Below, one piece after another: positions 1 through 64,000 of a stretch of 64,000 bases of DNA. The DNA is from Sphingomonas ginsenosidivorax (GTDB lineage Bacteria; Pseudomonadota; Alphaproteobacteria; Sphingomonadales; Sphingomonadaceae). The notes beneath the pieces were generated by a model. It did no database searches. It was not told where the DNA came from and was given only the letters and a program-made list of their open reading frames with translations. Position numbers and translations under genes: made by a program. The stretch covers positions 3,724,501 through 3,788,500 of the forward strand of contig NZ_VOQR01000001.1 in assembly GCF_007995065.1 (NCBI RefSeq). Reading direction: 5' to 3'. How positions within the stretch are numbered: the stretch's first letter is position 1; each line of letters opens with the position of its first letter.

Positions 1-201
1 CGCCAGATGCTCGCCCGCGCCGAACCCGATCTCGAGCTGCAGGGGGCGCTCATCCCCGAACAGCACCCGTGCATCCAGCGCCCCGGTCTCGGGGACGGAG
101 AGTTCGGCGAGCGTCGTCTCGACGAGCGCGGACTGGCCGGCGCGCAGCTTGTGGCCCTGGCGACGGCCATAGAGGCGGCGAATGGTGGCGGGATCGTTCA
201 T
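1..201 (-). CDS. trmB: tRNA (guanine-N7-)-methyltransferase TrmB, N-terminal part
   Basis: Partial gene: the reading frame is open from an ATG at 201 to the left edge, giving the first 67 residues. They contain RLYGRRQGHKLRAGQ and end in LEIGFGAGEHLA, which is the SAM-binding motif I of TrmB. The enzyme makes m7G46 in the variable loop of tRNAs in the cytoplasm. The order lnt, metK, trmB on one strand is common in alphaproteobacteria and supports the call; here metK and trmB are separated by two genes on the opposite strand. The C-terminal catalytic part lies outside the window. Confidence 0.88.
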   Translation of the reverse strand, partial: MNDPATIRRLYGRRQGHKLRAGQSALVETTLAELSVPETGALDARVLFGDERPLQLEIGFGAGEHLA

Positions 202-266
202 CGCCGCGGCCTCTAACGCCAAGCGACGCCGGAGCAAAGCGCCCCGCCGTCCGTTGCACCAGCGTA

Positions 267-1100
267 ATGGCCGATCCCACCCCCGAACATCTCCCGCAGG
301 ACGCCGCCGAGGACGTCGACGACCTCAAGGCCGCCGATGCGAAGGACCTCCACCAGGCGGTGCGCGAGGCGGGCGAGGAGGAACTCGACCGCCCGGTCGC
401 GTCGCTGTTCGTCTCGGGGCTCGCAGGGGGACTCGCGATCAGCAGCTCGCTCGTCGCCGAGGGCGCGCTGCACGCCGCGCTGCCCGAGTCGCCTTGGCGC
501 GATCTGGTGGTGGCGCTCGGCTATCCGATCGGCTTCCTCGTCGTCATCCTCGGGCGGATGCAGCTGTTCACCGAAAGCACGATCACCGCGATGCTGCCCT
601 TGGTCACCCGGCCGTCGGGCTGGGCGCTCGGGCGTACGCTCCGGCTCTGGGCGGTGGTGCTGGTCGCCAACCTGGTCGGTACCGCGATCACCGGCGGTGC
701 GATCGCGGCGGGCGTGCTCGGCAGCGCCGAGCTTCGCGACGCGATGATCGCGGTGTCGATGGCGATCACGGAGCTGTCCCCTCGGGCGACCTTCGTCAAC
801 GCGATCCCCGCCGGGTTCATGATCGCGATCCTCGCCTGGTCGTTGCCCAATGCGCGCACCCAGGCGTTCCAGGTCATCGTCGCGATCACCTATGTCGTGG
901 CGATCGGCGGGTTCAGCCATTCGATCGTCGGATCGGTCGAGGCGTTCCTGCTGCTCTTTTCGGGGCATGTCGGTGCCGTGCAGACCCTGGCCGGGCTGCT
1001 GCTGCCGGCGATCCTCGGCAATCTCCTGGGCGGCGCGGGGATCTTCGCGCTGCTCGCGCATGGTCAGGTGCGCGGCGAAATGAAGGAAGACACGGAATGA
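267..1100 (+). CDS. Formate/nitrite transporter family membrane protein (FocA/NirC/YfdC-like)
   Basis: 277 residues. A charged N-terminal tail of about 45 residues (rich in D, E and K) precedes six predicted membrane helices; the GLAGGLAISSSLVAEGALH and TRATFVNAIPAG-like segments fit the pentameric channel family of FocA, NirC and YfdC. These proteins pass small monovalent anions across the inner membrane; the substrate cannot be read from sequence, and the long acidic tail points to the YfdC branch. The ATG at 267 was chosen because the family-like sequence begins there, although the frame is open further upstream. The stop overlaps the start of the PAP2 gene (ATGA at 1097-1100), so the two are probably translated together. 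Confidence 0.82.
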   Translation: MADPTPEHLPQDAAEDVDDLKAADAKDLHQAVREAGEEELDRPVASLFVSGLAGGLAISSSLVAEGALHAALPESPWRDLVVALGYPIGFLVVILGRMQLFTESTITAMLPLVTRPSGWALGRTLRLWAVVLVANLVGTAITGGAIAAGVLGSAELRDAMIAVSMAITELSPRATFVNAIPAGFMIAILAWSLPNARTQAFQVIVAITYVVAIGGFSHSIVGSVEAFLLLFSGHVGAVQTLAGLLLPAILGNLLGGAGIFALLAHGQVRGEMKEDTE

Positions 1101-1717
1101 CGGGCAAGACCAAGAAGGCCGCCAAGGCCGTCGCGAAGGCTGACCATGACGCCACGCACAAGGCGGCCGAGCACCGCGATACGCCGCTGGCCAAGGCGAC
1201 CGGGTTCCTTGCCGAGATCGGCGACCAGCCGCAGATGGTCGCGACCGCGATCGGCACCGCGGCGGTCGGGCTGGCGCTGCGCCGCCCCGACATCGTCCGC
1301 GGCGGCGTCCGGATGCTCGCCGCGCACGTCGTCGCCACCGCGATCAAGTCGGCGATCAAGCAGTCGGTCGACCGCGCGCGCCCGGCAAAGGCAATCGACG
1401 ACGGCGAGACGGTGTTCGAGCCCGGCAAGAGCCAGGACCATGCGATGACCTCCTTCCCCTCGGGCCACACTGCGGGCGCGGTCGCGGTCGCGCGAGCGGT
1501 GTCGCGCGACGTCGGCGGCGCCGGCGTCCCCGCCGCGCTGATCGCCACCGGCGTCGCTGCCGCCCAGCCCGTCACCGGCAAGCATTATCTCTCCGACCTC
1601 GTCGCCGGCGCCGCGGTCGGCTGGATCTCCGAAGCGCTCGTCAGCGCGGTATTCGACCGCGTCGCCCCGCACGTCGAAGTCGTCGTCGGCGCCGTCGTGG
1701 TGGGCGCGGAGGACTAG
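1097..1717 (+). CDS. PAP2-superfamily phosphatase
   Basis: 206 residues. The three motifs of the PAP2 acid phosphatase superfamily are present: KQSVDRARP (K88 to P96), SFPSGHT (PSGH at 121-124) and GKHYLSDLVAG with H163 and D167. Such enzymes remove phosphate from lipid phosphates, undecaprenyl pyrophosphate or similar substrates at the membrane. The N-terminus is Lys/Ala-rich (TKKAAKAVAKADHD) rather than a clean signal peptide. The first glycine-arginine of motif 3 is replaced by GKH, a variant seen in distant family members, so the substrate is uncertain. Its start overlaps the transporter stop by four bases. A bidirectional terminator separates it from metK. Confidence 0.82.
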   Translation: MTGKTKKAAKAVAKADHDATHKAAEHRDTPLAKATGFLAEIGDQPQMVATAIGTAAVGLALRRPDIVRGGVRMLAAHVVATAIKSAIKQSVDRARPAKAIDDGETVFEPGKSQDHAMTSFPSGHTAGAVAVARAVSRDVGGAGVPAALIATGVAAAQPVTGKHYLSDLVAGAAVGWISEALVSAVFDRVAPHVEVVVGAVVVGAED

Positions 1718-1730
1718 CCCCAGACGAAAA

Positions 1731-1762
1731 AAGCCCCCGTCGGACGGGTCCGGCGGGGGCTT
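1731..1762. terminator. Bidirectional hairpin terminator between the PAP2 gene and metK
   Basis: AAGCCCCCG at 1731-1739 pairs with CGGGGGCTT at 1754-1762, giving a nine-base stem. An A run precedes it (1727-1732) and a short T-rich tract follows. It lies between two converging genes and can serve both. Confidence 0.8.
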
Positions 1763-1783
1763 GATTTCAACGATAGCCTGGGA

Positions 1784-3001
1784 TCAGGCGACCGCGGCCT
1801 TCAGTTTGTCGACCAGGTCGGTCTTTTCCCAGGTGAAGAAATCGCCCTCGGGCTCGCGGCCGAAATGGCCGTACGCGGCCGACTTCTTGTAGATCGGCGC
1901 GTTGAGCTTGAGGTGCTCGCGGATGCCCTTGGGGGTCAGGCGGACCAGCTTGGGCAGGGCTGCCTCGAGCGCTGCTTCCTCGACCGTGCCGGTGCCGTGC
2001 AGGTCGACATACACCGACAGCGGCTCGGCGATGCCGATCGCGTAGGACAGCTGGATCGTGCAGCGGCGCGCGAGGCCCGCGGCGACGACGTTCTTGGCGA
2101 GGTAGCGCGCGACATAGGCGGCCGAGCGGTCGACCTTGGTCGGATCCTTGCCCGAGAACGCGCCGCCGCCGTGCGGGGCCGCGCCGCCGTACGTGTCGAC
2201 GATGATCTTGCGCCCGGTGACGCCGGCGTCGCCGTCGGGGCCGCCGATTTCGAACGCGCCGGTCGGGTTGATGTAGATTGCGGTGTCATCCGAGATGAAG
2301 CCGTCGGGCAGCACGTCCTTGAACACGCCCATCACGTAATCACGCAGCTCGGCATACTTGGCCGGATCGGGGTTCTTGCCCTTTTCCGAATAGCCCGGTG
2401 CGTGCTGCGTCGAGACGACCAGCGCGGTCGCGCGGACCGGCTTCTCGTCCTGATATTCGAGCGTCACCTGGCTCTTGGCGTCGGGCTCGAGGAACGGGGC
2501 CGCGCCCGAATGGCGGTCGGCGGCCATCCGCTCGAGGATCTTGTGGCTGTAGTAGAGCGTCGCGGGCATCAGGCCCGGCGTCTCGTCGGTGGCGTAGCCG
2601 AACATGATGCCCTGGTCGCCGGCGCCCTCGTCCTTGTTGCCGCTCTCGTCGACGCCCATCGCGATCTCCGCGGACTGGCCGTGGAGGTTGTTCTCGAAGC
2701 GGAACGTCTCCCAGTGGAAGCCCGACTGCTCGTAGCCGATGTCCTTGACCGTGTTGCGGACGGCGGCCTCGATCTCGGCGAGCACGCCCGGCGCCCACTC
2801 GTCATTCTCGTAGATGCCCTTGCCGCGGATCTCGCCGGCCAGCACGACCAGCTGCGTCGTGGTCAGCGTCTCGCACGCGATACGCGCCTGCGGGTCCTTG
2901 GCGAGGAACAGGTCGACGATCGTGTCGCTGATCTGGTCCGCGACCTTGTCGGGATGGCCCTCGGAGACGGACTCGGAGGTGAAGAGGAAGGATTTGCGCA
3001 T
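1784..3001 (-). CDS. metK: S-adenosylmethionine synthetase MetK
   Basis: 405 residues, slightly longer than the usual 385-390. It makes S-adenosylmethionine from methionine and ATP in the cytoplasm. Family motifs are intact: [16 protein letters not shown] near the N-terminus (ATP binding), [15 protein letters not shown] (the GAGDQG signature) and [19 protein letters not shown] (the GGGAFSGKD signature). The product supplies TrmB and QueA, both encoded in this window. The ATG at 3001 directly begins the conserved [12 protein letters not shown] 70-base leader separates it from lnt and carries an inverted repeat at 3046-3065 that may be an operator. Confidence 0.97.
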
Positions 3002-3045
3002 AGGACCTCACGGCTAGGGCTCCGGCCCAGCGGCTGGGGAGCGAC

Positions 3046-3065
3046 ATATAAGGAAAGCTTTATAT
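3046..3065 (-). promoter_or_regulatory. Candidate operator upstream of metK
   Basis: Imperfect inverted repeat ATATAAGG-AAAG-CTTTATAT, 45 bases upstream of the metK start and downstream of the lnt stop. It is strikingly AT-rich for this genome. It resembles the ATATAAAG-N-CTTTATAT palindromes I associate with the SahR/ArsR-type methionine-cycle regulator of alphaproteobacteria; that match is from memory and is not proven here. Its position fits control of metK by S-adenosylhomocysteine-responsive repression. Confidence 0.5.
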
Positions 3066-3071
3066 CTCCGT

Positions 3072-4613
3072 TTAGCGCGACCGGCGGCGCAGGGCAACGG
3101 CCATCGCGAGCAGCAGTCCGGCGATGATCGCGGCCATCGCGTTGCCGGTCCGCGAGAACAGTGTCGGCACCAGCGCGGGGGGCAAGGGCCGCTCGATCGC
3201 GCCGGCGGTCTCGTGCGGCACGGTCGCGATCAGCCGGCCGTCCGCGCCGATGATCGCGGAGATGCCGGTCGGCGTCGCGCGGACGATCGGCAGCCCTTCC
3301 TCGATCGCGCGCATCCGCGCCTGCGCCAGATGCTGCGGCGGGCCCCAGGTCCCGAACCAGGCGTCGTTGGACGGATTGAACAGCAGGCGCGGGCGATGCG
3401 CGCGGTCGACCACCTGGCCCGAGAAGATGATCTCGTAGCAGATCTGCATCCCGATCGTGCCGAACCCGGGCAGCGTCAGGTTGCCCGGCCCCGGACCCGA
3501 GGTGAAGTCGATGTCGCCCGGCACCAGCCGCGCGAGCCCTAGCGGCTTCAGCAGCCACGGCATCGGCAGATATTCGCCGTACGGCACCAGGTGCGCCTTG
3601 TCGTAGCGGCCTCGCAGCCGCGCCTGCCCATCGAGCGCGAACACCGAGTTCGCCGCGCCTGAGATCGCGTCTTCGCGGTCGAACTCCAGCGCGGTGCCGC
3701 CGGTCAGCAGGATGTCCTGCGGCCCGAGCAGCCGCGCGATCCGGCGGCGCAGATAGAGCGGGCTCGACCAGTCATAGGCGTAGGGTGGATACCCATCCTC
3801 GAGATAGTCGCGCACCACGCCCTCGGGCCACACCACCAGCCGCGGCTGCGCGCCGGGCTTCCCCGACAGTGCCTCGAGCGCCGACAGGACGCGTTCGCCG
3901 TCCGACTCGCTGCGATCCTCCTGCCCGATATCGGGCTGGACGATGCGGACCAGCGGCGCGCCGGGCGCGGCATCGGGGGCGTTCGTCCACAATGCCGACA
4001 GCGCGGCGAGCCCGAGCAGCGGCGCGACCACAGCCGGCAGCGTGTAGCGGCGGCGCAGGAGCAAGAGCACCGCGCCCGCCGCAACGATCGTCATGCCCGA
4101 CAGCGCATAGGTCCCGATCCACGCCGACAGCCGCGCGACCCCGATCGCGGGCAGCCAGACGACGCCGAGCGGATCCCAGGCATAGCCGGTGAACAGCACG
4201 CTGCGCAGCCACTCGGTCGCGATCCACGCCGCGCCGAACACCAGCACGAACGCGGGATCGAGGATGCCCTTGCGCGCGATCCGCCAGGCGAGCGCGGCGG
4301 CGATCATCGGGAACACCGCCAGGTAGAGCGCCAGCCCGACCGCGGCGAAATAGCCGAGCACCGGCGGCATCGCGTCCTGGAAGTCGAACGCGTGCTGGAA
4401 CCAGTTGTTGTTGACCGTGAAATGCCCGAGCCCGAACAGCCACCCGCGCACGGCGGCGCTGCGCAGCGAGGGGGCACCGTGGACGAGGCCGATCCACAAT
4501 CCGACCGCGACCAGCGTCAGCGGCCAGAGGTCGAGCGGCGCGAACCCCGTCGCGGCGATCGCGCCGAGGAGGACGGAGGCAAGGGCGGGGGAGGTGAGGA
4601 GAGCGCGGGTCAC
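3072..4613 (-). CDS. lnt: Apolipoprotein N-acyltransferase Lnt
   Basis: 513 residues from a GTG at 4613. An N-terminal block of about six membrane helices is followed by a periplasmic nitrilase-fold domain. The catalytic triad is visible: E264 in VVWPEGVV, K339 in YDKAHLVPYGEYLP and C392 in GMQICYEIIFS. Lnt transfers an acyl chain to the N-terminal cysteine of lipoproteins, the last step of lipoprotein maturation in the inner membrane. The frame is open for 26 codons further upstream, but those residues are proline/arginine-rich and unlike the family, so the GTG preceding TRALLTSPALASV is preferred. It precedes metK on the same strand. Confidence 0.93.
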   Translation of the reverse strand: MTRALLTSPALASVLLGAIAATGFAPLDLWPLTLVAVGLWIGLVHGAPSLRSAAVRGWLFGLGHFTVNNNWFQHAFDFQDAMPPVLGYFAAVGLALYLAVFPMIAAALAWRIARKGILDPAFVLVFGAAWIATEWLRSVLFTGYAWDPLGVVWLPAIGVARLSAWIGTYALSGMTIVAAGAVLLLLRRRYTLPAVVAPLLGLAALSALWTNAPDAAPGAPLVRIVQPDIGQEDRSESDGERVLSALEALSGKPGAQPRLVVWPEGVVRDYLEDGYPPYAYDWSSPLYLRRRIARLLGPQDILLTGGTALEFDREDAISGAANSVFALDGQARLRGRYDKAHLVPYGEYLPMPWLLKPLGLARLVPGDIDFTSGPGPGNLTLPGFGTIGMQICYEIIFSGQVVDRAHRPRLLFNPSNDAWFGTWGPPQHLAQARMRAIEEGLPIVRATPTGISAIIGADGRLIATVPHETAGAIERPLPPALVPTLFSRTGNAMAAIIAGLLLAMAVALRRRSR

Positions 4614-4692
4614 GCCGGTTCTATGGAGGCGGGGCGGGGGCGGGGCAATGATCCGGTGTCGCCCGACGCACGTTCGTCCCCGCCCCCCCAAT

Positions 4693-4775
4693 CGTCATCC
4701 CAGCGCAGGCTGGGATCTCTCCGGGGCGGGTGCCGCGGCCCGAACCAGGAGATCCCAGCCTTCGCTGGGATGACG
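4693..4775. repeat. Paired palindromic intergenic repeat, family A
   Basis: Two opposed hairpins: CGTCATCCCAGCG with its partner at 4693-4716 and the mirror image GAGATCCCAGCC... CTGGGATGACG ending at 4775. The outer arms pair with each other over about 25 bases. A second copy of the same family lies at 55357-55440. It is located between lnt and the VOC gene, which diverge. Confidence 0.8.
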
Positions 4776-4852
4776 GGGGAGGTGAGCGGCGGACGCACAA
4801 CGTCACCGCGGGGGGAGTGACGACCGCCACCCCCCACGGTATCACGCCCGCC

Positions 4853-5272
4853 ATGACTCTCCGCCCGTTCCATCTCGCCTTCCCCGTCCACGACCTCGCC
4901 GCGGCGCGCGCCTTCTACGCTGGCACGCTCGGCTGCCGCGAAGGCCGCAGCAGCGACGCGTGGATCGACTTCGACCTGTTCGGGCACCAGATCGTCGCGC
5001 ATCTCGATCCCGCCGCACGCGCGGTCGCGGTGTCGAACCCGGTCGACGGCCACAGCGTCCCCGTGCCGCATTTCGGCGTGGTGCTGACGATGGCCGACTG
5101 GGAAACGCTGTCGCAGCGCGTAGCCGCCGCCGGCGTGGCGTTCGGGATCGCCCCGCACATCCGCTTCAAGGGGCAGGTCGGCGAGCAGGCGACGATGTTC
5201 TTTTGCGATCCGTCGGGCAACGCCTTGGAGTTCAAGGCGTTCGCAGACGATACCCAGCTTTTCGCGACCTGA
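4853..5272 (+). CDS. VOC-family (glyoxalase/bleomycin-resistance fold) protein
   Basis: 139 residues covering one full vicinal-oxygen-chelate domain with two beta-alpha-beta-beta-beta modules. Likely metal ligands are the His of RPFHLAFPV near the N-terminus, the His in VPHFGV around residue 75 and the Glu in [10 protein letters not shown] near the C-terminus. The family includes glyoxalases, dioxygenases and isomerases, and the substrate cannot be told. The ATG at 4853 starts the conserved domain directly. It is followed after nine bases by the PHA-system gene, so they may share a transcript. Confidence 0.85.
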
Positions 5273-5281
5273 AGGACCCCC

Positions 5282-5584
5282 ATGGCCAACCCGATCACGC
5301 TCGACATCCCGCACACGCTTGGCAAGCAGGCGGTCCGCGCCCGGCTCGAGGGCGGCGTCGCCCAGGTCGTCGACAAGATTCCCGGCGGCGGCAACGTCGT
5401 CCACCGCTGGGAGGGCGACACGATGCACTTCACCGTCCAGGCGATGGGCCAGACGATCGCCAGCAGCGCGACGGTGTTCGACGACAAGGTCCACGCGGTC
5501 GTCGACCTGCCCGGAATCCTCGGTCTGTTCGCCAGCAAGATCAAGGGCGCGATCGAGCGCGAGGCGCCCAAGCTGCTGAAATAA
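5282..5584 (+). CDS. Polyhydroxyalkanoic acid system family protein (PHA_gran_rgn type)
   Basis: 100 residues matching the short protein family found with polyhydroxyalkanoate genes: IPHTLGKQAVRARLEGG near the start, a central WEGDTMHFTVQAMGQTI and an Ala/Lys-rich end (KIKGAIEREAPKLL). Members are thought to sit on or regulate PHA granules; the molecular role is not established. The start is nine bases after the VOC stop with an AAGGA motif at 5272-5276. Other PHA-related genes in the window are the PhaC-like enzyme and phaR near 38 kb, which are not linked to this one. Confidence 0.75.
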   Translation: MANPITLDIPHTLGKQAVRARLEGGVAQVVDKIPGGGNVVHRWEGDTMHFTVQAMGQTIASSATVFDDKVHAVVDLPGILGLFASKIKGAIEREAPKLLK

Positions 5585-5612
5585 CGTCGCTCGTAGCGGA
5601 CCATACCCCCCT

Positions 5613-5683
5613 CCGTTCGCCCTGAGCGAAGTCGAAGGGGAGGCCATGAGCGACAGTTCTTCGACTTCGCTCAGCACGAACGG
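5613..5683. repeat. Paired palindromic intergenic repeat, family B
   Basis: A 25-base arm at 5613-5637 (CCGTTCGCCCTGAGCGAAGT...) is the near-perfect reverse complement of 5659-5683, with two mismatches. It sits between converging genes, where it could fold into a strong hairpin and act as a terminator for either side. Confidence 0.8.
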
Positions 5684-5707
5684 CGTTGGGGATGGCGCGC
5701 TAGACGC

Positions 5708-7033
5708 CTAGCGCGCGCTGACCCGCCAGATCCGGTTCCCCACATCGTCCGCGACCAGCAGCGCCCCGGTCCTGTCCGCGATCACGCCCACCGGCCGCCC
5801 CTGCGCGTTGCCGTCCTTGTCGAGGAACCCGCCGACCACCTCGACCGGCTTGGCGTTCGCCGCCGGGAACCCGCCCGCCGCGAACGGCACGTACACCACC
5901 TTGTAGCCCGACACCGGCTTGCGGTTCCACGACCCGTGCTCGCCGACGAACGCACCGCCCGCAAAGCGCGCGCCGAGCCTGGTCTCGTTCGCAAACGTCA
6001 GCCCCAGCGCCGCGACATGCGCGCCCAGCGCAAAGTCCGGCCGCTTCGAATATTCCTGCAGCGCCGGGTTCTTCGGCTCGACGCGCGCATCGGGATAACC
6101 GCCCCAATAATACCAGGGCCAGCCGAAGTGATCGCCGAACTCGATCTGCGTCAAATAATCGGGCGCCAGATCGGACCCCAGCTGGTCGCGCTCGTTGACG
6201 ACGGTCCACAGCTGGCCCGACGCCGGGTTGATCGCCATCCCGACCGGGTTGCGCAGCCCGGCGGCATAGATCCGCCAGTTCTTGTCCACGGGCCAGACCT
6301 GCAGGATGTTGGCGCGGTACTTCTCCGCCGCCATGCCGTTCTCGGCGATGTTCGACGACGAGCCGACCGAGACGTACAGCGTCTTGCCGTCCGCCGCGGT
6401 GACGACGTTGCGCGCCCAGTGGTTGCCGCCCGGGTTGAGCTTGATCACCAGCTCGGGCTTGGCGGTGATCTTCGTCGCGCCCTCGACATAGGGCACGCGG
6501 ACCAGCGCATCGGTGTTCGCGATGTACAGCTGCCCGTCCAGCAGGGTCATCCCGAACGGCGAATTGAGCCCGGTCATGAACGCGCTCCGGGTCTCGGCGA
6601 CGCCGTCCCCGTTCGCGTCGCGCAGCAGCGTGATGCGGTTCGCCGACGGCGTCCCCGCGCCGGCGCGCCCCATCAGGATCTTCATCACGAACCCGGTGAT
6701 CCCGCCACCCTCGCGCGGCGGCGAGTTGGTCTCGGCGACCAGCACGTCGCCATTGGGCAGCCGGTACATCCAGCGCGGATGGTCGAGCCCGGTCGCGAAC
6801 GGCTGCACCTGCAGCCCCGCCGCGACCGTCGGCCGGGCCGCGCCCTGCCAGCCGACCACCTTGGCAACGTCGACCGTCGGGATCACCTGCTCGCGCGGCG
6901 CCGCGATCTGCGGCCGCTTGCCGGTGACCGCGTCGGCGGGAAGTTTCGCGGTATCGGGCCAGGCGAGATAGACGACGCCCCCGGCGATCACGAGCAGGAT
7001 CAGGCCGAGCACGATGAGGATGTGTTTGCGCAT
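5708..7033 (-). CDS. PQQ-dependent sugar (sorbosone/glucose) dehydrogenase family beta-propeller, membrane anchored
   Basis: 441 residues. One N-terminal membrane anchor (HILIVLGLILLVIAGGVVYLAW) is followed by a six-bladed beta-propeller of the GSDH family. Typical pieces are TGLDHPRWMYRLPNGDVLVAE, GLNSPFGMTL, GGNHWARNVV, GLRNPVGMAINP and the closing VADDVGNRIWRVS. Such enzymes oxidise sugars in the periplasm using PQQ, though some relatives lack activity. The ATG at 7033 was chosen because it starts the membrane anchor; the frame is open far upstream but that sequence lacks family character. No PQQ synthesis genes are in the window. Confidence 0.85.
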   Translation of the reverse strand: MRKHILIVLGLILLVIAGGVVYLAWPDTAKLPADAVTGKRPQIAAPREQVIPTVDVAKVVGWQGAARPTVAAGLQVQPFATGLDHPRWMYRLPNGDVLVAETNSPPREGGGITGFVMKILMGRAGAGTPSANRITLLRDANGDGVAETRSAFMTGLNSPFGMTLLDGQLYIANTDALVRVPYVEGATKITAKPELVIKLNPGGNHWARNVVTAADGKTLYVSVGSSSNIAENGMAAEKYRANILQVWPVDKNWRIYAAGLRNPVGMAINPASGQLWTVVNERDQLGSDLAPDYLTQIEFGDHFGWPWYYWGGYPDARVEPKNPALQEYSKRPDFALGAHVAALGLTFANETRLGARFAGGAFVGEHGSWNRKPVSGYKVVYVPFAAGGFPAANAKPVEVVGGFLDKDGNAQGRPVGVIADRTGALLVADDVGNRIWRVSAR

Positions 7034-7075
7034 GTGCCAACGGGTAGAGAAGCGCGCGCGCGGGAGCAAGCGGGC

Positions 7076-7101
7076 GGAACAAAGCGGCCGACGCGGCGGT
7101 T
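7076..7101 (+). promoter_or_regulatory. Candidate general-stress (EcfG-type) promoter
   Basis: GGAAC at 7076-7080, a 17-base spacer, then GGTT at 7098-7101. The EcfG consensus in alphaproteobacteria is GGAAC-N16/17-CGTT, so one position of the -10 differs. It lies 34 bases before the start of the lipoprotein gene at 7136, a suitable distance. The assignment rests on pattern match only. Confidence 0.4.
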
Positions 7102-7135
7102 GTCCCGGCTCCGAAACGATCAGGGATTGATCCAT

Positions 7136-7420
7136 ATGAAGACCGCCTTCACCGCCGCTCTCCTCGCGGTCTCCGCGCTTTCGCTCGCAGCCTGTGGCGG
7201 CAAGGGCGACGACAAGCTCGGCGACCAGGTCGAGCAGGCCGCGGACAACAACGCCGCCGCGCTGGAAGCGACCGCCGACAATCTCGAGGACCGCGCCGAG
7301 GCGATCCGCGACAATGGCGAAGAGCGCTCCGAGGCGATCGACGATGCCGACGTCAACGCCGACGCGCTGACCAACGGCCAGAAGGCCGCGGTGATCAACG
7401 GCACCGCCGAGGTCAAGTAA
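7136..7420 (+). CDS. Small acidic lipoprotein
   Basis: 94 residues. A signal peptide ends in the lipobox LAAC, so the mature protein starts at Cys and is lipid-anchored in the envelope. The mature part is short, highly charged (Asp, Glu, Ala, Asn) and likely a single long helix or coiled coil: LGDQVEQAADNNAAALEATADNL then repeated RAEAIRDNGEERSEAIDDA. No enzymatic motif is visible. Similar small lipoproteins of unknown function are frequent in sphingomonads. A possible EcfG promoter precedes it, suggesting stress induction, and a strong hairpin follows it. Confidence 0.8.
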   Translation: MKTAFTAALLAVSALSLAACGGKGDDKLGDQVEQAADNNAAALEATADNLEDRAEAIRDNGEERSEAIDDADVNADALTNGQKAAVINGTAEVK

Positions 7421-7426
7421 GCGACG

Positions 7427-7453
7427 CCGTCCGCCCCCTGCGGGGGCGGACGG
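7427..7453 (+). terminator. Hairpin after the small lipoprotein gene
   Basis: CCGTCCGCCCC at 7427-7437 pairs perfectly with GGGGCGGACGG at 7443-7453, an eleven-base stem just six bases after the stop codon. No T tract follows, so it may be an RNA-stabilising hairpin rather than an intrinsic terminator. Confidence 0.55.
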
Positions 7454-7478
7454 CACCCCCTCCGGCGAAACCCTCTCG

Positions 7479-7826
7479 ATGGCCGACCCCGAGCTGCCGC
7501 TGGACCTGCCGCCCGGATTGCCGGACGCCGCCACCCGCTGGCTGACGCTGACGCTGACGCGCGAGACGCTACCCGGTCTCGCCGCCGCGCGCCGCTGGCC
7601 GGTCCGCGCCGACCATTGCTTCCAGCGCATCCTGCTCGACGCCGCGTGCGGAGGCCGCTGGTACGACCACATCCTCGCGCGTCCCGCCTATCGCCACGCA
7701 CCCCCCGAGATCCTCGCGCGCGCGATCGCACTCGGCGACGCCGTGATCGCCGGCACCGAAGACCTCCACGCCCTCAACCGCCGCTCGCTCGCCTGGCGGG
7801 GTAAAACGCGTTCGCTGGCGGACTGA
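7479..7826 (+). CDS. Conserved hypothetical protein, 115 residues
   Basis: I do not recognise a characterised family. The protein is predicted soluble and mostly helical, with a Leu/Pro-rich start (PELPLDLPPGLPDA), a central DHCFQRILLDAACGGRWYDH and an end containing LNRRSLAWRG. Coding potential is good: the frame matches the local third-position G/C pattern and the opposite frames are poorer. I have a vague memory of similar sphingomonad proteins being labelled acetyltransferase-related, but no acetyl-CoA motif is visible, so no function is given. The start is the first ATG after the upstream hairpin; no clear ribosome-binding site is seen. Confidence 0.65.
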   Translation: MADPELPLDLPPGLPDAATRWLTLTLTRETLPGLAAARRWPVRADHCFQRILLDAACGGRWYDHILARPAYRHAPPEILARAIALGDAVIAGTEDLHALNRRSLAWRGKTRSLAD

Positions 7827-7865
7827 GGGGCGCATCCGGCTGCGATGTCTACCGCCGTTCAATAA

Positions 7866-7882
7866 ATGATAGCTGATATCAT
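7866..7882. promoter_or_regulatory. Palindrome in the promoter region of the GH2 gene
   Basis: ATGATA-GCTGA-TATCAT, a perfect six-base inverted repeat with a five-base spacer, inside an AT-rich stretch (7859-7910) that stands out from the GC-rich surroundings. It lies about 105 bases upstream of the beta-galactosidase start, suiting an operator for a local regulator. No regulator gene is adjacent. Confidence 0.4.
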
Positions 7883-7986
7883 AATGTAAAAACTGTTGTG
7901 TTCAGTATCGTGACGGTGCCAAATTCTCCGAGGCCCCTCGTGCGTCACGCTGACCAACGGGAAGGGCAATACAGGGGCGGCTGTCG

Positions 7987-10401
7987 ATGATGAGCACGAA
8001 GATTCCGGTGACCGTGTGCGCGTTGGCCTGCTCCGCTCCGCTCATCGCTCAGGGCGAGAAAGACAAGCAGCCGAGGATCAACCAGCTCTACGACTTTGGC
8101 TGGACCTTCCGGCAAGGCGATATCGCGGGAGCGCAGGACCTCGCCTTCGATGACCGCAACTGGCGCAAGCTCGACCTGCCGCACGATTTCCAGTTCGAAC
8201 AGCCTTGGGACAAGACCGCCAACCGGGGCCGCGGGTTCAAGGCGCCGGGCGTTGCCTGGTACCGCAAGACCTTCACGGCCGACAGCGGCTGGAAGGGGAA
8301 GCAGGTCCTGCTCGACTTCGAAGGGATCATGTTGTCCGGCGAAGTTTGGGTGAATGGCAGGAAAGTCGGCGGCACGGCCTATGGCTATCTCGGCTTCGAG
8401 GCCGATATTTCCGACGCCATTCGCTACGGCGCCGACAATGTCATCGCCGTGCGTGCCACGACCAAGGACGGCAATTCGCGTTGGTACACGGGGGGAGGGT
8501 TGTTCCGCGACGTGCATCTGGTGGTCAGAAACCCGGTATCGATCGCGCGGCATGGCATTTTCGTGACCACGCCGGTCGTTTCCGCGGCTGGCGCCCAAGT
8601 CAACGTGCAGGTCGAGGTCGCCGGCCTCAAGGGCAAGCAGGACGCGGTCGAAATCAGGACGAGGATCTTTTCGCCGGATGGCAAACTCGTCGGTACGACC
8701 CAAAGCCAGGTTCCTGCCCCGCGGAACCTGCCGACCGTCGAGGTGGCGATGCCGAACCTCGCCGTTGCCGCGCCCAACCTGTGGTCGGTCGAGACCCCCA
8801 GCCTCTACACGGCCGAGGTCGAACTGGTCTCCGGCGGCAAGATCGTCGACCGGCTGACGAAGCGCTTCGGCATCCGCACCGTTGAGTTCTCCAAGGACTT
8901 CGGCCTTCGTCTGAACGGCAAGAAGGTTTTCCTGAAGGGCGTCGCGAACCACGACGATCTCGGCGCGGTCGGGGTTGCCGCGCACCGGACGTCGATCGCC
9001 CGGATGATGGACCGGCTGAAGGCGTTCGGCTTCAACCATATCCGCACCTCGCATAACCCCTATTCGGAGTCCTTCCTCGACCTCGCCGACGAGAAGGGTC
9101 TGCTGATCGTCGACGAGCTATACGACAAATGGGGCAGCACCGCCGCCTGGGCGGGCAGCGTACCCTGGAACGACGTCTGGTTCGACAACGAGAAAGAATG
9201 GATCAAGCGCGACCGCAATCACCCGTCAGTGATCATGTGGAGCTTTGGCAACGAACTGCAGTTCCAGCAGGAACGGTGGAACTGGCCGACCGGCGACTGG
9301 GGCAAGACCACCTATCGCATCATGGATGCCGTCGCGAAGCGCTACGATCCGACGCGCAAGACGACCGTGGCGATGTATCCGGCGCGCGCCAACGGCATCA
9401 TCAAGGCCAATCCGGCCTTCAACATCGAAAGCAATATCATCCCGCCCGAATTGGCGACGATCACCGATGTCACGAGCTTCAACTATTTGTGGGTCGATTA
9501 CCCGCAGTACCTGAAGCACGCCCCCGACCTGATCGTGTACCAAAGCGAGGCTGTCACCAACGAACTGGCCGCGCCGTATTTCGGCATGGACCGCGACAGG
9601 ATGGTCGGCTTGGCCTATTGGGGCGCCATCGAATATTGGGGAGAGTCCGACGGCTGGCCGAAGAAGGGCTGGGCCTATTCGTTCTTCAACCACGCGCTGG
9701 AGCCATTCCCCCAGGCGTGGCTGGCGAAGAGCATCTTCACCGACACGCCGGTGGTCCATATCGGGGTCGTTGACAACGAGGGCGAGGCAAAGATGTGGAA
9801 CGACGTGATGGTCGGCCAGAAGATCATCTCGTCGAACTGGAACCGGCAGGCCGGCAAGCTCTACAACGTCTACACCTATACGAACGCCGAGGAGGTCGAA
9901 CTCCTCGTCAACGGCAAGTCCATCGGTGTCCAGAAGAACGCGATGGATGTGACGAAACGGAACACGATCTACTGGAAGGATGTGCCCTACGCCGCAGGGC
10001 AACTCACGGCGATCGCGCGGACGGGCGGAAAGGTCATCGCCAGGGACCAGATCGAAACGACCGGCAAGGCCGTGGCGCTCAGGATCGAGATCGAGAACAC
10101 GGCTTGGAAGGCGGACGGCATGGACCTGCAATATGCCAAGGTCTATGCGGTCGACAGCCGGGGGCGCGTCGTACGTACGGCAACGGATCCGATCACGTTC
10201 CAGGTCAGCGGCGCCGCCCGGTTGATCGCCGTCGACAATGGCGACCATTGGAGCGACGATCTGTTCTCGGATACCAGGAAGGCGCTCCATGATGGCTTCG
10301 CCATGGCGATCCTACGTTCGGATCGACGACCCGGACAGGTCAGATTGACGGTGAGCGGCGCCGGCTTGAACGGCGCCAGCAGGACGCTGCGGGTGAAATG
10401 A
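7987..10401 (+). CDS. Glycoside hydrolase family 2 protein (beta-galactosidase type), exported
   Basis: 804 residues. A signal peptide (to about residue 23) is followed by the GH2 sugar-binding jelly roll (FGWTFRQGD, LPHDFQFEQPW, PGVAWYRKTF), an Ig-like domain, the TIM barrel and C-terminal Ig-like domains. The barrel has the GH2 signatures KGVANHDDLGAVG and HIRTSHNPYSESFLDL, the acid/base E423 in WSFGNELQ and the probable nucleophile E521 in VYQSEAVTN. It should cleave beta-galactosides or related terminal sugars in the periplasm or outside. It stands alone: no TonB-dependent receptor, sugar transporter or regulator is nearby. An AT-rich promoter region with a palindrome precedes it, suggesting an acquired gene. 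Confidence 0.9.
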   Translation: MMSTKIPVTVCALACSAPLIAQGEKDKQPRINQLYDFGWTFRQGDIAGAQDLAFDDRNWRKLDLPHDFQFEQPWDKTANRGRGFKAPGVAWYRKTFTADSGWKGKQVLLDFEGIMLSGEVWVNGRKVGGTAYGYLGFEADISDAIRYGADNVIAVRATTKDGNSRWYTGGGLFRDVHLVVRNPVSIARHGIFVTTPVVSAAGAQVNVQVEVAGLKGKQDAVEIRTRIFSPDGKLVGTTQSQVPAPRNLPTVEVAMPNLAVAAPNLWSVETPSLYTAEVELVSGGKIVDRLTKRFGIRTVEFSKDFGLRLNGKKVFLKGVANHDDLGAVGVAAHRTSIARMMDRLKAFGFNHIRTSHNPYSESFLDLADEKGLLIVDELYDKWGSTAAWAGSVPWNDVWFDNEKEWIKRDRNHPSVIMWSFGNELQFQQERWNWPTGDWGKTTYRIMDAVAKRYDPTRKTTVAMYPARANGIIKANPAFNIESNIIPPELATITDVTSFNYLWVDYPQYLKHAPDLIVYQSEAVTNELAAPYFGMDRDRMVGLAYWGAIEYWGESDGWPKKGWAYSFFNHALEPFPQAWLAKSIFTDTPVVHIGVVDNEGEAKMWNDVMVGQKIISSNWNRQAGKLYNVYTYTNAEEVELLVNGKSIGVQKNAMDVTKRNTIYWKDVPYAAGQLTAIARTGGKVIARDQIETTGKAVALRIEIENTAWKADGMDLQYAKVYAVDSRGRVVRTATDPITFQVSGAARLIAVDNGDHWSDDLFSDTRKALHDGFAMAILRSDRRPGQVRLTVSGAGLNGASRTLRVK

Positions 10402-10440
10402 CGCCGCCCGGCGAGCCCGTGCCGAACCCGCAGCCATCCC

Positions 10441-10842
10441 CTACCGCTTCGCGAAAATCCGCCCCAGCAGCATGTCCGCCGCCGCGCCGATCTGGTCTGC
10501 CATCTGCTGCGGGTTGATGCCGGGGGTACCGGGCTTCGGGGTCTCGGGCTTCGTCTCGGCCTTTGAAGCCTCCGACTGGGGCGCCTCGGGGCTGGCGGCC
10601 GCCGGCTTCGCCGTCTCGGACGCCTTCGCCTCGGCCTTGCGCGCCGCGTTGGCCGCGACGAGGCCGCCGACCATCGCCAGCCCCGACGCGATCGCCTGGC
10701 GCCCCTCGGGCGAATTGGCGCGCTCGATCAGCGCCTCGCCCTTTTTCCGGAGCTCCTTGGGGACCTTGAACCCGGCGATCTCCTTGGGGATCTTCACCTT
10801 GGGCTTGTCGGTCTTCTTGGTCCCGTCCTTGGTTTTCGCCAT
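10441..10842 (-). CDS. Conserved hypothetical basic/Ala-rich protein
   Basis: 133 residues. A lysine-rich N-terminus ([20 protein letters not shown]) leads into a conserved-looking core ([38 protein letters not shown]), then a low-complexity Ala/Glu/Pro/Lys linker and a short C-terminal helix ([18 protein letters not shown]). No known domain is recognised; the pattern is like small histone-like or phasin-like sphingomonad proteins, but that is only an impression. The ATG at 10842 has a good GAGGAC ribosome-binding site seven bases upstream; the frame extends further but without support. It is divergent from uvrA. Confidence 0.7.
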
Positions 10843-10990
10843 ATCGTCCTCGCGCCGCTGTGTACGACCGAGATAATACACGCGTGGTTCTTTTCAATCG
10901 GGGGGGCTTTCGATCGGAGGGCTTTTCGGCCGGGTGGGTGCTGGCACGCGGGTTCGTGCGTTCCTATCTCCGCCTCTGGCATCCGGCCAA

Positions 10991-11005
10991 GAACAGAAGT
11001 AGAAC
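10991..11005 (+). promoter_or_regulatory. LexA (SOS) box upstream of uvrA
   Basis: GAAC-AGAAGTA-GAAC, an exact match to the alphaproteobacterial LexA box GAAC-N7-GAAC (direct repeat, equivalent to GTTC-N7-GTTC on the other strand). It ends nine bases before the uvrA start. uvrA is a classic SOS gene, so the placement is convincing. Confidence 0.8.
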
Positions 11006-11013
11006 CCTCCGAT

Positions 11014-13911
<2,898 letters not shown>

Positions 13912-13930
13912 CGGCACTGCAGGGGGATAA

Positions 13931-14773
13931 ATGTTTTACATCCACGTTCTCAGGATAAAATGTGAAGGTTTACCCCAGGGCGATCTCCTCAGGTCAAGAG
14001 GTAATCCGTCTTCTATAATTGTCAGATCGATTGAATCAAAGCCAACCGCGGATGTCGGACGTGGCTCAGAATGGCATATCGGGAATGTCAAAACTATTGA
14101 AGAAGGCGGGGTGTCTTTTGCCATGGGTCGTACTCAGGCTGTCACTACGCAGCAGTTCGATCAAAATACCCATGATTTTGTGGAGGAGGAGGCGATGCGT
14201 GCTCCATTTACATTCGGGGTGTTTGATCCGGATCTGCAAGTGTGTGGTGTAATTCGTAAGGCTGGTGTGTCAAAAAGCTCAAGCGAAATCGCCGGTAAGC
14301 TCCAAACCCTCCTGAATGCTGCCCCCTTTGCGAGGGAAGCAAATTCAGTAATTGTTGTTGAAACAATCTCAGATCCGGTGAATTTCTTGGACGCTATAAA
14401 ATCGGCAAGGGCTGTAATCCGATTTGGATTCACTGTTTCAAGGCCCAATCCGTTAGATGTGGAGCGTTTGATACAGGGGCCCGCCAAAGAATTTACTCAA
14501 AAAGTATCTGGTGAGCGGACAAGGGTGGAAACGGAAGGTGAGGATCTCGACAAAGAGGCTATTGAGGATGTCATAAATGCCGTTGCTGCCGATGGGGAGG
14601 AGGCTGCGGCAACAATCAGGCCTCAAGATGGTGGGCCGCCAAGGCGAGTTCATCTGTGGGGGAATCCGGTAACGGAACGCGTTGAGTCCGACCCAAACAT
14701 CTCGGTATTGGTATCTGTTCTCGATGCCGCTCGGCGTGGTTATCGACGGATACGGGGTGGCTCGCAGGCCTAA
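13931..14773 (+). CDS. Islet gene 1: soluble protein of unknown function (possibly DUF4747-like)
   Basis: 280 residues, no signal peptide or membrane helix. An N-terminal beta-rich part begins FYIHVLRIKCEGLPQGDLL; a mixed middle has FTFGVFDPDLQVCGVIRKAG; residues 168-180 read TVSRPNPLDVERL; the charged C-terminal third ends PPRRVHLWGNPVTERVES and YRRIRGGSQA. The layout recalls the DUF4747 family, but this is a weak impression. Base composition is far from its neighbours: two hand-counted lines have 24/60 and 28/60 G+C, against above 60% around it. An AGGGGG ribosome-binding site lies four bases before the ATG, only 19 bases after the uvrA stop. The stop overlaps the next start (TAATG), so the pair is translationally coupled. 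Function unknown. Confidence 0.8.
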   Translation: MFYIHVLRIKCEGLPQGDLLRSRGNPSSIIVRSIESKPTADVGRGSEWHIGNVKTIEEGGVSFAMGRTQAVTTQQFDQNTHDFVEEEAMRAPFTFGVFDPDLQVCGVIRKAGVSKSSSEIAGKLQTLLNAAPFAREANSVIVVETISDPVNFLDAIKSARAVIRFGFTVSRPNPLDVERLIQGPAKEFTQKVSGERTRVETEGEDLDKEAIEDVINAVAADGEEAAATIRPQDGGPPRRVHLWGNPVTERVESDPNISVLVSVLDAARRGYRRIRGGSQA

Positions 14774-15279
14774 TGGATAACTTTTGGAAATGGCTTGTCA
14801 GGGGCTCGAGAAAAGGGGCCCGGGGCTTCTGGAATATTATAAATTGGTTCTTACTTGTTCATGTAGGAATTGCGGCTGTCGCTACGGTATTGATCGTGGG
14901 CGATCCTACGTTGTTTGCTCAAAAGGCATTATTCCCCGCGTCCTCGGTTTTGATCGGTCTTTCGATGGCGTGGACCACACGCGCGTCGACAATTTTGCAG
15001 ACTAAGGACCTCCGCGAGGCGTTATTCACTGAAGAACGGCCAGCCGAAGATTATATATTTGGCTTTCAGCTATCAATTCTCATAGTCGTCATTATGATTA
15101 TCTATGTCGCCATAATGGCGGGCGGAGGGCTGAGGATAGGTCTGTTGGGAGAGCCGTTTGACGGCTACGCGTCGGCGTTCTGGATGTATTTTCTTATTAG
15201 CGTGACTTTGCGCGAGTGCTGGGGGGTCATTAACGCCACTAATATGATTAGCATGCTAGAATACATTAGAACGAAGTAA
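14773..15279 (+). CDS. Islet gene 2: four-helix membrane protein of unknown function
   Basis: 168 residues. A basic, aromatic N-terminus (MDNFWKWLVRGSRKGARGFW) is followed by four predicted membrane helices at about residues 21-43, 52-69, 97-118 and 134-152. A charged loop (TKDLREALFTEERPAEDY) joins helices 2 and 3. No known family is recognised. G+C is low (24/60 in the line at 15061). It starts within the stop of the preceding gene (TAATG at 14771-14775). A soluble partner coupled to a small multi-helix membrane protein is the layout of several phage-defence systems in which the membrane protein is the effector; this is inference only. A transport or signalling pair is equally possible. Confidence 0.8.
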   Translation: MDNFWKWLVRGSRKGARGFWNIINWFLLVHVGIAAVATVLIVGDPTLFAQKALFPASSVLIGLSMAWTTRASTILQTKDLREALFTEERPAEDYIFGFQLSILIVVIMIIYVAIMAGGGLRIGLLGEPFDGYASAFWMYFLISVTLRECWGVINATNMISMLEYIRTK

Positions 15280-15350
15280 GCATACCGCGCGGATCTATCC
15301 GGTTGGCCATTCTTATTCCATTTTCGGCCGCCAAATGCTAGATAACGGCG

Positions 15351-15527
15351 GTGGCCGACCTAAACCCCATCGAGTCCGAGTTCGCGACCACCGAAGAAGC
15401 GGAAGCCTATGACGCGTGGTTCCGCGCGAAGGTCGAGAAGGCGATGACGTCCACCGCCCCCGGCATCCCGCACGATCAGGTGATGGCGGAGATGCAGGCC
15501 GTGATCGAGAAGCACAGGCCGCGGTGA
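15351..15527 (+). CDS. StbD/RelB-like antitoxin (stability determinant), solitary
   Basis: 58 residues from a GTG at 15351. The sequence ADLNPIESEFATTEEAEAYD followed by WFRAKVEKAM and IPHDQVMAEMQAVIEKH is typical of small stability-determinant antitoxins paired with RelE/ParE toxins in proteobacteria. Such antitoxins bind the toxin and repress their operon. Here the toxin that should follow is broken (next entry), so this antitoxin is an orphan. The stop overlaps the former toxin start by four bases (GTGA), the usual arrangement. No clear ribosome-binding site is visible. It is downstream of the AT-rich islet and has normal high GC. Confidence 0.72.
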   Translation: MADLNPIESEFATTEEAEAYDAWFRAKVEKAMTSTAPGIPHDQVMAEMQAVIEKHRPR

Positions 15528-15589
15528 CGCTGCGGGTCGTCTGAACGGACGATGCGACCCGCCACCTGCGATTCCAGAATTGCAGATAA
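15524..15589 (+). pseudogene. Remnant of a RelE/ParE-family toxin
   Basis: A GTG overlapping the antitoxin stop opens VTLRVV, then a TGA at 15542-15544, then TDDATRHLRFQN in the same frame before another stop at 15587. RelE/ParE toxins commonly begin with a strand, then W followed by acidic/Ala residues, so the TGA most simply replaces a TGG tryptophan codon. The rest of the roughly 95-residue toxin is missing and a palindromic repeat begins at 15623. The toxin is inferred to be dead. Confidence 0.6.
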
Positions 15590-15622
15590 CTAGTATCCGC
15601 GCGCTGTCTGACGCAACGTTGC

Positions 15623-15722
15623 CCTGTCCTCACCCTTCGCCGCCTTCGGCGTCTCTCCCTCTCCCATTGGGAGAGGGAAGGGGCCCGCCCGGCGCAGCCG
15701 GGTGGGAAGGGTGAGGGCAGGA
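15623..15722. repeat. Palindromic repeat, family C, copy 1
   Basis: Starts CCTGTCCTCACCCTTCGCCG, contains several small hairpins (CCTCTCCC..GGGAGAGG, GCCCGGCGCAGCCGGGT) and ends GAAGGGTGAGGGCAGGA, whose outer arms pair. Copy 2 in the same orientation is at 16389-16546, so the two flank BrnT/BrnA. Confidence 0.75.
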
Positions 15723-15743
15723 TTTTTGGCGGACGCCTTACCC

Positions 15744-16043
15744 CTAAAACCCCACCGCCACCCGCAACGCCGCATTGATCCGCCCCTGCCACCCCGGGCC
15801 GCCCTCGCGGAACTTGGCGAGCACGTCCGGGTCGATCCGCAGCGTCACCTGCTGCTTGGCGCGGTCGCGCAAGGGCGGGCGGCCCTTCACGACGCCGTTC
15901 GGCCCGAGATAGCCCGTCGCCGGGCGGATCACCTTTCCGCCGATGGAAATCTCGGCGACGTCCGCCAACTCTTCGGTCAACTCGGGCGCGTCGTCGGCCG
16001 GATCAAGCCAGGCGGTGCCGGTAGCGGGCGTATTCTCGGTCAT
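15744..16043 (-). CDS. brnA: BrnA antitoxin
   Basis: 99 residues. The C-terminal ribbon-helix-helix segment KQQVTLRIDPDVLAKFREGG followed by PGWQGRINAALR is diagnostic of BrnA. A more variable acidic N-terminal part binds the toxin in this family. BrnA neutralises BrnT and represses the shared promoter. It overlaps the end of brnT by 41 bases, starting inside it, which is normal for these operons. Both genes look intact. Confidence 0.9.
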   Translation of the reverse strand: MTENTPATGTAWLDPADDAPELTEELADVAEISIGGKVIRPATGYLGPNGVVKGRPPLRDRAKQQVTLRIDPDVLAKFREGGPGWQGRINAALRVAVGF

Positions 16044-16275
16044 TGGCCTTCCTCGTCGAAATCACGCGGCGATCGGTGTCCGTCTCGGTCCAGATCACGG
16101 CAACCAATCGCTCGCCGAGCAGTCCGTACGTCGCGAAATACGGCTCGGGGTAGGCGAACCGCGTATCCTCGAATTCGAAGACCGGCCCGTCGAACACCGT
16201 CTGCGCGTCGGCGAAATCGATCCCGCGATCCGCCAGCGTCAGCGCGCGTTTCAAGGGATCGAACTCGATCTCCAT
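16003..16275 (-). CDS. brnT: BrnT toxin (RelE-like ribonuclease)
   Basis: 90 residues, the usual length. BrnT folds like RelE and cleaves RNA, stopping growth when unpaired. Family hallmarks are MEIEFDPLKRALTLADRGIDF at the start, then AQTVFDG, GLLGERLVAVIWTETD and the C-terminal RVISTRKANDREYARYR. The ATG at 16275 has GAGG six bases upstream. brnT precedes brnA, as in Brucella. A ten-base palindrome upstream is a likely operator for BrnA. Confidence 0.92.
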   Translation of the reverse strand: MEIEFDPLKRALTLADRGIDFADAQTVFDGPVFEFEDTRFAYPEPYFATYGLLGERLVAVIWTETDTDRRVISTRKANDREYARYRHRLA

Positions 16276-16289
16276 GGTTGCCTCGTTAA

Positions 16290-16299
16290 TGTAGCTACA
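16290..16299 (-). promoter_or_regulatory. Candidate BrnA operator
   Basis: Perfect palindrome TGTAGCTACA, 15 bases upstream of the brnT start and overlapping the expected promoter. BrnA proteins are known to bind their own promoter through a ribbon-helix-helix; the link to this site is inferred from position. Confidence 0.5.
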
Positions 16300-16388
16300 A
16301 CAATGATCGCGTCAAGCCGAGGATGCGGTGTGCGGCGCAATGATCCAACGACGATCTGGTCGGAAATCGGTGCATTCGTGGGCCGCGG

Positions 16389-16546
16389 CCTGTCCTCACC
16401 CATCGCCGCCTTCGGCGTCTCTCCCTCTCCCGATGCGAGAGGAGTTTCAGGTGAACAGCGCCCCGCGCTGTTCAGATCATGCGGGGCATGATCGACCTGA
16501 AACTGGGCCCATTCGCCAAAGGCGAATGGGAAGGGTGAGGGCAGGA
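16389..16546. repeat. Palindromic repeat, family C, copy 2, with an expanded centre
   Basis: Same ends and orientation as 15623-15722 (CCTGTCCTCACCC ... GAAGGGTGAGGGCAGGA) but with a longer middle made of nested inverted repeats: GTTTCAGGT pairing with ACCTGAAAC, GAACAGCG with CGCTGTTC, and GATCATGC with GCATGATC. Together with the hairpin at 16611-16659 it fills most of the 446-base gap 16276-16721, in which no gene is seen. Confidence 0.75.
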
Positions 16547-16587
16547 CATGCTGTGGCTCCGCGCCGTGGCAAATCCACGTCGTCAGT

Positions 16588-16659
16588 CGTCGCTTGAGCG
16601 ACGCTGGCCAAGCCCGCCGTTGCTCCCGTTTGCTTCGCAAAAAAGTCGCACGGCGGGCT
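16588..16659. repeat. Two hairpins upstream of the 16722 gene
   Basis: CGTCGC-TTGA-GCGACG at 16588-16603 and AGCCCGCCGT at 16611-16620 pairing perfectly with ACGGCGGGCT at 16650-16659. This could end transcription or be another palindromic repeat; no T tract follows. Confidence 0.55.
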
Positions 16660-16721
16660 GTCCTACAGCTCCGAACTCTGCATATTCCTTCGATCCTCTC
16701 CTTCCAGGAAAGGATCACACC

Positions 16722-18041
16722 ATGACCGACCGTCCCGAACCGCCGCGTGCCGCCTTTGCGACCGTCCCCGGCGACGACTATGGCATGACCTATTACGACG
16801 TGCCGCTGCCCGACGACGCGGCCGGCGCGTCCGGATCCGGCTTCAAGACCTTCGTCCCCGGCGGCGATCCGCTCGACGACGGCCCGCACGTCTCGCGCCG
16901 CCAGGACGGCTGGTCCGCCGCCAACCAGCGCAGCTTCCTCGAAGGGCTCGCCGAAGGGCACGGCGTCGACGCCGCCGCGCGCCGCGTCGGGCTGTCCGCC
17001 GCGTCCGCCTATGCCTTCCGCCGCACCGCGAAGGGCGCCGCCTTCGCGCTCGGCTGGCGCGCGGCGACGCTGGTCGCGCGCGACTCGATCGCCGAGACGT
17101 TGCTCGTCCGCGCGCTCGAAGGCACCGTCGACACCATCGTCCGCGGCGAGACCGTGATCACCCGCCACAAATACGACAACCGCCTCGCGCTCAGCCTGCT
17201 CGCGCGGCTCGATCGCCAGGCCGAGAGCGCGCCCGACGCCGATGCCAAGGCGGCGTGCCTCGTCGCGCAGGAATTCGACGCCTATCTCAATCTCGTCGGC
17301 CAGGATGCCGGGCCGGCGCGCGCGGGCCTGTTCCTCGCGCGCCGCTGCGCCGTGTTGGGCGGCGACGGGCAGGGCGTCGACGGGGCAGGCCAGGGCGGCG
17401 GGATGCGGGGCGGGGGCCCCGACCTCTACCCGATCTACGCGCTCGCCGCCGCCGATCGCTTCCTGCGCACCGGCGTCGCTACCGCGGCGGAGGTCGACAT
17501 TGCCGATCTCGACCCCGCCGCGCGCAGCGGCTGGACCGCGGAGCAATGGGCGCGCGCCGAGGCCGCCGGGCTGGTCGCGATCGCCGCCCCCGCCGCGACG
17601 GACGACGACATCGCCGCGGCGTCTCAACAGTCTCAACATTCGCCCGACGACGACGACGACGACGACGAGGACGGCGAGGACGTGACGATGTGGCAGTGCG
17701 CCAAGACCGACGAATGGCGCACCAATTTCCCGCCGCCCGCCGATTTCCTGGGCTTCGAACAGGGCGACTTCGGCACGGAAGACTATCAGCGCGAGCTCGA
17801 CGCCTATGAACAGGGCTGCATGGACGACGCCGCGGCGTTCGAGCTCGCCCAGCGCCGCCGCGCCGAGGGCGAGGCGCGCGACCGCTATTTCGCCGCGATC
17901 CGCACCGCGATCTACGGTGCCGATCTGGGGGTGGAGCGGGAGGGGCAGGGGGGCGACTCCGCGGAACAGGCCCCGGCGGAAACCGTTGAGCCCACGAAAC
18001 AGCCAGGATCCGCAGATGACCAAGACGCCCCCCCGGCATGA
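16722..18041 (+). CDS. Sphingomonad hypothetical protein with helix-turn-helix-like segment and Asp run
   Basis: 439 residues. After a proline-rich start, residues about 65-110 (QRSFLEGLAEGHGVDAAARR, VGLSAASAYAFRRTAKGAAF) look like a helix-turn-helix of the terminase-small-subunit type. The middle is helical and Ala-rich. A low-complexity linker QQSQHSPDDDDDDDEDGED follows near residue 305, then WRTNFPPPADFLGFEQGDFG and a charged tail. Function unknown; DNA binding is a guess from the helix-turn-helix-like segment. The ATG at 16722 has AGGAAAGGA upstream. The linker is encoded by a GAC run preceded by a 26-base sequence that recurs upstream of ada. The end overlaps the next gene by 26 bases. 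Confidence 0.75.
   Translation: MTDRPEPPRAAFATVPGDDYGMTYYDVPLPDDAAGASGSGFKTFVPGGDPLDDGPHVSRRQDGWSAANQRSFLEGLAEGHGVDAAARRVGLSAASAYAFRRTAKGAAFALGWRAATLVARDSIAETLLVRALEGTVDTIVRGETVITRHKYDNRLALSLLARLDRQAESAPDADAKAACLVAQEFDAYLNLVGQDAGPARAGLFLARRCAVLGGDGQGVDGAGQGGGMRGGGPDLYPIYALAAADRFLRTGVATAAEVDIADLDPAARSGWTAEQWARAEAAGLVAIAAPAATDDDIAAASQQSQHSPDDDDDDDEDGEDVTMWQCAKTDEWRTNFPPPADFLGFEQGDFGTEDYQRELDAYEQGCMDDAAAFELAQRRRAEGEARDRYFAAIRTAIYGADLGVEREGQGGDSAEQAPAETVEPTKQPGSADDQDAPPA
17618..17643 (+). repeat. 26-base sequence shared with the ada upstream region
   Basis: Begins GGCGTCTCAACA and ends TCAACATTCGC. It is identical at 23 of 26 positions to the reverse complement of 46343-46368. Here it is inside a coding sequence, just before a GAC trinucleotide run. 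Confidence 0.6.
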
Positions 18042-18414
18042 TGCCCCCCGTCACGAGGGTCACCCCGTCCGGCACCCGCCGCTCACCCCGCTGAAGCCGC
18101 CCCGGCCGCCGAAGGCGTCCAGGACCTTCGGCCGCACCATGCTCGCGACCGGCGCCGCCGCGATCGGCCTCGGCGGTGCGCTGGTCGCGGTGTTCCTGCG
18201 CCGGCGCAAAGCGAACCCCAGCGAGCATGCCGCCCCCGATCTCGCGCTCGGCAAGCCGCACCCCGGCCCCGCCGACCGCGCGCCGCCCGCCTTCCGCCCC
18301 GATCCGACCGCGGTCCCGACCAAGGCCGAACGCGACGCGCTCCGCCCCGCGACCGGCGCGGCCTCGTTCCCCGATCGGCACGACATCGCCAGCCGCAACA
18401 CCCCGGTCGGCTGA
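18016..18414 (+). CDS. Small hypothetical single-pass membrane protein
   Basis: 132 residues. A His/Pro-rich N-terminal tail (TPPRHDAPRHEGHPVRHPPL) leads to one predicted membrane helix (MLATGAAAIGLGGALVAVFL followed by RRRK) and a soluble Pro/Ala-rich tail. No family is recognised. The ATG at 18016 lies inside the end of the preceding gene in another frame, a 26-base overlap, so translation may be coupled. It and its neighbours may form a sphingomonad-specific unit. The start is uncertain. Confidence 0.55.
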   Translation: MTKTPPRHDAPRHEGHPVRHPPLTPLKPPRPPKASRTFGRTMLATGAAAIGLGGALVAVFLRRRKANPSEHAAPDLALGKPHPGPADRAPPAFRPDPTAVPTKAERDALRPATGAASFPDRHDIASRNTPVG

Positions 18415-18442
18415 CTCTTTTCTACCCAAGCAAGGAAATCCC

Positions 18443-18886
18443 ATGAGCATCTTCAGCAAGATCAAGTCCGCCATCTTCGGCGAGCACGGCCCCCTCGGCA
18501 GCGGCCATTTCGGCACCCCCAAGACCGAGGCCGCACCCGCCCCGCAGACCACCGCCGCGCAGCCTGCGCCCACCCCGACCGCAGCGGCTGCGGCACCGGT
18601 CCCCGCCGCCCCCGTCGCCCCTACCGCGCCGGTCGACGTCGAATCGGTCCTCGCCGGCATCGCCCAGCGAAAGGGGTCGGACCTCAACTGGCGCAGCTCG
18701 ATCGTCGACCTGATGAAGCTGCTCGACCTCGATTCCAGCCTCGACAACCGCAAGGAACTGGCGACCGAGCTCGGCTATACCGGCGCCAAGGACGGCAGTG
18801 CCGAGATGAACATCTGGCTCCACAAGGCGGTGATGCGCGAACTCGAAAAGACCGGCGGCACGGTGCCCGCCGCGCTCAAGGACTGA
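18443..18886 (+). CDS. DUF3597 family protein
   Basis: 147 residues. The N-terminus SIFSKIKSAIFGEHGPLGSG, a long Ala/Pro linker (residues about 28-65), and the conserved domain DVESVLAGIAQRKGSDLNWR followed by SSIVDLMKLLDLDSSLDNRK match DUF3597. The domain's structure is known as a small helical bundle but its role is not. Related domains occur with peptidoglycan- or stress-linked proteins. The start is preceded by AAGGAAAT at 18433-18440. It follows the previous gene by 28 bases and is probably in the same transcript. Confidence 0.85.
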   Translation: MSIFSKIKSAIFGEHGPLGSGHFGTPKTEAAPAPQTTAAQPAPTPTAAAAAPVPAAPVAPTAPVDVESVLAGIAQRKGSDLNWRSSIVDLMKLLDLDSSLDNRKELATELGYTGAKDGSAEMNIWLHKAVMRELEKTGGTVPAALKD

Positions 18887-18974
18887 CCGGATCGGCCATG
18901 CAACCAAGCGCCGCCACGGATCATTGATGTCGATCAACTCGGATGATGGATCATTCGACCAAAGAGGAGACGAT

Positions 18975-19391
18975 ATGATGCGCGGACTGACGCTTGGCCT
19001 GCTGGCCGCGTCCACCCTGATGGCGGGGTGCGCCACCGATGGCGGCTCGGGCTATGGCTTCGACCGGCGCTATCGGTCGTACGACTATAACCGGCCCGAC
19101 CCCGCTTATGGCGGCTACGACGCCGGCCGCTACTACCGCGACGACCGCCGCTACCGCGAACGACGCCTGTCGCGGAACGACCGCGTCTACCGCGGCAATG
19201 ACGGCCGCTATTATTGCCGCCGCAACGACGGCACGACTGGGCTGATCGTCGGCGGCGTCGCCGGTGGCGTGCTCGGCAACGTCATCGCTCCGGGCGGATC
19301 GGGTCTGCTCGGCACCGTGCTCGGCGCGGCCGGCGGTGCGCTGGCCGGCCGTGCGGTCGACCGCAGCAGCAGCGAGACGCGCTGCCGCTGA
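18975..19391 (+). CDS. Lipoprotein with glycine-zipper domain (17 kDa surface-antigen type)
   Basis: 138 residues. A signal peptide ends at the lipobox LMAGC. The mature part is very rich in Tyr, Arg and Asp (YRSYDYNRPDPAYGGYDAGR), then a short conserved CRRNDGTTG and a glycine-zipper segment (LIVGGVAGGVLGNVIAPGGS, LLGTVLGAAGGALAGRAVD) typical of the Rickettsia 17 kDa antigen family of outer-membrane lipoproteins. Such proteins affect outer-membrane integrity. The ATG at 18975 has a strong AGAGGAGA ribosome-binding site at 18963-18970, so it is preferred to upstream starts. The tail ends in a CRC-like SSSETRCR. Confidence 0.88.
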   Translation: MMRGLTLGLLAASTLMAGCATDGGSGYGFDRRYRSYDYNRPDPAYGGYDAGRYYRDDRRYRERRLSRNDRVYRGNDGRYYCRRNDGTTGLIVGGVAGGVLGNVIAPGGSGLLGTVLGAAGGALAGRAVDRSSSETRCR

Positions 19392-19610
19392 AGCCCTGCG
19401 GGCCGGCGCCGGAGGTCCGGCGCCCGTCCCGGCCGGGCGGCAAAGGGGATGCGGGTTTGCAATTCGGCGCCCCATCACCCATATGAGGGTCTGCTACAGT
19501 CGCACATCGACGGTTCTTGGCGCTTTGCGGCACCTTTCTCCTTCTTTCCCTGCTCCGCGGCACGCGGTCGTCCGGTACTCGGACGGTCTAAACAAAGAAG
19601 GAGCCATCTC
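19392..19610 (+). other. Long leader of the cold-shock gene
   Basis: 218 bases without a gene. A near-perfect hairpin GGCGCCGGA-GG-TCCGGCGCC at 19405-19424 follows the upstream gene and may end it. The remaining sequence up to the ribosome-binding site AGGAG (19599-19603) is long and U-rich in part (19533-19555). Long structured leaders are usual for cspA-type mRNAs and act as thermosensors in some bacteria; here this is inferred from length only. Confidence 0.4.
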
Positions 19611-19823
19611 ATGGCTATCACCGGAACCGTAAAATTCTTCAACGCCGACAAGGGCTATGGCTTCATCGCGCCGGATGGCGGCGGCAATGATGCCTTCGTG
19701 CACATCACCGCGGTCGAGCGCGCCGGCATGCCGACGCTGAACCAGAACCAGCGCGTGACCTACGAGCTCGAGCCCGACAAGCGCGGCAAGCAGTCGGCGG
19801 TCAACCTCCAGCCGGCCGACTAA
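19611..19823 (+). CDS. Cold-shock domain protein (CspA family)
   Basis: 70 residues, one cold-shock domain. Both RNA-binding motifs are present: KGYGFIAP (RNP1) and DAFVHI (RNP2), preceded by TGTVKFFNADKG. It binds single-stranded RNA or DNA and melts RNA structure. AAGAAGGAG precedes the ATG by seven bases. Whether this copy is cold-induced cannot be told; a long leader upstream and a hairpin terminator downstream suggest a single-gene transcript. Confidence 0.96.
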   Translation: MAITGTVKFFNADKGYGFIAPDGGGNDAFVHITAVERAGMPTLNQNQRVTYELEPDKRGKQSAVNLQPAD

Positions 19824-19834
19824 CATCGGCTGAC

Positions 19835-19869
19835 GATGCGGCGGCCATGAGGGTCGCCGCATCACTCTT
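19835..19869 (+). terminator. Terminator after the cold-shock gene
   Basis: GATGCGGCG at 19835-19843 pairs with CGCCGCATC at 19855-19863, extended by GCC/GGT to a twelve-base stem with a small loop. CTCTTT follows. Confidence 0.65.
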
Positions 19870-19896
19870 TCGACATTCCAGCAGGAGCTGAGCAGC

Positions 19897-20124
19897 ATGG
19901 CCGACAACCCCGAATTTTACCGTGCCCGTGCTGACGAGGAACGCCGCAACGGCGATGCCGCCCTGCTCGACAATGTCCGCGACCGCTGCCGCCGCGCTGA
20001 AAAGGCCTGGGACGAGATGGCCAGCCGCGCCGAGCGCACGCAGGTCCTGCGCGCCGCCCGCGAAGCCGCCCCTCCCGGCGGCGAACGCATGATGATCGGC
20101 ACTCCGATGGTGCCCGCCGAATAA
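19897..20124 (+). CDS. Small hypothetical protein
   Basis: 75 residues, soluble and helical, rich in Arg, Ala and Glu (NPEFYRARADEERRNGDAAL, VRDRCRRAEKAWDEMASRAE). It resembles short proteins found widely in sphingomonads with no assigned role. CAGGAG occurs 15-20 bases before the ATG. A short gap separates it from the S9 peptidase gene downstream. Confidence 0.7.
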   Translation: MADNPEFYRARADEERRNGDAALLDNVRDRCRRAEKAWDEMASRAERTQVLRAAREAAPPGGERMMIGTPMVPAE

Positions 20125-20189
20125 GACTTCCGGTCGGCGGGTACGCTGGCGTACACACGCCGGCGTCCTGCCATCCCACCGGAGAGCCC

Positions 20190-22097
20190 GTGCGCTACCT
20201 GATCCTGACCCCGCTGGCCCTTCTTATCGCCGGCGCCGCGCAAGCCCAGTCGATCCACCAATATTCCGCGCTCGCGCTGTCGCCCAAGGGTGACACGCTC
20301 GCCACCGTCGAACAGTCCGACGATCCGGCGCGTCCGCTGAAAGGCGACATCGTGCTCCGCGCCGTGAGCGACGGCCACATCGTGCGCACCATTGCCCCCT
20401 GCGCCACCTGCACCCTGTCCGGCCTCACCTTCTCCCCGACCGGCACGCTCGCCTATCTGTCCCGCGACAGGACCGCCGGCACCGTCGACCTGCTGCTCGA
20501 GGGCCGCACCGTCGCCACCGTCCGCGGCATCGCCCAGACTCCGCGCTTCTCCCCCGACGGCAAGCGGATCGCGTTGCTCGTGACGATCGGTGCCGCCAAG
20601 GAATCGGGCGCGGTCCAGGCCGGCGTCCGCCAGATCGGCGAGATCGGCGAGACCAACGACGAACAGCGCCTCGCGGTGTTCGATCTTGCCACCGGCCCCG
20701 TCGCCGCCGCAGCGCTCAAGCCCGTTTCGCCCTCCGGCCGCTATGTCTATGAATATGACTGGACGCCCGATGGTCGCGGCTTCGTCGCGACCACCGCGCT
20801 CGGCAATGGCGACAACAACTGGTGGGTCGCGACGCTCGACGCGATCGACGCCAGCACCGGCGCGGTCCGCGAGATCGCCAAGCCGACGACCCAGCTCAAC
20901 TTCCCCCGCGTCTCCCCCGACGGCAAGACGGTCGCCTATATCGGCGGGCTGATGAGCGACTTCGGCTCGGTCGGTGGCGACATCTGGACCGTCCCGCTTG
21001 CCGGCGGCACGCCCGTCAACCGCACGGCCGGCGACACGCAGACGATCACCTCGATCGACTGGCTGCCCAGCGGGATCCGCGGCACCAGCCTAGCCGGCGC
21101 CGATGCCCGCGCGGTCGCCTTCGATCCCGCCAAGCGCACCACGACCCTGTGGAGCCGCCCCGCGGGCTTTGCCGCCGGCGATGGCAAGATCGCCTACAGC
21201 GCCGACGGCCGCGTCATGGCGAGCGTCGTCCAGGACTTCGAACACGCCCCCGCCATCTACGCGGGCCCGGTCACCGCGCCGCGCCAGTTGACCCATGACA
21301 ACGACGCGCTGCCCGCGCTCGTCAAGGCGCGCAGCGTCAGCTGGAGCCAGGGCGGCTTCACCAGCCAGGGCTGGCTGCTCGCCCCCGCCAAGCCGGCGGC
21401 GCCCGGTACCAAGGCACCGATGGTCGTCGTCGTCCATGGCGGGCCGTCCTCCGCCAGCACGCCCGCCTATCTCAGCCGCGGCGGCCTCGCGCCGCTCAGC
21501 GCCGCCGGCTATTATCTGTTCCTGCCCAATCCGCGTGGCAGCTACGGCCAGGGCGAGGCGTTCACGGCGGCCAACAAGCGCGATTTCGGTGGTGGCGACC
21601 TGCAGGACATCCTTGCCGGCGTCGACGCGGTCGAGAAGATCGCGCCGATCGACGATGCCCGGCTCGGCCTGACCGGCGGCAGCTATGGCGGGTTCATGGC
21701 GATGTGGACCAACACCCAGACCAACCGCTTCAAGGCGATCGTGTCGGGCGCCGGCCTGTCCAACTGGATCAGCTATTACGGCACCAACGGCATCGACCAG
21801 TGGATGGTCCCGTTCTTCGGCCGGTCGATGTACGAGGACCAGGCGATCTATGCCAAGCTTTCGCCGATCACCTATATCGCCAAGGCGAAGACGCCGACCT
21901 TCCTCTATGTCGGCGAGCGCGACATCGAGGTCCCGCCGACCCAGTCGATCGAATATTGGCACGCGTTGAAGGCGCTCGGGGTTCCCACCAGCCTGGTGAT
22001 CTACCCCGAGGAAGGCCACGGCATCCGCGACCCGAAGAACGCCGCCGACCTTCAGCAACGGACGATCGCCTGGTTCGACAAATATCTGAAGCCGTAA
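20190..22097 (+). CDS. S9-family peptidase (prolyl oligopeptidase / acylaminoacyl peptidase type), exported
   Basis: 635 residues. A signal peptide (RYLILTPLALLIAGAAQAQS) is followed by a beta-propeller with WD40-like PD repeats (FSPTGTLAYLS, FSPDGKRIALL, VSPDGKTVAYIGG) and a C-terminal alpha/beta hydrolase. The catalytic triad is visible: S498 in GGSYGG, D578 in VGERDIEVP and H610 in EEGHGIRDP. The family removes N-terminal dipeptides or acyl-amino acids from short peptides; here it acts in the periplasm. Upstream CCGGAGAG (20180-20187) is a good ribosome-binding site. A palindromic repeat follows the stop. Confidence 0.92.
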   Translation: MRYLILTPLALLIAGAAQAQSIHQYSALALSPKGDTLATVEQSDDPARPLKGDIVLRAVSDGHIVRTIAPCATCTLSGLTFSPTGTLAYLSRDRTAGTVDLLLEGRTVATVRGIAQTPRFSPDGKRIALLVTIGAAKESGAVQAGVRQIGEIGETNDEQRLAVFDLATGPVAAAALKPVSPSGRYVYEYDWTPDGRGFVATTALGNGDNNWWVATLDAIDASTGAVREIAKPTTQLNFPRVSPDGKTVAYIGGLMSDFGSVGGDIWTVPLAGGTPVNRTAGDTQTITSIDWLPSGIRGTSLAGADARAVAFDPAKRTTTLWSRPAGFAAGDGKIAYSADGRVMASVVQDFEHAPAIYAGPVTAPRQLTHDNDALPALVKARSVSWSQGGFTSQGWLLAPAKPAAPGTKAPMVVVVHGGPSSASTPAYLSRGGLAPLSAAGYYLFLPNPRGSYGQGEAFTAANKRDFGGGDLQDILAGVDAVEKIAPIDDARLGLTGGSYGGFMAMWTNTQTNRFKAIVSGAGLSNWISYYGTNGIDQWMVPFFGRSMYEDQAIYAKLSPITYIAKAKTPTFLYVGERDIEVPPTQSIEYWHALKALGVPTSLVIYPEEGHGIRDPKNAADLQQRTIAWFDKYLKP

Positions 22098-22114
22098 GCT
22101 AGGGTCCCCCCGAT

Positions 22115-22233
22115 CCTCCCCCGCCAGGGGGAGGTGGCACGCGAAGCGTGACGGAGGGGGCGGGAAGGGAAACCTCGGTTCGGTATCCGCCCCCTCCGTC
22201 GTCTTCGGCGCCACCTCCCCTTGGCGGGGGAGG
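22115..22233. repeat. Paired palindromic intergenic repeat, family D
   Basis: CCTCCCCCGCCAGGGGGAGG (22115-22134) with flanking TGGC is the approximate reverse complement of 22210-22233. An inner pair of GGAGGGGGCGG / CCGCCCCCTCC arms gives nested hairpins. It lies between converging genes. Confidence 0.75.
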
Positions 22234-22247
22234 AACAGGGCAACCCC

Positions 22248-23339
22248 CTAGAGCGGCTTCCCCGAATCCTTCCACCGGTCGAGGATCTGCGACGCCGGCG
22301 GCAGCGTGTCCGGTGCCGGCACCACCGGCGGCGCGACCCTGGGCGTGCCGCTCAGCGCATAATCGGGCTGCACCGTCGAAACCGGCGCCGGAGCGACCGG
22401 CACGGCCGCGTCCGGCGGCGTGACGGCCGGCACCACCGCCAGCATCAGCGGCGCGACCGGCGCGACGGGCAGATGCGGCCCCGGCACTGGCTCGCCACCC
22501 AGATAGCGTTGCGAGAACGCAGACGCGGTGCCCCAATAGCCCTTCCACCGATGGAAGAAATGCGCGCCGACGACATCGGTCATCACCAGGCTGCGGTTCC
22601 ACGCCGGTGTCACCGCATAGGTATGGTAATGCGTCGCGAGACCCACCCCGGCGAACACATAGCCCGCCAGCGCGGCGCTGGCGACGCGGGCCGCACGGAT
22701 CCAGGCGGTCCGCGACGGGACCCGCGCCATCGCGCCGTCGCAGGCGAAGCTGAACTGGCACACCGTCCGCTCGGACCCCTGGTACACCACGCCGCACACC
22801 GTCGCCGGAAAGGCGGGGTGGCGGACGCGGTTGAGGATCACCTGCGCGACCGCCTGCTGCCCCGCATCGGGCTCCGACGCTGCCTCGTAATAGATCGCCG
22901 CCGTCAGGCACTGCGCCGCCCGCCCGCGATCTGCGGCACTGGCACGCGCCATCGAGAAGGGCTGCGCGACGGTGATCCCGGCATCGGCCGCGACGATCCG
23001 GCTCGCCGCCGCCGCAGACATCGGCAGGTCGGGCAGCGCGGTCGTGCCCGTCACCCCTGCAGCAGGCGCCGCCCTGCCGGAGATGGCCGCGCGGTCGGCA
23101 TAGAGCAGCGCCGATCCCGGGAAATGCTCGTCCGCCTCATAACCGCGTCGTACGTCGGGGACGACCGCGACGACGTCGTGCGCGTCGATCGCGCGCAGCG
23201 CCGCATGCGCCGACATCGCCGCCGTCACCAGCAGGCCGACCGCGACCAGCGCGGCCCAGATGCGGCCCATCAGCCGGAGTGTCGTCAACGGAACGCGCAC
23301 AGCCCATACCTTTCGGCCACCGGGCCGTCGCGCCGCCAT
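22248..23339 (-). CDS. Cell-wall hydrolase (SleB / Hydrolase_2 family)
   Basis: 363 residues. One N-terminal membrane segment or signal anchor (RIWAALVAVGLLVTAAMSAH) is followed by a variable region and the hydrolase domain: AAQCLTAAIYYEAASEPDAG, AVAQVILNRVRHPAFPATVC and FSFACDGAMAR. The glutamate in AIYYEA is the family's catalytic residue. Members act on peptidoglycan, often by lytic transglycosylation. A Pro/Val-rich tail ends the protein. The start is uncertain: the ATG at 23339 adds a basic leader, a GTG at 23300 or ATG at 23270 would start nearer the membrane segment; none has a clear ribosome-binding site. Confidence 0.85.
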   Translation of the reverse strand: MAARRPGGRKVWAVRVPLTTLRLMGRIWAALVAVGLLVTAAMSAHAALRAIDAHDVVAVVPDVRRGYEADEHFPGSALLYADRAAISGRAAPAAGVTGTTALPDLPMSAAAASRIVAADAGITVAQPFSMARASAADRGRAAQCLTAAIYYEAASEPDAGQQAVAQVILNRVRHPAFPATVCGVVYQGSERTVCQFSFACDGAMARVPSRTAWIRAARVASAALAGYVFAGVGLATHYHTYAVTPAWNRSLVMTDVVGAHFFHRWKGYWGTASAFSQRYLGGEPVPGPHLPVAPVAPLMLAVVPAVTPPDAAVPVAPAPVSTVQPDYALSGTPRVAPPVVPAPDTLPPASQILDRWKDSGKPL

Positions 23340-23416
23340 AGCGGATCGGGTGCTACCGTTTCGCTACCAAAATGCGCCCGTCCCGTGCCGGCACGAAGCG
23401 GGTCCGCATCAACGGA

Positions 23417-26251
23417 TCACTTCAACGTCGCACTGTCCAGCTTCAGCGCCGCTTCGGGGATCACCTCGACCGCGGGATAGGCCCTGCGCAGCGGCTCGAT
23501 GAACTGCTTCGCGTCGCCGACCACGACGATGCTCGCCGCCTTCGGATCGAGCAGCGCCGCGGCTGCCGCCTGCGTCGCCGCCGGATCGACCGCGCCGACC
23601 GACGGGATGTAGCGCTGAAGCTCGGATAGCGGCACTGCCTGCACGACGTAATTGCCGAGGATCCCGGCAACGCCGTCGGTGGTCTCGATCGTCCGGCCGA
23701 ACCCGCCGACCAGCACCGCCTTGCGCGTCTCGAGTTCGGCGGCAGGGACCGGCTCGCGGCCCATCCGCGCCATCTCGCCCTCGATCAGCGTGACGACCTC
23801 GGCGGCGGTCGGGTTCTTGGTCTGCGTCCGCGCGGCGACGATGCCGGGCAGGCGCCGCGCCTGCACGCCGCTCGAGGCACCGTAGGCGAGGCCGCGCTTG
23901 ATCCGCACCTCCTGGTTCAGCCGCGACGAGAAACCGCCGCCCAGCACGGTGTTGGCGACCGCGAGCGGATAGAAACGCGGATCGGCGCGCGCGATCCCCG
24001 GCCGCGCCACGACGACGCCCGCCTGGCCCGCATCGGGCATGTCGACGACGATGACGCGCGGCGCCGGCACCGGCGCGACGGCGGGCGCGGGGACGGGGGC
24101 GAAGGCCGGCGCCTTCCAGCCGCCGAAACCGGCCTCGGCCAGCTGCTTCGCCTCTGCCGCGGTGATGTCGCCGACCATCACCAGCGCCGCGCCGTCGGGG
24201 CGCCACGTCCGCGCATAGGCGGCGGTCAGGTCGGGGCGCGTGATCGCCTTGAGCGAGGTCGCAGTGCCCTCCAGCGCCATGCCGTAGGGCGCCGCGCCGA
24301 ACACCGCGCGGTTGGCGACCAGCCCGGCCAGCTGCGCCGGGTCCTTCATCGTCAGCGTCACGCCGTCGATCGCCTGCGCGCGGGCGCGTTCGATCTCTTC
24401 GGGCGCGAACACCGGGTTGATCGCGACATCGGCGAGCAGCGCCATCGCCGGTGCCAGCTGGTCCGACTTCACCGTGATGTTCACCGACGCCCCGTCGCGG
24501 TCGGCGTCGCTGCCGATCGCGCCGCCGAGCGATTCGATCGCGCGCGCGATCTCGGTCGCCGACCGCGTCCTGGTGCCCTTGGTCATCAGGTCGGCGGCAA
24601 GGCTCGCGGCGCCTGCGCGCGTCGCCGGGTCGGTCGCGCCGCCGCCGCTCGCGATCAGCGAGGCGGTGACGATCGGCAGGTCGTGCCGCTCGACCACGAT
24701 CAGCCGCATGCCGTTGGCCAGCCGCGTCTCGACCGGCTGCGGGATGATCGCGGGGATCGGCTGCGCGGGGGCGGGGGGCTTGACCCGGTCGGCCTCGCTC
24801 GCCGGCGTGACGATCGTGACGTCGGCGGGGGTCTTGAGGTCCGCGACGCGCACGCTCGGCGCCAGCCCGATCGTGTCGCCGGTGCCCTGCTTGGCGGAGA
24901 TCGGCAGATAGCGGATCGTCGCTGCCTGCGCGTCGCCCAGATAAGTGCGCGCGACGCGCTGCACGTCGGCGGCGGTCACCCGGCCGATCGCCGCGAGCTG
25001 CTGGTCCGCGCTGCGCGGGTCGCCATCGACGATCACCGCGGCGGCAAGCGTGCTCGCCTTGCCCTCGGCGGTCTCGCGGCTCTTGATCGTCGCGGTGAGG
25101 ATCTCGTTCTTCGCTTCAGTGAGCTCCGCCGCGGTCACCGGCGCATCGCGCAACCGCGCGACCTCGCGCTTCAGCGCCGCCTCGCCCGCTTCGACGGTCT
25201 TGCCGCCCGCCATGATCGCGTAGACGACCAGGTTGCCGGTCGACTGCTTGCTGTCGAGAAACGCCTCGGCCGATTGCGCGAGCTGGTCGCGGTAGACGAG
25301 GCTTTCGTACAGCCGCGAACTCTCACCCGTCGCCAGCACCGCCTTCAGCACGGTCAGCGCGGGGATGTCGGCATCGCGGTCGGCGGGGACGTGATAGCTC
25401 ATCAGCACCGCGGGCAGCGGCGTGTTGGGCTCGTACACCGTGCGCGTGACCGCGGCGGTGCGCTTGGGTTCGGCGACCGTGACGCGCGGGATCGGCCCGG
25501 CGGGCTTCTTGATCCCGCCGAAATACTGGTTGACCCACGCATCGAGCTGCGCCGGATCGAAATTGCCCGATACCACCAGCACCGCATTGTCGGGCCGGTA
25601 ATAGGTCGCATGGAAGGCGCGGACATCGTCGATGCTCGCCGCCTCGAGATTCTCCAGGCTGCCGATCGTGCCGCGCGCATAGGGATGCGTCGTATAGGAC
25701 AAGGCGGGCAGGTAGACCGAGAACAGCTTGCCGTACGGCCGCGCGAGCGTGCTCTGGCGCAGCTCCTCCTTCACCACGTCGCGCTCGGACGCGAAGCTCT
25801 TGGGCTCCACGACCAGGCTCGCCATCCGGTCGGCTTCCGCGAACAGCAGGCGCTGCAGATGGTTGGCGGGCACGACCTCGTAGTAATTGGTGAAGTCGTC
25901 ATTGGTGGACGCGTTGTTGTAGCCGCCGACATCCTCGGTCAGCCGGTCCATCTGCTCCGCCACCAGGTTGCGCGTTGATTTGAACATCAGATGTTCGAAC
26001 ATGTGCGCGAAGCCCGACTTGCCCTTGGGGTCGTCCTTCGATCCGACGTCGTACCAGACCTGGACCGAGACGTTGGGCGTCGTCGTGTCGCGGATCGCAT
26101 AGACGCGCAGGCCGTTCGCCAGCGTCTTCTCGGTGAACGCGATCGGCTTGACCGCAACCGCGGGAGCCGGCGCGGGCGCACGCTTCTGCGCCGCTGCCGC
26201 CATGGGGATGAGTGCCGCGGTGAGCAGCAAGGCGGAGCGGAGCAGGCGCAT
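23417..26251 (-). CDS. M16-family zinc metallopeptidase (pitrilysin/PqqL type), exported, two-domain
   Basis: 944 residues. A signal peptide (RLLRSALLLTAALIPMAAAA) precedes two M16 halves. The N-terminal half has the inverted zinc motif HMFEH at residues 83-87 and the downstream glutamate in SERDVVKEELRQ; the C-terminal half (from about 500, ETRLANGMRLIVVERHDLP) lacks a metal motif and is the structural partner, as usual. It degrades peptides in the periplasm. The protein is one chain, whereas many relatives are split in two genes. A 67-residue membrane protein gene precedes it by two bases. Confidence 0.92.
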   Translation of the reverse strand: MRLLRSALLLTAALIPMAAAAQKRAPAPAPAVAVKPIAFTEKTLANGLRVYAIRDTTTPNVSVQVWYDVGSKDDPKGKSGFAHMFEHLMFKSTRNLVAEQMDRLTEDVGGYNNASTNDDFTNYYEVVPANHLQRLLFAEADRMASLVVEPKSFASERDVVKEELRQSTLARPYGKLFSVYLPALSYTTHPYARGTIGSLENLEAASIDDVRAFHATYYRPDNAVLVVSGNFDPAQLDAWVNQYFGGIKKPAGPIPRVTVAEPKRTAAVTRTVYEPNTPLPAVLMSYHVPADRDADIPALTVLKAVLATGESSRLYESLVYRDQLAQSAEAFLDSKQSTGNLVVYAIMAGGKTVEAGEAALKREVARLRDAPVTAAELTEAKNEILTATIKSRETAEGKASTLAAAVIVDGDPRSADQQLAAIGRVTAADVQRVARTYLGDAQAATIRYLPISAKQGTGDTIGLAPSVRVADLKTPADVTIVTPASEADRVKPPAPAQPIPAIIPQPVETRLANGMRLIVVERHDLPIVTASLIASGGGATDPATRAGAASLAADLMTKGTRTRSATEIARAIESLGGAIGSDADRDGASVNITVKSDQLAPAMALLADVAINPVFAPEEIERARAQAIDGVTLTMKDPAQLAGLVANRAVFGAAPYGMALEGTATSLKAITRPDLTAAYARTWRPDGAALVMVGDITAAEAKQLAEAGFGGWKAPAFAPVPAPAVAPVPAPRVIVVDMPDAGQAGVVVARPGIARADPRFYPLAVANTVLGGGFSSRLNQEVRIKRGLAYGASSGVQARRLPGIVAARTQTKNPTAAEVVTLIEGEMARMGREPVPAAELETRKAVLVGGFGRTIETTDGVAGILGNYVVQAVPLSELQRYIPSVGAVDPAATQAAAAALLDPKAASIVVVGDAKQFIEPLRRAYPAVEVIPEAALKLDSATLK

Positions 26252-26253
26252 GC

Positions 26254-26457
26254 TTACTTCTTCGATCGCGGGCGGTTGGCGTACAGCACGGCGCCGGCGA
26301 TCGCCGCGGATCCGATCCCGACCCCGAGCCCGATCGCACCGAGCGGCCAGCTCTTCGCCTTGTCGACCGCAGCCTTCGCGGCGGCTTCGGCGTGGTCCTT
26401 GGCTTCCTTCGCCGCGGCGAGGATCTCGTTCGGGGTGTCGTCGGTCGGTTCGGTCAT
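26254..26457 (-). CDS. Small membrane protein with helical N-terminus
   Basis: 67 residues. An Ala/Lys-rich amphipathic helix (NEILAAAKEAKDHAEAAAKA) is followed by one membrane helix (LGAIGLGVGIGSAAIAGAVL) and a basic end (NRPRSKK). It resembles YqjD/ElaB-like small proteins in layout, but is not a clear member. The ATG at 26457 has GAGGAG nine bases upstream, which decides the start over an in-frame ATG further up. It is two bases from the M16 protease gene and probably co-expressed. Confidence 0.8.
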   Translation of the reverse strand: MTEPTDDTPNEILAAAKEAKDHAEAAAKAAVDKAKSWPLGAIGLGVGIGSAAIAGAVLYANRPRSKK

Positions 26458-26479
26458 GATATACTCCTCACACGTGCGC

Positions 26480-27613
26480 TTATAGCGCAGGCCGTTTGTA
26501 GCGCAGGCGGAATTCGTCCGCATAGGTTTTCAGCGTCCCGCTCGCGATCGCCGCGCGCAGATCCGCCATCAGCGTCTCATAAAACCAGATATTGTGCTCG
26601 GTCATCAGCATCGCACCCAGCATCTCGCCGGCGCGGACCAAGTGATGCAGATAGGCGCGGCTCCACGTCGCGCAGGTCGGGCAGCCGCACGCCGCGTCGA
26701 TCGGCGCCGGGTCCTCGTTGAACTTGGCGTTGCGGATGTTGATCGGCCCGTCACGCGTGAACGCCTGGCCGGTGCGCCCCGACCGCGTCGGCATCACGCA
26801 GTCGAACATGTCGATCCCGCGCTCGACCGCACCGACGATGTCGTCGGGCTTGCCGACCCCCATCAGGTAGCGCGGCTTGTCCGCGGGCAGTTGCGCGGGC
26901 GCGAAGTCGAGGCAGCCGAACATCGCGTCCTGCCCCTCGCCGACCGCGAGCCCGCCGACCGCATAGCCGTCGAACCCGATATCGGTCAGCGCCGCCGCGC
27001 TGTCGCCGCGCAGCGTGCGGTCTAGCGCACCCTGCTGGATCCCGAAGATCGCTGCGCCCGCGGCATGCTCCGCGCCGCTGTCGAACGCGGCGCGGCTGCG
27101 CCTGGCCCAGCGCATCGATCGCTCCATCGCGGCCGCCTGCACCTCGCGCGTGCTGGTGGTCGGTACGAGTTCGTCGAACGCCATCACGATGTCCGAGCCG
27201 AGCAGCCGCTGGATCTCGATCGACCGCTCGGGGCTCAGCAGGTGTCGCGTGCCGTCGAGGTGCGACTTGAACGCCACGCCCTCTTCGGATCGCTTGGTCA
27301 GGTCGGCGAGACTCATCACCTGATAGCCACCCGAGTCGGTCAGGATCGGCCTGTTCCACCCCATGAACCCGTGCAGCCCGCCCATCCGCGCGACGCGCTC
27401 GGCACCCGGGCGCAGCATCAGGTGATAGGTGTTGCCAAGGATGATGTCGGCGCCCGCCGCCTCGACGTCGCGCGGCTTCATCGCCTTGACGGTGGCCGCG
27501 GTGCCGACCGGCATGAACGCGGGCGTGCGGATCGTGCCGCGGTGCATTTCGATCGCGCCGGTGCGTGCGGCACCGTCGGTCGCGGCGATGGTGAAGGCGA
27601 AGCGTGGTGTCAT
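26480..27613 (-). CDS. tgt: Queuine/preQ1 tRNA-ribosyltransferase Tgt
   Basis: 377 residues. Tgt exchanges guanine for preQ1 at position 34 of GUN-anticodon tRNAs in bacteria. Visible features are [41 protein letters not shown] (with the base-recognition Asp), the nucleophile region [20 protein letters not shown] and the zinc ligands [17 protein letters not shown]. The start overlaps the stop of the EF-hand gene by four bases, and that gene likewise overlaps queA, so three genes are read as one coupled unit. QueA acts after Tgt in the same pathway. Confidence 0.97.
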
Positions 27614-28119
27614 TTCGGTTTCCCGCCCGGCTTGCCGCCGGGCCGCACGGGGGTGGTGGGGCCGTTCGCATCGATCGGCCGCGTCTTGAACGTCAGCAGT
27701 TCGGCACGCGACAGCGCGCCGTCTCGGTTGACGTCCCAGCGCGAGAACAGCCGCGCGAACTGGCCCTGCAGCTCGACCAGCGTGATCCGGTTGTCGCCGT
27801 CGCGATCGACGTCATAGGGCGCAGGCAGTGCGGTCCGGTCGCCGAGCCAGCGCAGCGCCCAGTCGGAATAGCCGAGATAGCCGATCGATCCCGACGCCCC
27901 CCCGGACGCTGCGGTGTCTGTCCCGGCGAAGCTGCGCGCGACGCACGCCGACAGCTCGGCCCGCGTGACGAGCGCATCGGCATCGGCATCGCAGGCAGCG
28001 GCGAACATCGCGGCGGGTTCGACGACGATCGTGGCCGGCGTCTGCGGTGTCGCCTTTGGCGGCGCGACCACGACGATCTCGGGCGCCACCTGCAGCAGCG
28101 CGAGCGCGAACAGCATCAT
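27610..28119 (-). CDS. EF-hand domain protein between queA and tgt
   Basis: 169 residues. The N-terminus ([20 protein letters not shown]) is a probable signal or anchor. Three 12-residue EF-hand loops are visible: [24 protein letters not shown] and [12 protein letters not shown], each with Asp at 1, 3 (or Asn) and 5 and Glu at 12, so calcium binding is likely. The last 20 residues are Pro/Gly/Lys-rich. It overlaps queA and tgt by four bases each. Why a probably exported calcium-binding protein sits inside the queuosine unit is unclear; no functional link is known to me. Confidence 0.85.
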
Positions 28120-29141
28120 GGCAGCAGCAACGATGCGTCACCATAGCTGTAGAACCGATAGCCCTTCGCGATGGCATGGGCGTACGCCGCTTGCATCCGC
28201 TCACGCCCCATCAGCGCCGAGACCAGCATGAACAGCGTCGAGCGCGGCAGATGGAAATTGCTCATCAGCCCGTCGATCCCGCGGAAGCGGTAGCCCGGCG
28301 TGATGAATATCGACGTGTCGCCGTCGAACGGCCGGATCACGCCGTCTGCATCGGTCGCACTCTCGATCAGGCGCAGCGACGTCGTGCCGACCGCGATCAC
28401 GCGCCCGCCGGCCGTGCGCACCGCGTTGAGCCGGTCCGCGGTCGCCGCGTCGATCCGGCCCCATTCGGCGTGCATCCTGTGGTCCGCGGTGTCGGTCGCC
28501 TTGACCGGCAGGAACGTGCCTGCGCCGACGTGGAGCGTCAGCGTCGCATGGCCGATCCCCGCCGCCGCGAGCGCGGCCATCAGCGCGGGCGTGAAGTGCA
28601 GCGCCGCGGTGGGGGCGGCGACCGCGCCCGGCTCCGCGGCGAACATCGTCTGGTAGTCCGCCGCGTCGCGCTCGTCGGTCGGGCGCTTGCCCGCGATATA
28701 GGGCGGCAGCGGCATGTGCCCGGCGCGCTCGAGCAGCAGTTCGACCGGTTCGTCGCCCGCGAAGTCGAGCGCGTAGCTGCCGTCCTCCTCGCGATCCACC
28801 GCCGCGGCGCTGACACCGTTGCCGAAGTCGATGACGTCGCCGTCGCGCAGCCGCCGCGCGTTGCGCACGAACGCGCGCCAGCGCCGCGGCCCCTCGCGCT
28901 TGTGCAGCGTCGCGCCGATCTTCGCGTCGCCGCGCCGCCCGTCGAGCTGCGCCGGGATCACCCGCGTGTCGTTGAACACGAGCAGATCGCCGCGGCGGAG
29001 CAGGCCCGGCAGGTCCGCGACGCCGGCATCGCGCGTCGCGTCGCCGTCGAGCACCAGCATCCGCGCCGCATCGCGCGGCGCCGCGGGGCGGAGCGCGATA
29101 CGGTCGGTCGGCAGGTCGAAGTCGAAAAGGTCGACGTTCAC
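28116..29141 (-). CDS. queA: S-adenosylmethionine:tRNA ribosyltransferase-isomerase QueA
   Basis: 341 residues. QueA transfers the ribosyl group of SAM to preQ1-modified tRNA to make epoxyqueuosine. The start [20 protein letters not shown], then [48 protein letters not shown] and the ending [19 protein letters not shown] are characteristic. It overlaps the EF-hand gene by four bases. Its substrate comes from Tgt, encoded two genes downstream, and its cofactor from MetK. Confidence 0.97.
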
Positions 29142-29145
29142 CGGA

Positions 29146-29868
29146 TCACTTCTTCGCAGCGGCCTTCTTCGCCGGCGCCTTGGCCGGTGCCAGCTTGGGC
29201 TTGGCGACGCCCGGCCCGGTCTTCGTCCCCGGCAGCGTCACCGGTGCGCCCAGGCTGGCGGCAGCGGCGGGCGCGCCCGCGGCATAGGCCGGCGGGTTGT
29301 CCGCGGCGATATAGGCGTGGACGATCCGCGACGGGCTCGCGGGCGGCTCGCCGCGCTCGATCGCGTCGACATATTGCATGCCGTCGATCACGCGCCCGAA
29401 CACGGTGTACTTCTTGTCGAGCGCGAGGCGCGGCTGGAAGACGATGAAGAACTGGCTGTTCGCGCTGTCCTCCTTGTCCGATCGCGCCGCCGATACCGCG
29501 CCGCGGACGTGCGGCAGATAGTTGAACTCGGCCTTCACGTCGGGGAGCTGCGAGCCGCCGGTACCGTCGCCCTTGGGGTCGCCGCCCTGCGCCATGAAGC
29601 CGTCGATCACGCGGTGGAAGGCGAGGCCGTCATAGAAATGCTGGCGCGTCAGCGTCTTGATCCGCTCGACCATCAGCGGCGCGACATCGGGGCGCAGCCA
29701 GATCGTCACGCGACCGCCGGTCGACAGGTCGAGCAGCAGCAGATTCTGCGTGTCGGTCGTCAGCGGCGGCGTCTTGCGGACGGCGGCGTTCGGGTCCGTG
29801 ATCTGGGCGCTGGCCGGCACCGCGATCAGGCAGCCGAGCAACGCAAACATACCGGCGAAAAAGCGCAT
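29146..29868 (-). CDS. Peptidyl-prolyl cis-trans isomerase, cyclophilin type, exported
   Basis: 240 residues. A signal peptide ([20 protein letters not shown]) is followed by a cyclophilin domain with [40 protein letters not shown] and [12 protein letters not shown]. The C-terminal 50 residues are a low-complexity Ala/Pro/Lys tail ([18 protein letters not shown]). It folds proteins in the periplasm. The ATG at 29868 starts the signal peptide and is preferred to one 19 codons upstream. The gene is four bases from queA and belongs to the coaD-ppi-queA-tgt order often seen in sphingomonads. Confidence 0.9.
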
Positions 29869-29945
29869 CGAATTCACACTCGCATAAGGATGCCGCCGCT
29901 TAGAGCAAATCGGCGGTTGCGCCAATCTGAACGTGCGTGGGCGAC

Positions 29946-30449
29946 CTAGCTGCCCTTGCGGCCGATCGTCGCCACCCGCGCCACGACTTCGGCGCTCACC
30001 GTCGCGGGGACGAACTTGGCGATGTCGCCGCCGTACAGCGCGATTTCCTTGACCAGCCGGCTGGCGATCGGCTGCAGCGCGACATCGGCCATCAGGAACA
30101 CGGTCTCGACGCGCGGGTTGATCTGCTGGTTCATCCCCGCCATCTGATATTCATATTCGAAGTCGGCGACCGCGCGCAGCCCGCGGACGATGACCTTGGC
30201 CCCTTCGCGCTCGGCAAAGTCCATCAGCAGCGAATCGAACGCGACGACATGGATGTCGCCGCCGATCGGTGCGACTTCGCGGCGGACCATCGCCAGCCGC
30301 TCCTCCAGCGTGAACATCGGCGACTTGGAGGCGTTCGTCGTGACTCCGACGACCAGCTTGTCGACCAGCTTCGCACCGCGCCGGATGATATCCATATGGC
30401 CGAGCGTCACGGGATCGAACGTCCCGGGATAGACACCGATGCGCGTCAT
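29946..30449 (-). CDS. coaD: Phosphopantetheine adenylyltransferase CoaD
   Basis: 167 residues. CoaD makes dephospho-coenzyme A from phosphopantetheine and ATP in the coenzyme A pathway. The start TRIGVYPGTFDPVTLGHMDI carries the nucleotidyltransferase T/HxGH motif, followed by VVGVTTNASKSPMFTLEERL and, near the end, ASRLVKEIALYGGDIAKFVP. Length and motifs are normal. It begins nine bases after the ispA stop and is read in the same direction. Confidence 0.97.
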   Translation of the reverse strand: MTRIGVYPGTFDPVTLGHMDIIRRGAKLVDKLVVGVTTNASKSPMFTLEERLAMVRREVAPIGGDIHVVAFDSLLMDFAEREGAKVIVRGLRAVADFEYEYQMAGMNQQINPRVETVFLMADVALQPIASRLVKEIALYGGDIAKFVPATVSAEVVARVATIGRKGS

Positions 30450-30458
30450 GGCGTGTTC

Positions 30459-31358
30459 CTAGCGATCGCGTTCGAGGACGAAGCGCGCGATGTCGCGCAG
30501 CAGGTCGGCTTCGGTGCCATAGGCGTGGAGGTGCGCGATCGCCTGGTCGACCAGCATCCGCGCCTGTTCGCGCGCGCGCTCGGCACCGAGCAGCGTCAGG
30601 AACGTCTCCTTGCCCGCCACCTCGTCCTTGCGCAGCTTCTTGCCTGCCAGCGCCTCGTCGCCCTCGGCGTCGAGCAGGTCGTCGGCGATCTGGAAGGCGA
30701 GGCCCAGGTCGTGCGCATAGCCGCGCAGCCCGACCCGGCCGGCGGGCGGCACGCGGCCGAGGATCGCACCGGCCTCGACCGCCGCGGAGATTAGCGCGCC
30801 GGTCTTCAACTGCTGCAACCGCGTGACGGTTTGCAGGTCGAAGCGCGACCCCTCCGCCTTCAGGTCCATCATCTGGCCGCCCGCCATCCCGCTCGGCCCG
30901 GCAGCGCGGGCGAGATCGAGCACCAGGTCGGCGCGCACGAACGGGTCGGGCAGCACGTCGGAATCCGCCAGCCACTCGAACGCCAGCGCATGCAGGCAGT
31001 CGCCCGCCAGGATCGCGCACGCCTCGCCATACACCTTGTGCACGGTCGGCTTGCCGCGGCGCATGTCGTCGTCGTCCATCGCCGGCAGGTCGTCGTGGAT
31101 CAGCGAATAGACGTGGATCGCCTCCAGCGCGGTCGCGGCACGCGCGGCGCATGCGCGGTCGACGTCGAACAGCGTCGCGGTCGCGAACAGCAGCAACGGG
31201 CGCAGCCGCTTGCCGCCGCCCATCGCCGCATGCCGCATCGCGCGGTAGAGGTCGGCGCGGGGATCGTCGGGAACCGCGAGCAGCACGTCGAACTGCCGGT
31301 CGATCTCGACCGAGACCTCGGCGATGGCGGCGTCGAGGCGTGCGGACATCGTGGTCAT
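30459..31358 (-). CDS. ispA: Polyprenyl (farnesyl/geranylgeranyl) diphosphate synthase
   Basis: 299 residues. The first aspartate-rich motif DDLPAMDDDDMRRGKPTVH and the second, ADDLLDAEGD, mark a trans-prenyl chain synthase that condenses isopentenyl diphosphate with allylic diphosphates. Residues before the first motif (ALEAIHVYSLIH) and the xseB neighbour favour an FPP synthase (IspA), supplying ubiquinone, undecaprenol and carotenoids. Chain length is not certain from sequence alone. Its ATG immediately follows the xseB stop codon, an arrangement (xseB-ispA) common in proteobacteria. Confidence 0.92.
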   Translation of the reverse strand: MTTMSARLDAAIAEVSVEIDRQFDVLLAVPDDPRADLYRAMRHAAMGGGKRLRPLLLFATATLFDVDRACAARAATALEAIHVYSLIHDDLPAMDDDDMRRGKPTVHKVYGEACAILAGDCLHALAFEWLADSDVLPDPFVRADLVLDLARAAGPSGMAGGQMMDLKAEGSRFDLQTVTRLQQLKTGALISAAVEAGAILGRVPPAGRVGLRGYAHDLGLAFQIADDLLDAEGDEALAGKKLRKDEVAGKETFLTLLGAERAREQARMLVDQAIAHLHAYGTEADLLRDIARFVLERDR

Positions 31359-31598
31359 TCAGCCGGCCGCGAACGGGCGGACGCCGGCGGGCTTGCCCTC
31401 GCCGTCGAGCCGGATCGCCTCGATCCGCGCCTGTGCCGCGTCGAGCCGGTCGGCGCAGCGCTGGCGCAACCGGTTGCCGCGTTCGTAGAGTTCGATCGCC
31501 TGCTGCAGCGGCGTCTCGCCGCTTTCCAGCTGGCCGACGATCGCCTCAAGATTCTTCAGTGCATCCTCGAACGAGAGGTCTTCGATCGGCGTTTCCAT
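31359..31598 (-). CDS. xseB: Exodeoxyribonuclease VII small subunit XseB
   Basis: 79 residues. The family core LSFEDALKNLEAIVGQLESG followed by TPLQQAIELYERGNRLRQRC is intact. XseB joins XseA to form exonuclease VII, which degrades single-stranded DNA. The large subunit is not in the window. The ATG at 31598 begins METPIEDLSFE and is chosen over one 12 codons upstream. The stop touches the ispA start. Confidence 0.95.
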   Translation of the reverse strand: METPIEDLSFEDALKNLEAIVGQLESGETPLQQAIELYERGNRLRQRCADRLDAAQARIEAIRLDGEGKPAGVRPFAAG

Positions 31599-31646
31599 GG
31601 CGTCGCTATGGCGCAGGCGCGCAACGGGGGTCAAGGCGCGCGGTGG

Positions 31647-31847
31647 TTACCGCAGGCGATCCACCGTCCAGGTGTACAGGACCGAGACGCCGACCAGCCC
31701 CAGGTCGACCGCGGCCTGCATCTGGTGCGGCGACGGATCGCGGACGTCGTGCGTGATCAGCCGGAAGTCCGCGGTCGGATGCCGCACGCCGACCAACGCC
31801 AGTCCCAGCACCGCCACGCCCAACGCCACTCGCCGATTGCGCGTCAT
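31647..31847 (-). CDS. Small hypothetical membrane protein
   Basis: 66 residues. One predicted membrane helix near the N-terminus (RRVALGVAVLGLALVGV) and a second hydrophobic stretch near the end (AAVDLGLVGVSVLYTWTV). Family unknown. The ATG at 31847 has GGGAG seven bases upstream, which supports a real gene despite the small size. It sits between the diguanylate cyclase gene and xseB on the same strand. Confidence 0.6.
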   Translation of the reverse strand: MTRNRRVALGVAVLGLALVGVRHPTADFRLITHDVRDPSPHQMQAAVDLGLVGVSVLYTWTVDRLR

Positions 31848-31928
31848 CTCGAATCTCCCAGAGTTCCGGTCACCGCGTGCTGGATGCGCCTGGCGCGCCG
31901 CGATGGCAAGTATCGGCGCAAGGGAAGG

Positions 31929-33596
31929 TCAGGCGGCCAGGCTTTCGGCGGCGCGCGACCGGTCGCGCCCGGCGGCCTTGGCCGCGAACAGCGCGCGGTC
32001 GGCGTTGCAGTACAGCCGCTTCCAGTCGGTCTCGCGCCGCATCGGGCCGATGCAGGTGCCGATGCTCGCCGTGACGGTGATGTCGAACGGCATGCGTTCG
32101 CGGCGCAGCGCGGCGAGGATCGTCTCGGACACCAGCGGCGACGCGGCGTGCGTGACGATCGCGAATTCCTCGCCGCCGATCCGCGCGACCAGCGCGTCGG
32201 CCGGCGCCGCCATGCGCAGCGCGCGGGCGACGACGCGCAGCACCTCGTCGCCGCCGTCATGGCCGATCGTGTCGTTGACCGCCTTGAAATGGTCGATGTC
32301 GATGATCAGCAGCGCTTGGTCGCCCTCGCGCCCGATCGCGCCCGCCAGGAACGACCGCCGGTTGAGCAGCCCGGTCAGCGGATCGGTGTCGGCGAGCAGC
32401 CGAGCCGCGCTCTCCTGGATGCGCGCCTCGTCGCGTTCGCGGCTCAGCAGGCGGATGCGATAGGCGATCGCGACGCTCGACAGCATCGCCTCGAACATCA
32501 TCGAGATCGTCGTCGACTGGTCGATCCAGAAATTCCACCCGATCAGGTTCGCCGCGCTGGCGATCCGCAGGCTGGCGAACGCGATCGGCGCGCCCCATGC
32601 GAGCGCGAACAGCCACAGATACGTGCTGCGGTGCCGCCAGGCCCGGACCAGCACCGCCGCCACCAGCATCGGCAACAGCAGATAGGTGGCCAGCACGACA
32701 TGATCGAGCAGGACGATCCGCGTCGGCGCCAGCGTGACATAGGCGATCGTCGTCACCGCGAGACCGCCCACGACGATGTCCGCGGCGCGGCTCAGCCAGC
32801 CCTCGAACACCCTGTGTTCGAAGAACGCACGGGCGAACACGACCGCCGCGATCGACGACGCCGCCAGCAGCACCGCGTTGATCCGCAGCCGGACATTGTT
32901 GTTCACATCGGGCATCCATTGCCCCAGCGCGCCCGACGAGCTGATCGCATAGCCGAGCAGGCACAGCAGCAGCACGCAATAGGTCGGCTGGAACGACTGG
33001 CGGAGCGCCCCCCACAAGGCGAGATTGTAGATGATCAGCGCGATCGCCATCCCCGCGAACGCGCCATACAGCATCGCGAGCAGCATTTCGGACGCGGTCT
33101 GCTCGGCATCGGTGGCCAGCACCGCGCCGAGCAGGATCCCGCGCATGTTCGCGGCGCCTTCGACATGCCACAACAGCCGGACGGGACGCGCGGCGTGGGC
33201 GGGCAGCGGCAGCGACAGCGTCGCGCCGAGGCGCAGGAAATGCCCGGCATTGGCGCTGCTGAACCCGGTGCGGGCGACATGGCCGTCGGCATAGAGGATG
33301 TGGAGCGTCACCGCGTCCTGCCACAGGCTGGCGATCCGGGCGTTCAGTCCGCCGGACGCGATGTCGCGGGGCAGCGGTTGCGAGAGCGCCCAGTAATCAC
33401 CCGATCCGAACCGGTTCTGCGGCGTCGTACAGTCGAACCGTTCGGGATGCGCGAGCAGCGTGGCGGCGTCGTCGCCCGCCGATGCGGCTGCAATGCACAC
33501 CGCGACGGGTGTCTTGGCGAAGGCAGGAGAAGCGGCGCATGTCAGCATGACCGCCAAGGCCCCGAACCACCATGTGAACACGCGTCGCCAACTCAT
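31929..33596 (-). CDS. Diguanylate cyclase with 7TMR-DISM sensor (GGDEF)
   Basis: 555 residues. A signal peptide is followed by a periplasmic 7TMR-DISM-type domain (about 30-175), seven membrane helices (about 180-385) and a cytoplasmic GGDEF domain with DPLTGLLNRRSF, DIDHFKAVNDTIGHDGGDEV and the active site RIGGEEF. It should make cyclic di-GMP in response to an envelope signal, perhaps a sugar or lipid, which this sensor class detects. The RxxD inhibitory site is absent: the four residues five positions before GGEEF are PADA, so product inhibition is unlikely. A 160-base gap separates it from clpA upstream. Confidence 0.92.
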   Translation of the reverse strand: MSWRRVFTWWFGALAVMLTCAASPAFAKTPVAVCIAAASAGDDAATLLAHPERFDCTTPQNRFGSGDYWALSQPLPRDIASGGLNARIASLWQDAVTLHILYADGHVARTGFSSANAGHFLRLGATLSLPLPAHAARPVRLLWHVEGAANMRGILLGAVLATDAEQTASEMLLAMLYGAFAGMAIALIIYNLALWGALRQSFQPTYCVLLLCLLGYAISSSGALGQWMPDVNNNVRLRINAVLLAASSIAAVVFARAFFEHRVFEGWLSRAADIVVGGLAVTTIAYVTLAPTRIVLLDHVVLATYLLLPMLVAAVLVRAWRHRSTYLWLFALAWGAPIAFASLRIASAANLIGWNFWIDQSTTISMMFEAMLSSVAIAYRIRLLSRERDEARIQESAARLLADTDPLTGLLNRRSFLAGAIGREGDQALLIIDIDHFKAVNDTIGHDGGDEVLRVVARALRMAAPADALVARIGGEEFAIVTHAASPLVSETILAALRRERMPFDITVTASIGTCIGPMRRETDWKRLYCNADRALFAAKAAGRDRSRAAESLAA

Positions 33597-33711
33597 GGCG
33601 TATCGCTAGCGTAATGATCGAAAACGAACAGTAAACGGGATCAGATTACCTCGAATTGGTTCTCAGGCCCGGGGCAGGGGGCGCGCAGCAGCGGCGCGCG
33701 GCGCAAAAAAA

Positions 33712-33738
33712 GGCCCGGCTGCATCGCAACCGGGCCTC
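33712..33738 (-). terminator. Terminator after clpA
   Basis: AGGCCCGG at 33712-33719 pairs with CCGGGCCT at 33731-33738. Read on the minus strand the stem is followed by seven T (33706-33712). It is 20 bases downstream of the clpA stop. Confidence 0.85.
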
Positions 33739-33757
33739 ATCGCCTGTTTCGTAGCAA

Positions 33758-36073
33758 TTATTCCGCCTCGACGGGCTCGCTCTTGCCCTTTTTCTTGGGC
33801 TTCTTCGGCGCCGCGGACTCGATCGCGAACGACAGCGCGCCGTCCTTCATCTTCACCGTCACCTCGCCGCCATGGACCAGCTTGCCGAACAGCAGTTCCT
33901 CGGCGAGCGGCTGCTTGATCTTCTCCTGGATCAGGCGGCCCATCGGGCGTGCGCCGTACAGCTTGTCATAGCCCTTCTCGGTCAACCAGGCGCGCGACGC
34001 ATCGTCGAGCTGGATGTGCACGCCGCGATCGGCCAGCTGCAGCTCAAGCTGGAGGATGAACTTGTCCACCACGCGGGCGACCACGGTCGTCGGCAGGTAT
34101 CCGAACGGCACGATCGAATCGAGGCGGTTGCGGAATTCCGGCGTGAACATCTTCTGCACCGCCTGCTCGTCCTCGCCTTCCCGAGTAAGGTTTCCGAAGC
34201 CGACCGTCTCGCGCGCCATGTCGCTGGCGCCCGCATTGGTCGTCATGATCAGGATGACGTTGCGGAAATCGACCGACTTGCCGTGCTGGTCGGTCAGCCG
34301 CCCGTTGTCCATCACCTGCAACAGGATGTTGAACAGGTCGGGATGCGCCTTCTCGATCTCGTCGAGCAGCAGCACGCAGTGCGGCTGCTGGTCGACCGCG
34401 TCGGTCAGCAGGCCGCCCTGGTCGAACCCGACATAGCCCGGGGGCGCACCGATCAGCCGGCTGACCGAATGGCGCTCCATATATTCGGACATGTCGAACC
34501 GCTGGAGCGGGATGCCGAGGATGGTCGCCAGCTGGCGCGCGACCTCGGTCTTGCCCACGCCCGTCGGGCCGGTGAACAGATAGTTGCCGATCGGCTTGTC
34601 CGGATCGCGCAGGCCAGCCCGGCTCAGCTTGATCGCCGAGGACAGCAGCTCGATCGCCTTGTCCTGTCCGAACACCACGCGCTTCAGATCGGTCTCGAGG
34701 CTCGCGAGGCTCTTCTTGTCGTCGGTCGACACGCTCTTCGGCGGGATGCGCGCCATCGTCGCGATGACGAGCTCGATCTCCTTGGGCGTGATCGTCTTCT
34801 TGCGCTTGTTCGCAGGCACCAGCATCTGCATCGCGCCGACCTCGTCGATCACGTCGATCGCCTTGTCCGGCAGCTTGCGGTCGTTGATGTAGCGCGCCGA
34901 CAGCTCGACCGCGGCCTTGATCGCGTCGGGCGTGTACTTGACCGAATGATGGTCCTCGAACGCCGAGCGCAAGCCCGTCAGGATCTTGATCGTGTCCTCG
35001 ACGGTCGGCTCGTTGACGTCGATCTTCTGGAAGCGCCGCAGCAGCGCGCGGTCCTTCTCGAAGTGGTTGCGGAACTCCTTGTACGTGGTCGACCCGATGC
35101 AGCGGATGGTGCCGCCCGACAGCGCGGGCTTCAGCAGGTTCGACGCGTCCATCGCGCCGCCGCTCGTCGCGCCGGCGCCGATCACGGTGTGGATCTCGTC
35201 GATGAACAGCACCGCGTGCGGCAGCTTCTCGAGCTCGTTGACGACCGCCTTCAGCCGCTCCTCGAAGTCGCCGCGATAGCGCGTGCCGGCGAGCAATGCG
35301 CCCATGTCGAGCGAATAGATCACCGCGGGCAGCAGCACGTCGGGCACCTCGCCCTCGACGATCTTGCGCGCCAGCCCTTCCGCGATGGCGGTCTTGCCGA
35401 CGCCGGGGTCCCCCACATAGAGCGGGTTGTTCTTCGACCGGCGGCACAGGATCTGGATCGTGCGGTCCACCTCGGGGCCACGACCGATCAACGGATCGAC
35501 CTTGCCGTTCTTGGCCTTCTCGTTGAGATCGACCGTGAACTGCTTGAGTGCGCTTTCCGTCTTGCCCTTCTCCTGTCCCTTCGCGGGTTTCTCGTCCTCG
35601 GCGCCCTTGGGGGGCGTCGCGTCCGTGGCGGTGCCACCCTTGCCGACGCCGTGGCTGATGAAGCTGACGGCATCGAGGCGGCTCATGTCCTGCTGCTGCA
35701 GGAAATAGACGGCATAGCTCTCGCGCTCGCTGAACAGCGCGACGAGGACGTTGGCCCCGGTCACTTCGTCGCGACCCGAGGACTGGACGTGCAGGATCGC
35801 GCGCTGGACGACGCGCTGGAACCCGCTGGTCGGCGAGGGGTCGGTCGCGGCGTCGACCTTCAGCGCGTCGAGTTCGGTGTCGAGATAGTGCGCGACCGTG
35901 GTCTTCAGCTCGCCGATGTCGACGCTGCACGCGCTCATCACCTTCGACGCATGTTCGTCGTCGATCAGCGCGAGCAGCAGATGTTCGAGCGTCGCATATT
36001 CGTGGCGGCGCGAGGACGCGGCCTCGAGCGCCTTGTGCAGCGTGGTCTCGAGGGCGGGTGCAAATGATGGCAT
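33758..36073 (-). CDS. clpA: ATP-dependent Clp protease ATP-binding subunit ClpA
   Basis: 771 residues. ClpA is the unfoldase partner of ClpP. The N-domain ([40 protein letters not shown]) is followed by two AAA+ modules with Walker A motifs [15 protein letters not shown] (about residue 218) and [15 protein letters not shown] (about 498), Walker [16 protein letters not shown] and a C-terminal ClpP-contact loop region. A Lys/Pro-rich tail ([15 protein letters not shown]) ends it. GGAG lies eight bases before the ATG. clpS, often next to clpA, is not present upstream; a DUF1192 gene begins instead. Confidence 0.97.
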
Positions 36074-36204
36074 TTACAATACTCCAGTCGGGCCGCGAAG
36101 ACGCAGGCCCTTTGCAACCATGTCGGGATTGAAGAGGCGCGCATCAAGCACTTGAAACCGGCATCGGTCGCGCCTTGTATCGGGCGTGCCAGAGGCCGGC
36201 CTGC

Positions 36205-36399
36205 TCACCGCCTGAATAGCTCGTCGGCGGTTGCGCGGTGGTTAACGGCGCGGTCTTTTCGGAGCTGGCAGCGCGCGATCTCGCCCTGCAGCACGGTGAT
36301 CCGCGCATCCAGCTCGGCGACCGACAGCGGATCGAGGTCCTGGCGCACCAGGGCGTCGAGCAGGTCGTCGGGACGCGATGGGGTATCGTCCGGGTCCAT
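36205..36399 (-). CDS. DUF1192 family small protein
   Basis: 64 residues. The sequence DPDDTPSRPDDLLDALVRQD then LDPLSVAELDARITVLQGEI matches the small DUF1192 family of alphaproteobacteria: an acidic start, DLDPLSVxEL, then a coiled-coil helix. The function is unknown. GGAG lies four bases before the ATG. It diverges from the quinone oxidoreductase gene across a 69-base gap and, on its other side, is 131 bases upstream of clpA on the same strand. Confidence 0.88.
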   Translation of the reverse strand: MDPDDTPSRPDDLLDALVRQDLDPLSVAELDARITVLQGEIARCQLRKDRAVNHRATADELFRR

Positions 36400-36468
36400 T
36401 ACGCTCCAACGTTGACCCGCACCGGGCGCATGTCAATAAGGCGGCAAGCATACAGGGTAGTTCGAGCG

Positions 36469-37482
36469 ATGATTATAGAAGACCAGAGCATCCCTGACGT
36501 CATGAAGGCGATCGATCCGTCGGAGCCCGGCGGTCCGGAGGTGCTGGTGCTGGTCGACCGGCCGGTGCCCCGGCCCGGTGCCGGCGAGGTGCTGGTCAGG
36601 ATCGCGGCCGCGGGCGTCAACCGCCCCGACGTGCTCCAACGCAAGGGCGGCTATCCGCCGCCAAGGGGCGCGCCGTCGATCCCGGGGCTCGAGATCGCAG
36701 GCGTCATCGTCGCGGTCGGCGAGGGCGTCGGCCCCGAGCAACTGGGGCAGAGCGTGTGCGCGCTGCTCGCGGGTGGCGGCTATGCCGAATATGCCGTGGT
36801 CGCGGCGGGCCAGTGCCTGCCCGTCCCCGAGGGCATGTCGATGGCCGAGGCCGCGGCGGTCCCCGAGACGCTGTTCACGGTGTGGACCAATCTCTTCGAG
36901 CGCGCCTATGCGACCGAGGGCGACACGGTGCTCGTCCATGGCGGGACCAGCGGCATCGGCACGATGGCGATCTCGCTGTGCGGGCTGTTCGGGATCGACA
37001 TCATCGTCACCGCAGGGTCCGACTCGAAATGCCAGGCCGCGCTTGGGCTTGGGGCGACGCATGCGATCAACTACAAGACCGAGGATTTCGTCGAGCGGGT
37101 GAAGGCGATCACCGGCGGCAAGGGCGTCGCCGCGGTGCTCGACATGGTCGGCGGCGACTATCTGCCGCGTAACCTCAAATGCCTCGCCGAGGATGGCCGC
37201 CACGTCTCGATCGCGGTGCAGGGCGGCCCGACCGCGACGATCGAGATCTTCGACATCATGCGCCGCCGGCTGACGCTGACCGGATCGACGCTGCGCCCGC
37301 GCGATGCCGCGTTCAAGTCGCTGGTCGCCGACGAACTGTCGCGCACCGTCTGGCCGCATGTCGAGGCGGGCAAGCTCAAGCCCGTCATGGACCGCAGCTT
37401 CCCCTTCGCCGAAGCCCCGGCGGCGCATGCACGGATGGAGGCGGGCGATCATGTCGGCAAGATCGTGCTGACGATGGCCTGA
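36469..37482 (+). CDS. NAD(P)H quinone oxidoreductase / zinc-independent MDR family protein (PIG3-like)
   Basis: 337 residues. The medium-chain reductase fold is shown by AAGVNRPDVLQRKGGYPPPR, PGLEIAGVIVAVGEGV, VPETLFTVWTNLFERAY and the NADPH-binding VLVHGGTSGIGTMAISLCGL. The Cys/His zinc ligands of alcohol dehydrogenases are absent, which marks the quinone oxidoreductase/PIG3 branch. It reduces quinones or enals with NADPH in the cytoplasm. The ATG at 36469 gives an N-terminal extension typical of sphingomonad members before MKAIDPSEPGG; an ATG at 36502 is an alternative. Confidence 0.9.
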   Translation: MIIEDQSIPDVMKAIDPSEPGGPEVLVLVDRPVPRPGAGEVLVRIAAAGVNRPDVLQRKGGYPPPRGAPSIPGLEIAGVIVAVGEGVGPEQLGQSVCALLAGGGYAEYAVVAAGQCLPVPEGMSMAEAAAVPETLFTVWTNLFERAYATEGDTVLVHGGTSGIGTMAISLCGLFGIDIIVTAGSDSKCQAALGLGATHAINYKTEDFVERVKAITGGKGVAAVLDMVGGDYLPRNLKCLAEDGRHVSIAVQGGPTATIEIFDIMRRRLTLTGSTLRPRDAAFKSLVADELSRTVWPHVEAGKLKPVMDRSFPFAEAPAAHARMEAGDHVGKIVLTMA

Positions 37483-37505
37483 TCCGCGCTGCCTTGCGTG
37501 CGCCC

Positions 37506-38534
37506 TCAGGTGGCGCAGCTGCCGATCCAGGCGGCGAGCGGATCCCACAGGGCCGTGCGCGCGCGCCCGCCGACGATCATCCCTACATGGCCGAGCGCGA
37601 GGTCGCGGCGGTCGGACCACCCGATCGCGGTCGCGGGCGGCACGATGCGATCGATCAGCGACACGAACTCGACCGTCGGGCAGCCGAGCCGCAACGGATC
37701 GACCGGCGCGCCGCCGACGTGCCACCCCCCCTCGCCCGGACGATCGTCGACGATGCAGTCCTCGAACAGTGCACGCGCCGCCGCATAGGGAAGGGGGGCG
37801 CCGCTATTGGCCCAGTCCTCGAGCCGGACGAACGCGCGCGCGGCGGGACTGCCCGGTACCATCCCCGCGAACGCTTCGTATTTGGCGACCGTGCGCGCGG
37901 GGTCGATCTGCCAGAACGCCGCCTGCAGCACCTCGATCGGTACCAGGCCGAGCGCGGACGACCATGGCTTCGCCGCCGCCCACATCGCTGCCAGTGACGC
38001 GCGCGACGGCGCGTCGTAGCCGGTGAAGTGCCAGGGTGCGGCGATCGTCGCCAGCCCGGCGACCGGCATCAGCGCGGCCGCCGCGACCGCCAGCGTCCCG
38101 CCCAGGCAATAGCCGACCAGCACCGACGGTTCGCCCAGGCTGCGCAGCAACGGCACCAGCAGCGTCTCGACGTGCCCGGCGAGGTCCAGGTCGCGATCCT
38201 CCGCGCCGGGCGTCCCCCAGTCGATCAGCCAGGGATGCAGGCCTCTCGCGGCGAGCCAGCGCAGCAGCGACGTCTCGGGCGACAGATCGAGGATCCCGGG
38301 CGGGTTGATCAGCGAGGGGACGACGACCACCGCCGGGCCGGTGCCGCCATAATCGCGCAGCACCGCGCGGCCGACCTGCGCGGCGACCGGCATCGCCGGC
38401 ATCGGCGAGTCGCGGGGCGCCTCCTGGTACGCGCGCAATCCGGCCAGCGCGCGGGTCAGGCGTCCGGCGTCGCGCGCGGTTTCGCGGCCCAGCATCGACA
38501 GGAACAGCGGCAGCGGGCGGGGCCCGTGCGGCAC
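37506..38534 (-). CDS. PHA synthase (PhaC)-like alpha/beta hydrolase with Cys nucleophile
   Basis: 342 residues from a GTG at 38534; the frame stays open to a GTG at 38585, only 14 bases from phaR. The nucleophile elbow reads VLVGYCLGGTLA (C143 from this start), the GxCxGG form typical of polyhydroxyalkanoate synthases rather than the GxSxG of esterases. The likely Asp is in SLIDRIVPP and the His in ALGHVGMIVGG. Class I and III PhaC proteins are longer at the N-terminus, so this may be a minimal relative, a depolymerase-like hydrolase or a thioesterase. It diverges from phaR, supporting a link to storage polymer. The shorter start leaves room for a promoter; neither start has a clear ribosome-binding site. 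Confidence 0.72.
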   Translation of the reverse strand: MPHGPRPLPLFLSMLGRETARDAGRLTRALAGLRAYQEAPRDSPMPAMPVAAQVGRAVLRDYGGTGPAVVVVPSLINPPGILDLSPETSLLRWLAARGLHPWLIDWGTPGAEDRDLDLAGHVETLLVPLLRSLGEPSVLVGYCLGGTLAVAAAALMPVAGLATIAAPWHFTGYDAPSRASLAAMWAAAKPWSSALGLVPIEVLQAAFWQIDPARTVAKYEAFAGMVPGSPAARAFVRLEDWANSGAPLPYAAARALFEDCIVDDRPGEGGWHVGGAPVDPLRLGCPTVEFVSLIDRIVPPATAIGWSDRRDLALGHVGMIVGGRARTALWDPLAAWIGSCAT

Positions 38535-38599
38535 GGGCGCGTGTTGCGGTGCGTCATCAAAGATTGTACCCGTGGTTTCAAACACAAAAAGGGGGATCC

Positions 38600-39184
38600 A
38601 TGAAAAAACAACCGGCAGCGGATGGCATCGTCGTCATCAAGAAATACGCCAATCGGCGGCTCTACAACACCGAAACCTCATCCTACATCACGCTGGAACA
38701 TCTCGCCGCGATGACGCGCGAGGGTCGCGAGTTCAAGGTGCTCGACGCCAAGACCGATGAGGACATCACGCACAACGTGCTCACGCAGATCATCATGGAA
38801 GAGGAAAGCCGCGGCGAGACGATGCTGCCGGTCAACTTCCTGCGCCAGCTGATCGCGATGTACGGCGATTCGATGCAGGCGATGGTCCCGGGCTATCTCG
38901 AGGCGTCGATGGACAGTTTCCGTCGCAACCACGACCAGTTCAAGTCCGCGGTCGAGGGCGCGTTCGCCAACTCGCCCTTCGCCGAGATCGCCAAGCGCAA
39001 CATCGCGATGTTCGAGACCGCGACCCAGGCGTTCGCGCCGGGTGCCACGCCCGCCGGGCCCGCGCCTGCCGCCGCAGCCTCGCCGTCGCCCCAGCCCGCC
39101 GCGTCGAACCAGGACGACGAGATCGCCGCCCTGCGCAACGAACTCGCCAGCCTGAAGGACAAGGTCGAGAAGCTCGGTCACTGA
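38600..39184 (+). CDS. phaR: Polyhydroxyalkanoate synthesis repressor PhaR
   Basis: 194 residues. The DNA-binding PHB_acc_N domain is complete: VVIKKYANRRLYNTETSSYI then TLEHLAAMTREGREFKVLDA. It is followed by a PHB_acc domain (LTQIIMEEESRGETMLPVNF and the LRQLIAMYGDSMQAMVPGYL segment) and an Ala/Pro linker with a C-terminal coiled coil (DDEIAALRNELASLKDKVEK). PhaR represses phasin genes and binds polyhydroxybutyrate granules, so repression is lifted when polymer accumulates. GGGGG lies five bases before the ATG. It is divergent from the PhaC-like gene. Confidence 0.96.
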   Translation: MKKQPAADGIVVIKKYANRRLYNTETSSYITLEHLAAMTREGREFKVLDAKTDEDITHNVLTQIIMEEESRGETMLPVNFLRQLIAMYGDSMQAMVPGYLEASMDSFRRNHDQFKSAVEGAFANSPFAEIAKRNIAMFETATQAFAPGATPAGPAPAAAASPSPQPAASNQDDEIAALRNELASLKDKVEKLGH

Positions 39185-39369
39185 TGGCGCCGTTGCTGTG
39201 GAGCGCGAGCGGCGGGTTCGCCGCGCTGGCCGTCGCAGCGGGGCTGGGCGACCGGCGCCGCCGCCGGCGCCGCGATCCTGACTCGGTCGGCTGGGTCGAC
39301 TGGCCGACGGTGCAGATGCTCGCGCTGATCGCGCTCGCGGTCAGCGCCGGCCTCGCGCTCAAGACCTGA
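39184..39369 (+). CDS. Small hypothetical membrane protein downstream of phaR
   Basis: 61 residues. Two hydrophobic segments (LLWSASGGFAALAVAAGLG and VQMLALIALAVSAGLAL) are separated by a strongly basic stretch DRRRRRRRDPDS. No family is recognised. Its ATG overlaps the phaR stop by one base (TGATG), indicating coupling. Its stop codon lies inside a tandem 14-base repeat (39366-39427). Confidence 0.6.
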   Translation: MAPLLWSASGGFAALAVAAGLGDRRRRRRRDPDSVGWVDWPTVQMLALIALAVSAGLALKT

Positions 39370-39427
39370 CCGTCGGGGCCTGACCGTCGGGGCCTGACCG
39401 TCGGGGACTGACCGTCAGGGCCTGACG
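39366..39427. repeat. Tandem 14-base repeat spanning two converging gene ends
   Basis: CTGACCGTCGGGGC occurs at 39366-39379 and 39380-39393, then with one change at 39394-39407 and 39408-39421, plus a partial fifth copy CTGACG. The first copy carries the stop of the small membrane protein; the fourth carries (on the other strand) the stop of the glycosyltransferase gene. Confidence 0.85.
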
Positions 39428-40887
39428 TAGCGCCGGTCGTTCCGCAGATAGACGACCATGTGCCACTTGCCGCGCGAGCGGGCGAAGACCCGGCGATAGT
39501 CGCGCGCCAGCGCCGCCTTCATCACGCGCACGGTGCCGGGGTTGTAGATCGTTGCGCGGCGGTCGGAGGTGACGACCAGCGGCGGCCGGCCGGCCATGAT
39601 CCGGCGGACCTCGGTCGGCTGATCGACGCCGATCGCGCCCTGCTCGGTCGCATAGGCGAGCAGGTTGGGAAAGGCATAGGGCGTCGGCACGCACGTCCGT
39701 GCCAGGTGATACAGGATCGACGGGCCGACGAACACATAGGGGCACCCGCCGCCGCTGTTCGCCGCGACCACCGCGGCTACCGCGCGGGCGTCGTTGCGCT
39801 GGTCCGGCTGGGTCACCCGGTCGGCGATCAGGATCACGGCGGGCACGGCCAGCGCGAACGCGAGCAACCCGCGCGATCGGCCCAGCGCCGGCGCCGCCAG
39901 GATCGCCAGTGGCGCGACCAGCGGCAGGCCGTAATGATCGAAGAAGGTGCCGATCACCAGGAACCCGACCAGCGCGGCGGCGGTCCAGGCAAGAGCGATT
40001 CCCATCGTCTCGGCGGCCTGCCCGGCGCGCGGTCGGCGATGCCAGCTGACCGCGGCCGCGACCAGCAACGGCAGCAGCTGCCCCGCGATACCCGCCAGCC
40101 GGATCGCCAGCCGGCCGATCGGATACCCCGGACGCAGTGCGATCGACGTGACGTTGGCGAACCAGAACGCCGCGAACGCGGCGGGGCCCTTGGCGAGATA
40201 CCAGCCGATCGCGGCGAGCGTCGGCGCCAGTCCCATCGCGGTCCACAGCAGCGCGGCGCCGCAGATCATGGCCGGCCGCGCGCCGGCGCGCCGCAGGAAC
40301 CAGAGATGCGCGAGGCCGAACGCCGCCCCCTCGAACATCGGTGTGTATTTCAGCTGGATCGCGAGTCCGGCCAGCAGGCACGCGATCGTCCCGCTGGCGA
40401 TGATCGCACCGACCCGCCCCAGTGCCGCCTTGGCCGGCAGCCGCAGCGTCAGCAGCGCGGCGACCGCCATCGGCAGATTGTAGAACACCGGCGCCTGCCC
40501 GCCGCCGCCGCTGAGCAGCGACAGGCCGGCAAGATACAGGATTCCCGCCGCGATCGCACCGCGCCGGTTCGCGCCGACCGTCGCCGCCGCCACCACGACG
40601 ACCAGCGCCGTCCCCCAGGCGGCCAGCGTCGCGAGCAGTTGATAGGCGAGGATGCCGTCGCCTGGCAGCAGCCGGATCGCGGCAAACAGCGCGAACAGCC
40701 CCACCGGCTTGCGGTCCCACAGATCGATATAGGGTACCGCCCCGTGCAGCATGCGGTCGCCGACGAGCAGGTAATATTGCTCGTCCGCGTCGATCACCGG
40801 ATTGCCGAAATCCCAGGCGCGGATCGCCAGTGCGACGAACAGGAGGACGAGCGCGATACCGCGGCGTCCCGACAGGAAAGGGGTCAA
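39415..40887 (-). CDS. Membrane glycosyltransferase (GT39/GT83, ArnT-like)
   Basis: 490 residues from a TTG at 40887. About ten to eleven membrane helices follow the start; the first periplasmic loop has DADEQYYLLVGDRMLHGAVP and DLWDRKPVGLF, whose acidic residues are the catalytic base and sugar-phosphate contacts of the PMT/ArnT family. Such enzymes transfer sugars from polyprenyl phosphates to envelope acceptors; the acceptor cannot be told. The TTG overlaps the stop of the upstream protease gene (TTGA), which decides the start. The stop lies in the 14-base tandem repeat. Confidence 0.8.
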   Translation of the reverse strand: MTPFLSGRRGIALVLLFVALAIRAWDFGNPVIDADEQYYLLVGDRMLHGAVPYIDLWDRKPVGLFALFAAIRLLPGDGILAYQLLATLAAWGTALVVVVAAATVGANRRGAIAAGILYLAGLSLLSGGGGQAPVFYNLPMAVAALLTLRLPAKAALGRVGAIIASGTIACLLAGLAIQLKYTPMFEGAAFGLAHLWFLRRAGARPAMICGAALLWTAMGLAPTLAAIGWYLAKGPAAFAAFWFANVTSIALRPGYPIGRLAIRLAGIAGQLLPLLVAAAVSWHRRPRAGQAAETMGIALAWTAAALVGFLVIGTFFDHYGLPLVAPLAILAAPALGRSRGLLAFALAVPAVILIADRVTQPDQRNDARAVAAVVAANSGGGCPYVFVGPSILYHLARTCVPTPYAFPNLLAYATEQGAIGVDQPTEVRRIMAGRPPLVVTSDRRATIYNPGTVRVMKAALARDYRRVFARSRGKWHMVVYLRNDRRYVRP

Positions 40888-42071
40888 TAAAAATTCCGCA
40901 GGGTGAGGGTGCGTTCCGCGCCGTCGCAGGTCGCCAGCCGTACCACGCGGCCCGGCGTGCCGACCGCCCAGGATGCGATCGGGCTGGTCGGATAATCGGC
41001 CGGGATGGCCACGCCGTCGATCCGGCAGATCGTGTCGCCCGCCGTCCACCCACCGGCGGCGGCCGGCCCGCCGCGCATGACGTGGAGGATCTTCAGCCGG
41101 TCGCGCTCGACGCCGACGAGCAACCCGCTGGTCGAGCGCAGCGGCGCGACTCCGGCCTTGGGTCCCGGCGCCAGGATCATCCGCCCCGCCGTGGGATCGA
41201 GCAGCACGCGGTAGGCCTGCAGGAAGCCCGAGCCGATGCGTCCCGCCGTCCCGATCGACTGCGAGAAGCCGCCCGGCGGTTCGATCCGCACTTCGACCGC
41301 ATGCGAGGTCAGCTGGCCCAGGCGGATCGCGGGAACGATCGCGAGGCCGCTGACGGCCGGGCCGGCCAGCCCGAACGCGATCGTCGTGGTCGTCGGCAAG
41401 CGGGTCAGCCGCGCCGCCGTCCACCCCGCCTGCGTCACCGTGATCGACGACCCGTCGCCGGTATCGACCACCAAGGGCGCCAGCGCATGGCCGCCGAGCG
41501 TCGCCCGGCTTTCATACACCTGGCGCGTCGCAGAGACGGTCAGCGGCGCGGTCTGCCCGACGAACGGCATCCGCCCCGATCGCAGCAGGCGGAACCGCCG
41601 CCCCGCATAGTCGATGTCGAGCGCATAGGGTGCGAGCAGGTCGCGGCCGACGAGCAGGTCGACCGAATCGGCGCTGCCGGTGGCGATCGCGGGCAGGTCG
41701 GCGACGGTGACGCCGCCGCCGGTGCGCGTGACTCCCCCGATCGCCAGCGTCCGCGTCGGCATCCATTGCAGCGCGACCGATCCGCCGATCGCGGTCGCGG
41801 AGCCGCCGGCGACGACCTTGCGGGGCTGGATCGCAGGCGAGGTCTTGGCCAGCAGCGTATAGCTGACGCCGGTGTCGAGGATCGCGGTCACGGTGCGCCC
41901 GTCGATCTGCATCGCGAAGCGGATCTGGTTGCCGGGCGTGAGGTCGAACTTTACCCACCGCGCTTCGGTGTCGGTCGCCAGCCGCGCGATGCCGGGATCG
42001 CGGGCTCCCGGCGGCACGGGCGCACGCGCGCCGGTCAGGGCGAACAGGGCGAGCAGGATGGCAAAGCGCAT
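40884..42071 (-). CDS. Retropepsin-like aspartic protease with PDZ domain, exported
   Basis: 395 residues. A signal peptide (RFAILLALFALTGARA) precedes two half-sites, ILDTGVSY (D66) and VVDTGDGSS (D203), and a C-terminal PDZ domain (LRSTSGLLVGVERDRLKILH, VMRGGPAAAGGWTAGDTICR). Two DTG motifs in one chain resemble the pepsin layout, while the spacing and PDZ are typical of bacterial retropepsin-like proteins of unknown substrate. It is likely periplasmic. It is followed with a four-base overlap by the glycosyltransferase gene, so the pair are probably co-translated. Confidence 0.85.
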   Translation of the reverse strand: MRFAILLALFALTGARAPVPPGARDPGIARLATDTEARWVKFDLTPGNQIRFAMQIDGRTVTAILDTGVSYTLLAKTSPAIQPRKVVAGGSATAIGGSVALQWMPTRTLAIGGVTRTGGGVTVADLPAIATGSADSVDLLVGRDLLAPYALDIDYAGRRFRLLRSGRMPFVGQTAPLTVSATRQVYESRATLGGHALAPLVVDTGDGSSITVTQAGWTAARLTRLPTTTTIAFGLAGPAVSGLAIVPAIRLGQLTSHAVEVRIEPPGGFSQSIGTAGRIGSGFLQAYRVLLDPTAGRMILAPGPKAGVAPLRSTSGLLVGVERDRLKILHVMRGGPAAAGGWTAGDTICRIDGVAIPADYPTSPIASWAVGTPGRVVRLATCDGAERTLTLRNFY

Positions 42072-42120
42072 GGCCTCGCCTAGCGGGTCGGCAGGACGGC
42101 GGTAAGCCCTCCGTTTCCGC

Positions 42121-43665
42121 CTAGAGGCACGCCTCGAGGAACGCCTGGTCGAACCCGAACTGCCGCGCCTTGTCGAGCGTGTACGGCCGCAGCCCCATCG
42201 ACCGGTATTCGCCGACGATCTTGCCGTCGGCGCTCTCGTCGAGATATTCGAACTTGAAGAGCTCCTGCGTGACGATCACCGGGCCCTCCATCCCGATCAC
42301 CTCGGTGATGTTGGTCACGCGGCGCGACCCGTCGCGCAGACGCTTCACCTGGATGATCAGCTCGACCGAATCGGCGATCTGGCGGCTGATGGCTTCCTTC
42401 GGCACCTTGATGTCCGACATCATCACCATGTTCTCCATACGCGCGAGCGCCTCGCGCGGGGAGTTGGCGTGGAGCGTACACATCGAACCGTCATGGCCCG
42501 TGTTCATCGCCGCGAGCATGTCGAAACACTCGGATCCACGAATTTCGCCCAGGATGATGCGATCCGGACGCATACGCAGCGCGTTCTTGACGAGGTCGCG
42601 GATGCTGATCTCGCCCTGGCCCTCGAGGTTGGCAGGCCGTGTCTCGAGCGGCAGCCAGTGCGGCTGCTGCAGCCTGAGTTCGGCCGCGTCCTCGATCGTC
42701 AGCACGCGCTCGCCCGGGTCGATCATCTTCGACAGCGCGTTGAGCATCGTCGTCTTGCCCGAACCGGTACCGCCCGAGATGACGACGTTGAACCGGCTGG
42801 CGCCCGCGATCTTCAGCGCAGTGGCCATCTTGGGGCTCATGCTGCCGAAGCCGGCCATCATGTCGAGCGTGATCGGCTTGGCGGAAAACTTACGAATCGA
42901 GATCGCGGTGCCGCGCAAGGACAGCGGCGGCACGATGACGTTGACGCGGCTGCCGTCCTTGAGGCGGGCGTCGGCGAGCGGCGAGGTCTGGTCGACGCGG
43001 CGGCCGACCGAGTTGACGATCCGCTGCGCGATCTGGAACAGATGCTCCTCGTCGCGGAACTGGATGGGTGCCAGCTCGAGCTTGCCCTTGCGCTCGACAT
43101 AGGTCTGTTCGGGGCCGTTCACCATGATGTCGGTGATGTTCGGGTCGGACAGCAGTTCCTCGAGCGGCCCGAGGCCGAGCAGCTCGTCGACCAGCACCTT
43201 TTCCAGCGCGAACTGTTCGCGGCGGTTGAGCGTCAGCTTCAGCTCGGCGAGCACTTCGCCGATGATCGGGCGGAATTCCTCGGCGAGCTCGTCCTTGCCC
43301 AGCGTCGCCGCGGCCTCGGGATCGACTCGCTCCAGCAGGCGCGGAAGCACCTGTTCCTTGATCTTGTGGATCGACTGTTCGAAGCCCTCGACGCGGCTGT
43401 TGCCGGCCTCGCCGCTGGCGTTCTGGCGATCGGACAGCCGCTGCATCGCGTCCATCGCGCCTGCCGCCATGCTGCCGGGCATCGTCCCGGGCAGCTCGGT
43501 CTCGCCGGGCATCGGCAGCGAGTCGATCGGCGGGAACTGCGCGCCGCCGTCCGCATCGGGGCGCGGCGCTGCGGCCCCGCCACCCTGCATCGGGCGCGCC
43601 ACGCCGAACGCCGGCCTGACCGGCGTTCCTCCATTCATCCCACTCCGACGCCCGAACGCACTCAT
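42121..43665 (-). CDS. cpaF: CpaF/TadA-type secretion ATPase
   Basis: 514 residues. CpaF drives assembly of Flp/Tad pili. A Pro/Gly-rich N-terminal linker precedes the N-domain (LDEL...LGLGPLEELLSDPNITD) and the ATPase with Walker A SGGTGSGKTTMLNALSKM, the Asp box VLTIEDAAEL, Walker B ALRMRPDRIILGEIRGSE and the His box HDGSMCTLHANSPREAL. No other tad/cpa genes are in the window, so it works with components encoded elsewhere. The ATG at 43665 begins MSAFGRRSGMNG; the frame is open long before it without support. It diverges from the serine protease across 96 bases. Confidence 0.93.
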   Translation of the reverse strand: MSAFGRRSGMNGGTPVRPAFGVARPMQGGGAAAPRPDADGGAQFPPIDSLPMPGETELPGTMPGSMAAGAMDAMQRLSDRQNASGEAGNSRVEGFEQSIHKIKEQVLPRLLERVDPEAAATLGKDELAEEFRPIIGEVLAELKLTLNRREQFALEKVLVDELLGLGPLEELLSDPNITDIMVNGPEQTYVERKGKLELAPIQFRDEEHLFQIAQRIVNSVGRRVDQTSPLADARLKDGSRVNVIVPPLSLRGTAISIRKFSAKPITLDMMAGFGSMSPKMATALKIAGASRFNVVISGGTGSGKTTMLNALSKMIDPGERVLTIEDAAELRLQQPHWLPLETRPANLEGQGEISIRDLVKNALRMRPDRIILGEIRGSECFDMLAAMNTGHDGSMCTLHANSPREALARMENMVMMSDIKVPKEAISRQIADSVELIIQVKRLRDGSRRVTNITEVIGMEGPVIVTQELFKFEYLDESADGKIVGEYRSMGLRPYTLDKARQFGFDQAFLEACL

Positions 43666-43761
43666 GCCTAGTCCTTCATGGTTGGGAGCGGAGTAGGGCC
43701 GAAGCGTTGATAATCTATAAACCAGGTTCTCGTGGCGGGGGCGGCGGGATAGGGGAATCCC

Positions 43762-45264
43762 ATGATCCTGCGCCTGCTTCTCCTCATCGGTCTCGTTTTC
43801 GGCGTCGCGGTGCCCGCGGCGGCCGACGACATCTCGGCGGCGGGGCGCGGCGTCGTGCGGATCGTCACGATCGCGGTCGTCGACGGGCAGGTCGTCGGGT
43901 TCGGCCATGGCAGCGGCTTCGCGATCGCGCCCAACCGAATCGTCACCAACGCGCACGTCGTCGATCTCGCCGAACGCTATCCCGACAATGTCGTGATCGG
44001 CGTCGTCCCCTCGGAAGGCGACAAATCCTATACCGGCCGCGTCATCGCCTATGATTCGCAGGCGGATTTGGCGCTGATCGAGTTCACCGGTGCGCGTCTG
44101 CCGCCGGCCGCGCTCTATACCGGCCCGGTGACGGAGGGCGATCCGGTGGTCTCGCTCGGCTTTCCCGGCAATGTCGACCTGGCGACCGCGCGCTCCGCGG
44201 CGGACTATATCAAGCCCATGTCGCCGGTGCGCTCGGAAGGCGTGTTCTCCGGGCGGCGCATCCTGACCAACGTCGAGGTGCTGCTGCACACGGCGAGCAT
44301 CGCGCGCGGCAATTCGGGCGGGCCGCTGCTCGACCGGTGCGGACGCGTGATCGGGGTCAATTCCGCGATCACTCGCGGCGAGGAGGGCGACGCGACGTTC
44401 GGGTTCGCGATCGCCGATACCGAGCTGTCGACCTTCCTGCGCGAGGCGAAGCAGCCCTATGCCTCGGTCGGCACGCCCTGCACCTCGATCGAGGATCGGT
44501 TGCGGCAGGACAGCGATGCCGACGCGCGCGCGGTGACCGACGCCGCGGCGGCGCGGCGCGATGCGGCGACGCAGGCCGGGCTGGTCCGCGAGGCGGCGCT
44601 GGAGAAGGCGCGCGCCGCGGCACAGCGGGGACGCGAGAACGTGATGGCGGTGGCGGTGCTGCTGCTGGTAGCGGGTGCGCTGGCGCTCGGCGCGGCGGGG
44701 CTGTTCGAGACGCAGGGCGATCGGCGGCATGCGACCTGGGCGCTCGGCGGGGGCGCGGTCGAGATCGTCGTGGCGGTCATCGTCTTCGTGCTCAGGCCGT
44801 CGGGCGAGATCGACCTGCCGGCGACCCCGGCGGCGCAGGCGGCGATCGTCGCCAACGCCCCGCTGGGCAAGCTCGTCTGCCGGCTGGTGCCCGAGCGCAG
44901 CCGCCTGACGGTGTCGTCGAGCGAGGACGTGCCGCTGATCTGGGGCAAGGCCGGGTGCATGAACGGCAAGACGCAATATGTCGCCAATGCCGGGCGCTGG
45001 GAGCGCGTGCTGGTGCCGGATACCGAACAGAGCGTGTCGGTGCTGGCGTTCGATCCGGCGACGCGGACCTATGCCAACACCCGCTATCTGATGTCGGCGG
45101 CGGGGATGGCGACGGCGCGGACCGCGCGGGGCGATGCGGCGAAGGTCTGCACCACCGACGAGACCGCGCTCGCCAGGCTCGGCGCCGCGCAGGCCGCGGT
45201 CCGCGCGACGCTGCCGCCTTTGCCCAACGAAAAGCTCGTCTATTCCTGCGACCGGGCGCGCTGA
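43762..45264 (+). CDS. Trypsin-like serine protease with C-terminal membrane region
   Basis: 500 residues. A signal peptide (ILRLLLLIGLVFGVAVPAAA) is followed by a chymotrypsin-fold domain with H65 in TNAHVV, D102 in SQADLALIE and S185 in RGNSGGPL. A helical coiled region (about 250-290) leads to two membrane helices (about 295-345) and a C-terminal periplasmic or cytoplasmic domain with cysteines and no recognised motif (LVCRLVPERSRLTVSSSEDV). No PDZ domain is present, unlike DegP. It probably processes envelope proteins. Its end overlaps the converging ada gene by 25 bases. Confidence 0.85.
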   Translation: MILRLLLLIGLVFGVAVPAAADDISAAGRGVVRIVTIAVVDGQVVGFGHGSGFAIAPNRIVTNAHVVDLAERYPDNVVIGVVPSEGDKSYTGRVIAYDSQADLALIEFTGARLPPAALYTGPVTEGDPVVSLGFPGNVDLATARSAADYIKPMSPVRSEGVFSGRRILTNVEVLLHTASIARGNSGGPLLDRCGRVIGVNSAITRGEEGDATFGFAIADTELSTFLREAKQPYASVGTPCTSIEDRLRQDSDADARAVTDAAAARRDAATQAGLVREAALEKARAAAQRGRENVMAVAVLLLVAGALALGAAGLFETQGDRRHATWALGGGAVEIVVAVIVFVLRPSGEIDLPATPAAQAAIVANAPLGKLVCRLVPERSRLTVSSSEDVPLIWGKAGCMNGKTQYVANAGRWERVLVPDTEQSVSVLAFDPATRTYANTRYLMSAAGMATARTARGDAAKVCTTDETALARLGAAQAAVRATLPPLPNEKLVYSCDRAR

Positions 45265-46283
45265 GCCTCGGTCGCGAGCAGCGTACGCTTGCGGTCGAGG
45301 CCGTACGCATAGCCGCCGAGCGCCCCGCCGATCCGCTGCGCCCGGTGGCAGGGCACGATGATCGACACCGGGTTCTTGCCGCACGCGCTGCCCGCCGCGC
45401 GGACCGCCGCCGGATTGCCCGCGATCGCGGCTAACTCGCTGTAGGTCCGGGTCTCGCCGAGCGGGATCGTGCGCAGCGCCTGCCACACCGCCTCCTGGAA
45501 CGCGGTACCGCGAACGTCGAGCGGCAGGTCCGCGTCGAGCCCGGGGGTCTCGACCTCCGCGACGACGCGCGCGGCGAGCGTGGCGAGCGCGTCGTCGGCC
45601 TCGGCGATCGTCGCGTTGGGGAAGCGTGCGTGCAGCGCCGCGTCATCCTCGTCGAACGAGACGCGGCACAGGCCCTTGTCGGTCGCGGCGACGAGCATGG
45701 GGCCGAGGCTGGTGGCGGCGACGGTCCAGCGGATCGTGACGCCCTCGCCGCCACGCGCCCAGGCGCTCGGTGCCATGCCGAGCCGTGTCGCGGCATTGGC
45801 GTAGAAGCGACTTGGGGCGGAGTAGCCCGCGTCGTAGATCGCATCGGTCACGCTCTTCTCCTCGGTCAGCGCGTCGGCGGCGCGGGTGCTCAGAAGCCCG
45901 CGGGCATAGGCGGCGGGGGTGACGCCGGTCGCACGCTTGAACAGGCGGTGGAAATGATGCGGCGCATAGCCGACCCGGGCGGCGAGCGTGTCGAGGTCGA
46001 TGCGCTCCTCCGCGGCGTCGAGGATCGCCAGCGCCTCGGCAACCGCGATGCGGTCGCGGCCGACCTCGTCGGGCTTGCAGCGCAGGCAGGCGCGGTAGCC
46101 GGCATCGCGTGCCTGTGCGGGCCCTGGATAGAAGGTGACGTTGCGGCGATGCGGGTGCCGCGCAGGACAGCTCGGCTTGCAATAGATCCGCGTGGTATGA
46201 ACCGCGACGACGAACCGGCCGTCCGCAGCGCGGTCTCGCGCGGCAAAGGAGGCCCAGGCGGACTCGGGATCGAGCGATGTCAT
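45240..46283 (-). CDS. ada: Ada: methyl-DNA-responsive regulator and O6-methylguanine-DNA methyltransferase
   Basis: 347 residues with three parts. The N-terminal Ada zinc domain has C35, C39, C66 and C69 (YCKPSCP, RACLRCKP); C35 would accept a methyl group from phosphotriesters. An AraC-type helix-turn-helix follows (IDLDTLAARVGYAPHHFHRL). The C-terminal methyltransferase has the active site IIVPCHRAQRIGG. Ada repairs alkylation damage and, when methylated, activates its own regulon. The ATG at 46283 begins MTSLDPESAWASF. Its 3' end overlaps the serine protease gene by 25 bases on the other strand. Confidence 0.95.
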   Translation of the reverse strand: MTSLDPESAWASFAARDRAADGRFVVAVHTTRIYCKPSCPARHPHRRNVTFYPGPAQARDAGYRACLRCKPDEVGRDRIAVAEALAILDAAEERIDLDTLAARVGYAPHHFHRLFKRATGVTPAAYARGLLSTRAADALTEEKSVTDAIYDAGYSAPSRFYANAATRLGMAPSAWARGGEGVTIRWTVAATSLGPMLVAATDKGLCRVSFDEDDAALHARFPNATIAEADDALATLAARVVAEVETPGLDADLPLDVRGTAFQEAVWQALRTIPLGETRTYSELAAIAGNPAAVRAAGSACGKNPVSIIVPCHRAQRIGGALGGYAYGLDRKRTLLATEAQRARSQE

Positions 46284-46342
46284 CGGGGCGATCTACGCGC
46301 GATTCGCACACGCGGCATCCCGGCGCTTGCGCTCAAAGCGGC

Positions 46343-46368
46343 GCGAATGTTGACAATGTTGAGACGCC
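46343..46368 (-). repeat. 26-base sequence shared with 17618-17643
   Basis: Reads GCGAATGTTGACAATGTTGA and then GACGCC on the plus strand: an AATGTTGA direct repeat. It is the reverse complement of 17618-17643 with three mismatches. It lies 60 bases upstream of ada, where it could be a regulatory site. The gap 46284-46531 has no gene. Confidence 0.55.
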
Positions 46369-46531
46369 GACGCGGGTTTTGACGAAGTGCGACGCGCTGT
46401 GGACGGCGCGCGCCGATGCGACGCAGGCGGGGTTCGGGCGTGGGGATCCGACTCGGCATCCGCGGATGGTGTCAGACGTGGGGCGTGTAGGACAGGCTCC
46501 TCCAGGGCAGGGGAGGATGTCATGCGCCGCC

Positions 46532-47206
46532 CTACCCGCCGTTCGCCTGGAACAGCGCCAGCGTGCGCTCGCGCGCGAGCGTCGCGCTTTCCGGGCTGTA
46601 ATCGTCGCGGCGGTCGGAATTGAAGCCGTGGCCGGCCTCGTAGACGTACACCGTCGCGTTGGGCCAATCCTTCGCGATCACCCGCTCGACGCCGTCCATC
46701 GGGATGCCGTGGTCGTTGCGGCCGAAATGGAGGATGACGGGCACCCTGGGTTCCTCGTCCGCGGCAGCGGGGATCATGCTGCCATAATAGCCGCTGGCGG
46801 CGGCGACGCCGGTCATCCGCGTCGCGGCGAACCAGGCGATCGAGCCGCCATAGCAATAGCCGACCACGAACACCGGCCCCTTGTCCTTCATCATGTCGAC
46901 GCAGGTCTGGACGTCGGCGATGCTGGTCGCGACCGGATGGACGTCGCGCAGCTCGAGCGCGCGCTTGAACTCGGGACCGGTATAGCCGATCTCGAATCCG
47001 GGCTCTTCGCGGTCGTAGAGTGCCGGCGACAGCACCTCGTACCCGTGGGCGGCATAGCCCTCGCAGAGTTCGCGGATATGCTCGGTGACCCCGAAAATCT
47101 CCTGCACCAGCACGATACCGCCACGGCGTTTACCGGTCGGCTGCACGTGATAGACGCCGATGGTCGCGCCGTCGGACATCGTCATGGGTTTCATCGTGCC
47201 GGTCAT
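46532..47206 (-). CDS. Dienelactone hydrolase family protein
   Basis: 224 residues. The alpha/beta hydrolase has a cysteine nucleophile in FVVGYCYGGSIAW, the Asp in LHFGRNDHGIP and the His in EAGHGFNSDRRDDY, the Cys-His-Asp triad of dienelactone hydrolases. The conserved VLVQEIFGVTEHIRELCEGY near the start also fits. These enzymes open lactone rings in aromatic degradation or act on other esters; no degradation genes are nearby. The ATG at 47206 has AAGGA seven bases upstream and is preferred to an upstream start. Confidence 0.9.
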   Translation of the reverse strand: MTGTMKPMTMSDGATIGVYHVQPTGKRRGGIVLVQEIFGVTEHIRELCEGYAAHGYEVLSPALYDREEPGFEIGYTGPEFKRALELRDVHPVATSIADVQTCVDMMKDKGPVFVVGYCYGGSIAWFAATRMTGVAAASGYYGSMIPAAADEEPRVPVILHFGRNDHGIPMDGVERVIAKDWPNATVYVYEAGHGFNSDRRDDYSPESATLARERTLALFQANGG

Positions 47207-47452
47207 GCCTGGTCCTTCGTCGCTGTCATTCCGCCCGGGGCTGTGCGGGATGGTGCGCTTATAGGGAGCGTGCGCGTCGCCGGAAGGGGACGGCCATGAC
47301 AAAGCCGTCACGCTTCTGTCACAGCATCGCCCGCCCGGCTTGCATCCCCGGCGACCCGATGCTACCCGCGCCGCGTCCCGTGGAGAGGTGCTTTCGCGCC
47401 CTCTTCCCCCATGGGTCGGCTAATTTCGGTGCAGGCGAGGATTAAACGCTCC

Positions 47453-49539
<2,087 letters not shown>

Positions 49540-49547
49540 GTAACCCT

Positions 49548-49640
49548 CCGTCACCCTGAACTTGGTTCAGGGTCCATCTTTCCCCAGGCGGCGGTGTCGC
49601 GGTCGGACAGGTGGATGCTGAACCAAGTTCAGCATGACGG
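49548..49640. repeat. Paired palindromic repeat, family E, between atpA and atpG
   Basis: CCGTCACCCTGAACTTGGTT with its hairpin partner (TTCAGGGTCCA) at the left pairs with the right copy GCTGAACCAAGTTCAGCATG ACGG ending at 49640. Each side is itself a hairpin (CTGAAC..GTTCAG). It lies inside the atp transcript. Confidence 0.75.
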
Positions 49641-49666
49641 GCTTCAACACGCGGTGACGAACGACA

Positions 49667-50553
49667 ATGGCATCACTTAAGGCCCTCAAGATCCGCATCG
49701 GCTCGGTGAAGTCGACGCAGAAGATCACCAAGGCGATGAAGATGGTCGCCGCCGCGAAGCTGCGCCGTGCGCAGGACGCGGCGGTCGCCGGGCGCCCCTA
49801 CGCCGAGCGTCTGGAAGCGGTGATGGCGAGCCTCGCCGGCCGCGTCGGCATCGCGCCGGGCGCGTCGCCGCTGCTCGCGGGCACCGGCAAGGACCAGGTC
49901 CATCTGATCGTCATCGCGACGTCGGAGCGCGGCCTCGCCGGTGCGTTCAACACCAACATCGTGCGCGCCGCACGCCGCAAGGCCGAGGAACTGATCGCGG
50001 CCGGCAAGACCGTGAAGTTCTACATCGCCGGCAAGAAGGGCCGCGTGATCCGCCGCTTCTACCCGAACGCGATCCTCGCCGATCACGAGATGGGCGGGAT
50101 CAAGAAGCTCGCGTTCAGCGACGCGCAGGAAATCTCCAACGACCTGATCCACCGCTTCGGCGAGGGCCAGTTCGACGTCGCGCACCTGTTCTTCGCGAAG
50201 TTCGTCTCCGCGCTGGTGCAGGAGCCGACCGGCATCCAGATCGTGCCGGTGCCGCTGTCGTCGATCCCCGGCGCCGAGGGCAAGGCCGGAGCCGCGACCG
50301 CGGTAACCGAATATGAGCCGAGCGAAGAGGCGATCCTCGCCGACCTGCTGCCACGCAACGTCGCGATCCAGATCTTCCGCGCGCTGCTCGAAAACGCCGC
50401 GTCGGAGCAGGGCTCGCGCATGAACGCGATGGACAACGCCACGCGCAACGCCGGCGACATGATCAACCGTCTGTCGATCCAGTATAACCGCACGCGCCAG
50501 GCCGCGATCACGACCGAGCTGGTCGAGATCATCTCGGGGGCCGAAGCGCTGAA

Positions 50554-50557
<4 letters not shown>
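49667..50557 (+). CDS. atpG: ATP synthase F1 gamma subunit
   Basis: 296 residues. The N-terminal helix ASLKALKIRIGSVKSTQKIT with KAMKMVAAAKLRRAQ and the C-terminal MNAMDNATRNAGDMINRLSI with QYNRTRQAAITTELVEIISG form the rotor coiled coil. Gamma turns inside alpha3beta3. A lipoprotein gene overlaps its stop by four bases (ATGA), which is unusual within this operon. Confidence 0.97.
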
Positions 50558-52612
<2,055 letters not shown>

Positions 52613-52621
52613 GCCAATATT

Positions 52622-52714
52622 CCCCTCCCGCTTGCGGGAGGGGTTAGGGGAGGGCCTGTAACGCCGTCCCCTGCTGACAGGCCCTCCCCCAGCCCCTCCC
52701 GCAAGCGGGAGGGG
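52622..52714. repeat. Paired palindromic repeat, family F, between atpD and atpC
   Basis: Two perfect 22-base hairpins, CCCCTCCCGC-TT-GCGGGAGGGG at 52622-52643 and CCCCTCCCGC-AA-GCGGGAGGGG at 52693-52714, which can also pair with each other, with inner AGGGCCTG / CAGGCCCT arms. It fills almost the whole atpD-atpC gap. Confidence 0.85.
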
Positions 52715-52728
52715 AGCGAGACAAGACA

Positions 52729-52980
52729 ATGCTGCACTTCGAACTCGTCACGCCAGAAAAGCTCGTCCGGTCGGAGGAGGTCTACATGGTCGTCGTCCCC
52801 GGCACCGAAGGCGATTTCGGCGTGCTGGAGGGGCATGCGCCGTTCATGTCTACGGTCCGCGACGGCGCGCTGCAGCTGTTCCGCACGCAGGGCGGCGCGG
52901 CCGAGACGATCGCGATCCGCGGTGGCTTCGCCGAGGTCAATGCCGCCGGCCTGACCGTGCTCGCCGAAAGCGCGGGATAA
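52729..52980 (+). CDS. atpC: ATP synthase F1 epsilon subunit, short form
   Basis: 83 residues against about 130 in E. coli. The N-terminal beta-sandwich is complete ([60 protein letters not shown]) but the C-terminal two-helix inhibitory domain is absent. Short epsilon subunits occur in several alphaproteobacteria, in which other proteins restrain ATP hydrolysis. GGGAGGGGAGCGAG precedes the ATG and overlaps the palindromic repeat, so the repeat supplies the ribosome-binding site. Confidence 0.95.
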
Positions 52981-52987
52981 CACCTTC

Positions 52988-53066
52988 GTGCTCCTGCGTA
53001 GGCAGGAGCCCAGGATCAAGCAGCGCTGCGTACCGTAACCCTGGGTTCCTGCCTGCGCAGGAACAC
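52988..53066. repeat. Paired palindromic repeat, family G, after atpC
   Basis: GTGCTCCTGCGTAGGCAGGA at the left and its mirror TTCCTGCCTGCGCAGGAACA at the right (53045-53065) pair over about 25 bases, with CCCAGG / CCTGGG inner arms. It lies between the converging atpC and priA and probably ends both. Confidence 0.8.
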
Positions 53067-53073
53067 CGCGGCG

Positions 53074-55242
53074 CTACAAAAAACTATACGGGTCGACGTC
53101 CACCGTCACCCGCGCCTTCGACGGCCAGTCGAGCTTCCCCAGCCAGTCCCGGATCACGTCCTGCACGTCGAGCGCACGCTTCGCATGCACCAGCAGCCGG
53201 TAGCGATGCCGCCCGCGCAGCATCGCCAGTGGTGCGGGTGCGGGGCCATAGACGTGCATGCCGTCGACCTCGGGCGCGCTGCGGCCGACCAGCCGCGCGA
53301 CGTCATTCGCACAACCCTGGTCCTCCGACGACACGATGATCGCGGCGTAGCGACCGAAGGGCGGCGCGCCGGCATCCCGCCGCGCCTCGGTTTCGGCTTC
53401 GTAGAAGGCGTCGGCATCGCCGGTGATCAGCGCCTGCATCACCTGCGCCTTGGGGCTGTGCGTCTGGATGAAGACGTGGCCGGGCTTGGCGCCGCGCCCG
53501 GCGCGCCCCGACACCTGTCGGATCTGCTGGAAGGTGCGCTCCGCCGCGCGCAGATCGCCGCCGTCGAGGCCGAGATCGGCGTCGACGACACCGACCAGAG
53601 TCAGGTTGGGGAAGTGGTAGCCCTTGGTGACAAGCTGCGTGCCGACGACGATGTCGATGTCGCCGGCCTCCATCCGCCCGACGAACTCGGCGGCCTTGGC
53701 GGGCGACCAGATCGTGTCGGAGGTGACGACCGCGGTCTTGGCGGTCGGGAACAGCGCGGTGACCTCGTCGGCGATGCGCTCGACGCCCGGGCCGCACGCC
53801 ACCAGCGTGTCCTCGCCCTGGCATTCGGGGCAGACGCGCGGGGTCGGCTCGATATGCCCGCAATGATGGCAGGCGAGCCGCCGCGTCAGCCGGTGCTCGA
53901 CCATCCAAGCGGTGCAATTGGGGCACTGGAACCGGTGGCCGCAGGTGCGGCATAGCGTCAGCGGCGCATAGCCGCGGCGGTTGAGGAACAGCAGCGACTG
54001 TTCGCGCTTCTCCAGATTGGCCTCGAGCGCCTTGACCAGCCGGGGTGCCAGCCAGCGGCCGCGCTCGGGCGGTTCCTGGATCAGGTCGATCGGCTCGATC
54101 GTCGGCATCTCGGCGACGCCGAACCGGCCGGGGAGCTTGAGTTCGGCATAGCGGCCGGTCGCGACCTGCTGCCGCGTCTCGATCGCGGGGGTCGCCGACG
54201 CGAGGATCACCGGGCATTCCTCGAACAGCCCGCGCATCACCGCGACGTCGCGCGCATGATAATGGACGCCGTCCTCCTGCTTGAAGCTGGTCTCGTGCGC
54301 CTCGTCGACGACGATCAGGCCGAGATTGGCGTAAGGAAGGAACAGCGCCGAGCGCGCGCCGACCGTCACCAGCGCCTCGCCGCTCGCGATCGCGCGCCAT
54401 GCGCGGCGGCGCTGGGTCGAGCGCAGGCCCGAATGCCACGCGACCGGCTCGACGCCGAAGCGGTCGTGGAAGCGTTTCAGGAACGGCTCGGTCAGCGCGA
54501 TCTCGGGGAGCAGCACGATCGTCTGGCGCCCGTCGCGGATCGCCTGCGCCACCGCCTCGAAATAGACCTCGGTCTTGCCCGAGCCGGTGACGCCGTCGAG
54601 CAGGGTCGGTTTGAACGCATGGTCGCGGACGCCAGCGACGAGCACGTCGGCGGCGGCGCGCTGGTCGTCCGACAGGATCGGCTGGTGATGATCGGGGTCG
54701 GGCACCGGATAGGCGCTGTCGATATCGACCTCGACCGCCTCGATCGCGCCCGACTTGACCAGCCCGCGGATCACCGCGTCGCTGACGTCGGCGATCGTTG
54801 CCAGCTCGCGGATCAGCCCCTGGCGGTCGGCGATCCGCTCCAGCGCCTGCTCGCGCTGCGGGGTGAGGCGCGGCGGCACGACCCCGGTCGCGCGATATTC
54901 GATCGCGGTCCGCGCGCCTTCGAGCGCGGAGGTCGAGGCGAGCGTCATCCGCAGCACGCTGGCGGGCGCGGCGAGATAATAGTCCGCGGTCCATTCGACC
55001 AGCCGGCGCAAGGGCGCGCGGATCGGCGGCGCGTCGGCGACCGCGAGCAGGTTGCGCAGGCGATTGTCGCCGACCTCGGCGTCGGACGGCATCCGCTCGG
55101 CCTCCCACGCGACGCCGAGCAGCTGGCGGGGGCCCAGCGGCGCGACGACGATCGAGCCGGGCTCGACCGTCATGCCGGCCGGCACGCGGTAGTCGAGGGG
55201 CCCGAGGGCGGCGTTGAGGATCAGGATGCGGGCGCGGGACAT
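53074..55242 (-). CDS. priA: Primosomal replication protein PriA
   Basis: 722 residues. PriA is a 3'-5' helicase that reloads the replisome at stalled forks. Walker A is VTGSGKTEVYFEA, the DEAH box is LIVVDEAHETSFKQEDG, and the zinc ligands are CRTCGHRFQCPNC and CHHCGHIEPTPRVCPEC. The ATG at 55242 begins MSRARILILNAAL, the conserved start; the frame is open upstream without family resemblance. xerC is the second gene upstream on the other strand, an association common in alphaproteobacteria. Confidence 0.97.
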   Translation of the reverse strand: MSRARILILNAALGPLDYRVPAGMTVEPGSIVVAPLGPRQLLGVAWEAERMPSDAEVGDNRLRNLLAVADAPPIRAPLRRLVEWTADYYLAAPASVLRMTLASTSALEGARTAIEYRATGVVPPRLTPQREQALERIADRQGLIRELATIADVSDAVIRGLVKSGAIEAVEVDIDSAYPVPDPDHHQPILSDDQRAAADVLVAGVRDHAFKPTLLDGVTGSGKTEVYFEAVAQAIRDGRQTIVLLPEIALTEPFLKRFHDRFGVEPVAWHSGLRSTQRRRAWRAIASGEALVTVGARSALFLPYANLGLIVVDEAHETSFKQEDGVHYHARDVAVMRGLFEECPVILASATPAIETRQQVATGRYAELKLPGRFGVAEMPTIEPIDLIQEPPERGRWLAPRLVKALEANLEKREQSLLFLNRRGYAPLTLCRTCGHRFQCPNCTAWMVEHRLTRRLACHHCGHIEPTPRVCPECQGEDTLVACGPGVERIADEVTALFPTAKTAVVTSDTIWSPAKAAEFVGRMEAGDIDIVVGTQLVTKGYHFPNLTLVGVVDADLGLDGGDLRAAERTFQQIRQVSGRAGRGAKPGHVFIQTHSPKAQVMQALITGDADAFYEAETEARRDAGAPPFGRYAAIIVSSEDQGCANDVARLVGRSAPEVDGMHVYGPAPAPLAMLRGRHRYRLLVHAKRALDVQDVIRDWLGKLDWPSKARVTVDVDPYSFL

Positions 55243-55356
55243 GTGCGCGCTATATGGGGGCGGATCGGCGCCAGGTGAACCGCGATTGTCGCGCGCGCCG
55301 CCGGGGTGTCCGCGTCCTGCGGTTGCGAGCGTGCTCAACTTCCCGCTCCCCGCCTC

Positions 55357-55440
55357 CCGTCATCCCAGCGAAGGCTGGGATCTCCCGCGGTGAACGCGGC
55401 ACATCAGCCACGGGAGACCCCAGCCTTCGCTGGGGTGACG
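55357..55440. repeat. Paired palindromic intergenic repeat, family A, second copy
   Basis: CCGTCATCCCAGCGAAGGCT on the left and its mirror (CCAGCCTTCGCTGGGGTGACG) ending at 55440. The same family as 4693-4775. The gap 55243-55487 contains this element and no gene. Confidence 0.8.
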
Positions 55441-55487
55441 AACAGGAGAGGGCACGTATCCGGAAGAGCCGCGCCCCGGGGTCGCCG

Positions 55488-56963
55488 CTACGCCGCGTCC
55501 TGTCCCACGGTGCGCCGCCGTTCGCCCACCCGCTCGCGCTTGGCCGCATAGAGGCTCGTATCGGCGCGGTGGACGAAGTCGCGGATGCTGTGGCAGTCGC
55601 GATCGAACGTCGCGATCCCGACGGTGCCCGCGCTGACCAGAGAGAGCCCGCCGGCCTCGACCGGCACGCAGAGCGACTCCTCGAGCCGCGCACGCAGCCA
55701 GGCCGGGTCCGCGGTCAGATACGCGTCCTCGACGATCACCGCGAACTCGTCGCCGCCCAGCCGCGCGGCGACGCTGCCGTTCAGCCACGGCGCGCCCAGG
55801 CTGCGGCCGACCCCGCGCAGCACGTCGTCGCCGGCGGTATGGCCGAGCGTGTCGTTGATCGCCTTGAACCCGTCCAGGTCGACCAGCGCGAGCAGCAGCG
55901 GCGTGTGTTCCGCACCGGCGCGCGTCATCGCCGCATCGAGCGCGCGTTCGAACGCCGCGCGGTTGGCGAGACCGGTCAGCGAATCGGTATCCGCCAGCAG
56001 CCGCAGCCGGGTTTCGAGCGCATGGCGTTCGGTGACGTCCTGGAACACGCCGACCAGGGCCGCCGGGGCCCCGTCGATCGTCTCGCGCTCGCCGAGCAGG
56101 CGGACGCGGCGCAGTTCGGCCTGCGCGGTCAGGAAATCGACCTCGAGTTCGAACGGGTCGCCGTGTTCGACCGCGGTCGCGATCGCGTCGGCGACGTGCT
56201 CGCGGGCATGCGGTGGATAGAAGGCCAGCGCGTCGTCCATCGACGGCATCCGCCCGACCGGCAGCCCGTGAATCCGGTAGACGCCGTCGGACCATTCGAC
56301 GACATCGTCGTCCAGCGACATCCGCCACGATCCGATCGCCGCCATCCGCTCCGCCTGGCGGAAGATCCGGTCCTGGCGCGACAGCGCGGCGGCCTGGCGA
56401 TCGGCGGTGGTAGCAATGGTCAGCGCCTTCTGCGCCGCGGTCCGCGCGGCGATCATCACTTCGGCGAGAGTCGCCAGGTGCATCAGCGCGCGGCGTCCGT
56501 CGGCGTCGAGCGAGCGCGGCGCATCGTCGATCACGCAGATCGCGCCGATCGCGTGGCGTTCGCCTTCGCTGCCGATCGCGTGGATCGGTGCGCCGGCGTA
56601 GAAGCGCACGCCGGTCTCGCCGGCGACCAGCGGGTTGTCGACGAACCGGATATCGTCGCGGGCGTCGGGGATGACCATCGGCTGCGTGCCGCGGATCGTG
56701 TGATCGCAGAACGCCATGCCCCGCGGTATCTCGCGCGGCGCGAACCCCTCGGCCGCCTTGATCCATTGGCGGTCGCGGTCGATCAGCGTCAGCAACGCGG
56801 TGGGCGCGTGCAGCATCTGTGCGGCGAGCGCCACCAGCGCATCGAACTCGCGCTCGGGTTCGGAGTCGAGCAGGGCCAGCGCGTTGAGCGTGGCGAGGCG
56901 CCGCGCCTCGTCGAGACGCGCGGGTTCGCTGGGATCGATAGGGACCATGTCGGCGCTATACAT
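55488..56963 (-). CDS. GAF-PAS-GGDEF diguanylate cyclase
   Basis: 491 residues, predicted cytoplasmic. A GAF domain (about 30-170: AFCDHTIRGTQPMVIPDARD, FYAGAPIHAIGSEGERHAIG) is followed by a PAS domain (about 205-320: IGSWRMSLDDDVVEWSDGVY) and a GGDEF domain with DSLTGLANRAAF, DLDGFKAINDTLGH and the active site RLGGDEFAV. It should make cyclic di-GMP in response to a small molecule. The four residues five positions before GGDEF are LNGS, so the RxxD inhibitory site is missing. The ATG at 56963 or the one five codons later could be the start. Confidence 0.92.
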   Translation of the reverse strand: MYSADMVPIDPSEPARLDEARRLATLNALALLDSEPEREFDALVALAAQMLHAPTALLTLIDRDRQWIKAAEGFAPREIPRGMAFCDHTIRGTQPMVIPDARDDIRFVDNPLVAGETGVRFYAGAPIHAIGSEGERHAIGAICVIDDAPRSLDADGRRALMHLATLAEVMIAARTAAQKALTIATTADRQAAALSRQDRIFRQAERMAAIGSWRMSLDDDVVEWSDGVYRIHGLPVGRMPSMDDALAFYPPHAREHVADAIATAVEHGDPFELEVDFLTAQAELRRVRLLGERETIDGAPAALVGVFQDVTERHALETRLRLLADTDSLTGLANRAAFERALDAAMTRAGAEHTPLLLALVDLDGFKAINDTLGHTAGDDVLRGVGRSLGAPWLNGSVAARLGGDEFAVIVEDAYLTADPAWLRARLEESLCVPVEAGGLSLVSAGTVGIATFDRDCHSIRDFVHRADTSLYAAKRERVGERRRTVGQDAA

Positions 56964-57010
56964 GATCCACGTTAATTTTCTTTAATAGACGCAGGCGCTA
57001 GCGTCGGCGG

Positions 57011-57961
57011 ATGGAGATTGTCGCGCCCGACCTGCCCCGATCCCCGCCGGATGCCCCGCGCGATGCCGTGTCCGATACCCTGCCCGCATCGATGCTGTGG
57101 GCCGAGCATCTGACGCGCGATCGCCGCCGGTCGGTCCACACGGTGCGCGCCTACCGCGCCTCGGCGGAGCGGCTGGTCGCGTTCCTCGGCGCGCATTGGG
57201 GCGAACGAATCGAGCGGGCGACTCTGGCGCGCGCGACCGCGGCGGATCTGCGCGCCTATCTCGCGCACCGCCGCGGGGAGGGGCTGGGCAACGCGTCGGC
57301 GGCGCGCGAACTGTCGGCGGTACGCGGGTTCCTCGCCTGGGCGAATGCCGATGCGGACGCGCCGCGGCTGCGCGGGCCGCGGGTCAAGGCCGGAGTGCCG
57401 CGGCCGGTGTCGCCGGCCGACGCGGTCGCGCTCGCCGAGGAGGTGGCGGACGATGCCGCCGAACCCTGGATCGGCGCGCGCGACTGGGCGGTGTTGCTGC
57501 TGCTCTACGGCGCGGGCCTGCGGATCGGCGAGGCGATGGCGCTGACCGGCGCGGTGCTGCCGCTCGGCGAGACGCTCGTCGTGACGGGCAAGCGCGCGAA
57601 GACGCGGGTGGTGCCGCTGTTGCCGCAGGTGCGCCGCGCGATCGAGGCCTATGTCGCGCAGGTGCCCTGGCCGCTCGGGCGCGACACTATGCTATTTCGC
57701 GGCGCGAAGGGCGGGCCGCTGGCGGCGGGCGTGGTCCGGCGGTCGGTGCAGGCGGCGCGGGGGCGGCTGGGGCTCGGCGACCGCACCACGCCGCATGCGC
57801 TGCGCCACAGCTTCGCGACGCATCTGCTGGGGCGCGGCGCGGATCTGCGCGCGCTGCAGGAATTGCTGGGGCATGCCAGCCTCAGCTCGACGCAGGTCTA
57901 TACCGCGGTCGATGCGGCGCATCTGATGGACGTCTATCGAAACGCCCACCCGCGGGCCTGA
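57011..57961 (+). CDS. xerC: Tyrosine recombinase XerC
   Basis: 316 residues. The catalytic set is complete: R171 in GAGLRIGEA, K194 in TGKRAKTRV, H262 and R265 in HALRHSFATHLL, H288 in LLGHASLSSTQ and the nucleophile Y297. The N-terminal core-binding domain (LWAEHLTRDRRRSVHTVRAY) is typical. XerC and XerD resolve chromosome dimers at dif near the terminus. Its position near priA and its full length favour the housekeeping XerC over a mobile-element integrase. It diverges from the GGDEF gene across 47 bases. Confidence 0.93.
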   Translation: MEIVAPDLPRSPPDAPRDAVSDTLPASMLWAEHLTRDRRRSVHTVRAYRASAERLVAFLGAHWGERIERATLARATAADLRAYLAHRRGEGLGNASAARELSAVRGFLAWANADADAPRLRGPRVKAGVPRPVSPADAVALAEEVADDAAEPWIGARDWAVLLLLYGAGLRIGEAMALTGAVLPLGETLVVTGKRAKTRVVPLLPQVRRAIEAYVAQVPWPLGRDTMLFRGAKGGPLAAGVVRRSVQAARGRLGLGDRTTPHALRHSFATHLLGRGADLRALQELLGHASLSSTQVYTAVDAAHLMDVYRNAHPRA

Positions 57962-58018
57962 TCGCCCCGCGCTGGCCCGCACTGGTCCACTTGGTCGCGA
58001 TCCCGTATAGCCCCGCTC

Positions 58019-58834
58019 ATGCTGCTCGCGATCCTCCTGTCCGCCACCGCGATGACGCTGATCGTCGGCATCCGCTATCTGATCGTGTCGGGCGCGTTCG
58101 CGTTCGCCACCCGCGTCCGCCATCCCGGGCTCTATCGCGGGCTCGATACGCAGATGCGCCGCGAGATCGTCTGGAGCGTCGCCTCCGCCGCGATCTACGG
58201 GATTCCGGCGGGCGTCATCGCCTGGGGATGGCAGAATCATGGCTGGACGCGGGTCTATACCGACGTCCACGCCTATCCGCTCTGGTACCTGCCGGTGTCG
58301 GTGTTCGCCTATCTGTTCGCGCACGACAGCTGGTTCTACTGGACGCATCGCTGGATGCACCGGCCGAAACCGTTCCGCGTCGCGCACGCGGTGCATCATG
58401 CCAGTCGCCCGCCCACCGCCTGGGCCGCAATGGCGTTCCACCCGATCGAGGCGCTGACCGGCGCTGTGGTAATTCCGCTACTGGTCTTCGCGATTCCGAT
58501 CCATGTCGGCGCACTGGGTTTGGTGCTGACGGTAATGACGGTTATGGGCGTCACCAATCACATGGGGTGGGAGGTTTTCCCGCGGTTCATGTGGTCGGGT
58601 CCATTGGGGGGCTGGCTGATCACCGCCAGTCACCACCAGCGGCATCACGAACATTATGGGTGCAACTATGGCCTTTATTTCCGAATCTGGGATCGGCTGT
58701 GCGGCACCGACAAGGGGCTGGGCGACTTCGCCAGGGCGCATGCGCGTGCGGCACGCGTCGCGGGCCGGGCGGATGGCGGCGATCGCGCTGCTGGCAACGA
58801 CGCTGATCGGCGCGGCGCCGGTCGGGCGGCTTGA
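58019..58834 (+). CDS. Fatty-acid hydroxylase / sterol desaturase superfamily membrane protein
   Basis: 271 residues. Four hydrophobic segments surround the diiron histidine boxes HDSWFYWTHRWMH, HAVHHASRPP and HHQRHHEHY, typical of this superfamily, which hydroxylates or desaturates lipids or carotenoids at the membrane. The substrate is unknown. Family members usually end soon after DKGLGDF; here the frame continues for about 35 low-complexity residues (ARAHARAARVAGRADGGDRA) that overlap the DUF2141 gene by 95 bases in another frame. The tail may be a by-product of that overlap or of an old frameshift. Confidence 0.88.
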   Translation: MLLAILLSATAMTLIVGIRYLIVSGAFAFATRVRHPGLYRGLDTQMRREIVWSVASAAIYGIPAGVIAWGWQNHGWTRVYTDVHAYPLWYLPVSVFAYLFAHDSWFYWTHRWMHRPKPFRVAHAVHHASRPPTAWAAMAFHPIEALTGAVVIPLLVFAIPIHVGALGLVLTVMTVMGVTNHMGWEVFPRFMWSGPLGGWLITASHHQRHHEHYGCNYGLYFRIWDRLCGTDKGLGDFARAHARAARVAGRADGGDRAAGNDADRRGAGRAA

Positions 58835-59189
58835 TATCGTCGTCGGCAATCTGCGCTCGGCCAAGGGGCTCGTGCGCATCTGTCTGACCGCCGACCCCGA
58901 CAACTTCCCCGCCTGCGTCGACGATGCGCGCGCCGTCACGCGGACCGTGCCCGCCAAGGAGACGATGATCGACGTCGCCGGGCTGCCGCACGGCCAATAT
59001 GCGTTCGCGGTGATCCACGACGAGAACAGCAACGCGAAGCTCGACACGTTCGCCGGCATCCCGCGCGAAGGCTTCGGCTTCTCGCGCAATCCGGCCGCGA
59101 CCTTCGGGCCGCCGCGCTTTGCCGCCGCCCGGTTCACGCTCGATAGTGATGCTGAAAAGCAACAGGTACGGATGCGTTACATTTTCTGA
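58740..59189 (+). CDS. DUF2141 domain protein, exported
   Basis: 149 residues. A basic leader precedes a signal peptide (MAAIALLATTLIGAAPVG), then the DUF2141 beta-sandwich: LDIVVGNLRSAKGLVRICLT, AFAVIHDENSNAKLDTFAGI and PREGFGFSRNPAATFGPPRF. The family is often found near carotenoid or sterol-desaturase genes; its role is unknown. The ATG at 58740 has AGGG five bases upstream; an ATG at 58773 would start directly at the signal peptide. Either start lies inside the preceding gene. Confidence 0.88.
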   Translation: MRVRHASRAGRMAAIALLATTLIGAAPVGRLDIVVGNLRSAKGLVRICLTADPDNFPACVDDARAVTRTVPAKETMIDVAGLPHGQYAFAVIHDENSNAKLDTFAGIPREGFGFSRNPAATFGPPRFAAARFTLDSDAEKQQVRMRYIF

Positions 59190-59260
59190 ACCGATTGTTG
59201 CGGACCGAAAGACATTTACCTGCGTTGGATCGGGGAACCTTTTTCTCCGGAGCGAAATTC

Positions 59261-60124
59261 TTGCGCGCACTCACCCTTGCTCTATCCGCCGCCGTCCTGG
59301 CAGCGGCGTCGCCCGCCCTCGCGCAGAACGCGCCGAACGCCGCCCCCCCGGGGGCCGGCGGCGACGTCGCCGACAACAACCGCATCACGATCGGTATCGG
59401 CGCCGCGACGCTGCCGGATTACGAAGGCGCGAACAGCAACACGATCACGCCCGGCGCGGTCGCGATCGGCGTCGTCGGCGGCCACGACTTCTTCACCCGC
59501 GGCACGCAGCTCTACGTCAACCTGCTGAAGACGCAGCCGGGCCCGGTCCTGAACTACGAGCTCGGCGTGATCGGCGCGCTTCGCTTCCAGCGCACCAACA
59601 AGGTCGACAACCTCCAGGTCCGCGCGCTCGGCGAACTCGACACCGCCTATGAGGTCGGCGGCTATGCCGGCGTCTCGAAGACCGGCGTCATCACCAGCGA
59701 ATACGACACGCTGACCGCGCGCGTTGCCTATGTCCACGACGTGTCGAGCACGCACGACAGCTACGTCATCACGCCGCAGATCAATTACACCACGCCGCTG
59801 TCGATCCGCACCTTGGTGTCGCTCGGCGCCTCGGCGGATTATGTCGGAAAGGGCTATGGCCGGACCTATTTCGGCGTGTCGCCGATCGGCACGCGGCTCA
59901 GCGGCCTGCGGACGTACGACATCAACGACAGCGGCTTCAAGAACGTCAACGTCTCGTTCTTCGTGCTGCAGAGCCTGTCGGGCGACATCCGCCGCGGCCT
60001 CGGCGTCGGTGCGGGCGTGCTTTATGGCAAGATGCTCGGCAAGTACAAGAACAGTCCGCTGGTCCGCGACGTCGGCGACTCGGATCAGATCGCTGCGGCA
60101 GCCGGGCTGACCTATACCTTCTGA
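59261..60124 (+). CDS. MipA/OmpV-family outer-membrane protein
   Basis: 287 residues from a TTG at 59261. A signal peptide (RALTLALSAAVLAAASPALA) is followed by a beta-barrel-like sequence with ITIGIGAATLPDYEGANSNT, QLYVNLLKTQPGPVLNYELG and the terminal Tyr-Thr-Phe typical of outer-membrane barrels. MipA-type proteins tether murein enzymes; OmpV relatives are porin-like. The TTG has GGAG eight bases upstream, which decides the start against an upstream in-frame start. A terminator follows. Confidence 0.9.
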   Translation: MRALTLALSAAVLAAASPALAQNAPNAAPPGAGGDVADNNRITIGIGAATLPDYEGANSNTITPGAVAIGVVGGHDFFTRGTQLYVNLLKTQPGPVLNYELGVIGALRFQRTNKVDNLQVRALGELDTAYEVGGYAGVSKTGVITSEYDTLTARVAYVHDVSSTHDSYVITPQINYTTPLSIRTLVSLGASADYVGKGYGRTYFGVSPIGTRLSGLRTYDINDSGFKNVNVSFFVLQSLSGDIRRGLGVGAGVLYGKMLGKYKNSPLVRDVGDSDQIAAAAGLTYTF

Positions 60125-60174
60125 CGCGACCGACGCCGCGTCTTGCGGCACCAGAAATTTTAATCGAAGATAGG

Positions 60175-60203
60175 CCCGTCCGGATGCATCCGGGCGGGTT
60201 TTT
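60175..60203 (+). terminator. Terminator after the MipA/OmpV gene
   Basis: CCCGTCCGGAT at 60175-60185 pairs with ATCCGGGCGGG at 60188-60198 (eleven pairs, one G-U), followed by five T. A textbook intrinsic terminator 50 bases after the stop. Confidence 0.9.
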
Positions 60204-60304
60204 CGTGCGTATCTACCGTGGCTTGAACTAATGTCGCGAAACTTGCTGTGTGCGTGAGTTCCGGCCGGCCGTAATCGAGACAAAACAAAGGGGAGGACCC
60301 TGAC

Positions 60305-61330
60305 ATGACTGAGAGCGAGCACCTTATCGAAGCACTCGACGCGCGCGTCGAGCGGCGCAACGACCGTCGCAACTTCTTCAAGGCCGTCGTGGGCACCGCT
60401 GCCGTCGGCGCGGGGGCGTTTGCCTTCGCAAATGCAGCACACGCGCAGACGGTGACTGACAACGACGTCCTGAACTTCGCGCTGAACCTCGAATATCTCG
60501 AGGCCAACTTCTATTATTACGCCGTGTTCGGCACGCCGATCCCCACGGCGTCGACCACCGGCGTCGGAACGCCCGTGCTGCCGACGTCGCTGTCGCTCAA
60601 CGCCGGTGCCCGCGCCGTCGCCTTCAGCGATCCGCTGGTCGCGCAATATGCCCGCGAAATCGCCGCCGACGAACTGGCGCACGTCAACTTCCTCCGCTCG
60701 GCGCTGACCAGTGCTGCGGTCGCACAGCCTGCGATCGACGTCGGCATCACGCCGAACGGCGCGTTCAGCTCCGCCGCCCGCGCTGCCGGCCTGATCGGCG
60801 CCACCACCGCCGCCGCACCGACCTTCTTCGATCCGTACGCCTCGGACGAGAACTTCCTGCTCGGCGCGTTCATCTTCGAGGACGTCGGCGTCACCGCGTA
60901 CAAGGGCGCCGCGCCGCTGATCACCAACAAGACCTATCTCGAGGCCGCCGCAGGCATCCTCGCGGTCGAGGCCTATCACGCGAGCATCGTCCGCACCGTG
61001 CTGTACCGCAAGGGCATCGGCACGCCGGCGTTCGGCACCACGCCTGCGATCGCGGCGCAGCCGGCACTGCTCACCAGCGCCGACAGGATCTCCGACGCAC
61101 GCGATTCGCTCGACGGCACCTCCGATCTCGATCAGGGCATCTCGCCGGTCACGACCGGCACCGGGGTTCAGTCGAACATCGTCCCGCTCGATGCGACGGG
61201 TCTCGCCTACAGCCGCAGCGCGGCGCAGGTGCTCAACATCGTCTACCTGAACAAGGCAGCGGTCACGATGGGCGGGTTCTTCCCCGCTGGCGTCAACGGC
61301 ACCATCAAGACCAGCGCGAACAACGCCTGA
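60305..61330 (+). CDS. Tat-exported ferritin-like domain protein 1
   Basis: 341 residues. A twin-arginine signal (DRRNFFKAVVGTAAVGAGAF) ends with AHAQ, a normal signal-peptidase site. A Ferritin_2 four-helix bundle follows: LNFALNLEYLEANFYYYAVF, YAREIAADELAHVNFLRSAL (E and H ligands), ENFLLGAFIFEDVGVTAYKG and AVEAYHASIVRTVLY. The C-terminal region (NIVPLDATGLAYSRSAAQVL) is conserved with the next gene. These desiccation-related-type proteins bind iron or protect against oxidation; function is not settled. AAAGGGGAGGAC precedes the ATG. The next gene is a paralog 21 bases downstream. Confidence 0.92.
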   Translation: MTESEHLIEALDARVERRNDRRNFFKAVVGTAAVGAGAFAFANAAHAQTVTDNDVLNFALNLEYLEANFYYYAVFGTPIPTASTTGVGTPVLPTSLSLNAGARAVAFSDPLVAQYAREIAADELAHVNFLRSALTSAAVAQPAIDVGITPNGAFSSAARAAGLIGATTAAAPTFFDPYASDENFLLGAFIFEDVGVTAYKGAAPLITNKTYLEAAAGILAVEAYHASIVRTVLYRKGIGTPAFGTTPAIAAQPALLTSADRISDARDSLDGTSDLDQGISPVTTGTGVQSNIVPLDATGLAYSRSAAQVLNIVYLNKAAVTMGGFFPAGVNGTIKTSANNA

Positions 61331-61351
61331 TCCGAGCAGAGGACAAGTAAG

Positions 61352-62362
61352 ATGATCCAGAACAATCTGATGCTCGAGATCCTCGAGCGCTCCGACGATC
61401 GCCGCAACGCGCGTCGCCGGTTCATGAAGTTCGCCGGCGGCGGCATCGCGGCCACCGCGGGCCTGTCGCTGCTCTCCGCCTGCGGCGACGACGATGGCAA
61501 GAACGAGCCGATCCCGGCCCCGACGCCGACCCCGACCCCGACCGCGCAGACCGATGTCGACGTGCTGAACTTCGCGCTCAACCTCGAATATCTCGAGGCG
61601 ACGTTCTACTCCTACGCTGCGTTCGGCGCGCCGCTCTCGACCGCCGTCACCAACGGCGTCGGCACGCCCGGCACCGTGACCGGTGGCCGTGCGGTCAACT
61701 TCACCGACCCCGTCGTGCAGCAATATGCCCGCGAGATCGCCGCCGACGAAGTCGCGCACGTCAACTTCCTGCGCAACGCGTTGGGCAGCGCCGCGGTGGC
61801 GCTTCCCGCACTCAACATCGACGGCGGCGCCAACGGCGCGTTCACCGCGGCGGCCCGCGCGGCCGGCCTGGTGCCCGCGACCGGCACCTTCGATGCCTAT
61901 GCCAGCGACGAGAACTTCCTGCTCGCCGCCTTCATCTTCGAGGACGTCGGCGTCACCGCCTACAAGGGCGGCGCCGCGCTGCTGACCAGCAAGACCTATC
62001 TCGAGGCGGCAGCGGGGCTTCTCGCCGCCGAGGCCTATCACGCCGGCCTCATCCGCACCGTGCTCTATGCGAAGGGCGTCCAGACGCCGTCGCTGCGCAC
62101 CTCGGCGGATGCGATCTCGAACGCGCGCGACTCGCTCGATGGCGCAACCGACCTCGACCAGGGCATCACCGGCACCGGCACCGGCCTGACCGGCACGTCG
62201 AACATCGTACCGACCGACGCCAACGGCATCGCGTTCAGCCGGACGGTCGCTCAGGTGCACAACATCGCCTACCTGACCAACACCGCCCGCATCGGCGGCG
62301 GGTTCTTCCCGAACGGGACGAACAACCGCACCGACGCCCTGCGGAGCAGCGGCGCGAACTGA
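61352..62362 (+). CDS. Tat-exported ferritin-like domain lipoprotein 2 (paralog)
   Basis: 336 residues. A twin-arginine signal (ARRRFMKFAGGGIAATAGLS) ends at the lipobox LLSACGDDD, so unlike its partner it should be lipid-anchored. A Pro/Thr linker (PIPAPTPTPTPTAQTD) precedes the same Ferritin_2 domain, LNFALNLEYLEATFYSYAAF, YAREIAADEVAHVNFLRNAL, ENFLLAAFIFEDVGVTAYKG and AAEAYHAGLIRTVLY. The two genes are clear duplicates and probably act together on each side of or within the periplasm. A strong terminator follows. Confidence 0.92.
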   Translation: MIQNNLMLEILERSDDRRNARRRFMKFAGGGIAATAGLSLLSACGDDDGKNEPIPAPTPTPTPTAQTDVDVLNFALNLEYLEATFYSYAAFGAPLSTAVTNGVGTPGTVTGGRAVNFTDPVVQQYAREIAADEVAHVNFLRNALGSAAVALPALNIDGGANGAFTAAARAAGLVPATGTFDAYASDENFLLAAFIFEDVGVTAYKGGAALLTSKTYLEAAAGLLAAEAYHAGLIRTVLYAKGVQTPSLRTSADAISNARDSLDGATDLDQGITGTGTGLTGTSNIVPTDANGIAFSRTVAQVHNIAYLTNTARIGGGFFPNGTNNRTDALRSSGAN

Positions 62363-62385
62363 TCGCGTCTCCGCTTGCGGGAAAG

Positions 62386-62416
62386 GGGCCGTGCGGGCGA
62401 CCGCGCGGCCCTTTTT
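62386..62416 (+). terminator. Terminator after the ferritin-like pair
   Basis: GGGCCGTGCG at 62386-62395 pairs with CGCGCGGCCC at 62402-62411 (ten pairs, one G-U) with a six-base loop, then five T at 62412-62416. Confidence 0.9.
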
Positions 62417-62470
62417 CGTTTCCGCCTTTTTCGTTTGAAGTGCCGCCGCGCGCGCCTATGCTCGGCCCGT

Positions 62471-62562
62471 CCCCGGGGGAGCGCTCATACCGCGCTTGAG
62501 AGGAAGGCTGGAGCCTTCGACCCGCTGAACCTGATCCGGTTGATACCGGCGTAGGGAGGGAG
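62471..62562 (+). ncRNA. TPP riboswitch (THI element) before thiC
   Basis: The conserved parts occur in order: GGGGGAGC, then CTTGAGAGG at 62496-62503, a variable GGCTGGAGCC arm, CCCGCTGAACCTGATCCGGT at 62521-62540 and ATACCGGCGTAGGGAGG at 62543-62559. These are the hallmark TPP-binding elements. Thiamine pyrophosphate binding should reduce thiC expression. Confidence 0.95.
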
Positions 62563-62596
62563 CGGTGTCCGCCCGGAGCCCGTTTTCTCCCGATAG

Positions 62597-64000
<1,404 letters not shown>

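Follow-up and report, generated by a model that had tools for sequence, protein, structure and literature searches.

A putative chromosomal RexAB-type gene pair in Sphingomonas ginsenosidivorax and the defence hotspot at the 3' end of uvrA

The stretch of Sphingomonas ginsenosidivorax DNA analyzed here (64 kb, hereafter the window) raises the question of what is encoded by two low-GC genes placed directly behind uvrA (11014..13911, plus strand). Both open reading frames are present as described in the first-pass annotation: gene 1 (13931..14773, plus strand) encodes a soluble protein of 280 aa with a pI of 5.56, the proposed sensor/activator, and gene 2 (14773..15279, plus strand) a protein of 168 aa, the proposed RexB-like effector; the stop of the former and the start of the latter have one base in common (CCTAATGG), and 19 nt separate gene 1 from the end of uvrA at 13911. 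The low G+C content reported for the pair is evident over its whole length, with a value of 0.495 (0.503 in gene 1 and 0.481 in gene 2) versus a mean of 0.687 (SD 0.027, minimum 0.604) in segments of the same length outside it; in fact, no other 1.35-kb segment of the window, taken at 50-nt steps, is as low in G+C, and third-position G+C is 0.45 and 0.57 in its two genes versus 0.94 in uvrA. The toxin-antitoxin genes said to follow the pair are the antitoxin brnA (15744..16043; PF14384, E 1.3e-19) and the toxin brnT (16003..16275; PF04365, E 4.5e-18), both on the minus strand; they constitute the 3' flank of the islet, outside the system, and homologues of brnA and brnT are found downstream of uvrA in 28 and 24, respectively, of 109 other loci searched.

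Neither protein can be assigned to a family, as the first reading had it: the best matches reach E values of 0.56 in Pfam, 0.07 in NCBIfam and 0.57 in PHROGs, none of them worth a name, and PADLOC gives none. For protein 1 a large protein database yields 63 relatives, and for protein 2 it yields 71; the majority of these rows are without an organism, the named ones belonging to sphingomonads and their relatives; 36 relatives of protein 1, at 49–98% identity, have many invariant columns in common. A faint resemblance of protein 1 to DUF4747 had been suggested, and it does not hold as a classification, because PF15931 is absent from the Pfam scan of 36 family members and the DUF4747 alignment gives no profile alignment with the family; for protein 1 itself no Pfam family is retrieved at E 1, and the assignment, below the Pfam gathering cut-off, was rejected. 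What stands of it is the association of names, DUF4747 being used in the literature as a label for RexA-like proteins. The protein 1 relative P0044 carries a precomputed PF15931 label and is among the 36 proteins scanned, and the gene 2 relative P0118 is publicly named 'magnesium-transporting ATPase (P-type)', which is implausible because its length is only 136 aa.

The fold search proposed as a check of protein 1 was carried out with Foldseek on its AF2 model (pLDDT 82.9), and the best PDB match is lambda RexA (8twq, E 5.7e-6), followed by RdgC; the model displays the same two-domain split as 8twq, that is, a predicted RexA/RdgC-like fold. At the sequence level, hhalign detects no match between the shallow protein 1 alignment (A1, Neff 2.3) and the single RexA sequence, nor between protein 2, again a shallow alignment, and the one sequence of RexB. 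The AF2 model of protein 2 (pLDDT 88.6) contains long helices at residues 25–40, 45–74, 91–116 and 129–167, and the four membrane helices previously attributed to this protein find support in the model and in family-averaged hydropathy, which peaks near all four, two of the peaks being modest; a strict cut on single-sequence hydropathy leaves two strong segments only. Modelled helices, family hydropathy and adjacency in the carriers are all consistent with a small RexB-type four-helix membrane protein beside the A gene.

On the basis of structure and layout, the pair is probably an abortive-infection module of the RexAB type that the chromosome gained at a hotspot of recombination behind uvrA, and its layout, at first called uncharacterized, is of a kind already known. 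Lambda RexA/RexB (279 and 144 aa, compared with 280 and 168 aa here) shows the same A–B gene order, the fold predicted for protein 1 and four membrane helices in the B protein; in contrast, sequence similarity is not detectable with the shallow alignments mentioned above, and the lambda genes lie beside the phage repressor, whereas the present pair is chromosomal. RexABpp of Pseudomonas putida (PP_5643-5644), by its published description, likewise combines a soluble RexA-like protein, DNA-binding in that case, with a four-helix membrane partner; it differs in residing in a cryptic prophage and in having a published HHpred match to RexA, versus none by hhalign for protein 1. A cytoplasmic protein with a four-pass membrane protein is also described for the DUF4747-labelled actinophage pairs CarolAnn gp44/gp43 and Sbash gp30/gp31, for which abortive infection has been proposed; their A-proteins are longer (370–372 aa), and the pairs are phage-borne and require particular, named genes of the phage that attacks. 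According to a 2026 paper, only five RexAB-like systems are described, all phage- or prophage-borne, although homologues of RexA that stand as orphans outside prophages have been noted, as have operons of the CarolAnn type in the genomes of bacteria; 17 of the DUF4747/CarolAnn operons are reported to be preceded by a kinase-repressor pair that DNA damage activates.

The two genes co-occur. Gene 1 is matched in 9 of 295 genomes of the genus, whole in seven, in two pieces in G237 and decayed in G239, and gene 2 in eight, every one a gene 1 carrier, G239 alone being without it; all seven whole copies of gene 1 are accompanied by gene 2, and the A and B genes are adjacent and on the same strand, with the one-base overlap in the present genome. 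All eight pairs of the genus lie behind uvrA on the uvrA strand, at about 20–42 nt in six of them and at 279 nt (L011) and 1,068 nt (L013) in the other two, with uvrA remnants between. A sample of 396 genomes of the order adds four carriers of gene 1, each with gene 2 adjacent. In G442 the pair directly follows uvrA, but gene 1 is interrupted by a stop and gene 2 is split in two; in G425 it lies some 1.5 kb beyond uvrA, in G412 at another site, and in G629 at the end of a contig, which conceals the site. The co-occurrence survey recommended in the first-pass annotation thus returns gene 2 always with gene 1, and pairs at a variable uvrA site. None of the outcomes named there as contrary to its proposal came true, these being a housekeeping match, a pair conserved in all relatives (gene 1 is in 9 of 295) and genes never found together.

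The uvrA setting of the pair is a variable site rich in defence-type genes, and the site matters more than had been supposed: the uvrA 3' end of Sphingomonadaceae is a defence hotspot at which defence-type systems, most of them of one or two genes, are interchangeable. In a search of 121 genomes of the genus, uvrA was matched in 119, and the uvrA region was taken from 100 of the 119; the 19 left out include the pair carriers G000, G002, G097 and G155, and therefore the pair is outside the hotspot count. With at least 1.9 kb required downstream (n = 98, L070 and L132 being dropped), 62 of these other Sphingomonas genomes have a 900-nt segment below 55% G+C in the first 1.9 kb after uvrA, compared with 2 of 93 at 2.5–4.4 kb behind uvrA and 0 of 98 inside it. 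A difference of at least 0.12 between gene-body and islet G+C occurs behind uvrA in 61 of the 98 genus genomes, in 14 of 20 from sister genera and in 3 of 20 from other families of the order (both sets hand-picked from the 88 of 89 genomes with uvrA), compared with 0 of 20 at each of the control loci metK and clpA (for each, 20 genomes out of 23 searched in the genus); the variable islets of this fixed core locus thus exceed the level of the control loci. Core-gene defence hotspots exist in other bacteria, e.g., E. coli and Pseudomonas aeruginosa, and the uvrA site resembles them in that the locus is a constant part of the core genome while its defence cargo varies; unlike them, it has an anchor with a LexA-type box and, in some islets, a repeated uvrA tail beside the cargo. 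No description of a uvrA hotspot was found in the available portions of open-licence PMC papers.

The cargo set comprises 102 low-GC proteins (95 from the 100 sampled genomes and 7 from loci L031, L034 and L035), which blastp at 1e-4 separates, by a manual count, into 90 clusters; the cargo is different almost everywhere. At E 0.001 these proteins match 466 PADLOC models (best among the matches listed, 1.8e-189) versus 17 models (best 4.4e-21) for 93 proteins encoded beside metK and clpA, a ratio that overstates the difference because the ORF rules were unlike (low GC for the cargo, codon-position GC for the controls) and single cargo ATPases match up to 143 models. When 20 hand-picked, non-random genus cargo proteins were scanned singly, 14 had a PADLOC match at 1e-3 and 11 at 1e-8; the matches include bSEFIR, HEC-01A, NsnA, PDC-S19 (twice), PDC-S60 and AriA-like ATPases, and some are broad ATPase/helicase matches. 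In sister genera, 10 of 20 low-GC proteins were picked among the larger ones (a 419-aa L198 protein was left out), with a match in five (retron RT_VI, Drt8 twice, RT_UG13a and a weak PDC-S59), four at 1e-8. Judged from sequence matches, the cargo appears enriched in defence-type genes. Altogether 11 of the 30 proteins scanned singly are without a PADLOC match; large uvrA-islet proteins of 419–743 aa with no match at E 0.001 come from loci L134, L122, L042, L188, L190, L191, L192 and L197 and are candidate undescribed defence genes.

As for the entry of the cargo, ten of the 110 loci that include a uvrA stop contain a second uvrA tail fragment downstream, and in nine of the ten, L064 being the exception, it ends 11–122 nt before the next low-GC ORF; three of the ten carry Rex-like pairs (L011, L013 and L035, the last a DUF4747 pair). 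We infer that cargo may arrive joined to a donor uvrA tail and recombine at the resident one. A 424-nt second copy, 93% identical, lies directly before the cargo in L123 (G033), perhaps a recent insertion.

A further feature of the site is the LexA-type SOS box GAACAGAAGTAGAAC (10991..11005, plus strand) just upstream of uvrA. The motif GTTCN7GTTC has its sole copy in the 64-kb window here, which alone is not above chance; all 100 genus genomes and all 20 sister-genus genomes have GAACN7GAAC in the 130 nt ahead of the N-terminal motif of uvrA, as do 3 of 15 genomes from other families of the order, in which a further five could not be located. We take GAACN7GAAC to be the alphaproteobacterial form of the LexA operator, and since the same motif precedes recA and, in two overlapping copies, lexA in the S. 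ginsenosidivorax genome, the box before uvrA is very likely a LexA operator. The two boxes just before lexA (L221) suggest tight autoregulation. In the gap that separates gene 1 from uvrA, a scan detected neither a promoter-like nor a terminator-like site, and the pair may be co-transcribed from uvrA; given this and the LexA-type box, same-strand cargo behind uvrA might be DNA-damage inducible. SOS induction is not a general rule for the cargo, because the largest low-GC ORF faces the other way in 28 of 62 islets (uvrA strand in 32, none in two). The broader scheme is put forward only tentatively: Sphingomonadaceae would possess a 'defence slot' of exchangeable content after a repair gene under SOS control, with recombination at uvrA tails, LexA-regulated same-strand cargo and a damage-armed abortive-infection switch without a dedicated regulator. 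If so, DNA damage made by phage or restriction would arm the RexAB-like pair through uvrA regulation.

By analogy with lambda RexAB, RexABpp and CarolAnn/Sbash, protein 1 is proposed as the sensor that switches on protein 2. The analysis itself shows the gene layout, the composition, the co-occurrence, the predicted folds, the site, the hotspot and the box, and we infer the sensing, the activation, the membrane damage, the phage defence and the read-through from uvrA. The gene 1 product, with its predicted RexA/RdgC fold, would dimerize on DNA or DNA-protein intermediates and sense phage infection; once activated, it would open the four-helix inner-membrane protein encoded by gene 2, with a membrane leak or depolarization that would stop growth and phage production. 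The module itself would have been gained by recombination directly behind uvrA, a gene with a LexA-type box. The first-pass idea of a defence pair made of a soluble sensor and a small membrane effector draws support from the RexA fold match and the variable, defence-rich site, function remaining at the level of analogy. The main rival division of labour is that of mycobacteriophage Butters, in which, with the same layout, gp30 blocks phages by itself and is attenuated by gp31; protein 1 would then be the antiviral effector and protein 2 a membrane anchor that keeps it inactive until infection. This arrangement is unlikely here, in view of the constant company of gene 2 in the seven whole copies of the genus and of the fact that, among the five listed Rex-like systems, Butters alone is described as working so.

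A role not aimed at phage has a similarly small chance. A toxin-antitoxin or stress-response pair, e.g., a membrane toxin with a DNA-binding controller, damage-tuned via uvrA, would suit the toxin-like membrane partner, the LexA-type box upstream of uvrA and the adjoining brnTA, but the many relatives of recognized antiphage genes at the uvrA site and the phage-exclusion precedent of the RexA fold speak against it. That the islet is an inert passenger, in the sense of a piece of horizontally acquired DNA that is decaying and no longer has a function, is very improbable: the broken copies in G239, G237 and G442 are what such decay would leave, whereas gene 1 is whole in seven of the nine genus carriers and the invariant columns of its 36 relatives point the other way.

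If the RexAB-type reading is right, a chromosomal RexAB-like family recurring at one site would extend the Rex principle beyond prophages, and the SOS link, if true, makes DNA-damage-armed abortive infection directly testable. The hotspot also provides a rule for finding new antiphage genes, namely to read what lies behind uvrA in Sphingomonadaceae, and many of the islets are short enough for whole cloning.

Other two-gene islets of similar form occur in the slot. In Sphingomonas G206 (L035:5248-6774), a 287-aa protein and a 219-aa protein with membrane segments lie behind uvrA and are low in GC, as in the present pair, and a uvrA-tail remnant accompanies them; the former is a true PF15931 member and has no profile relation to our pair, so that this is a second Rex-like pair in the uvrA slot, unrelated by sequence to the first. 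The other three PF15931 matches have no uvrA within the flanks examined. Behind uvrA in G143 (L113:3329-4929), a 313-aa protein matching PDC-M53A (2.3e-11) is accompanied by a 219-aa partner with four hydrophobic segments, possibly another Rex-like pair, and two-gene islets encoding a 274–310-aa and then a 146–204-aa protein are found behind uvrA in L041, L044, L050, L077 and L094.
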